A stretch of 33,218 nucleotides of DNA from Polaromonas sp. (GTDB lineage Bacteria; Pseudomonadota; Gammaproteobacteria; Burkholderiales; Burkholderiaceae_C): positions 1 to 33,218 of the forward strand of contig JAIPCZ010000028.1 of NCBI GenBank assembly GCA_021737975.1, read 5' to 3'. Below are positions 1-33,218 of this stretch, in pieces. Made by a program: the position numbers and the translations under genes. Every line of letters begins with the position of its first letter. Position 1 is the first letter of the stretch. The notes beneath the pieces are model-generated. The model was given only the letters and a program-made list of their open reading frames with translations. It was not told where the DNA came from and ran no database searches.

Positions 1-921
1 GTGACCTACCTCACCATGCAGGTGCAGCGCCCCGGCGGTGAGGAGGCCCGCACCATGGTGGTGGGTGTGGAGCCCGGCAAGCCCGGCGCGCCGGGTTACC
101 TGGTGGCGGGGCGCCAGCTTACCCGCGACCACTACGAAGCCGTGGCCGACGTCAAGACCGGACTCAAGCTGGGCGACGCGGTGCAGGTGCGCCGCCACAG
201 CTACACCGTGGTCGGCCTGACCCAGCGCATGGTGTCTTCGGGCGGCGACCCAATGCTGTTTGTGCCGCTCAGGGACGCGCAGGAAGCGCAGTTTTTGAAG
301 GACAACGACACCATCGTGAATGACCGCACGCGCACGGCGGCCAACCCGGCGTTCAACCGCCCCGGCGTGCCGGGCCTGCTCGATGCCGTGCAAGCCCTGC
401 AGACCAGCAGCCACAATGTCAACGCGGTGCTGGTGCAGTTGCAGCCGGGCTGGCAGGCCGACGAGGTGGCCGACGCCCTGAAGCGCTGGAAACACGTGCA
501 GGTGTACACCCGCGCCGGCATGGAAGACATTCTGGTGGCCAAGCTGATTGCGACATCGGCCCGGCAGATCGGCATGTTCCTGGCCATTCTGGCGGTGGTG
601 AGCGCGGCCATTGTGGCCTTCATCATCTACACCATGACACTCGGCAAAATCCGCGAAATTGCGGTGCTCAAGCTCATCGGCACACGCAACATGACGATTG
701 CCAGCATGATCCTGCAGCAGGCCATGGGGCTCGGGCTGATCGGCTTCATGGTGGGCAAGATTGCGGCCACCGTGTGGGCGCCGATATTTCCCAAATACGT
801 GCTGCTGATGCCCAGCGATGCCGTCACCGGCCTGCTCGCCACGCTGCTGATTTGCGCCCTGGCCAGCACGCTGGCGATACGCGTGGCGCTCAAGGTCGAC
901 CCGGCCGAGGCGATTGGATGA
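1..921 (+). CDS. FtsX-type ABC transporter permease (5' end probably cut by window)
   Basis: This is the permease subunit of a MacB/DevC/LolC-like ABC exporter, whose large periplasmic domain lies between membrane segments. About 180 N-terminal residues are soluble and periplasmic-like. Three hydrophobic segments follow (about 190-215, 235-260 and 275-295), with the FtsX-family pattern in which a KIREIAVLKLIGT stretch follows the first of them. An FtsX permease normally also has an N-terminal transmembrane helix, which is missing here, so the gene very likely begins before base 1 and the GTG at base 1 is internal. Its TGA overlaps the ATG of the ATPase gene (ATGA), so the two are translationally coupled. 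The substrate cannot be read from the sequence. Confidence 0.85.
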   Translation: MTYLTMQVQRPGGEEARTMVVGVEPGKPGAPGYLVAGRQLTRDHYEAVADVKTGLKLGDAVQVRRHSYTVVGLTQRMVSSGGDPMLFVPLRDAQEAQFLKDNDTIVNDRTRTAANPAFNRPGVPGLLDAVQALQTSSHNVNAVLVQLQPGWQADEVADALKRWKHVQVYTRAGMEDILVAKLIATSARQIGMFLAILAVVSAAIVAFIIYTMTLGKIREIAVLKLIGTRNMTIASMILQQAMGLGLIGFMVGKIAATVWAPIFPKYVLLMPSDAVTGLLATLLICALASTLAIRVALKVDPAEAIG

Positions 922-1652
922 GCACCATGAATACACAAAAGAATACAGCCCCGGGCGGCATCCGCATCGAGGGCCTGCGCAAGGTTTACGGCCAGGGCGA
1001 CAGCGCCGTCGAGGCCTTGAAGAACGTCAACATGGTGGTGGCGCCGGGTGAGGTGGTGGGCCTGGTGGGCCCGTCGGGCTCGGGCAAGAGCACGCTGCTC
1101 AAATGCCTGGGCGCCATCATCGAACCCACCTCGGGGCGCATGACGCTGGGCAGCGACGTGATTTATGACAACGGCTGGAAAGTGCCCGACCTGCGCGCGC
1201 TGCGCCGTGACCGCATCGGCTTCATTTTTCAGGCGCCCTACCTGATCCCGTTCCTGGATGTGACCGACAACGTGGCGCTGCTGCCCATGCTGGCGGGCCA
1301 GACCAACCCGCGGGCAAGGGCCCGCGCACTGGAATTACTCACCGAACTCGATGTGCAGCACCGAGCCCGCGCCGAGCCCTCGCAACTCTCGGGCGGCGAG
1401 CAGCAGCGGGTGTCGATTGCCCGGGCCCTGGCCAACCGCCCGCCCGTGATCCTGGCGGACGAACCGACCGCGCCGCTGGACAGCGAACGCGCCCTGGGCG
1501 TGATACGCATCCTGAACCAGATGGCGGTTCAGGCCCACACGGCGATCATCGTGGTGACACACGACGAAAAGATCATTCCCACCTTCAAGCGGATCTACCA
1601 CATCCGGGACGGACAGACCGTGGAAGAAGCCGGCCAGGGGCTGAGTCTTTGA
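918..1652 (+). CDS. ABC transporter ATP-binding protein (LolD/MacB/DevA type)
   Basis: Cytoplasmic ATPase that powers the permease encoded just upstream. It is 244 aa from the ATG that overlaps the permease stop; a longer reading from 774 would run through the permease gene and is not credible. Walker A is GPSGSGKST (about 51-59), the signature is LSGGEQQR, Walker B is VILADEPT followed by a D-loop, and the switch region is VVTHDE. The Walker B region reads [11 protein letters not shown], with Pro where Asn or Ser is usual before LD. The FtsX-type partner puts it in the exporter class that moves lipids, lipoproteins, peptides or antibiotics rather than importing nutrients. Confidence 0.9.
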
Positions 1653-1683
1653 ACCCCAAAACGCACCTCAAAAGGAGATTCCC

Positions 1684-2073
1684 ATGAACAGTTCCCGTGG
1701 TCTTCGCATGCTGGCCGTCCTGGCGGTCGTGTTTGGCGCGCTCACGATTTTCAGCGGCGGCCGCGCCCTGTTTGGCGGCGAGCAGGCGCAAGCCGCGGTC
1801 GGCAATGCCGTCGGCTTTGTGCTGTGGTTCAATTTTCTGGCGGGTTTTGCCTATGTGCTGACGGGCGCCGGGCTTTGGCAGGGCCGGCGCTGGGCCGTGG
1901 CGGGCGCCGGCCTGCTGGCCCTGGCCACCAGTCTGGTGGTGCTGGCGTTTGGTCTTCACGTGGTGACCGGAGGCGCTTTCGAGATGCGCACCGTGGGCGC
2001 CCTGGGCGTGCGGCTGGCGTTCTGGACCCTGGTGTTCGCCGTGGGGCGGCGTGCCAGCAAGGCCACGCCTTGA
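1684..2073 (+). CDS. Small four-helix membrane protein, unknown function
   Basis: A 129-aa hydrophobic protein with about four predicted transmembrane helices (roughly residues 8-28, 42-64, 70-95 and 102-122) and a short basic tail. A good ribosome site (AAAAGGAGA) lies 7-8 bases before the ATG. It follows the ABC ATPase gene by 31 bases on the same strand, so it is probably the last gene of that operon. I do not recognise the family and see no catalytic motif. A few Arg and Glu residues sit in loops only. It ends 7 bases before the convergent rhodanese gene. Confidence 0.7.
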   Translation: MNSSRGLRMLAVLAVVFGALTIFSGGRALFGGEQAQAAVGNAVGFVLWFNFLAGFAYVLTGAGLWQGRRWAVAGAGLLALATSLVVLAFGLHVVTGGAFEMRTVGALGVRLAFWTLVFAVGRRASKATP

Positions 2074-2080
2074 TTGGCGC

Positions 2081-2461
2081 TTACTCGAACGACGGTGTCT
2101 CGGGCTTGGCCACGGCCTTGCCCGCTGCCGCCCAACCGTCATAACCACCGGCAATCGAGCGCACATTGAGGTAACCCATGTCATGCAGGGTCGCCGCGGC
2201 GAGCGCCGCACGGCCGCTGGTTTTGCAGTACAGCAGGATGTTGAGGTCGCGCGCCTGCAGCGCCGGGTTGGCGCTGAATTTGAATTCGAGCATGCCGCGC
2301 GATATGTGCACGGCACCCGGCAGATGACCGGCAACAAATTCATCGGCTTCGCGCACATCCACCAGCACATCGGCTTCGCGGATGGCTTGTTCGGCGTCAG
2401 CCACCGGGATTTCCTGAACGTGGGCTTTGGCGGCAGCAACGAGATCGTGGGCAGTTTTCAT
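2081..2461 (-). CDS. Rhodanese-like domain protein
   Basis: Single-domain rhodanese of 126 aa, probably a cytoplasmic sulfurtransferase or persulfide carrier. The domain markers are VLVDVREADEF, GHLPGAVHISRG, the active-site loop CKTSGRA with the persulfide-accepting Cys, and the C-terminal IAGGYDGW box. I chose the start at 2461 because the longer reading in this frame overlaps the end of glgC on the same strand, and MKTAHDLV gives a normal N-terminus for the family. The Lys after the active Cys is less common than Arg but keeps the positive loop that polarises the substrate. It lies 95 bases downstream of glgC on the same strand and may be co-transcribed. No functional link is evident. Confidence 0.88.
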   Translation of the reverse strand: MKTAHDLVAAAKAHVQEIPVADAEQAIREADVLVDVREADEFVAGHLPGAVHISRGMLEFKFSANPALQARDLNILLYCKTSGRAALAAATLHDMGYLNVRSIAGGYDGWAAAGKAVAKPETPSFE

Positions 2462-2556
2462 CGGGCAATTTCCTGTCTGGGGTTGTTGAGCGTCGAATAA
2501 TATCCGTACCGGCTTAAGTATCGGGCGTGCAGGGTTTTTGGCCTGGCTGACCAGGC

Positions 2557-3867
2557 TCAGCGGATCCCCTTCACCGCCTGGCCCAGCATCTCCTTGGTGA
2601 CCAGGGTGATGCCCGACTCGGTGACACGGAAGCGTTTTTTGTCCTGCTCCGGATCCACGCCAATCACGGTGCCCTCGGGCAGCACGCAGTTTTTGTCGAC
2701 GATGCATTTCTTTAAAATGCAATGGCGGCCCACCTGAACGTTGGGCAAGACCATCGAGTCCTCGATGGTGGTGTAACTGTGCACATGCACCCCCGAGAAC
2801 AGCATGGACCGGCGCACCGTGGCGCCGCTGACGATGCAGCCGCCCGAGACCATCGCGTCAACCGCCTTGCCACGCCGGGTGTCGTCGTCAAAGACAAATT
2901 TGGCGGGCGGCGTTTGTGGCTGCCAGGTCCAGATCGGCCAGTTGTCTGAATACAGATTGAGGTCGGGCGTGACCTGCACCAGGTCCATGTTGGCAGCCCA
3001 GTAGGCGTCGAGCGTGCCCACGTCGCGCCAATAGGGCGGCTTGTCTGGCTCGCTGACACAGCTGTCGGAAAAATTCTGGGCAAAGGTGCGGTAACGTTTA
3101 ACGCAGTGCGGAATGACGTCCTTGCCGAAGTCGTGGCTCGACTTGGGGTCGTCGGCGTCGCGCAGCAGTTGCTCGATCAGGAAACTGGTGTTGAAGACAT
3201 AGATACCCATGCTGGCCAGCGCGTGCGCAGGGTCGCCGGGCAAGTGCTGCGGCTCGGCCGGTTTTTCTGCAAACTCGAGCACCCGGCCTTCCTCGTCCAC
3301 CGACATGACACCAAAGCTGCTGGCCTCGGCCAGCGGCACCTCGATGCAGGCCACGGTCAGGTCGGCCTGCCGCGCCACGTGGGCGGCCAGCACCCGGCCG
3401 TAGTCCATGCGGTAGATGTGGTCACCTGACAGGATCAGCACGTACTCGGGTCGGGCATGGCGGATTTCACGCAGGTTTTGAAACACCGCGTCGGCCGTGC
3501 CCTGGTACCAGTGCTCTTCGTCGGACTGCTGTTGCGCCGGCATGATCTCGATGAATTCGTTGAGGCGCCCGTCCAGAAAACTCCAGCCCAGCTGCAAATG
3601 GCGGATCAGGCTTTGCGACTTGTACTGCGTGGCCACGCCGACCCGGCGCACGCCCGAGTTGACACAGTTTGAAAGCGTGAAGTCGATGATGCGGAATTTG
3701 CCGCCAAACGGCACCGCCGGCTTGGCGCGAAAGTCGGTCAGTTCGTGCAAGCGGCTGCCGCGACCGCCCGCCAATATCAGGGCGAAGGTGTTGCGCGTCA
3801 GCTGGCTGACAAAACGCGGGTCCTGCGCCCTGCGCTCACTCGCTCCCATTTCTTGCTGGTTTGCCAT
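2557..3867 (-). CDS. glgC: Glucose-1-phosphate adenylyltransferase (ADP-glucose pyrophosphorylase)
   Basis: Makes ADP-glucose from glucose-1-phosphate and ATP, the committed step of bacterial glycogen synthesis. It has 436 aa, close to the usual 420-440. The N-terminal nucleotidyltransferase domain carries the pyrophosphorylase loop [16 protein letters not shown], then [16 protein letters not shown] and the [12 protein letters not shown] sugar-phosphate site. The C-terminal half is a left-handed beta-helix of hexapeptide type ([19 protein letters not shown] and following), the allosteric domain in this family. No other glg gene is in the window, so the rest of glycogen synthesis is elsewhere. 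Neighbouring genes on this strand are spaced by 43-95 bases and look unrelated. Confidence 0.96.
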
Positions 3868-3910
3868 AAATTCACTCCCATGCAGTCATCGACACTCGAA
3901 TTGAGCCGTG

Positions 3911-4381
3911 TCAGGCCGCCGTCACGCCGAAGTTCTCGGGCATCTGGATGGCCACGACCTCGCCACGCGCTGTGGCAACGCCGCCGGCATAGACAGTGGA
4001 CTCGATGACCACTTTGCGGCCCTTGATTTCTTTCACCCGGCCGCGAATTTCCAGCGTCTCGGCAATCGGCGTGGGTTTCAGGTAGTCCACATGCAGCGAA
4101 CCGGTGACAAAGCGAAACGCCGGAAGCGTGTCCATGGCGCGACCCTCCTGCTTGTACATGGCCGCGGCGGCTGTGCCTGTGCTGTGGCAGTCGATGAGCG
4201 AGGCCAGCAGGCCGCCGTAAGTGAAGCCCGGCACGGCAGTGTGGTAAGGCTCGGGGGTGAAGCGGGTGACGGTTTCGTCACCGTCCCAGAAGGTCTTGAT
4301 GCGGTGACCCTGGTCATTTTTTGCGCCGCAGCCATAACAATGCGACAGGTTTTCGGGGTAGTAGTCCTGGAAGGCTTTCAT
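3911..4381 (-). CDS. PaaI-family hotdog-fold thioesterase
   Basis: A 156-aa protein with one hotdog domain, likely an acyl-CoA thioesterase. The family core is visible as the YGGLLASLIDCHSTGTA segment (the central helix that bears the acidic catalytic residue) followed by a TGSLHVDYLKPTP strand and a final VATARGEVVAIQMP strand. The N-terminus has a CYGCG motif followed by an N-x-x-G turn, seen in a subgroup of PaaI-like proteins. The substrate is unknown. It lies between DUF3422 and glgC on the same strand. A weak FNR-like site about 75 bases upstream is listed separately. Confidence 0.85.
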   Translation of the reverse strand: MKAFQDYYPENLSHCYGCGAKNDQGHRIKTFWDGDETVTRFTPEPYHTAVPGFTYGGLLASLIDCHSTGTAAAAMYKQEGRAMDTLPAFRFVTGSLHVDYLKPTPIAETLEIRGRVKEIKGRKVVIESTVYAGGVATARGEVVAIQMPENFGVTAA

Positions 4382-4453
4382 GGGGTGTTTCCTGTTCGGT
4401 GCATCAACATTTTCTTGTATGCCGCATTACGCCCCATGTGCACGTACAGGACG

Positions 4454-4467
4454 CTGACATATATCAA
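4454..4467. promoter_or_regulatory. Weak FNR/Crp-family-like box
   Basis: CTGAC-ATAT-ATCAA, against the FNR consensus TTGAT-N4-ATCAA: the right half-site is perfect and the left matches three of five. It sits in the 97-base gap upstream of the thioesterase gene. The -10 that would lie at class II distance (GTAATG or similar near 4424-4431) is poor, so this could be chance. Confidence 0.3.
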
Positions 4468-4478
4468 TTTTGCGGCGC

Positions 4479-5888
4479 TTAATGGCCTGTCGTGAGCTTG
4501 GCGTGGATGCGCCGCGTAGTGCGCCAGACCGCCCACAACACGACCGGCACCAGGGCACCGGCGGCGATTTCGGGGTTGATCGGCAGGCCCGCGGCCTTGA
4601 GCGCCTTGCCGCCGTACAGCAGCAGGCTGACCACGTAATAGGAAATGGCGGCAATCGACAGGCCTTCCACCGTGCTTTGCAGGCGCAGTTGCAGTTCCTG
4701 GCCGCGCGTGAGTTTTTCCAGCAACTGCTGGTTTTGCACCTCGGTGGCGATGTCGACCCGGGTGCGCAAGAGGTCACTGGCGCGGGCCACCCGTTCCGAC
4801 AGGGAAGCCAGCCGTTGCCCGGTGGCGGCCACGGTGGCCATGGCCGGCGACAGGCGGCGCTGCATGAATTCGCCGATGGTCTGGGTGCCGGGGATGGCTT
4901 TTTCGCGCAGTTCCCGGATGCGCTGATTAACCAGCGCGTAATAGGCCTGGGTGGCGGCAAAGCGGTAACTGTTGGCGGCGGTGGCGCGCTCCACGCCGGC
5001 CGCCAGTGACACCAGGGTGTCGAGCAAGGCCTGGTCAGAGGCCGATTTGTCTTCCAGTTGCGTGGTGATGCGCACGAGCTCGTTTTCGGCCTGCGCCAGC
5101 ATCGGCCCCAGGGCCTTGACCACCGGCAGCCCGCGCAGCGCCATGAGGCGGTAGGTTTCGAGCTCGAGCAGGCGCGCAGCAATGCGGCCCGCGCGGGTCT
5201 GGCTGGTGCCCTCGGGGGCGATCACCAGCATGCGCTCGAAGCCGTCGGGCTGCAGGCGGAACTGGGTCAGCGCCCACGAATGGCCCATTGGATGCTCATA
5301 GCCCTGGCGATTGGCCGGCTCAGCGCCCTGCCCCGCCACGCTGGCGGCATTGCTGCCCAAGAGCGAGGCCACCACCGTGCGTGCGCCAAGCCAGCGTGTT
5401 GCCTGCGCCATCAAGGCGGTGGCATCGTCGAGCGGCGCGTTGAGCATGGCCAATTGAACGGCGGCCACGGTGCGGCCCGGGATGTGTGCCAGCCACGACG
5501 GAGGGACCGCCAGATGGCTCAGCAGATCAGGCTCACTGGCACCCAGCAGGGCATTGGCCGGCAAGGCCTGAACCAGAGAATAGCGGGTAAATTCGGTGTG
5601 GCGCTCCCACTTGACGGTCAGTCCGTCCAGGCGCAGGCGCAAGAAGTTGTCGTGCAGGCGCTCGGGGGCGAGTTCGGCCTGGCCGGGCAAGCGGTTCAGG
5701 TGGGCGCATTCGGCCTCGCGGCTCACGCCCTCGTTGAGCACCGCCACATAGACCACCAGCGCCGGCAGGCGAATGCGCGCGGAGGGTCGGGCGTGCACCT
5801 CGTTGTGCAGGGCCGCGCGCTGCGGGTCGTCCGGCGGCAGGCAGTGCGGCACGGGCGGCACAGGATCAGTGGGGGCGGAGGTTTGCAT
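4479..5888 (-). CDS. DUF3422 family membrane-anchored protein
   Basis: A 469-aa protein matching the proteobacterial DUF3422 family, whose function is not known. The N-terminal HNEVHARPSARI region is the recognisable family hallmark. A long, helix-rich middle follows (about 220-400), rich in Ala, Glu, Arg and Leu and likely coiled-coil. Two hydrophobic segments near the C-terminus (about 405-425 and 433-452) then anchor it, with a short basic tail in the cytoplasm. The architecture suggests a soluble cytoplasmic domain held at the inner membrane. The nitroreductase gene ends 36 bases upstream on the same strand. I cannot assign a reaction. Confidence 0.88.
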   Translation of the reverse strand: MQTSAPTDPVPPVPHCLPPDDPQRAALHNEVHARPSARIRLPALVVYVAVLNEGVSREAECAHLNRLPGQAELAPERLHDNFLRLRLDGLTVKWERHTEFTRYSLVQALPANALLGASEPDLLSHLAVPPSWLAHIPGRTVAAVQLAMLNAPLDDATALMAQATRWLGARTVVASLLGSNAASVAGQGAEPANRQGYEHPMGHSWALTQFRLQPDGFERMLVIAPEGTSQTRAGRIAARLLELETYRLMALRGLPVVKALGPMLAQAENELVRITTQLEDKSASDQALLDTLVSLAAGVERATAANSYRFAATQAYYALVNQRIRELREKAIPGTQTIGEFMQRRLSPAMATVAATGQRLASLSERVARASDLLRTRVDIATEVQNQQLLEKLTRGQELQLRLQSTVEGLSIAAISYYVVSLLLYGGKALKAAGLPINPEIAAGALVPVVLWAVWRTTRRIHAKLTTGH

Positions 5889-5924
5889 GTGGGCTATTTT
5901 GCCGAGTTTCTGCCGGTGAGCACA

Positions 5925-6554
5925 TCACAGGCTGCTGACAAACGCGGCCACGTCCGGCCGCAAACGTGCCGGCTTGCCCTTGGACACGGTGCCAATGTTG
6001 ATGCAGCAAACGGCCTGCTCATGCGTGTGCATGCCAAAAAGCGCGCGCAGCCGGGGCGATGCCAGCGCCTGGCCGCTGGTGAGCCCCGAGCCAAAACCCA
6101 TGGCATGCGCGGCCAGCAGCACGTTTTGAATGGCGCAGCCCAGCGAGACCAGGCGCTCGGCGTCGCTCACGGCCAGTTCACCCGACTCGAGCCTGCGGGC
6201 ATCACGCTCCGGCGTGCTGCCGACCAGCCTGGCAATGGCCAGCATCAAAAAGGGGGCGCGGTGGGCCTTGTCGCGCGCATTGTCAATTTGTTCGGGTGTG
6301 GCTGCAGGGTCGCGGTCGAGCAGCGCCAGGCCAAAGACCTCGGCCAGCAGGTCGCGCTTGTCGGCAGGCACCAGCACAAAACGCCAGGGCAGCAGTTGGC
6401 CATGGTCGGGCGCCGCCGCCGCCGTGCCAAGAATCTGCTGGACTTGCGGCGCGGACGGACCCGGGTCGGCCAGGCGGCGGGGTGCCACGTGCTGACGCGA
6501 GTGAATCAGCGCATTGGCAAATTCCGAAAATTCAAAGCCGGCGGGCAAGTCCAT
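5925..6554 (-). CDS. NAD(P)H nitroreductase, YdjA-like
   Basis: FMN-dependent nitroreductase-fold oxidoreductase of 209 aa. The motif APDHGQLLPWRFVLV near residue 40 is the FMN-binding signature of the YdjA-type small nitroreductases. LGCAIQNVLLAAHAMGFGSG is the conserved helix that packs on the flavin. The C-terminal INIGTVSKGK strand is also typical. I chose the ATG at 6554 over one 16 codons upstream because an AGGAAC ribosome site lies about 7 bases before it and the upstream extension is not family-like. The physiological substrate is unknown. It follows the thioredoxin-like gene by about 50 bases. Confidence 0.88.
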   Translation of the reverse strand: MDLPAGFEFSEFANALIHSRQHVAPRRLADPGPSAPQVQQILGTAAAAPDHGQLLPWRFVLVPADKRDLLAEVFGLALLDRDPAATPEQIDNARDKAHRAPFLMLAIARLVGSTPERDARRLESGELAVSDAERLVSLGCAIQNVLLAAHAMGFGSGLTSGQALASPRLRALFGMHTHEQAVCCINIGTVSKGKPARLRPDVAAFVSSL

Positions 6555-6605
6555 GGGGTAGTTCCTGTGTGCTCGGGCGCAAGTGTGCCCTATTCCAGGC
6601 AAGGT

Positions 6606-6842
6606 TCAGGCGCTGAGCCACTTCTGCACTTCAGCCACGGTCGGGATGCGCCCGCTGCTGACGAGCTTGTCATTGACGACCAGACCCGGCGTTGACAGCA
6701 GGTCGTACTGCAGGATCTGCTTCATGTCAGTGACCTTGACGATTTCGGCCTGCACCTTGGCGGCGCTCGCCGCCTCCCGGGCAACGGCCTCCAACTTGCG
6801 GCAGTTGGCGCAGCCGGGACCCAGAATCTTGATGTTCAACAT
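6606..6842 (-). CDS. Small thioredoxin-fold protein (redox-active disulfide protein 2 type)
   Basis: A 78-aa minimal thioredoxin-fold protein with no signal peptide, so probably cytoplasmic. The active-site motif GPGCANCRK sits near residue 9-16. The STPGLVVNDKLVSSG segment supplies the cis-Pro strand that faces the disulfide. These proteins are commonly encoded beside CSC-motif permeases, as here: the permease gene lies 26 bases upstream. A natural inference is that this protein reduces or carries a thiophilic substrate for the permease. Its paralogue at 11742-11975 sits next to a second permease of the same superfamily. Confidence 0.88.
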   Translation of the reverse strand: MLNIKILGPGCANCRKLEAVAREAASAAKVQAEIVKVTDMKQILQYDLLSTPGLVVNDKLVSSGRIPTVAEVQKWLSA

Positions 6843-6868
6843 ACGCTTCTCCTTGAAATGAAAATGTG

Positions 6869-8314
6869 TCAGACCGGCGTGTGCGCCATTTGGCGGCGCC
6901 CAAGCCAGGCCATCGCCCCCGCCAGCAAAGCCAGAAAGCCAAGCAGTGCCAGGGCCAGCGGCAGCCAGCCCAGCCCATCGACCCAGGCGCCGTAGAGCAG
7001 CCCCGCGCACACACTGAAGACCGCGACCAGGCCCACGTAGGCGAGCGTCTTGGTCCAGGCGATGACGGCGGCCACCATCAGCATGCTTTGCAGGCTGAGC
7101 TCGGGGTCGGCCATCAGGTAGGCCAGCAGCGGGCCGGGGTGCATGCCGAGGTCGAGGAACATACGTGCCACCGGCACCTCGACCAGCGTGGGAAAGTACA
7201 TGAAGACACCAAAACCCACGGCCACGGCGTTGGCCGGCACGGTGTTGCTGCCCGCCAGGCTCTCGACCCATTCCGGGCGGATGAGCTGGCGCACCATGCC
7301 CACGATAAAAACACCCGCCACGAGCAGCACAAAGATCTGCTTCACAAAACGCCAGGACTCCCAGAGCCAGGCGCGCCAGTCGTCGCCGTCGAGCCCTTGC
7401 GCGAAATGCCACACGGCCCACAGCGCCAGGGCCACACCGAAGAGACGGCCGGTGAAAGCCACCTCGAGTGTGCCCGGCCCAGGAGTCAGGCGCAGCGCGG
7501 CCACGGCCAGCGTGGCGGCGGCGAGCCCGAGCACCAGCCAGGTCCAGCGCGTGGCGCCCTCGACGATGTTCTCCAGGCCCTTCCAGGCCGTGGCAGCAAT
7601 GAGCAGCAGCAGGCCGATCAGCACCGAGCCCTGAAAACTCACACCCTCCTCACCCCTGGCAGCGTCGAAAGGCAGCCAGGAAAACAACGTGCCCTGCCAC
7701 GCTTGCGCCCAAGACAGGGGCAAGTCCAGGGTGAAGACCGGGGCCGTCAGCGGCCACAGCTTCAGTGTTCCGGCAAGCAACAAACCCACCAGGGACAAGA
7801 GCACACCAAGCGCGACGGGCGCCATGCTGGCGTGGTCGGCAAACAGGGAGTCCGTTTCGGCGTCGTGGCTGGCGTCCTCGCGCCAGAAAATCAGGGCCAT
7901 CAGCATGCCGATGCCGGCGCCGAACAGCAGGCACAGCAGCAGCCGGGCAAGGGCGAATTCGGGCCCCAGGATGCTGCCGGTGTAGGCCAGGGCCATGATG
8001 TTGCCCGCCGGCGCAAAAAACAGGAAGGTGATGGCCGGGCCGATGCCCGCGCCCTTGCGGTAGATGCCGGCAAAAAGCGGCACGATGGTGCAGGAGCAGA
8101 CGGCGATCAGCGAGCCCGCCGCGGCGGCGGCCGGGTAGGACACGTGAGCGGGGGTGCTGCGCCCGAGCCAGCGCGTGATGGCGGCCTTGGGAATCAGCGC
8201 CGCCATGGCGCCGGCAATAAAAAACGCGGGCATCAGGCACAGCAGCACATGGGCTGCCAAGTAGGAAGCCAGGCTGCCGGCACCGCCATGGAGCAATTTC
8301 AGTGCGAATTCCAT
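6869..8314 (-). CDS. Permease of the DUF318/ArsP superfamily (long form)
   Basis: Inner-membrane permease of 481 aa with about ten hydrophobic segments. The superfamily marker AVCSCTIVPLFAG (about 72-84) is followed by FFAPAGNIMAL, and a matching half appears later (FPTLVEVPVARMFLDLGM). This is the superfamily that includes ArsP, the methylarsenite exporter, and YraQ. The middle part (about 150-280) is longer than in the 348-aa paralogue at 10587-11633, with extra membrane segments. Pairing with the CANC-motif protein just downstream suggests a substrate that binds thiols. Organoarsenic or another soft metal(loid) is plausible but not shown. The gene after it (nitroreductase) may share the transcript. 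Confidence 0.88.
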   Translation of the reverse strand: MEFALKLLHGGAGSLASYLAAHVLLCLMPAFFIAGAMAALIPKAAITRWLGRSTPAHVSYPAAAAAGSLIAVCSCTIVPLFAGIYRKGAGIGPAITFLFFAPAGNIMALAYTGSILGPEFALARLLLCLLFGAGIGMLMALIFWREDASHDAETDSLFADHASMAPVALGVLLSLVGLLLAGTLKLWPLTAPVFTLDLPLSWAQAWQGTLFSWLPFDAARGEEGVSFQGSVLIGLLLLIAATAWKGLENIVEGATRWTWLVLGLAAATLAVAALRLTPGPGTLEVAFTGRLFGVALALWAVWHFAQGLDGDDWRAWLWESWRFVKQIFVLLVAGVFIVGMVRQLIRPEWVESLAGSNTVPANAVAVGFGVFMYFPTLVEVPVARMFLDLGMHPGPLLAYLMADPELSLQSMLMVAAVIAWTKTLAYVGLVAVFSVCAGLLYGAWVDGLGWLPLALALLGFLALLAGAMAWLGRRQMAHTPV

Positions 8315-8439
8315 ACAGAACTCTCTTTGGGATGGGCCTGGAAATTTTAGGCAGCGGCGATGGCCCCGACATTGATCAAATCGCGGTCGATGCCATTTTC
8401 TTATTGCGAAAAACTTGGTTTTCAGAATTCAACCGGCGG

Positions 8440-9198
8440 TCATTTGCAGTTGTTATGCAGCTTCCACTGTTCTTCATGGCCCATGGCTTTGGCGAAGTCC
8501 GGCACTTGGCAGCGCTTAATTTCTGCCGGGTCCATCGGAGTCAAGGGTGTGGCCGTGTTGTCTGGTGCTGCTTGAACCGAGTTTTGAGTTCCCTGGCTGT
8601 AAATCCATTGCGTAATGCCGCCAACTCCAAGGGCGAATCCGGCCACGATGAGCCCCTGGGCCAGGTTTGTGCGCGATTTTTGGCTCGCAGGCATTTCACA
8701 CGCAGCCCCCGGGCAGAGTTTTGCCTTTTCCTTATTGAACTGATTGAAAATTTTGCAGCCAAGGCAGATACCAAATGCGGCCTCGAAAAATAGCAGGATG
8801 AGGCACAGCGCGCAAACCATGAGGTTGATGGGGCCGATCACGTTGTTGAGTACCACCAGATACAGCATGGCCAGCGCCAGGACAAATCCGATGGCCCAGG
8901 CAAACCGTTTTTGAGGTGCGCCCACATAGTCGGGCAATTGCGCGCGCACAAACCATTGCCCAACAGTCAAACTCGGGGCATAGCGTGGATTGATGAAGAT
9001 GCGGATGGTGAAGTCAACCAGAAAAGCCACCACGAACACCCTCGTGGGTTGGAAGTTTCCCATAAGCCAGGCGTTCATGAAGCTCACGATGGCAAAGAAA
9101 AACAAAATCCCGGCACTGGCCCGCACAGCACGCTCGTTGAGAACCGGAACTTCATAACCAGGCAGTTTCTCGCCAAATTGAAAAATGGAATTTGTCAT
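8440..9198 (-). CDS. DUF4395 domain membrane protein
   Basis: A 252-aa inner-membrane protein that matches DUF4395, a family of unknown function. The N-terminal VLNERAVRASAGI segment is typical. Four or so hydrophobic segments follow (about 28-48, 52-70, 95-115 and 120-145). A GICLGCKIFNQF motif after the last of these gives the conserved CxxC. The C-terminal tail (about 165-252) carries one more hydrophobic segment and a polar end with two further Cys. The CxxC near the membrane and the neighbourhood of two thioredoxin-like proteins suggest thiol chemistry, possibly sulfur or metal handling, but this is inference. It is transcribed away from the Crp/Fnr gene, sharing a 71-base promoter region. 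Confidence 0.85.
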   Translation of the reverse strand: MTNSIFQFGEKLPGYEVPVLNERAVRASAGILFFFAIVSFMNAWLMGNFQPTRVFVVAFLVDFTIRIFINPRYAPSLTVGQWFVRAQLPDYVGAPQKRFAWAIGFVLALAMLYLVVLNNVIGPINLMVCALCLILLFFEAAFGICLGCKIFNQFNKEKAKLCPGAACEMPASQKSRTNLAQGLIVAGFALGVGGITQWIYSQGTQNSVQAAPDNTATPLTPMDPAEIKRCQVPDFAKAMGHEEQWKLHNNCK

Positions 9199-9255
9199 GG
9201 TGCGTCTCTGTAGTTGTCCGGGCTGGAGTATTTCTGAAACGGCCCATTAAGTCAT

Positions 9256-9269
9256 ATGATTGGTATCAC
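9256..9269. promoter_or_regulatory. FNR/Crp-family box next to the regulator start
   Basis: ATGAT-TGGT-ATCAC contains TGAT-N4-ATCA, the symmetric core of the FNR-family consensus TTGAT-N4-ATCAA. It ends one base before the ATG of the Crp/Fnr regulator gene and lies in the divergent region shared with the DUF4395 gene. Bound protein here would block expression of the regulator, so autorepression is the simplest reading. The outermost base on each side departs from the consensus. Confidence 0.5.
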
Positions 9270-9938
9270 ATGACCAGAAACTTTACAGAGCTTTGTCCAA
9301 CTTTGGCCGCGCTGCTACCCACCGGCTTGCATGATGTTTGTGTGAGCCACTTGCACGAGAAGGGTGATCGACTGTTCACAACAGGCGACAAGCCTGCCCA
9401 CATGTTTTTTGTCCGGAGCGGTGAAGTCGTTCTGGAACGTGTGGACGCGCAAGGCGGCGCGGTCGTTCTCCAGCGCACCAGACAAGGTTTTATCGGTGAG
9501 GCCAGCCTCCAGTCTGACCGCTATCACTGTGATGGCAAGGTCATCGCCGCCGCTGAAATCATCAAGGTGCCCATTCGGCAGATTCGCGCTGCGATGGATC
9601 ACGATTCTGCCTTTGCGGGTCGTTGGGTTGGCATGTTGAGCCAGGAGGTCAAGCGCTTGCGATTGCGGTGCGAGCGTTTGTCACTGAATAAAGTCCGGGA
9701 CCGGCTGCTTCACCTGCTTGAGACCGAGGGTCAGGACGGCAAATACCCCTTGGGGCCTGGCTTGAAATTTCTGGCTGGAGAATTGGGGGTGACACACGAA
9801 GCCCTGTACCGTTCTGTGGCGGAGCTGGAGGGAAATAAGGTCTTGACGCGGAATGATGCGCACCTGAAACTTTTGACAAGTGAGAGAGGCCAAAACGCCA
9901 AATCACCACGAATCAGAACCGTTCGAATCCCGTCGTAG
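9270..9938 (+). CDS. Crp/Fnr family transcriptional regulator
   Basis: A 222-aa regulator with an N-terminal cyclic-nucleotide-binding-type beta-roll (about 15-120: GDRLFTTGDKPAHMFFVRSGEVVLER and a GEASL element), a dimer helix, and a C-terminal winged helix (about 165-210). The recognition helix THEALYRSVAELEG keeps the Glu and Arg that in FNR contact the TGA half-site, with Tyr where FNR has Ser. The FNR iron-sulfur cysteine pattern is absent, although two Cys occur in the first 25 residues, so the signal is unlikely to be FNR-type cluster chemistry. I chose the ATG at 9270; a longer reading from 9192 would place the TGAT-N4-ATCA box inside the gene. The SigZ-like gene starts 30 bases downstream. 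Confidence 0.88.
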   Translation: MTRNFTELCPTLAALLPTGLHDVCVSHLHEKGDRLFTTGDKPAHMFFVRSGEVVLERVDAQGGAVVLQRTRQGFIGEASLQSDRYHCDGKVIAAAEIIKVPIRQIRAAMDHDSAFAGRWVGMLSQEVKRLRLRCERLSLNKVRDRLLHLLETEGQDGKYPLGPGLKFLAGELGVTHEALYRSVAELEGNKVLTRNDAHLKLLTSERGQNAKSPRIRTVRIPS

Positions 9939-9967
9939 CACCTGACAACTCTTGAAAACAAAAATTC

Positions 9968-10495
9968 ATGAACTGCCTCACCACCGCCTGGACCCAACAC
10001 GCTGCTGAACTGCGCGGCTGGCTGCGTCACCGCGTGGGCAACCCGGCGCTGGCCGACGACCTGCTGCAGGAATTGTTTTTGAAAGCCTTGCGCCAAGGCG
10101 AGCGATTTTGTGACCTGCACAACGCGCGCGCCTGGCTGTTCGAAGTGGCGCGCAACCTGCTGGCCGACCACCTTCGCGTGGCACACGCCATGGTGGCGCT
10201 GCCTGAGGACCTGGCCGCGCCCACCGACGAGACCGACACGGTTGACACGCTGACCGCCTGCCTGCCAAGGGTGCTGTCGGAACTGAGCCCGCAAGACCGC
10301 GAAGCCATCACCCTGTGCGACCTGCAGGGCATGGGGCAAGCCGACTTTGCAAAAGCCATGGGCCTGAGCCTGAGCGCCGCCAAGTCGCGCGTGCAGCGCG
10401 CAAGGGTCCGGCTGTGCGCCCACATGAGCCAGGCCTGCCAGGTGCAAATGGATGAGGGTGGGCGGGTGAGCGACTTTGTGCCACGCCGCTCATAA
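9968..10495 (+). CDS. sigZ: ECF-type RNA polymerase sigma factor, SigZ-like
   Basis: A 175-aa alternative sigma factor with region 2 (about 10-75, containing LADDLLQELFLKAL and ARAWLFEVARNLLADHLR) and region 4 (about 105-155, with LSPQDREAITLCDLQGMGQADFAKAMGLSLSAAKSRVQRAR). The tail after region 4 includes Cys residues and a MDEGGRVSDF stretch that resembles the SigZ subgroup. No anti-sigma gene is adjacent, so control may be transcriptional through the Crp/Fnr neighbour or through the Cys tail. SigZ-like genes often lie beside the permease plus redox-disulfide pair that follows here, which suggests that the pair is its target. I found no clear ECF promoter motif in the 91-base gap before the permease. 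Confidence 0.85.
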   Translation: MNCLTTAWTQHAAELRGWLRHRVGNPALADDLLQELFLKALRQGERFCDLHNARAWLFEVARNLLADHLRVAHAMVALPEDLAAPTDETDTVDTLTACLPRVLSELSPQDREAITLCDLQGMGQADFAKAMGLSLSAAKSRVQRARVRLCAHMSQACQVQMDEGGRVSDFVPRRS

Positions 10496-10586
10496 CAGTG
10501 CAGTACCTGCGGCACACCACCCGGCCGCCTTCACAAAATAACCTGATCCCCTGCGTCTTTTTAGCCGGTCTGCCGTCTTCACCGGC

Positions 10587-11633
10587 ATGAACACCCTGAC
10601 CGTCCCCGGCAAAACCTGGCCCAGGCGCCAACCCGTCTTGTTTCTGATCCTGGCCGCCATCGTCTGGCTGGCGCTTTACAACACACTCATCCCGGCCTCT
10701 GAGGCGCTGGTGGCGGCACTGCCGGTGGACCGCGCCAGCCAACTGGGCGGCGCGCTGCAGTTTTTCTTGTATGACACACCCAAGGTCTTGCTGCTGCTGA
10801 CCGCCGTGGTGTTTGTCATGGGCATGGTCAACAGCTATTTCACACCAGAGCGCACACGGGCCCTTCTGGCTGGCCGCAGTGAGGGCACAGCCAACGTGAT
10901 GGCGGCGAGTCTGGGTATCGTGACCCCGTTTTGCTCGTGCTCGGCGGTGCCGCTGTTCATTGGTTTTGTGCAGGCCGGTGTGCCGCTGGGAGTGACGTTT
11001 TCGTTTTTGATCTCGGCGCCGATGGTCAACGAGGTGGCGCTGACACTGCTGTTTGGCATGTTCGGCTGGAAAGTGGCGCTGCTTTACCTCGGGCTGGGTT
11101 TGAGCGTGGCCATTGTGGCCGGCTGGATCATTGGCCGGCTGAGGATGGAGGCGCACTTGGAGGACTGGGTGCGTGACATGCCAAAAATGTCGGCCGAGTT
11201 CGAGGCCACCGGCATGACGCCGGGCGAGCGCCTCGAGGGCGGCTTTGCTGCGGTGAAGGAAATTGTCGGCAAGGTCTGGCCCTACATTTTGGTCGGCATT
11301 GCACTGGGCGCGCTGATCCACGGCTATGTGCCCGAGGACTTCATGGCCAGTTTCATGGGCAAGGAGGCCTGGTGGTCGGTGCCACTGGCGGTGATCATGG
11401 GGGTGCCGATGTACACCAACGCGGCTGGCGTGATCCCGATCGTGCAGGCCCTGCTGGCCAAGGGCGCTGCCTTGGGCACCGTGCTGGCTTTCATGATGAG
11501 CGTGATTGCGCTGTCTTTGCCCGAGATGATCATCCTGCGCAAGGTGCTCAAGCTGCGGCTGATCGCCACTTTTGTCGCGGTCGTGGCCGGCGGCATCCTG
11601 CTGGTCGGCTTTGTCTTTAACGCCGTTCTGTGA
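10587..11633 (+). CDS. Permease of the DUF318/ArsP superfamily (short form)
   Basis: Inner-membrane permease of 348 aa with eight or so helices. The first half carries the marker IVTPFCSCSAVPLFIGFVQAG (about 111-131) and an ISAPMVNEVAL segment. The second half has the matching VPMYTNAAGVIPIVQALL motif. This form has the size of characterised ArsP (trivalent organoarsenical efflux) and of YraQ-like permeases. The paired Cys in TPFCSCS are the best candidates for binding a soft metal(loid). Position between sigZ and the CANC-motif thioredoxin-like gene, and only 2.5 kb from an ars operon, fits a metal(loid) export role, but the substrate is not proven by sequence. Confidence 0.9.
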   Translation: MNTLTVPGKTWPRRQPVLFLILAAIVWLALYNTLIPASEALVAALPVDRASQLGGALQFFLYDTPKVLLLLTAVVFVMGMVNSYFTPERTRALLAGRSEGTANVMAASLGIVTPFCSCSAVPLFIGFVQAGVPLGVTFSFLISAPMVNEVALTLLFGMFGWKVALLYLGLGLSVAIVAGWIIGRLRMEAHLEDWVRDMPKMSAEFEATGMTPGERLEGGFAAVKEIVGKVWPYILVGIALGALIHGYVPEDFMASFMGKEAWWSVPLAVIMGVPMYTNAAGVIPIVQALLAKGAALGTVLAFMMSVIALSLPEMIILRKVLKLRLIATFVAVVAGGILLVGFVFNAVL

Positions 11634-11664
11634 CCATGCGCCGCTTGTCATTGTGGGGTTTGTC

Positions 11665-11685
11665 ATTGCGGACCTGATCCGCAAT
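11665..11685. repeat. REP-like palindromic intergenic repeat
   Basis: ATTGCGGA-CCTGA-TCCGCAAT is a perfect 8-bp inverted repeat with a 5-base loop, set in a GTCATTGCGG...CCGCAATCCATG context. It lies in the 108-base gap between the permease and the small thioredoxin-like gene. The form is like the dispersed extragenic palindromes common in proteobacteria. Only one copy is in this window. It may act as a transcript stabiliser or a weak terminator. Confidence 0.55.
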
Positions 11686-11741
11686 CCATGCATCCTGACT
11701 TCGGATGAACCAATTTTTAACCTCAACTTCAATGAACTCTG

Positions 11742-11975
11742 ATGGACATCGAAGTACTCGGCACCGGTTGTGCCAATTGCAAGACCACCGTTGCGCTGAT
11801 CGGGCAGATGGCCCAGGCCAAGGGCATGGCGATCACGCTGAGCAAGGTCGAAGACCTGCGCGACATCATGGCCTATGGCGTCATGAGCACCCCCGGCGTG
11901 GTCGTCGACGGCAAGGTGGTGCACGCCGGGGGTGTGCCCAGCCGCGACAAGATCGCGCAATGGCTGGCGGCATGA
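11742..11975 (+). CDS. Small thioredoxin-fold protein (redox-active disulfide protein 2 type)
   Basis: A 77-aa minimal thioredoxin-fold protein and paralogue of the one at 6606-6842. The active site is GTGCANCKT near residue 7-15, and the cis-Pro strand is STPGVVVDGKVVHAG. No signal sequence is present, so it is probably cytoplasmic. It follows the short permease gene on the same strand, repeating the permease/disulfide pairing seen at 6606-8314 with gene order permease then disulfide protein in both cases. The GCANCK form matches family members described as redox-active disulfide protein 2, whose role is still unclear. Confidence 0.88.
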   Translation: MDIEVLGTGCANCKTTVALIGQMAQAKGMAITLSKVEDLRDIMAYGVMSTPGVVVDGKVVHAGGVPSRDKIAQWLAA

Positions 11976-12045
11976 AGCGCGTCTAATACGGTGCTGTCAT
12001 GTCGCCATCAGCAGCACCACGGAATCGATAACAACCGGAGTCTTC

Positions 12046-12972
12046 ATGCGCACACGTTTTACCGCCCTTGCCACCCTGCTGGCAGCCAGCCTGCTCGCCC
12101 TGCCCGCCAGCGCGGTGGAGGTGTCTTTCCAACCCGTGGCCGACGGGGTCTACGCCTATATCGGCGAGATTGAAGGTAGGTCCTATGACAACGAGGGCCT
12201 GAATGCCAACATTGGCCTGGTGGTGACAGCGGCCGGCGCGGTGCTGATTGACAGCGGCTCGAGCCACCAGGTGGCCGCCAAGATTCATGAGGCGGTCAGG
12301 AAGGTGACGACGCAGCCGCTCAAGCTGGTGATCAACACCGGCGACCAGGACCACCGCTGGCTTGGCAACGGCTACTTTGCCGGGCTGGGCATCCAGACCC
12401 TGGCCCATGCCGATGCCAAAGCCGACATGCAGGCCCGCGCTGGCGAGCAAATGGACGGCCTCAAGGTCTTGAGGGAACGCCTGGACGGCACCCGCCCCAC
12501 CCTGCCCTCGCGCTTTGTCACCACGCAGGACAGCACCCTCGACATGGGCGGCACGCTGATCGAGCTCAGGCACCGCCAGGGTGGCCACACGCCCGGCGAC
12601 ACGCTGGTCTGGCTGCCGCAAAAGAACGTGCTGTTCAGCGGAGATGTGGTTTATGTGGACCGCGTGCTGGGCCTGCACCCGGTGAGCCGCACCAAGACCT
12701 GGCTTGACAGCTTTGCCGTGATTGAACAGATCAAACCGCACACCATCGTGCCCGGCCATGGCAGCGTGACCAACCTGACCACCGCCCAGGCGCAAACCCG
12801 CGACCTGCTGCTGGCGCTGCGCACCCACATGAAAAAAGCGGTGGATGAGGGTATGGACATCAGCGCCGCCGTGAAGAGCTTTAACGGCCAGCCATTTGCC
12901 CACCTGAAACACGCCGACGTCTGGTTGCCGCAACTGGCCAACCTGACGTATCTGGAGATGGAGCGCGAGTAA
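12046..12972 (+). CDS. Periplasmic MBL-fold hydrolase-like protein with altered metal motif
   Basis: A 308-aa metallo-beta-lactamase-fold protein with a clear signal peptide (MRTRFTALATLLAASLLALPASA), so periplasmic. Fold markers are visible: GLVVTAAGAVLIDSGSS, the GHTPGDTLVWLPQKNVLFSGD segment, and the PGHG loop. The usual HxHxDH zinc motif is replaced: residues 96-105 read INTGDQDHRW, leaving one His in place of the three of the motif. Downstream ligands (GHTPGD His, SGDVVYVD Asp, PGHG His) remain. It may bind one metal, bind differently, or be non-catalytic. The start at 12046 is preferred over a longer reading because the signal peptide begins there. It lies between the disulfide protein and DUF2798 genes. 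Confidence 0.85.
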   Translation: MRTRFTALATLLAASLLALPASAVEVSFQPVADGVYAYIGEIEGRSYDNEGLNANIGLVVTAAGAVLIDSGSSHQVAAKIHEAVRKVTTQPLKLVINTGDQDHRWLGNGYFAGLGIQTLAHADAKADMQARAGEQMDGLKVLRERLDGTRPTLPSRFVTTQDSTLDMGGTLIELRHRQGGHTPGDTLVWLPQKNVLFSGDVVYVDRVLGLHPVSRTKTWLDSFAVIEQIKPHTIVPGHGSVTNLTTAQAQTRDLLLALRTHMKKAVDEGMDISAAVKSFNGQPFAHLKHADVWLPQLANLTYLEMERE

Positions 12973-13020
12973 GCATGGCACACCTCCCGCTGCAAACCAT
13001 TTCTAACAAGGAGTAAACAG

Positions 13021-13254
13021 ATGAACCCGCAAAAGAAATTCCACCTGGTGTTTTCGTTGATCATGGGCGCCATGATGATTTTCCTCATGACGCTGGTGAT
13101 CACCTTCATCAATGTCGGCCTGACTGACAACTTTTTCCGACTCTGGATGCGGGCCTTTGGCATCGCCTATGTGGTCGGTGTGCCGGTCATCTTTTTCCTG
13201 GCACCGGTCGCGCGCAAGCTCACCGGTCGCGTTTTGGGCGTGACGCCCGCCTGA
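13021..13254 (+). CDS. DUF2798 small membrane protein
   Basis: A 77-aa protein with two transmembrane helices (about 9-31 and 43-64), matching the DUF2798 family of unknown function. A strong ribosome site (AACAAGGAGT) lies about 8 bases before the ATG. Its TGA shares one base with the ATG of the VIT-family gene (TGATG), so translation of the two is probably coupled. That coupling is the only hint of a role, namely accessory to a metal transporter. Confidence 0.85.
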   Translation: MNPQKKFHLVFSLIMGAMMIFLMTLVITFINVGLTDNFFRLWMRAFGIAYVVGVPVIFFLAPVARKLTGRVLGVTPA

Positions 13255-13964
13255 TGCGGGACAACACCATGGCCAACATTCAGGTTGAATACCACCGCAC
13301 CCAGCACATCGGCTGGCTGCGTGCCGCGGTGCTCGGCGCCAATGACGGCATCGTTTCCACGGCCAGCCTGATCCTGGGTGTAGCGGCGGCCAGTGCCACA
13401 CAAAGTGCGGTTTTGGTGGCGGGTGTGGCCGGTCTGGTGGCTGGCGCCATGTCGATGGCGGCGGGTGAATATGTGTCGGTCAGTTCGCAGTCGGACACCG
13501 AGCAGGCCGACATTGCCCGCGAACGCCTGGAGCTGGAAACCGACGCAGAGCGAGAACTGGCCGAACTGGCGGCAATTTACGTAGGGCGTGGCCTGGACCC
13601 CCAGCTTGCGCAACAAGTGGCAACGCAGTTGACCGCCAGCGATGCGCTCGGCGCCCATACCCGGGACGAGTTGGGGATCACCGACAACGCGAGCGCCAGG
13701 CCCTTGCAGGCAGCGCTGGTGTCGGCGCTGTCGTTTGTTGTCGGTGCAAGCCTGCCCTTGTTGATGGCCTGGCTCGCACCCCATGCTGTCCTGACACCCG
13801 TGGTGGCCACGACATCGCTGGTGTTTCTGGTCCTTTTGGGCGGGCTGGCGGCCTATACCGGCGGTGCCGGCATTGGCAAAGGGATTGTCCGGGTGGCGTT
13901 CTGGGGCGCCTTGGCCATGGCCTGCACGGCGGGCGTCGGCTGGTTGTTTGGCGTGGCCGTGTAG
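13254..13964 (+). CDS. VIT1/CCC1-family transporter (Fe/Mn type)
   Basis: A 236-aa membrane protein of the VIT1/CCC1 family, which moves Fe(II) or Mn(II) out of the cytoplasm or into storage. The first-helix motif VLGANDGIVSTASLILGV and second-helix motif GAMSMAAGEYVSVSSQSDTE are diagnostic. A charged stretch rich in Glu follows (about 83-110, with EQADIARERLELE), corresponding to the metal-binding domain, then three C-terminal helices. The start at 13254 overlaps the DUF2798 stop; an alternative ATG lies five codons later (13269, MANIQV). It ends the operon. A hairpin at 13974-13992 follows. Confidence 0.92.
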   Translation: MRDNTMANIQVEYHRTQHIGWLRAAVLGANDGIVSTASLILGVAAASATQSAVLVAGVAGLVAGAMSMAAGEYVSVSSQSDTEQADIARERLELETDAERELAELAAIYVGRGLDPQLAQQVATQLTASDALGAHTRDELGITDNASARPLQAALVSALSFVVGASLPLLMAWLAPHAVLTPVVATTSLVFLVLLGGLAAYTGGAGIGKGIVRVAFWGALAMACTAGVGWLFGVAV

Positions 13965-13973
13965 GCGTTTCGC

Positions 13974-13992
13974 ACCCGGAGCGCGTCCGGGT
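13974..13992 (+). terminator. GC-rich hairpin after the VIT gene
   Basis: ACCCGGA-GCGCG-TCCGGGT is a perfect 7-bp stem with a 5-base loop, 10 bases after the VIT stop. No U-tract follows, so it would be a weak intrinsic terminator or a transcript-end stabiliser. Confidence 0.4.
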
Positions 13993-14060
13993 TAAAGGGG
14001 GGCTTCAAAGCAAGGGACGGCGGGCGCTCAGGCCATCATCAAAATAGGGCTGTCAGATCA

Positions 14061-14097
14061 TTCAATAGTTCAACTATTGTTGTATGATTGCAATCAT
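14061..14097 (+). promoter_or_regulatory. arsR promoter with two perfect palindromes (operator)
   Basis: CAATAGTT-C-AACTATTG (14063-14079) is a perfect 17-base palindrome, and ATGATTGCAATCAT (14084-14097) is a second perfect palindrome 4 bases later. A TATGAT -10 lies at 14083-14088, and TTCAAT at 14061-14066 can serve as a -35 with a 16-base spacer. The first palindrome therefore fills the promoter spacer, the usual site of ArsR-type repression. A start point 7-8 bases after the -10 falls at the ATG at 14096, so the mRNA would be leaderless; no ribosome site is visible. Confidence 0.7.
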
Positions 14098-14434
14098 GGA
14101 TAAATCGCTTGCCACCGCCGTTTTCGAATCACTCGCCTCGGGTGTTCGCCTGGACGTCTACCGCCTGCTGGTCAAGGCCGGGCCGCAGGGGCTGGTAGCC
14201 GGTGAAATTGGCGCTGCGCTGGCGCTGCCGCCCACCAATTTGTCCTTTCACCTAAAGGCGCTGGCCCATGCCCAACTTGTGTCTGTAGTGCAGGAGGGGC
14301 GCTACCAGCGCTACCGGCCCAACCTGGCCCTGATGCAGGATCTGATCGGCTACCTGACCGCCGAGTGCTGCGCCGGGCATCCCGAGCAATGCGCTGAGAT
14401 CGGAATGACGACCGTCACAGCGCCGGGCCCATGA
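14096..14434 (+). CDS. arsR: ArsR-family arsenic-responsive repressor
   Basis: A 112-aa winged-helix repressor of the ArsR/SmtB family. The DNA-reading region is GLVAGEIGAALALPPTNLSFHLKALAHAQLV, followed by the wing VVQEGRYQRYRP. The C-terminal ECCAGHPEQC stretch gives three Cys (91, 92, 99), a likely As(III) site of the C-terminal type known from Acidithiobacillus-like ArsR rather than the CxC site of plasmid R773 ArsR. An in-frame ATG four codons earlier (14084) is possible, but it lies in the -10 region and inside the second palindrome, so I prefer 14096. It heads arsR-arsC-acr3. Confidence 0.92.
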   Translation: MDKSLATAVFESLASGVRLDVYRLLVKAGPQGLVAGEIGAALALPPTNLSFHLKALAHAQLVSVVQEGRYQRYRPNLALMQDLIGYLTAECCAGHPEQCAEIGMTTVTAPGP

Positions 14435-14509
14435 TGCCCTTGCCGCATCGAACGACGCCATTCGTATTCACTTGATTTGCACTCTACCCCACCCCAAAGG
14501 AAATTGAAC

Positions 14510-15013
14510 ATGACTGACAAGGCTTTCAACGTGCTGTTTTTGTGCACCCACAACTCGGCGCGCAGCATTCTGGCCGAGGCGATCCTGAACCACATCGGGC
14601 GGGGCCGCTTCAAGGCCTACTCGGCAGGCAGCAGTCCGCGCGCCAACCAACAACCCAACCCGCTGGGCATGCAGGTGCTGCGAAATGCCGGCATTTCGGT
14701 GGAAGGCCTGCACAGCAAGTCCTGGGACGAGTTCGGCACCATGGACGCGCCGCAGATGGACCTGGTGATCACCGTGTGCGACAACGCCGCCGGCGAGGTC
14801 TGCCCCTACTGGCCCGGCCAGCCCGCCACCGCGCACTGGGGCTACGCCGACCCTTCTGCGGGTGATGCCGACGATGCCCACAAGCTCGAGGCCTTCCGGC
14901 AAACCCTGCTGGCCCTGAAGCGCAGGATGGAACTACTGGTGAGCCTGCCCGCTGCCAAGCTGGAAAAAACCATGCTGCAGAACACCGCCCGCGACATGGC
15001 CCGGGAGCAATGA
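14510..15013 (+). CDS. arsC: Arsenate reductase, low-molecular-weight phosphatase type
   Basis: Reduces As(V) to As(III) so that the next gene's product can expel it. It has 167 aa with the LMW-PTPase P-loop [12 protein letters not shown] (CX5R) at the N-terminus. The redox Cys pair sits in [18 protein letters not shown], and the general-acid loop is WGYADPS. This is the thioredoxin-coupled or related class, not the glutaredoxin-linked R773 type. The start at 14510 has an AAAGGAAA ribosome site; the reading from 14477 adds 11 unfamily-like residues. The acr3 ATG follows its TGA with one base between. Confidence 0.93.
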
Positions 15014-15014
15014 C

Positions 15015-16040
15015 ATGGGCTTGTTTGAACGTTATCTGACTTTGTGGGTGGCGCTGGGCATTGCCGCGGGCGTGGCCCTGGGACTGCTGACGCCGGGCAC
15101 ATTCCAGGCGATCGCCGCGCTGGAAATTGCCCACGTCAACCTGGTGGTGGCGGCACTGATCTGGGTGATGATTTACCCGATGATGATCCAGATCGACTGG
15201 TCGGCGGTCAAGAATGTCGGCAAAAAGCCGCGCGGCCTGGCCTTGACCCTGGTGGTGAACTGGCTCATAAAACCCTTCACCATGGCGGCCCTGGGTGTGC
15301 TGTTTTTCCACTACATTTTTGCGCCCTGGGTGGACCCGCAGTCGGCCAGCGAGTACATCGCGGGCATGATCCTGCTGGGCGTTGCGCCCTGCACCGCCAT
15401 GGTGTTTGTCTGGAGCCAGCTGGTCAGGGGTGACGCCAACTACACGCTGGTGCAGGTCTCGGTCAACGACCTGATCATGGTCTTTGCCTTTGCGCCGATC
15501 GCCGCGTTTTTGCTGGGTGTGACCAACATCACCGTGCCCTGGGAAACGCTGCTGCTTTCCACTGTGCTCTATGTGGTGCTACCGCTGGCTGCGGGCATGG
15601 CAACGCGCAGCGTGCTGGCACGCCGCTCTGACCGCGCGGTGGGGGAATTCGTGGCACGCCTGAAGCCCTGGTCGGTGGTGGGCCTGATTGCCACCGTGGT
15701 GCTGTTGTTTGGTTTTCAGGCCGGAACCATCGTGGCCAAGCCGCTCATCATCGGCCTGATTGCGGTCCCGCTGGTCCTGCAAACCTATGGCATTTTCTTC
15801 ATAAGCTGGTGGGGTGCCAAGCTGCTCAAGCTGCCGCACAACATTGCCGGCCCAGCCTGCCTGATCGGCACCTCCAACTTTTTCGAGCTGGCGGTGGCGG
15901 TGGCGATTTCCCTTTTTGGACTCCATTCCGGCGCTGCCCTGGCAACGGTGGTGGGTGTTCTGGTGGAGGTGCCGGTGATGCTGTCGCTGGTGTGGCTGGT
16001 CAACCGGGCCGGGGGGCAAGAAGCCCCGCAGCGCCTCTGA
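15015..16040 (+). CDS. acr3: ACR3-family arsenite efflux permease
   Basis: A 341-aa inner-membrane permease of the BASS/ACR3 family with ten predicted helices, exporting As(OH)3 driven by the proton gradient. The conserved Cys is in [17 protein letters not shown] in helix 4, the essential residue in characterised Acr3. [33 protein letters not shown] and [20 protein letters not shown] are also typical. It is sometimes named arsB in annotations but is unrelated to the R773 ArsB family. It completes a compact three-gene ars operon and ends 24 bases before a convergent lipoprotein gene. Confidence 0.94.
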
Positions 16041-16063
16041 GCCAGGCGCCTGCCACGCCAACC

Positions 16064-16564
16064 CTATTTCGCGGGAAAAACCGCCCGGACCACTCTGCCA
16101 TCCGAGAGCTGGCATTGCCCCTCGCCGCCACCGGACATGCCGCTGGCTGGCTGGACCAGGTGAAACCGGCAACGCATGCGCTGCTCGCCCTGCGCGGCAA
16201 GTGTGGCGACCACCTTGCCCGTGTAATGGGTGATGAATTGGGTCGCCGGGTAAGCCGGTGATAAGGGAACATCCCAATACGGCCAGTCGTACCAGCCGCG
16301 GTTCCAGTGTGTCCACAGGGGCGCCAGCACCTCGGTGCGTGTCTGCTGGGTGATTTGAAAGAACTCGCCCTGGTAGCTGACATCAGGCAGGGCCGCCGTC
16401 ATGGTGCCCGACAGGCCGCCGTCCTTGCTGGTCCAACTGAACGCCACGGGCTCAGAATGTGTGCCGACTCCAGCCAGCTGTCCGCCGCCGATGCCGGTCG
16501 TGGTGCAGGCGACCAGAACCAGGTTGAGCAGCATCATGCCGGCGAGTAGTCTCGTGGTTTTCAT
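16064..16564 (-). CDS. Putative lipoprotein, unknown function
   Basis: A 166-aa secreted lipoprotein. The signal peptide MKTTRLLAGMMLLNLVLVAC ends in a lipobox with the acylated Cys at residue 20. The mature part is Trp-rich near its centre (TRTEVLAPLWTHWNRGWYDWPYWDV), followed by an FITHYTGKVVATL segment and a closing disulfide-capable pair (CRFH and CQLSDG). The last third, with GEGQCQLSDGRVVRAVFP, resembles the end of small periplasmic beta-sheet proteins, but I do not recognise the family. The 16564 start gives the clean signal; a longer reading is not supported. It is separated by 173 bases from the beta-barrel operon and is not obviously part of it. Confidence 0.75.
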   Translation of the reverse strand: MKTTRLLAGMMLLNLVLVACTTTGIGGGQLAGVGTHSEPVAFSWTSKDGGLSGTMTAALPDVSYQGEFFQITQQTRTEVLAPLWTHWNRGWYDWPYWDVPLSPAYPATQFITHYTGKVVATLAAQGEQRMRCRFHLVQPASGMSGGGEGQCQLSDGRVVRAVFPAK

Positions 16565-16737
16565 GATTGACTCCAAAACGAATTTTTGCCAATTCCCCGC
16601 CTTCGCAGGCAGGTTCACAACACTCGGGCTCGTGCACAAATGTGTCTGTCCAGTCTAGGCAGCGCGGATCGGGACGCGTTGATCATTCTCATGCGCAAGC
16701 CAGATCGGCGGGGCCCGCGCCACTCAGGATGACAAGC

Positions 16738-18057
16738 CTAAAAGAACCAGCGGGCGTAGACCTCGAGGCGCTGGCTGGCGGTTTTTTCATTAAATTCGGT
16801 GTGCGCCCGGCCCGACAGCAGGATCAGGCGGGCGCGAAACTCCCAGTTGGCACAACCGGCGTAGCTGATTTCCGGGGTCATCTGGTAGCTGCGGTCATTG
16901 AGGTTGACCATGGTCGTGAGCGAGGCCGCGCCATAAACCCAGCCAAGGGGCTCGCTGAGGCTGGCTTTGACATAGAGGTAATCGCGCCCCGGATTCGGCC
17001 TGGCGTAGCCCGACTGGGCAACTGCGCGCGCCTTGCCGGCCAGCGCAGCCGGCGCGCCGGGGTCAAGCGCCGTCTCGAGGAATTGGTAGTAGGCGTCGAG
17101 TTCCGGCGCGCTGTAACCCGCGCCGTTGCGGTAGTACTCGGCGATCCAGGTGACCTCGCCCTGCGTCAGGTAACGCAGCCCGAGCAAGTAGGAATCAACA
17201 TCGACACGCTCGCTGCTGGTGACGCCCGAGGCGGTCACGGTGTTGCGAAGCGTGTCACGGGTGCGCGCCCACTCGCCATGCACCTCCAGCGCGGTGCTCA
17301 GGTTGCGTGAAAAGTCCAGGCCAAAACTCTCGGGGCGCGCGCCCTTGCCGCGCCACATCAGGTCGATGTCGGTGTCCCAAGCCAGCAGGTACAAGCGGGC
17401 GGCAGGGTTGAGGTCGCTGGTCTGACCAAAGTCGGCGTTCATGTCGCCGTTGGTGGGCACCAGCAGGCCGGTGATGCTGAGCGCGCTGACGGGGCCGGAA
17501 AAGCTTCGGGTCCACTCGCCCGTGGCCATGACAAAACCTTCGCGTGATGCGGCGGGGTCGTTGGCGTCCCTGGGCCGCTCCACCATCGCCACCGGGCTCC
17601 AGGCGTAGCCCTTGCCCCAGCGTTGCACACGTTTGCCCAGGCCCAGGGTCATGCCGGGGCTGGCACTCCAGCGCAGGCCGCCTTCCATGACGGCCAGTTC
17701 ACGGGTGTCGCTGACCAGCGCGTCGCTGGCGTGGCTGCCCTGCGCCCGCGCGTCGAGCACAAAGTCGCCCAAATTGAGCTTGCCCGCGAGTTCCAGCGTG
17801 GTGGTTCCGCGCAACAGCGCCGCGCGTGCGGCCTGGCCCGGATAGGCCAATTTAAATGCCGGGCTGTCACCGCGCAGCTTGAGCCACTCTTCCTTCTGCT
17901 CCAGGTAGCCGGAGAACTCAAATGTCTTTTTCTCGAACTCGGCGGCATCGAAGCTGAATTCTTCCGCGCCGGACGACGCGCCAAGCATCAACAGCGCCGC
18001 GCCCAGCAGGGTCGGCCAGAGCGCGTGCCCATTGCCCGTGCCGGCACGCCCCCTCAC
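16738..18057 (-). CDS. Outer-membrane beta-barrel protein of ABC operon
   Basis: A 439-aa protein with a signal peptide (about residues 1-31, ending SSGA) and the alternating Tyr, Trp and charged strand pattern of an outer-membrane barrel. Strands are repeated throughout, with the final strand EVYARWFF ending in Phe, the outer-membrane assembly signal. It begins with GTG, overlapping the stop of the LolA-like gene by four bases (GTGA). A KRVQRWGKGYAWSPVAMVER segment near residue 145 is notable. I do not know the substrate. Together with the three upstream genes it gives a path from inner membrane through periplasm to outer membrane. Confidence 0.8.
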   Translation of the reverse strand: MRGRAGTGNGHALWPTLLGAALLMLGASSGAEEFSFDAAEFEKKTFEFSGYLEQKEEWLKLRGDSPAFKLAYPGQAARAALLRGTTTLELAGKLNLGDFVLDARAQGSHASDALVSDTRELAVMEGGLRWSASPGMTLGLGKRVQRWGKGYAWSPVAMVERPRDANDPAASREGFVMATGEWTRSFSGPVSALSITGLLVPTNGDMNADFGQTSDLNPAARLYLLAWDTDIDLMWRGKGARPESFGLDFSRNLSTALEVHGEWARTRDTLRNTVTASGVTSSERVDVDSYLLGLRYLTQGEVTWIAEYYRNGAGYSAPELDAYYQFLETALDPGAPAALAGKARAVAQSGYARPNPGRDYLYVKASLSEPLGWVYGAASLTTMVNLNDRSYQMTPEISYAGCANWEFRARLILLSGRAHTEFNEKTASQRLEVYARWFF

Positions 18058-18788
18058 TTGCGCAACTCCTCCAGCCGCGACATGAAGCCTTGGGTGAAGA
18101 CCTCGTCGGCAAAGTCGCGCTTCTTCAAGCCCGAATACAGCATGACCGACTTGTAGCCCTTGTACAGCGGGCTGTCGGTCTCGATGGTGGCCGGGCGCCT
18201 GATGCCGCCGCCAAAGTCCTTGATGTCCTTGAAGTGCAGGGTTTTGAGCAGCAAGCCGCTGCTGGCATAGGCCTCGATGTCCACCGGCAGCACCAGTTTC
18301 TTGTCCACCGTCATTTTGAGCTTGTCGTAGGCCACCTCGCCGGACTTGGCCTTCAAGTGCAGGGTGTAGAGCTTGTCAGACTCATCCACCGTGGCCACGT
18401 CGTATTCCACCGCGTAGTCGAGCCGCATGATGTCGGCGTTGTTGAACACGCCACCGGTGACCGACTGCAGGCTGGTGATACGCATGGGCTTGCCCACGCT
18501 GGGCAAGTACATCCACATGTTGTCGCCCTGGCGCAGGGTGCTGCGGCCCTTGTCGCTGGCGGGCTGCAGGAACAGACTGGCGGTCTGGTCCTTGCCCTTT
18601 TTTACAGAGTAAAGCACGAACTCTTTTTTGTTGCCGTTGGGCTCGATGTTGATGAGTTTGCGGTAACTTTCATAGGACTCGGGTTCGAGGTTGCGGTCGA
18701 GCTTTTTGAGGATGGCGACACCATCCACCGCAAATACCAGCAGAGGGGCGCAAAGCGCAGAGAAGGTGATCAGTTTGAAGAATTTCAT
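18054..18788 (-). CDS. Periplasmic LolA-like outer-membrane lipoprotein-sorting protein
   Basis: A 244-aa periplasmic protein with a signal peptide (about residues 1-20, ending FAVDG). It matches the 'outer membrane lipoprotein-sorting protein' family with a LolA-like half-barrel fold (MWMYLPSVGKPMRITSLQS, then FNNADIMRLDYAVEYDV, and a late FKDIKDFGGGIRRPATIE strand). Such proteins carry lipid or lipoprotein between membranes. It lies between the FtsX permease gene (28 bases upstream) and the barrel gene (4-base overlap), so it is probably the periplasmic shuttle of this system. It is not LolA itself, which is normally encoded apart from such permeases. Confidence 0.85.
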   Translation of the reverse strand: MKFFKLITFSALCAPLLVFAVDGVAILKKLDRNLEPESYESYRKLINIEPNGNKKEFVLYSVKKGKDQTASLFLQPASDKGRSTLRQGDNMWMYLPSVGKPMRITSLQSVTGGVFNNADIMRLDYAVEYDVATVDESDKLYTLHLKAKSGEVAYDKLKMTVDKKLVLPVDIEAYASSGLLLKTLHFKDIKDFGGGIRRPATIETDSPLYKGYKSVMLYSGLKKRDFADEVFTQGFMSRLEELRK

Positions 18789-18816
18789 GGTATTTGCTCT
18801 TATTTTTGCGAGGGGT

Positions 18817-20061
18817 TCAAACGTGCCTCAGGGCCTGAATCGGGTCCATGCGGGCGGCGCGCCAGGCCGGCTGCAGGCTGGCCAGGCCCGACACCAGCAC
18901 CGCCAGTGCCAGCACACCAAGCACTTCGGAAACTGCCAGAGCCGGGTGCAGCGTGATCTGCTCGCGGCCGAAGTTGAAGACAATGGGCCAGACGTTGAGC
19001 GCCGCCACCACGGCGTAGCTCAGCGCCACGCCCGCCAAGGCACCGGCCAGCCCGAGCAGCAGACCCTCGCTCAAAAAGATCGCCATGAGTTTGCGCGGCT
19101 GGGTGCCAATGGCCGCCAGCGTGCCGATCTCGCGGATGCGCTCATACACGGCCATCAGCATCACGTTCATGACACTCACCAGCACAATCGCGACCAGCAT
19201 GATGCGGATGAAAAAGGTCATCATGTCGATCATCTTGACGATGTTGGCAAACGGCGACAGGTCGGCCCAGGTGTGCAGTTCTGTGGCGGGCTTGTCTTCC
19301 TTGTTGCGGATGGTGTCGAGCGCGGTGTTCAGGCGATTCTGGGTGTCTGACAGGACACTGATGTCTTTCAGCCGCACCGCGACTTCCATGACTTCCTCCT
19401 TGTCCATGCGCAGCAGTTCGCGGGCATCCCTGATGTCGATATAACCGTCACGCCCGCCGGGGCCGGTGATGCCTTCCAGAATGCCGCCCACCACAAAGGT
19501 CTTGCCGTTGACCGAGCCCGAGGCGTTGGTGGCCACGAGCACCACCGAGTCACCAAGCTTGACTTTCATGCCGCGTGCCAGCAGCGCCGGCACCAGCACC
19601 TTGCCGGGCTCGACCAGGGGACCCGTCTTGTCGCCCTCGCTGATGCGCTGGCGCAGCGCCGGCACGGCGGCGTCTTCAGCGGCGGCGTCGACACCGTTCA
19701 GGCGGATGCTGCTGTTCTCGGCAAAGTTGCTGAACATGGCACCGAGCTTGACACGCTTGGAATAGGCCAACACATCAGGCTCGGCCTTGAGGGCGTCCTC
19801 AATCATTTCAACCGCCCGGGGCTGCAGGCTCATGGTCAGCGGCAGGTTGTCCATGGACGCGGTGTAGCCCTTGCGGTGAATTTGCAAGTGACCCAGCATG
19901 CTGTCGGTGATCGAGCCCACCATGGTTTGCTTGAAGGAGCCGGCAGCTGCCACAAACAACAGCAAGGCCACCACACCCAGCGTGATCAGGAGGGCGGTAA
20001 GCAGCGTGCGGCGCTGGTAACGCAGCAAATTGCGAAGCGCCAGTTTCAGGGTCGAGTTCAT
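18817..20061 (-). CDS. FtsX-type ABC transporter permease (LolC/LolE-like)
   Basis: A 414-aa permease with one N-terminal helix (about 20-42), a large periplasmic domain (about 45-270), and three C-terminal helices (about 275-300, 325-350 and 375-400). It resembles LolC/E and MacB cores: LALRNLLRYQRRTLLTALLITLG at the start, VYERIREIGTLAAIGTQPRK after the second helix, and a final ARMDPIQALRHV tail. Its ATG overlaps the ATPase stop by four bases (ATGA). With the ATPase upstream and a LolA-like protein downstream, it likely extracts a lipid or lipid-linked molecule from the inner membrane. Confidence 0.9.
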   Translation of the reverse strand: MNSTLKLALRNLLRYQRRTLLTALLITLGVVALLLFVAAAGSFKQTMVGSITDSMLGHLQIHRKGYTASMDNLPLTMSLQPRAVEMIEDALKAEPDVLAYSKRVKLGAMFSNFAENSSIRLNGVDAAAEDAAVPALRQRISEGDKTGPLVEPGKVLVPALLARGMKVKLGDSVVLVATNASGSVNGKTFVVGGILEGITGPGGRDGYIDIRDARELLRMDKEEVMEVAVRLKDISVLSDTQNRLNTALDTIRNKEDKPATELHTWADLSPFANIVKMIDMMTFFIRIMLVAIVLVSVMNVMLMAVYERIREIGTLAAIGTQPRKLMAIFLSEGLLLGLAGALAGVALSYAVVAALNVWPIVFNFGREQITLHPALAVSEVLGVLALAVLVSGLASLQPAWRAARMDPIQALRHV

Positions 20062-20747
20062 GCTGCGACTCCTTGGGTGAGCAGGCGACCATCTTCAAGC
20101 GTGAAGATTTGTTCGGCTTCCTGCATGATCTTGGGGTCATGGGTGGAAAAGATGAAACTGGTACCAAAGTCATCCCGCATGGCCTTCATCAGGTTCAGCA
20201 CCTTGTACGCAGTGTCATGGTCGAGGTTCGCCGTGGGCTCGTCGGCCAGCACCAGCTTGGGTTGGCCCACCAAGGCGCGCGCCACTGCCACGCGCTGCTT
20301 TTGTCCACCGGACAACTGGTCCGGTCGCTTGTGCGCCTGCTCGCTCATGCCCACGGCGGCGATCATCTTGTTGACCTGCTCGCGACGCTTGGCATCACTC
20401 CAGCCGCGAACCATCAACAGCGGGTACTCGATGTTTTCATAGGCGCTGAGCACCGGAACCAAATTGAAATCCTGGAACACAAAACCCAGGTGTTCACCGC
20501 GAAAGGTGGCGGCGGCGCTGCGCGACAGGCTGCTGATGTCGGTGCCATGCACCATCAGGGTGCCGCCGCTGGGGTGGTCCAGGCAGCCGATCAGGTTGAG
20601 CAGCGTGGACTTGCCGCTGCCCGAGGGGCCGACGAAGGCGGCAAAGGCGCCCTCCCCGATCTCGAAGCTGATACCCCTGAGGGCGGGGACCTCCTGGTCA
20701 CCCATGAAATAATTTTTGGTGATATTTTTCGCCTGTATCAATGCCAT
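20058..20747 (-). CDS. ABC transporter ATP-binding protein (LolD/MacB type)
   Basis: A 229-aa ATPase and the first gene of the four-gene trans-envelope operon. Walker A is GPSGSGKST (40-48), the signature is LSGGQKQR, Walker B is LVLADEPTANLD, and the switch is FSTHDP. The start at 20747 has a GGAG ribosome site 7 bases before the ATG; the longer reading from 20798 has no such site. It is paralogous in class to the ATPase at 918-1652, but that operon has no LolA-like or barrel gene within the window. Confidence 0.92.
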   Translation of the reverse strand: MALIQAKNITKNYFMGDQEVPALRGISFEIGEGAFAAFVGPSGSGKSTLLNLIGCLDHPSGGTLMVHGTDISSLSRSAAATFRGEHLGFVFQDFNLVPVLSAYENIEYPLLMVRGWSDAKRREQVNKMIAAVGMSEQAHKRPDQLSGGQKQRVAVARALVGQPKLVLADEPTANLDHDTAYKVLNLMKAMRDDFGTSFIFSTHDPKIMQEAEQIFTLEDGRLLTQGVAA

Positions 20748-20993
20748 TTTTTTCTCCGGCTCAACCACCCGCCAGGGAGTGATTGCAAGTTCACGCACGT
20801 GACCCTGGGTCTTGCTTCAGCGGGGCACGGGTCGAGTTTTGCCCCGGCCACCATTTGAGCCCGGACGTGTCAACGCGATGTTGACGAAATCGACTTTTTT
20901 GTAAGGCTGAGGTGAAGAAGGATGAACGATCACCTGCGGTGCGCCAGGCATTGACACGGGACCCGGGACACAAGGGTTCGGGCGCCCAAACAA
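20748..20993. other. Gene-free upstream region of the ABC operon
   Basis: About 250 bases without a credible gene. It must hold the promoter of the ABC operon (minus strand) but I find no convincing -35/-10 pair: a TTGACA on the minus strand near 20870 has no matching -10 at 16-18 bases. No operator-like palindrome stands out. Confidence 0.4.
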
Positions 20994-21026
20994 ATTGGCC
21001 CTGCCGGAATTTCCGACAGGGCCAAT
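20994..21026 (-). terminator. Rho-independent terminator of the cytochrome operon
   Basis: Two 14-base arms (20994-21007 and 21013-21026) pair around a 5-base loop. On the minus strand the single irregular pair is a G-U wobble, whereas on the plus strand it is a mismatch, so the minus strand is the functional one. TTTGTTTG follows the stem. It lies 26 bases after the cytochrome stop. Confidence 0.8.
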
Positions 21027-21051
21027 CATTTGGAAGCGCTTTGTTGCGATA

Positions 21052-23061
21052 TCAGACTTGGGTAAAGAACCCGATTCCGACCAGCGTCAGCAGCGTCAGG
21101 CCGCAGGCGATCAGCGTGAAGGCCAGCGCCTTGGCCGCAGTCAGCTTGGCGGGCGACGGTGCATCCACCAGGTATTTCTCCAGCTCACCGCTCTTGAGCA
21201 GGCGCTCGTATTCCAGCGCATGGTCATGCTTGAACTCTTCAAGACTGAAAGTGCCGGTGAACATCACCACCTCCACCGGGAACTTGTCGGGGCGGAAATG
21301 GTTGTTGAAGAAGTGCACGGTGAACAGGAACACCACCGCCAGGAAGGCTTCTTCAGCGTGGAAGATGGCCGCCACGTTGAACACCCAGCCCGGCAGGAAG
21401 GCGCCGAAGAAATTGGGCAGCCACATCATCAGGCCACTGACACCAATGATGGTCACCCCCCAGAACGGAGCCCAGTAGTCAAACTTCTCCCAGTAGGTCC
21501 AGCGGTCAAACTTGGGACGCGGGCCCATGCCGAAGAACCACTTGAACATGGCAAGCATGTCTTTGCCGTCCTGCAGGTTGGGCACCAGTGAATCAGGCCC
21601 GAAGAACTTGAAGGTGCTCCAGTTTTTGGCAATGCGCCAGGTGATGTAGAAAATGTGCCAGAAGAACACACCGGCAAAAATCACGGCGCTGATACGGTGG
21701 ATGATGCCCGCCGTGTGCGGGCCACCCAGGCCTGCCATGAGCGGTACGGCCCAAGGTGACGAGGGATAGAACAGCGGGATACCGGTCAAGGTCAGCACCA
21801 TCAGGCTCAAGGCAAAAGTGATGTGGGCCAGGCGCCAGATGGCACTGAAGCGGCGCACGTGCTTGCCTTTGAATTGCGCTGGAACAGCGTCAAGTTTGAT
21901 GTGCTGCTGCCCGGCTTTTTCCTTGCGCTCCTTGAACTCACGGTAGAACCACAGCAGGGTATGCAGCCAGAAGAAGCCAAAGGTGCCGACCAGCAGCTGC
22001 AGCATGATTTGCCATGCCACCCAGATCTGGGGGTACTTGTCGAAGTCGCCCGCGTGACCGTGGGGCTGGTAGGTTGCAAAACCTGCCGGAGCCAGGGCCA
22101 GCTCTTTCTTGCCGCTGTGGCAGGACTGGCATGTTTTCAGGCGGTTGTTGGCGTGCACCATGGATTTCGGGTCGTCGGCCCTCAAGATCTTGTGGCTGCC
22201 GTGGCAGTCATAACACTTGGCCGTGTAGGCATAACCCAAGGTGCTGATCTGCCCATGGTAGGTGCCCATGTAGGTTTTCAGGTTTTCCTCATGGCAGGTG
22301 CCGCATTGGTCGGTGACCGCCAGTTTGAAAGGGTCGGTGCTGGAACTGGTGATGGCGTGTGTGGAATGGCAGTCGGTGCAAACGGCGGCCTTGACGTTCT
22401 TCTTTTCCAGGACTTCCGTGCCGTGAACCGAGCCGGAATAAGAATCGAGCTGGTCCTCATGGCAACTGCCGCAGCTGGTGGCTATGCCAAGGCGCCATTG
22501 GTCATACTGCGGCGTTTTCTTGGCAGGCACATTGAAGCTGTGCGTGTCATGACAGTTGTCGCAGGACGCATTCGGCAGGGTCTTGTCGTCCGCGTTGGGC
22601 CGGGCATGGAACGAGGCATTGTAAGCGTCGATGTTTTTGACGACCATTTCGAGCTGGGGTTTGGTCTGGGCCGTGCCGGCCTTTTTGGCCTCGTCCCACA
22701 GCTGCTGGTGGCAGCCCGCGCAATCGACTTTGGCGAGCTTGAGCGCCGGGTCTTTGGCATGGGCGTTGGCTTTTTCGGCGTTGTCCTTGATGTCGGCGTG
22801 GCAGGCCACACAGCTCATCTTGGCGTGCACGCTCTGCTCAAATTTGTCAGGCATGACAGCATGCAACGCGCGCGCCTTGCCTTCCGGACCCGCAACTTCG
22901 AGCTTGCCCTTTTTGCCGTCGTGGCAATTCAGGCAGGTCGCGTTGTCGAGCTTGGCAGGCGCGGCCTCAGGCGCCGGGCTGGCCGCCAGCGCCGGCAAGC
23001 TCAGGCAGGCGCCCAGCAACCAGCCCAGTCCGCTTAGAAGAAGTGAGGATTTGAGTCGCAT
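21052..23061 (-). CDS. Nine-heme cytochrome c fused to membrane cytochrome b (CbcL-like architecture)
   Basis: A 669-aa electron-transfer protein. A signal peptide (about 1-27) precedes a periplasmic domain with nine CXXCH heme sites: CLNCH (43-47), CVACH, CAGCH, CDNCH, CGSCH, CTDCH, CGTCH, CYDCH and CQSCH (311-315). A membrane cytochrome b domain follows (about 345-669) with His-bearing helices (RLAHITFALSL, IIHRISAVIFAGVFFWHIFY, IFHAEEAFLAVVFLFTVHFFNNHF), as in b561/HydC/FdnI-type subunits. The same plan, nine c hemes plus a diheme b domain, is described for Geobacter CbcL, which passes quinol electrons outward to Fe(III). A quinol dehydrogenase role here is therefore likely but inferred. 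The monoheme cytochrome gene lies 79 bases upstream. Confidence 0.9.
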   Translation of the reverse strand: MRLKSSLLLSGLGWLLGACLSLPALAASPAPEAAPAKLDNATCLNCHDGKKGKLEVAGPEGKARALHAVMPDKFEQSVHAKMSCVACHADIKDNAEKANAHAKDPALKLAKVDCAGCHQQLWDEAKKAGTAQTKPQLEMVVKNIDAYNASFHARPNADDKTLPNASCDNCHDTHSFNVPAKKTPQYDQWRLGIATSCGSCHEDQLDSYSGSVHGTEVLEKKNVKAAVCTDCHSTHAITSSSTDPFKLAVTDQCGTCHEENLKTYMGTYHGQISTLGYAYTAKCYDCHGSHKILRADDPKSMVHANNRLKTCQSCHSGKKELALAPAGFATYQPHGHAGDFDKYPQIWVAWQIMLQLLVGTFGFFWLHTLLWFYREFKERKEKAGQQHIKLDAVPAQFKGKHVRRFSAIWRLAHITFALSLMVLTLTGIPLFYPSSPWAVPLMAGLGGPHTAGIIHRISAVIFAGVFFWHIFYITWRIAKNWSTFKFFGPDSLVPNLQDGKDMLAMFKWFFGMGPRPKFDRWTYWEKFDYWAPFWGVTIIGVSGLMMWLPNFFGAFLPGWVFNVAAIFHAEEAFLAVVFLFTVHFFNNHFRPDKFPVEVVMFTGTFSLEEFKHDHALEYERLLKSGELEKYLVDAPSPAKLTAAKALAFTLIACGLTLLTLVGIGFFTQV

Positions 23062-23088
23062 GATTCAATACCGTTTAACAAATGAAAA

Positions 23089-23116
23089 TGGCCACGGTCT
23101 TTGAGGACAGTGGCCA
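23089..23116 (-). terminator. Hairpin between the two cytochrome genes (partial terminator)
   Basis: On the minus strand an 11-bp stem with one mismatch (TGGCCACTGTC / GACCGTGGCCA, 6-base loop) is followed by TTTTCATTTG. It stands 25 bases after the monoheme cytochrome stop and before the nine-heme gene. It would lower expression of the larger protein relative to the small one, or separate two transcripts. Confidence 0.65.
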
Positions 23117-23140
23117 CGAGCTTGGTGAAATAAACTTTGA

Positions 23141-23485
23141 TTACTGAGCCAGAATCCAGTCAGCCAGGTTTTTCAGCTCTTTTTGGTCTTTGGTATCGAC
23201 CGCCTTGTGCTTTTCTTCAGTGCCATCGGCCAGCTTGACCATCGGGCTCGTGGTGAAGTTGGCGATGAGCTTGGCCTGGCCGTCAGCTTTGCCCTTGTAT
23301 TTTTCGGCAATCTTCTTCAGCGCCGGACCTTTTTTGGTCTTGTCGACGGCATGGCATTTGGTGCAGTCGTTGGCTTTCATGAGGGCTTTGGCTGCTTCTT
23401 CGTCGGGCGCAGCGTGCGCGGGTGACAGGCAGGCGAAAGCCAGCACAGCAGATGCACTGGCGAGGGCGAGAGCGGATTTGAACAT
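23141..23485 (-). CDS. Class I monoheme c-type cytochrome
   Basis: A 114-aa periplasmic cytochrome c. The signal peptide (about 1-25, ending AHA) is followed by a single heme site CTKCH (41-45). The likely axial Met is in FTTSPMVKLADG, later than the canonical position, and the C-terminal helix is KELKNLADWILAQ, as in small c551/c552-type cytochromes. An AGGAG ribosome site precedes the ATG. Lys-rich throughout (a KKGPALKKIAEKYKGK run), it may dock on acidic partners. It is the first gene after the FNR-box promoter and a good candidate electron acceptor for the nine-heme cytochrome downstream. Confidence 0.92.
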   Translation of the reverse strand: MFKSALALASASAVLAFACLSPAHAAPDEEAAKALMKANDCTKCHAVDKTKKGPALKKIAEKYKGKADGQAKLIANFTTSPMVKLADGTEEKHKAVDTKDQKELKNLADWILAQ

Positions 23486-23559
23486 TGGTTAACTCCTGAA
23501 ATGAAGTGAAATAAACACCACGAAAAAAAGATCTTGACGACAGAGCTTGTATGAGCGGA

Positions 23560-23602
23560 ATTTTAGCCCCCGGTGATTTCGCGACCAATTGACATAGATC
23601 AA
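23560..23602 (-). promoter_or_regulatory. FNR box with class II promoter for the cytochrome operon
   Basis: TTGAC-ATAG-ATCAA (23589-23602) matches the FNR/ANR consensus TTGAT-N4-ATCAA at nine of ten positions. On the minus strand a TAAAAT -10 lies at 23565-23560. The box centre is 33 bases from the -10 centre, as expected for a class II activator at -41.5 from a start near 23554. The cytochrome c ATG is about 69 bases downstream of that start. No competing -35 is evident. Confidence 0.75.
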
Positions 23603-23694
23603 ACGAAGCAGATTCCTGCGCAACGAAGAAGCACTCTATACACTCTGTCTGCCGCTGTCTCGGTCCACAGGACCCTGTTCAGCGAGGGAACACC

Positions 23695-24639
23695 ATGAAC
23701 CACGATCACGATCACGACCACGCCCCGGCGAACTTCAACCGCGCCTTTGCCATTGGCATCGCCCTTAATCTGGCCTTTGTCGGCATCGAGGCGTTTTATG
23801 GCTGGCGCGTGAACTCGCTGGCTTTGCTGGCCGATGCCGGGCACAACCTGAGCGATGTGGCCGGGCTGGTGCTGGCCTGGGGCGGCGCCCTGGCGATCCG
23901 GCTGGTGCCCGACGCACGCCACACCTATGGCTGGAAGCGCGCCACCATTCTGGCCGCCTTCGCCAATGCCCTGCTGTTGCTGGTGGCCATGGGCGGCCTG
24001 GCCTGGGAGGCGATCGGGCGCCTTTGGTCCAACGAGGTGTCATTGCAGGAACAGGGCGTGACCATCATGCTGGTGGCCGGTGTCGGCATTGTCATCAACA
24101 CCGCCACGGCCTTGCTGTTCATGCGCGGGCGCGAGCACGACCTCAATATCCGCGGCGCCTTTCTGCACATGGCAGCCGACGCGCTGGTGTCTGCAGGCGT
24201 GGTCGTGGCCGGTGCCCTGACCTTGTGGCAGGGCTGGACCTGGCTCGACCCGGTGGTGAGCCTGGCCATTGCCGTGGTGATTTTGTGGGGCACGTGGGAT
24301 CTGTTCAAACAGTCGCTGCACATGCTGTTTGACGGTGTGCCCGCCCACATCGACCCGCAGGCGGTGCACGACTGCCTGGCCGCGCTGCCGGGCGTGACCC
24401 AGGTGCACGACTTGCACATCTGGGCCATGGGCACGGCGCACGTGGCGCTAACCGCCCACTTGGTCATGCCCCGGGATCAGGCCGACGACGCCTTTCTGAA
24501 TGCGGCCACCAAACTGATGCACGACCGGTTCGAGATCACCCATGTCACCCTGCAGGTGGTCAAGGTGCCGTTTACGCCGAGTTGCGTTCCCGCGCCAGAC
24601 AAGGACAAGCCGACTCAGGCAAAATCCTGCCCTGTATGA
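23695..24639 (+). CDS. czcD: CDF-family divalent metal efflux protein (CzcD/ZitB type)
   Basis: A 314-aa inner-membrane exporter of Zn(II), Co(II) or Cd(II). The N-terminus is His-rich (MNHDHDHDHA). Six helices follow, with the metal site motifs ALLADAGHNLSD in helix 2 (HxxxD) and LHMAADALVS in helix 5 (HxxxD), then the cytoplasmic domain with VHDLHIWAMG, typical of zinc CDFs. The last 25 residues extend past the domain and end in CPV, with a second Cys upstream. A GAGGGAA ribosome site precedes the ATG. Its stop overlaps the start of the ATP-grasp gene (ATGA), which links it to that pathway. Confidence 0.93.
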   Translation: MNHDHDHDHAPANFNRAFAIGIALNLAFVGIEAFYGWRVNSLALLADAGHNLSDVAGLVLAWGGALAIRLVPDARHTYGWKRATILAAFANALLLLVAMGGLAWEAIGRLWSNEVSLQEQGVTIMLVAGVGIVINTATALLFMRGREHDLNIRGAFLHMAADALVSAGVVVAGALTLWQGWTWLDPVVSLAIAVVILWGTWDLFKQSLHMLFDGVPAHIDPQAVHDCLAALPGVTQVHDLHIWAMGTAHVALTAHLVMPRDQADDAFLNAATKLMHDRFEITHVTLQVVKVPFTPSCVPAPDKDKPTQAKSCPV

Positions 24640-25952
24640 ACCCCAACCCAGCCACAGTCGGCACCCTTTCTTCTGCCGAGGCCCTGAATCGCGACTGTTT
24701 TTGCCGCACCCTGAACGTCGCGCGTCTGCGTGAGCAGTTGGAAAGCGAACCCAGCCTGAAGGGCATGATGGCCAACATCACGCAAACCCGGCCCAATCTG
24801 TTTTCATCGACGGTGGTGTTCATCTCACAAGAGGTGCAGCAGCAAATCACGGAGACCATTGCGGCCATCGAGCGTGTCGCCGCCCTGCCCGGCTACCGGG
24901 GACAGGCCGTTTCAAGGGCAGACGCCTCGGCGCAGCACGACTTCGGTCCGCTGGGTGCCTGTATGGGTTATGACTTTCACCTGAGCGCCAATGGCCCCCA
25001 ACTTATTGAGGTCAACACCAACGCCGGCGGCCTGCTGCTCAATGTGGCGCTGGCGCGGTCACAGGAGGCCTGTTGCGACGAGATGGATTGGGCTTTCCCG
25101 TCGAGCGCAAGGCGCGACACCCTGAAAAAGACCATTTTCGACATGTTTGCCAACGAGTGGCAGTTGCAGCGCGGTGCCGCCCCCTGGCGCTCGGTGGTGA
25201 TTGTCGACGAGGCCCCGCAGGACCAGTACCTGGCACCAGAATTTGAGTTGTTTCGCCAGCTGTTCAGCCAGAATGGCGTGCAGGCGGCCATCGCCGACCC
25301 GTCGGAGTTGACCTGGCACAACGGCCACCTGCTGCACCGGGGCATGCCGGTGGACATGGTCTACAACCGACTGACCGACTTTTACCTGACCGGGCCGGCC
25401 CATCTGGCCTTGCGCCAGGCGCATGAGGCCGGAGCCGTGGTGCTGACGCCCCACCCGCGCGCCCACGCCTTGCTGGCCGACAAGCGCAACCTGATTGCCC
25501 TGAGCCAGGACGAGCTTTTGCTGTCCTGGGGCGCGTCCGCCGCGGATCGCAAGCGACTTGCAGCCAGCGTGCCCGCCACACGCCTGGTCACACCCGAGCG
25601 CGCGGACGAGCTCTGGGCACAGCGCCGCCAGCTGTTCTTCAAGCCGGTCGCGGGATATGGCGCCAAAGCCGCGTACCGCGGCGACAAGCTCACACGCCGC
25701 GTCTGGTCCGAGATTCTGGAGAGCGACTTTGTCGCCCAGGCGCTGGTGCCGCCGAGCGGGCGCATGACCCTGGTCGACGGGGTGCAGACCGACCTCAAGT
25801 TCGACATCCGCGCCTACAGTTATGCCGGTCAGGTGCAACTGCTGGCGGCGCGCATGTATGCCGGACAAACCACCAATTTCCGAACCCAGGGGGGTGGCTT
25901 TGCACCCGTGATTGTGGTGCCGTCAACGACGCTTGCCACGGGAGTGTGCTGA
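24636..25952 (+). CDS. GspS-like circularly permuted ATP-grasp ligase, unknown substrate
   Basis: A 438-aa protein that I read as an ATP-grasp carboxylate-amine ligase. LIEVNTNAGG (Glu125, Asn127), the Mg-binding type motif, comes early. The nucleotide-binding part comes late: FFKPVAGYGAKAAYRG (Lys336 and a Gly-rich loop) and DLKFDIRAY (386-394, Arg392). This reversed order is the permuted arrangement seen in glutathionylspermidine synthase-like enzymes, where EYNAD precedes the KP-Gly loop. A Cys-containing segment (ARSQEACCDEMDW) follows the first motif. The start at 24636 overlaps the CDF stop (ATGA); the reading from 24582 would add 18 residues from inside that gene. Its stop overlaps the amidotransferase start (TGATG). 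The family call is moderate, and the substrate is unknown. Confidence 0.75.
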   Translation: MNPNPATVGTLSSAEALNRDCFCRTLNVARLREQLESEPSLKGMMANITQTRPNLFSSTVVFISQEVQQQITETIAAIERVAALPGYRGQAVSRADASAQHDFGPLGACMGYDFHLSANGPQLIEVNTNAGGLLLNVALARSQEACCDEMDWAFPSSARRDTLKKTIFDMFANEWQLQRGAAPWRSVVIVDEAPQDQYLAPEFELFRQLFSQNGVQAAIADPSELTWHNGHLLHRGMPVDMVYNRLTDFYLTGPAHLALRQAHEAGAVVLTPHPRAHALLADKRNLIALSQDELLLSWGASAADRKRLAASVPATRLVTPERADELWAQRRQLFFKPVAGYGAKAAYRGDKLTRRVWSEILESDFVAQALVPPSGRMTLVDGVQTDLKFDIRAYSYAGQVQLLAARMYAGQTTNFRTQGGGFAPVIVVPSTTLATGVC

Positions 25953-27757
25953 TGTGCGGCATTTGCGGCGAATTGCGCCTTGACGGCACGCCCCCCGACA
26001 TGGCGGCCGTCGGGCGCATGTCGGACCAACTGGCGCGTCGCGGACCCGACGACGCGGGCACCTACCAGGACGGCCCGCTCGCGTTTGGCCATCGGCGCCT
26101 GTCGATCATTGACCTGTCAGCGCATGCGCACCAGCCGATGGTCGATGGCGAGCTGCATCTCACGCTTGTTTTCAACGGCACCATTTACAACTACCGGGAA
26201 CTGCGCGCCGAGTTGCAGGCCTTGGGTTACCGGTTTTTCTCGGAGGGTGATAGCGAGGTCATCCTTAAAAGCTACCACGCCTGGGGCGACCAATGTGTGA
26301 ACCGGTTCAAGGGCATGTTTGCCTTTGCCATCTGGGACCAGCGCAGCGGCCAGTTGTTTTTGGCGCGGGACCGTTTTGGCATCAAGCCGCTCTACCTGAA
26401 CCAGACCGGTCAACGCCTGCGCTTTGCCTCGAGCCTGCCCGCGCTGCTGGCCGGTGGCGGCGTCGACACCTCGCTGGATGCGGTCGCGCTGCACCACCAC
26501 TTCACGCTGCACACCGTGGTGCCGGCGCCGCGCACGGTGCTCAAGGGGGTGCGCAAGCTGCCACCCGCCTCCACGTTGCGCTTTGACCCGGACGGCACGG
26601 TGACCGAGCGGGTCTACTGGACGCTGGATGCCACCCGGCCTGAAACACCGCTGTCCGAGGCCGAGTGGCTGACTGCCACCCGCGAGCAGCTGGACCAGAG
26701 CGTCAAGCGCCGCCTGCTCGCCGCTGACGTGCCGGTGGGTGTGCTGCTGTCGGGCGGGCTCGATTCAAGTTTGCTGGTGGGTTTGCTGGCCGACCAAGTG
26801 CCGGATTTGCGCACTTTTTCCATCGGTTTTGAAGACCTCGGCGCGGGCGCGGAGAAAGCCGACGAATTTGAATTTTCGGACCAGATTGCGGCCCATTTCC
26901 ACACCAACCACCACAAGTACAGCATCCCCAACAGCGAGGTCATGGCCCGCTTGCCGGAAGCGGTCGCACAAATGACCGAGCCCATGGTCAGCCACGACGT
27001 GATTGCCTTCTACTTGCTGGCCGAGCGGGTGTCCAAAGACGTCAAGGTGGTGATGTCGGGCCAGGGTGCCGATGAGGTGTTTGGCGGCTATTTCTGGTAT
27101 CCCAAAATGGACGCTGCAACCGGGACACCGCTTGAGCGCTTCAGCCAGCATTATTTTGACCGCGACCATGCCGAATATGAGCAGATGATTGCCCCGGCAT
27201 TCCAGGTGGGCGACGTCACCTCCGAGCTGATTGCCAAGGAGCTTCAGGCGCCGCGTGCTGACGAATTTCTGGACCAGGTTTGGCGCCTCGACGCCACCAC
27301 GCTGATCGTCGACGACCCCGTCAAAAGGGTCGACAACATGCCGATGGCGTGGGGCCTGGAGGTGCGCACGCCGTTTCTGGACCACGAGCTGGTGCAACTG
27401 GCCGCGCGCATGCCACCGGCGCTCAAGCTCCGGGAAGGCGGCAAGTTTCCGCTCAAGGCGATCTCGCGCGGGCTGATTCCCGACGCGGTTATTGACCGGC
27501 CCAAAGGCTACTTCCCGGTGCCCGCGCTGAAATATGTGCGCGGACCGTTCCTGGAGATGATGCGCGGCATTTTGATGTCGGAGGCTTGCCTGCGGCGCGG
27601 CCTGTACCAGCGCGACTATGTTGACAAGTTGCTGGCTGCCCCGGAGGCGCCCGAACACTTCACCCGGATCAATGGCAGCAAGCTATGGCATCTGGCGCTG
27701 CTGGAGTGGTGGCTGCAGCTGCATGTGGACCCGCCGCCCGGCGCATCACTCTCCTGA
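25952..27757 (+). CDS. AsnO-type glutamine amidotransferase (N-acetylglutaminylglutamine amidotransferase-like)
   Basis: A 601-aa asparagine synthetase-type enzyme. Cys2 of MCGICGEL is the glutaminase nucleophile after Met removal, so the start must be 25952 and not a GTG two codons earlier. The glutaminase domain (about 2-200) shows GHRRLSIIDLS, FNGTIYNYRELR and EGDSEVIL. The synthetase domain has the PP-loop SGGLDS (267-272), GQGADEVFGGYFWYP and AWGLEVRTPFLDHELV. From memory the closest match is the AsnO of NAGGN synthesis, which amidates a dipeptide carboxylate, rather than housekeeping AsnB. The usual Ngg (GNAT plus ATP-grasp) and M42 peptidase neighbours are missing, and the permuted ATP-grasp gene stands in Ngg's place. 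Confidence 0.88.
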   Translation: MCGICGELRLDGTPPDMAAVGRMSDQLARRGPDDAGTYQDGPLAFGHRRLSIIDLSAHAHQPMVDGELHLTLVFNGTIYNYRELRAELQALGYRFFSEGDSEVILKSYHAWGDQCVNRFKGMFAFAIWDQRSGQLFLARDRFGIKPLYLNQTGQRLRFASSLPALLAGGGVDTSLDAVALHHHFTLHTVVPAPRTVLKGVRKLPPASTLRFDPDGTVTERVYWTLDATRPETPLSEAEWLTATREQLDQSVKRRLLAADVPVGVLLSGGLDSSLLVGLLADQVPDLRTFSIGFEDLGAGAEKADEFEFSDQIAAHFHTNHHKYSIPNSEVMARLPEAVAQMTEPMVSHDVIAFYLLAERVSKDVKVVMSGQGADEVFGGYFWYPKMDAATGTPLERFSQHYFDRDHAEYEQMIAPAFQVGDVTSELIAKELQAPRADEFLDQVWRLDATTLIVDDPVKRVDNMPMAWGLEVRTPFLDHELVQLAARMPPALKLREGGKFPLKAISRGLIPDAVIDRPKGYFPVPALKYVRGPFLEMMRGILMSEACLRRGLYQRDYVDKLLAAPEAPEHFTRINGSKLWHLALLEWWLQLHVDPPPGASLS

Positions 27758-27785
27758 TCGCCGAGCCTGGGGCAAAGCCAGCGCT

Positions 27786-29207
27786 TCAAGCCCGAGTTTT
27801 GGGCTGCAGGTAGGCGAAGAACTCGCGGTCTGCGCCGAGCATGTGACGGGCCACCACGTCGCGGGCCAGAAATTGGAAAAGCTCGCCAATCGACAAGCTG
27901 CCTTCATGAAAATGCTTGACCAGCAGCACGGCCTTGTCAATCAGCGCGCTGTGAGTGGCGGCATGCTCGGTGGCGTTCGGGTAGCCCGCGGCGCGAATGA
28001 TGCCTTCCTCTTCCTTGAAATGCCGCACCACATCCGTGACCAGGGTATTCACCAGGGCGGCCACCTCGGCTTCGGGACGCGCTGAAAGCACGGCGCCGAG
28101 CAGATTGTTGGCATCAACAAACAGGCCGCGGTGCTGTTCGTCGATGACCGGGTGGCCGCACTCGTAGGCCGCGTGCCAGGACAGCCGCACCAGATTGGCG
28201 GCCATGTTTTTTTCGGCGCCACCGCGTTCAGGCGCCTCCGGCGCAATTTGCACCTGGTTGCGGCCGCCATCCTTGGCCCGGTAGAGTGCCGCGTCGGCGC
28301 GCTTGAACCAGTCTTCCCAGGCCTCTCCCATCATGCACTCGGCCACGCCGATGCTGATCGTGACTTGCCCCACGTCAGCAAAAGTGGTGCTGGCAATACT
28401 TTCGCGCAGCCGCTCGGCCAGCGTCGCTGCGGTGGCCAGCATGGTGTTCGGGCACAGCACCACGAACTCTTCGCCGCCCCACCGTGTCAGCGTGTCTGAC
28501 GGGCGCAGGTTTGCCAGCAAGACACTTGCCAGCTTCACCAGAACCTGATCTCCCGCGCTGTGGCCATGGACGTCGTTGACCTTTTTGAACAGATCGATGT
28601 CCAGCATCAGCGTGCTCAAAGGGTGGTCGTAGCGCTTGAGCCGGTCCATCTCATTGACCAGGGCCTCTTCAAAACGGCGTCGGTTCCAGGCACCGGTGAG
28701 CTTGTCGGTACCAGCCAGTTTGGACAGTTCTGCCAAAGTTTTCTGCGACTCCTGGTTGGTGTCTTGCAAGAGTTCCAGCAGCTTCTGCATTTTGTCGGTA
28801 TTGCCCATGCGGGCGGGGTCGAGCATGGCGGCGCCAATGAACTGGAGTCGGCCATCGGCCCCGTGCAGCGGGAACTTGAACCACAGGCCTTGCAAGGGCC
28901 CGCCGGCAACCAGGCAATCAAGCTGGTCGCTGCTGGTGGGGGCACCCGCAAGGATTTGCGCATCAGACTGCCGGAGTTGCCCACGCACTTCAGATGGAAA
29001 CAGATCGGCATCGTTCAGGCTGGTGAACTGATCATGGGTCTTGCTGAAATAGTTTTGCATGACCTGGTTGACCAGCATGTAACGGCCGTCCAGGGCCTTG
29101 ACGGCAATCCCGGCGCCAAACGTCTGCGGCATCATCAGGGCCACCAGACCGGAGGCATGCATGACATGCTCCTTGGCAAAACCGGAAATGAAGTCGTGTT
29201 CGTTCAT
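27786..29207 (-). CDS. Diguanylate cyclase with N-terminal PAS-like and C-terminal bacteriohemerythrin domains
   Basis: A 473-aa cytoplasmic signalling protein. A PAS-like domain (about 15-130) precedes a coiled linker and a GGDEF domain with an active GGEEF site (244-248) and an inhibitory RxxD site (Arg235-Asp238), so c-di-GMP synthesis with product feedback is expected. The C-terminus (about 335-465) is a hemerythrin: GHPVIDEQH, HFKEEE, HAATH and ARHMLGAD supply the His, Glu and Asp ligands of a di-iron site that binds O2. Oxygen or redox control of cyclase activity is therefore likely. The hemerythrin comes after the cyclase here, whereas in Vibrio Bhr-DGC it comes first. Confidence 0.92.
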   Translation of the reverse strand: MNEHDFISGFAKEHVMHASGLVALMMPQTFGAGIAVKALDGRYMLVNQVMQNYFSKTHDQFTSLNDADLFPSEVRGQLRQSDAQILAGAPTSSDQLDCLVAGGPLQGLWFKFPLHGADGRLQFIGAAMLDPARMGNTDKMQKLLELLQDTNQESQKTLAELSKLAGTDKLTGAWNRRRFEEALVNEMDRLKRYDHPLSTLMLDIDLFKKVNDVHGHSAGDQVLVKLASVLLANLRPSDTLTRWGGEEFVVLCPNTMLATAATLAERLRESIASTTFADVGQVTISIGVAECMMGEAWEDWFKRADAALYRAKDGGRNQVQIAPEAPERGGAEKNMAANLVRLSWHAAYECGHPVIDEQHRGLFVDANNLLGAVLSARPEAEVAALVNTLVTDVVRHFKEEEGIIRAAGYPNATEHAATHSALIDKAVLLVKHFHEGSLSIGELFQFLARDVVARHMLGADREFFAYLQPKTRA

Positions 29208-29433
29208 CAGTCAAGTTTATGGTTTGTTATGGACGAATTGTGGTGACCTGTCCGGGCTAATCCGATGACCAAGGGGAATGCCGCCATTGTGCCGCTCGGC
29301 AAAGTATAGCCACCCAACTTACTTCCCGCCAACGGCAGGGCAGTGACCGCATCTGCCCGCCCAGTGGCTAAAATCGGCCGAAGTTCAGCAAAACACATGC
29401 TCGGACCCACAATAATTCTTTCAGGGATGGACA

Positions 29434-31002
29434 GTGACAATAAGCAAGCCCATCTTCAGTGACGCGATTTCAGCTGCACCAGACGAATCTGACATGTCGG
29501 GCGCGCGGCAAACCTTGCTGCCCTTGTTGCCCTTGTTGCGCTACATGGTCGCCGCCCTGCTGCTGGGCCCGATCCTCACGCTGCTGGCCCTGGGGCCGGT
29601 ACGCGCAGATTCACCTGTCAACTTTATCGGACCAATCGCCATTTTCCTGGTGGGTCTGGCCGCCTGGCGTCTGATCGCGGTGAACAGAATCAATGCCGCT
29701 GTCCGGTTGGCGATGACCGGCATCTGGATCACGACCACCGGCATTGCCTGCTTTTCTGGCGGATTGCGTTCGCCCGTCATGGTGGTCTATCCGATCCTGA
29801 TTCTGATGACGGGCTGGCTCCACAGCGCCCGCTCGGCGAAGCTGATGGCACTGCTCTCGGTGGCCGCCTGCCTGGGTTTATGGCTGATGGAGTACCTGCA
29901 AGTCTTGCCGCGTCAGTTTGCGCCTCCGACGGTCGTTTACGCCGGCCATCAAATCATCATCAGCGTCCTGTCGGCAGCCTTGATTGTTTTTGTTGTGCGC
30001 GCGTTTGGACTGCGCCTCGGCCAACTCCAGATGGCCAAGAACAAGCTGAAGAAACACGCGTTGGCGCTGCAGCAAAGCGAGGACCGGTACCGGACCCTGA
30101 TCGAATGGTCGCCTGAAGCCATGCTGGTGCATCGCACGGGGAAAATGATTTATGCCAACCCGGCTGCTATCAGGCTGTTTGGCGCGCCAGATGCCGGCGC
30201 GCTGCTGGCGAAAGATACGACCGACCTGATCCATCCGGACGACCGCGTCGCGCAGGCGGAGCGCATGAAGAGCATCATCAAGCAGGAGATCATTTCCCCG
30301 GACACCGAAGCAAGGTTTCTCAAGTTCGATGGCTCCGTCATCGATGTCCAGGTTCAGGGGACAGCCATTGATTTTGATGGCGAGCCCGCCATTCATGTGT
30401 CCATTCACGATATCACCGAGCGCAAAAAACTGGAGGGTGAGATCAGGCGACTGGCGTTTTACGATGAGCTGACCCATCTGCCCAACCGTCGCCTGCTCGA
30501 TGACCGCCTGCGCCAGGTCCGGTCGGCCAGCCAACGGCATGGTGACTTCAATGCGCTGATGTTCCTCGATCTGGACAATTTCAAACCGCTGAACGACCGT
30601 TATGGCCATGCCCTGGGCGACGCCTTGCTGATCGACGCGGCCGCAAGGCTCGGCAAGTGCGTGCGCCAGATGGACACGGTCGCACGTTTTGGCGGCGATG
30701 AATTTGTCGTCCTGATCCCAGAGCTCGGCAGCGAGGAGCCTGATTCGACGACCAAGGCACTCGGAATTGCTGAAAAGATCCGCGCGACGCTCGCGCAGCC
30801 CTATTTGCTGGAAACGATGCCGCTAGGGAACGACAAAGCCAGCATCACGCACCAGTGCACAGTGAGCCTGGGCGTGCTTGTTTTTTCCGGCGACCACACA
30901 CCGCCGGATGAGCTTCTGAAGTGGGCTGATGCTGCGATGTACCAAGCCAAGGATGCGGGGCGCAACCGGGTTCAGTTGTTCAGGCGCGGCCCCGACCTAT
31001 AA
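29434..31002 (+). CDS. Membrane-bound PAS-GGDEF diguanylate cyclase
   Basis: A 522-aa protein. Five or six N-terminal helices (about 25-190) form a membrane sensor resembling a MASE-type domain. A short coiled-coil, then a PAS domain follow (about 210-325, with EDRYRTLIEWSPEAMLVHRTG and the DITERKKLEGEI exit). The GGDEF domain has an intact GGDEF at 420-424 and an inhibitory RxxD site at 411-414, so it should be an active c-di-GMP synthase with feedback. It starts with GTG, preceded by an AGGGA ribosome site about 6 bases upstream. It is divergent from the hemerythrin-cyclase gene and overlaps the 3' end of the aminotransferase gene tail-to-tail by six bases. Confidence 0.92.
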   Translation: MTISKPIFSDAISAAPDESDMSGARQTLLPLLPLLRYMVAALLLGPILTLLALGPVRADSPVNFIGPIAIFLVGLAAWRLIAVNRINAAVRLAMTGIWITTTGIACFSGGLRSPVMVVYPILILMTGWLHSARSAKLMALLSVAACLGLWLMEYLQVLPRQFAPPTVVYAGHQIIISVLSAALIVFVVRAFGLRLGQLQMAKNKLKKHALALQQSEDRYRTLIEWSPEAMLVHRTGKMIYANPAAIRLFGAPDAGALLAKDTTDLIHPDDRVAQAERMKSIIKQEIISPDTEARFLKFDGSVIDVQVQGTAIDFDGEPAIHVSIHDITERKKLEGEIRRLAFYDELTHLPNRRLLDDRLRQVRSASQRHGDFNALMFLDLDNFKPLNDRYGHALGDALLIDAAARLGKCVRQMDTVARFGGDEFVVLIPELGSEEPDSTTKALGIAEKIRATLAQPYLLETMPLGNDKASITHQCTVSLGVLVFSGDHTPPDELLKWADAAMYQAKDAGRNRVQLFRRGPDL

Positions 31003-32184
31003 AGCCTGCCCGAGCCGCGCAATACCTTCCTCGATCCTGGTGACATCGGCGGTGGCGAAGCTCAGGCGCAGCGTGGCCGGATCGGGGTCGTGCGCATAGA
31101 ACGGCGCACCCGGCACGAAGGCGACCAGCTTGTCAATGGCGCGCTGGGCAAATTCGGCAGCGTTGGCAGACTTGCCATGTGCTCCGGTTAACCGAGCCCA
31201 AAAGAACATGCCGCCCCGGGGCTGGTTGAATTCAATCGCATCACCCAGCTCGCGGCGCAGGGACTCGGCCATGACCCGCGCGCGCTCGGCATAGGTCTTG
31301 CGCACCACGGCCAGGCTGGTGTCCAGGCGATTGAGCGTCAGGTAGTGGGCGCAGATGGCCTGCGTGAGGTTGCTGGTGTGGGCGTCGCTGAACTGCTTGC
31401 ACATGGTGGCTTTGGCCAGCAACTCGGGCGGCGCGATCATCCATCCCACACGCAGGCCGGGGCTCAGAATCTTGCTGAAACTGCCACAGTGCGCCAGCCG
31501 GTCGCGGCTGCCGGGAACCCCGTCGCTCAGGGCCAGCAGACTGGGCGGCGGCGGGGTGTCAAAGTAAAGCTCGCCATAGGGGTCGTCTTCGACAATCAGC
31601 GTCTGGGTGCGCGCGGCAATTTCGAGGATGCGCCGGCGCCGCGCAAGGCTCAGGGTGGCACCGCTCGGGTTGCCAAAGGTGGGAATCAGGTACACCAGCT
31701 TCGGCTTGTGCTGGTCGATCAGGGCTTCCAGCTTGTCGACATCGACGCCGTCGGCATCGATCGGCGCGCCGATGATGTGGGCGCCATAGAGCCGGAAACA
31801 CTGGATCGTGGCCAGAAAGGTGGGCGCCTCCACAATCACCTTGTCGCCGGGCGAGATCATGGTCTTGCCGATCAGGTCGAGCGCCTGCTGGCTGCCGGTT
31901 GTGACGATCAGGCCCTCGGGCTTCACCGTGGCGCCCTTGTCCGCCATGAAGCTGCCGATGGCCTCGCGCAGCGGCTGAAAGCCTTCGGTGGCGCCGTATT
32001 GCAGCACCGGTCCCGGGTTATTGGCCAGCACCGCGGCGCTGGACTGGGCGATGCCCTCGGCGTCAAACAAAGCCGGGTCGGGAAAGCCGCCGGCAAAACT
32101 GATGATGCCGGGCTTGCCCAGCAGCTTGAACAGCTCACGGATGGCAGAAGTTTCGATGGCATTGAGTCGATCGGCAAATTGCAT
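30997..32184 (-). CDS. PLP-dependent class I/II aminotransferase
   Basis: A 395-aa fold-type I aminotransferase. Markers are FAGGFPDPALFD near the start, the VTTGSQQALDLIGK helix, VEDDPYGELYFD with the Asp that pairs to the PLP ring nitrogen, and the PLP Lys in GSFSKILSPGLRVGWM. A late FWARL strand carries substrate residues. It is closest in feel to the LysN/2-aminoadipate or aromatic-type aminotransferases fused in MocR proteins, but has no HTH. The substrate is not clear from sequence. I chose the ATG at 32184 (MQFADRLNAIETSAIREL); a longer reading to 32451 would overlap nth. It is divergent from nth with an 88-base gap. Confidence 0.9.
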   Translation of the reverse strand: MQFADRLNAIETSAIRELFKLLGKPGIISFAGGFPDPALFDAEGIAQSSAAVLANNPGPVLQYGATEGFQPLREAIGSFMADKGATVKPEGLIVTTGSQQALDLIGKTMISPGDKVIVEAPTFLATIQCFRLYGAHIIGAPIDADGVDVDKLEALIDQHKPKLVYLIPTFGNPSGATLSLARRRRILEIAARTQTLIVEDDPYGELYFDTPPPPSLLALSDGVPGSRDRLAHCGSFSKILSPGLRVGWMIAPPELLAKATMCKQFSDAHTSNLTQAICAHYLTLNRLDTSLAVVRKTYAERARVMAESLRRELGDAIEFNQPRGGMFFWARLTGAHGKSANAAEFAQRAIDKLVAFVPGAPFYAHDPDPATLRLSFATADVTRIEEGIARLGQAL

Positions 32185-32272
32185 GGGATAAGCTCGGAAG
32201 AATGGATGCCAAATTGTCACCGATGATTCGCACCTGCCAAACCCTTGTTTACCCAGCTTTTCGATTGAACGC

Positions 32273-32917
32273 ATGAACGCCACCGCTGTTGAAAAATTCT
32301 TCGCCACCCTCGCCGCCGCCAACCCGCAGCCACAAACCGAGTTGAAATACAGCAGCGTCTTCGAGCTGCTGACGGCCGTGCTGCTGTCGGCCCAGGCCAC
32401 CGATGTCAGCGTCAACAAGGCCACACAAAGCCTGTTCCTGGTCGCCAACACGCCGCAAAAAATGCTGGCGCTGGGCCTGGAGGGGCTGGAGCGTCACATC
32501 AAGACCATCGGCCTGTACCACAGCAAAGCCAAGCATCTGCTGCAGACCTGCCAGATCCTGGTGGATCAGCATCACGGCGAGGTGCCGCGCACCCGTGGGG
32601 CGCTGGAGGCGCTGCCCGGTGTGGGTCGCAAAACGGCCAACGTGGTGCTTAACGTGGCCTTTGGCGAGCCGACCATGGCGGTGGACACGCACATCTTTCG
32701 GGTCGGCAACCGCACCGGTCTGGCACCCGGAAAAAACCCTCTTGAGGTCGAACTGAAACTGCTCAAGCGTATTCCCGAGCCCTACCGCGTGTATGCCCAC
32801 CACTGGCTGATTCTGCTGGGCCGCTACGTCTGCCAGGCGCGCACACCCAAATGCTGGCAGTGCGCCGTGGCGCCGTATTGCGACTTCAAGGACAAAACGC
32901 CGCAGCCCAAAAGCTGA
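32273..32917 (+). CDS. nth: Endonuclease III (DNA glycosylase/AP lyase)
   Basis: A 214-aa base-excision enzyme that removes oxidised pyrimidines. The helix-hairpin-helix LPGVGRKTANVVL holds the catalytic Lys120, and VDTHIFRV holds Asp138, the same numbering as in E. coli Nth. The C-terminal iron-sulfur cluster is CX6CX2CX5C (CQARTPKCWQCAVAPYC). LSAQATDVSVNKAT is also conserved. The length is standard. It is divergent from the aminotransferase gene and is followed by the two structured repeat elements described below, with no other gene before the window end. Confidence 0.96.
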   Translation: MNATAVEKFFATLAAANPQPQTELKYSSVFELLTAVLLSAQATDVSVNKATQSLFLVANTPQKMLALGLEGLERHIKTIGLYHSKAKHLLQTCQILVDQHHGEVPRTRGALEALPGVGRKTANVVLNVAFGEPTMAVDTHIFRVGNRTGLAPGKNPLEVELKLLKRIPEPYRVYAHHWLILLGRYVCQARTPKCWQCAVAPYCDFKDKTPQPKS

Positions 32918-32951
32918 GCGAGCCCCAACGCGCCAGGCACTAACAACCCGA

Positions 32952-33054
32952 GCAGCGTGCGTTGGGTGTCTGGCGGAGCGAAGTCAAGGAGGAGGTTCGG
33001 GCGCCAGCCCGGACCGGGGGACATGAGCGCAGTCAGATACCCAATGCGCGCTGC
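32952..33054 (+). repeat. Structured element 1 after nth (possible ncRNA)
   Basis: Outer arms 32952-32974 and 33032-33054 form a 23-bp stem in which all four irregular pairs are G-U on the plus strand. Inside are AAGGAGGAG (32986-32994), a 9-bp hairpin (32994-33002 with 33007-33015, loop GCCA, one G-U) and GGGGGACA (33016-33023). A direct repeat GAGCGMAGTCA (32976-32986 and 33025-33035) flanks the core. On the minus strand the wobble positions would be A-C mismatches, so a plus-strand RNA is favoured. No known family is recognised. Confidence 0.65.
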
Positions 33055-33080
33055 AGCCTAAGCTTGAGGCGCCTACCCTG

Positions 33081-33171
33081 GGAGCCTGGGCGGCAGAGCG
33101 TTCTGCTGCGTGTCCCCCGCCCTGCGGGCTCCTCCTTTTACCTGCGCAGAACGCCCTGCCGCCCAGGCTCC
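33081..33171 (-). repeat. Structured element 2 after nth (inverted relative of element 1)
   Basis: Outer arms 33081-33106 and 33146-33171 form a 26-bp stem with one irregular pair, which is a G-U wobble on the minus strand and an A-C mismatch on the plus strand. Read on the minus strand the interior has AAGGAGGAG (33137-33129), a small CCCGC/GCGGG hairpin and GGGGGACA (33118-33111), the same two motifs in the same order as element 1. The outer stem sequences are unrelated. The remaining 33172-33218 holds nothing I can identify. Confidence 0.65.
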
Positions 33172-33218
33172 TGGCATCAAAGGGCGTCTTCCAGCCAGCA
33201 AGACGGTTCCTGGTAACG

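Follow-up and report, generated by a model that had tools for sequence, protein, structure and literature searches.

A probable REP/BIME-like hairpin family, folding on one strand around a covarying purine core, in Burkholderiales and Xanthomonadaceae

The 33,218-nt stretch of Polaromonas sp. DNA analysed here (the window) carries, close to its end, two nested hairpin structures in opposite orientation; both are probably copies of a new, non-autonomous, dispersed and mostly extragenic family of REP/BIME-like hairpins, on the folded strand of which a trans-acting enzyme would act. The hairpin family is large and real, and no name was found for it. Its copies are dispersed, lie mostly between genes and form divergent pairs; they are present or absent at orthologous sites, retain pairing on one strand far more than on the other, and include near-identical relatives, elsewhere in the host genome, of the second copy in the window. 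The features of the two copies are as follows.

32273..32917, + strand: upstream gene, endonuclease III-like, with the copy pair in its 3′ intergenic region
32952..33054, + strand: element copy 1, whole nested hairpin, from folding (covariance model match 32953-33053, 89.3 bits, E 1.7e-17)
32952..32974, + strand: copy 1 outer stem, 5′ arm (stem of 23 bp, four G·T)
32986..32994, + strand: copy 1 core, 5′ strand AAGGAGGAG, the last G of which closes the inner hairpin
32995..33015, + strand: copy 1 inner hairpin, which varies from copy to copy
33016..33023, + strand: copy 1 core, 3′ strand GGGGGACA
33032..33054, + strand: copy 1 outer stem, 3′ arm
33081..33171, - strand: element copy 2, of a recently spread subfamily, 91 nt (covariance model match 33085-33167, 62.7 bits)
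33146..33171, - strand: copy 2 outer stem, 5′ arm in its own orientation (stem of 26 bp, one G·T)
33129..33137, - strand: copy 2 core, 5′ strand AAGGAGGAG
33119..33128, - strand: copy 2 inner hairpin
33111..33118, - strand: copy 2 core, 3′ strand GGGGGACA
33081..33106, - strand: copy 2 outer stem, 3′ arm

The upstream gene is, judging from its sequence, presumably nth, and 47 bases separate copy 2 from the contig end (33218). A sequence-only reading of the window had described two opposed structures sharing a core within stems of 23 and 26 bp, and both the positions and the features are confirmed, including the observation that the irregular pairs of the two long stems (four in the first, one in the second) are all G·T on the motif strand. 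Absent from that reading are A·G/G·A mismatches between stem and core, which recur throughout the family. Folded as RNA, copy 1 reaches -70.2 kcal/mol (z -9.05) and copy 2 -71.4 kcal/mol (z -9.20), with none of 200 shuffles folding as well as either; folding is weaker on the opposite strands (z -4.14 for copy 1 and -8.79 for copy 2, the latter a slight difference). Folding as DNA likewise gives motif strands more stable than the opposite strands in both copies, in copy 2 slightly so.

One unit is about 85-110 nt long and is composed of a long outer stem whose sequence is almost free, a fixed core and a variable inner hairpin; the fixed part is internal, and no fixed GTAG or CGTC tag or foot was seen at one end. 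The arms of 138 copies pair in one register with 82% Watson-Crick pairs, compared with 22-32% in other registers and 39% when arms are swapped between different copies. These 138 were kept, from 244 elements with flanks, for having at least 55% Watson-Crick pairs at one register, so their pairing figure is raised by the selection; the 106 dropped elements include a +4 register type (copy 2 of the window among them), shortened copies and chance matches. Between stem and core, A·G or G·A occupies four positions in 77, 49, 88 and 82 of the 138 copies, the remaining copies having Watson-Crick or other pairs there. At four loci (L023, L031, L032 and L091, of which L032 and L091 are perhaps one and the same contig) the 5′ arm is broken near the core, at a similar position, by about 18 nt, TGGACTTGGGGTTTTGCC.

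An alignment of 59 chosen copies supports the same structure, which was set from those same sequences: 95.4% of its 1754 cells pair (54.6% in shuffles), both sides have changed in 681 cells (199 in shuffles), and no slid version of the structure is more than 41.5% paired. The covariation score is 1.011, against 0.230 when shuffled. One of five covariation measures, the number of pairs with any two-sided change, is no higher than in the shuffles (29 versus 28.4; 262 of 500 reach it). The folding of a specific strand under selection, which the sequence-only reading had proposed on the basis of the wobble pairs in the window, gains support from strong covariation. Of the outcomes that the reading had named as refuting it, two were checked, a lack of further copies and a lack of covariation, and neither came about.

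The core AAGGAGGA/GGGGGACA was found in 33 of 60 genomes including the host, these carriers being 32 of the 36 from the host's genus, the host among them, and one of 24 from other families, whilst the reversed-pattern control gave no match in all 60. Exact cores number 0-28 per genome; the host genome has eight, and the reversed pattern is absent from it. Stem-bearing elements number 174 (170 distinct) in 122 loci, with none in the reversed-sequence control. A scan of named genomes returned at least 120 stretches with the core pattern, named Burkholderiales and Xanthomonadaceae being represented; among the matches listed, paired stems are present in Rhodoferax, Variovorax, Hydrogenophaga, Ramlibacter, Acidovorax, Curvibacter, Rubrivivax, Sulfurisoma, Sulfuritalea and an Oxalobacteraceae strain, and, within the Xanthomonadaceae, in Stenotrophomonas, Thermomonas, Lysobacter (short flank), Luteimonas and a Xanthomonas MAG. 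Similarity to such named loci makes the host probably Rhodoferax-like. Core matches in other phyla are stemless and look like chance, except for contigs labelled Bacillus subtilis SK7B5; the elements on these (L103, L151) resemble Stenotrophomonas loci, so that assembly may be mixed or mislabelled. Since loci from the 60-genome, named-genome and viral scans were fetched by exact core, the conservation of the core in them is by construction.

A covariance model, for which 59 copies had been chosen, matched 13 of 300 genomes of the order (E 0.001) and four of 369 genomes of the class (E 1e-8), the host included in each; both are lower bounds, because only 13 and 11 candidates per genome, respectively, were scored. 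The distribution is patchy. Viral contigs hold 79 pattern stretches, with a stem-bearing element at two loci (L185, L190) in the structural scan and, by a looser count, a stem in three of 68 stretches with full flanks; with so few bearing stems, the viral matches are mostly chance. A blastn search of plasmid records with the window stretch gave no match. No Rfam family reached its curated score in the window (32000-33218), in eight host loci or in 16 other loci: on the window there were just microRNA models, far below their curated scores, and the one hit elsewhere is an unrelated glycine riboswitch in L103. In the open-licence literature, no description of the hairpin family was found, the papers listed for the core sequence words look unrelated by title, and none joined RAYT, repetitive extragenic palindromic and Comamonadaceae.

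The wobble pairs identify the strand that folds. On the motif strand the 138 copies have 294 G·T or T·G pairs and 34 A·C or C·A pairs, and the model-found sample has 119 G·T and 7 A·C. If the host mRNA were the folding strand, copies lying antisense to it should show the reverse bias; they do not, the G·T:A·C counts between same-direction genes being 89:3 in 41 sense copies and 94:4 in 41 antisense copies, all distinct (148:16 in the remaining copies). Hexamers resembling a -10 box at 0-1 mismatch were found in none of 41 pair spacers, compared with about four in single-base shuffles. With equal bias in sense and antisense copies, and spacers not enriched in -10-like sequences, the folding strand need not be mRNA, and the motif strand itself, whether ssDNA or the element's own RNA, is the favoured target of selection. 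The family is probably selected as a strand-specific single-stranded fold, for which we rank ssDNA above RNA; as a weaker alternative, the asymmetry could be partly mutational, with more C-to-T change on an exposed strand. Taken together, covariation and wobble asymmetry provide an unusually clean demonstration of which strand of a repeat folds, independent of host transcription, and the strand result points to a life stage as ssDNA (or element-own RNA) and to an unknown enzyme.

The core looks unpaired yet is not free to vary. In 78 model-found copies, position 5 of the 5′ strand and position 3 of the 3′ strand are A·G in 66, G·A in seven, C-G in three and A·A in two, and position 4 of each strand gives G·G in 73, A-T in four and A·G in one. 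At 0.35 and 0.25 bits, the mutual information of these two pairs is far above that of any other core positions (the next is 0.013); their Fisher p values, 1.4e-8 and 3.5e-6, treat the copies as independent, which is not the case. The sample represents 80 of 98 model matches from the order scan (11 host and seven other matches omitted), of which 78 were parsed and 75 are distinct, and the model behind it derives from copies in which the core had changed little. Four genomes from three families have the G·A swap (six distinct stems), as do three further named loci, and the A-T pair is found in two genomes (four distinct stems) and at one named locus; exceptions to the pairing rule are L027, L133 and L467. 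The covarying positions indicate that the core consists of two opposed strands joined mostly by purine·purine pairs. Both this covarying purine core and a strand-specific fold independent of host transcription are surprising. The idea of an anti-Shine-Dalgarno match in the core, also from the sequence-only reading, is weakened, because the variants AAGGGGGA, AAGAAGGA and AAGGCGGA break the match, most of them balanced on the opposite core strand, and because the 'unpaired' core itself covaries.

The genomic placement of 121 groups of copies, read with a simple purpose-written gene caller, comprises 64 gaps between tandem genes, 19 convergent and seven divergent gaps, nine positions inside called genes and 22 contig edges. 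Single copies in tandem gaps number 19 on + and 17 on -. The distinct neighbouring pairs within 600 bp (n = 48) are oppositely oriented in 47 cases, 44 divergent and three convergent, with one same-way pair; the core-to-core distance is 110-134 nt in 39 of the 44 divergent pairs. Partners share 44% of stem positions and random copies 39%, so that pairs do not stem from recent duplication of one partner. The three convergent pairs include that of the window.

Several copies occupy common places within operons, the genes of which we name from sequence and take to be those of a sugar-ABC binding protein and permease (L004, L010, L107), sucB-like and lpd-like genes (L003, L019), and pccB-like and pccA-like genes (L001, L012, L058, L086). 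These element-bearing operons recall E. coli malE-malF, which carries an intra-operon REP. At pccB-pccA, model matches are present in 10 of 30 same-genus loci, most others having a short gap and a few being rearranged, and a Hydrogenophaga has an element pair at the same place (the pccB-pccA and nth loci compared are the 30 best of 47 and of 55 genomes with a match, respectively). Pairwise comparison of the sense copies there (n = 9) gives 133 double and 112 single pair-keeping differences versus 67 broken pairs, and of the antisense copies (n = 14) 161 double and 314 single versus 93 broken; the pairwise counts are non-independent, and one antisense row (L310) is mis-cut, which inflates the broken pairs. 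That orthologous copies keep their pairing by compensation counts against a mobile reading, as it would be expected too if each copy had a function where it resides. Natural series of orthologous sites with zero, one or two copies are suited to tests of repeat origin and of retention in operons.

Evidence of movement is provided by sites occupied in some relatives. Downstream of nth, copy 1 is in place in three of 30 same-genus loci (the host, G003 and G021), and in G346 a short element-free gap lies ahead of what is apparently the same convergent gene (flanks compared by eye). Copy 2 is common to the host and G003, and in G003 an IS110-like end stands in place of its 5′ arm (again with flanks by eye). 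Elsewhere in the host genome the copy 2 subfamily is present seven more times: four copies are 95-96% identical over 84-91 nt, and three are partial pieces with 97-100% identity. One copy-2-type element adjoins a recJ-like gene; of 11 relatives, G340 and G351 share both flanks without the element, and the others have different downstream sequence or end early. Copy 2 probably landed beside copy 1 later, and this history, with copy 1 at its site after nth and copy 2 from a spread subfamily, may account for the convergent orientation of the window pair. Elements may decay by deletion, to judge from the coreless remnants L408 and the + copy of L321. No clear target-site duplication was seen in the copies compared by eye.

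The element core is itself a target of insertion, for at least one IS110 element and for a second repeat. An IS110-family element (PF01548, PF02371; its reading frame split in two) lies inside the core of a copy-2-type element, the loci concerned being L405 (host genome C12:64500-66500) and L339. The non-coding end of this IS110 element contains CCAAGGAGGAGC, which could be the target guide of a bridge RNA. A second multi-copy sequence, followed across 61-111 bases, ends in GGGAAGTCCCTGTA; at 10 of 11 places (L366-L376, in G007, G017 and G347) the element core, or a near variant of it, comes directly after, the eleventh place, L368, being doubtful. This second sequence is also present at L035, L037, L077 and L146.

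The search for a mobiliser bears on the possibility that the hairpins are REP or TIR elements of local Y1 (RAYT/TIRYT) transposases. RAYTs act on single-stranded hairpins, and within the host's genus 34 of the 36 genomes analysed have a Y1 (RAYT-like) match, as would suit such an origin; Y1 genes, moreover, are often flanked by REPs or TIRs in the account of Di Nocera et al. (PMC3733652). Against it, the covariance model found no match at 39 Y1-transposase loci, the element carriers G206, G222 and G034 have no Y1 match, and at least seven of the 39 Y1 genes are flanked by a different inverted repeat with a GGGGTCAG motif, so that we regard this origin as very improbable and do not link Y1 to the elements. 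The host genome, in an assembly 70% complete, also gave no Y1 match. The GGGGTCAG repeats fit the TIRs described by Di Nocera et al. (PMC3733652); those at L244-L246, L250, L253, L254 and L257 are close to TAATTGGGGTCAGATTCCAATTAA and form a separate, TIR-type set. An integron integrase was considered as mobiliser and is likewise not linked, being above cut-off in five of 14 carriers and two of six others. Amongst neighbouring proteins, the 25 largest clusters listed are, as far as nameable, metabolic genes or antisense frames. Across these searches no mobiliser was found, which weighs against the mobile reading, as do the patchy distribution, the low copy number and the lack of a clear target-site duplication.

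We return to the reading of a dispersed REP/BIME-like family, which is probable on the whole and agrees with the mobile family that the sequence-only reading had offered as one option: the copies are dispersed, mostly extragenic and mostly in inverted pairs, one subfamily has spread, and an IS110 element sits in a core. A trans-acting enzyme would recognise the motif strand as a single-stranded fold, most likely of ssDNA, through the core and its G·A pairs, and would copy or insert that strand, as RAYT enzymes are thought to do with REPs. The stem would need only to pair, and could thus drift with compensating changes. Some old copies may be kept in operons, where the stable hairpins of both strands could protect or divide mRNAs, a role proposed for REPs. 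In the window, copy 1 would be the element after nth shared with two relatives, and copy 2 a probable later arrival. A bolder form of this proposal, advanced tentatively, is a new class of mobile single strand in Burkholderiales and Xanthomonadaceae that would be read through a mostly purine·purine helix (AAGGAGGA/GGGGGACA with flanking G·A pairs) by an unknown enzyme independent of Y1/RAYT, leaving the stems free.

A structured regulatory or processing RNA, with each copy acting in the transcript of its neighbourhood as intra-operon stabiliser, attenuator or sRNA, would explain folding z scores near -9, the copies at common intra-operon places (pccB-pccA, binding protein-permease, sucB-lpd) and the compensating changes in place. 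It appears unlikely nonetheless, given that sense and antisense copies are equally frequent (41 and 41) with the same wobble bias (89:3 and 94:4), that pair spacers are devoid of -10-like hexamers (0 of 41 versus about four shuffled), and that no Rfam family was found at curated score in the stretches searched. Long quasi-palindromes can be corrected by template-switch repair, and neutral palindromes kept perfect from arm to arm in this way, without selection on the fold, would have arms that match each other and not those of other copies, as is the case here (39% Watson-Crick when swapped). Neither the excess of G·T over A·C pairs on one of the strands (294:34) nor the persistence of G·A pairs and of a core of purine·purine pairs is to be expected from such repair, however, and we find this explanation hardly credible.

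Amongst known systems, the integron attC site is also a strand-specific hairpin with fixed boxes and a free stem; the hairpin copies differ in being dispersed rather than in cassette arrays, and nine of 14 carriers have no integrase above cut-off. The Bordetella BRE repeat (Hot et al. 2011, PMC3110155) is the nearest possible prior description of the family, which would in that case already have been described as DNA. It is about 90 bp, usually intergenic, and listed in Bordetella, Azoarcus, Polaromonas, Rhodoferax, Acidovorax, Verminephrobacter and Delftia, with transcripts detected at one locus (PMC3110155), and so resembles the hairpins in size, placement and overlapping taxa. As described there, however, BRE is often tandem and was counted at >70% identity (PMC3110155), whereas one of 48 hairpin pairs is same-way and the stems do not match; set against this description of BRE, identity of the two is doubtful, more so than a role as structured RNA. 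In a survey of spaced motif pairs, Rhodoferax ferrireducens T118 had the most (140; Tong et al., PMC5217627).

The TIR families of TIRYT genes (Di Nocera et al. 2013, PMC3733652) are comparable in forming dimers, with self-complementary types in Stenotrophomonas maltophilia, and their shared motif as given there, GGGGWSAS, resembles the GGGGACA plus C or G of the hairpin family. They differ in that several Y1 genes here have their own GGGGTCAG repeats, the S. maltophilia TIRs being compared by description. REPs in the strict sense, of the GTAG/CGTC super-family, are palindromes of 20-40 nt with an unpaired end tag, unlike the present elements of about 100 nt with an internal core and nearly free stem; nor, at 39 Y1 loci, was a hairpin element found beside a RAYT-like gene, unlike REPs with a cognate, repeat-flanked Y1 gene. 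Copy number, at 0-28 exact cores per genome, is low against the >100 usual for REPs (Nunvar et al., PMC2817692). The likeness to REPs, BIMEs and REPINs is nonetheless extensive: as summarised by Di Nocera et al. (PMC3733652), REPs are extragenic palindromes that form inverted dimers; the two partners are often dissimilar, their spacer varies, and most lie between genes in tandem or convergent arrangement. Like the hairpins with their IS110 element, REPs are targets of insertion sequences (Tobes and Pareja, PMC1525189). With 47 of 48 neighbouring pairs in opposite orientation, and copies that are dispersed, mostly extragenic and palindromic, the hairpin family is REP/BIME-like in the broad sense.
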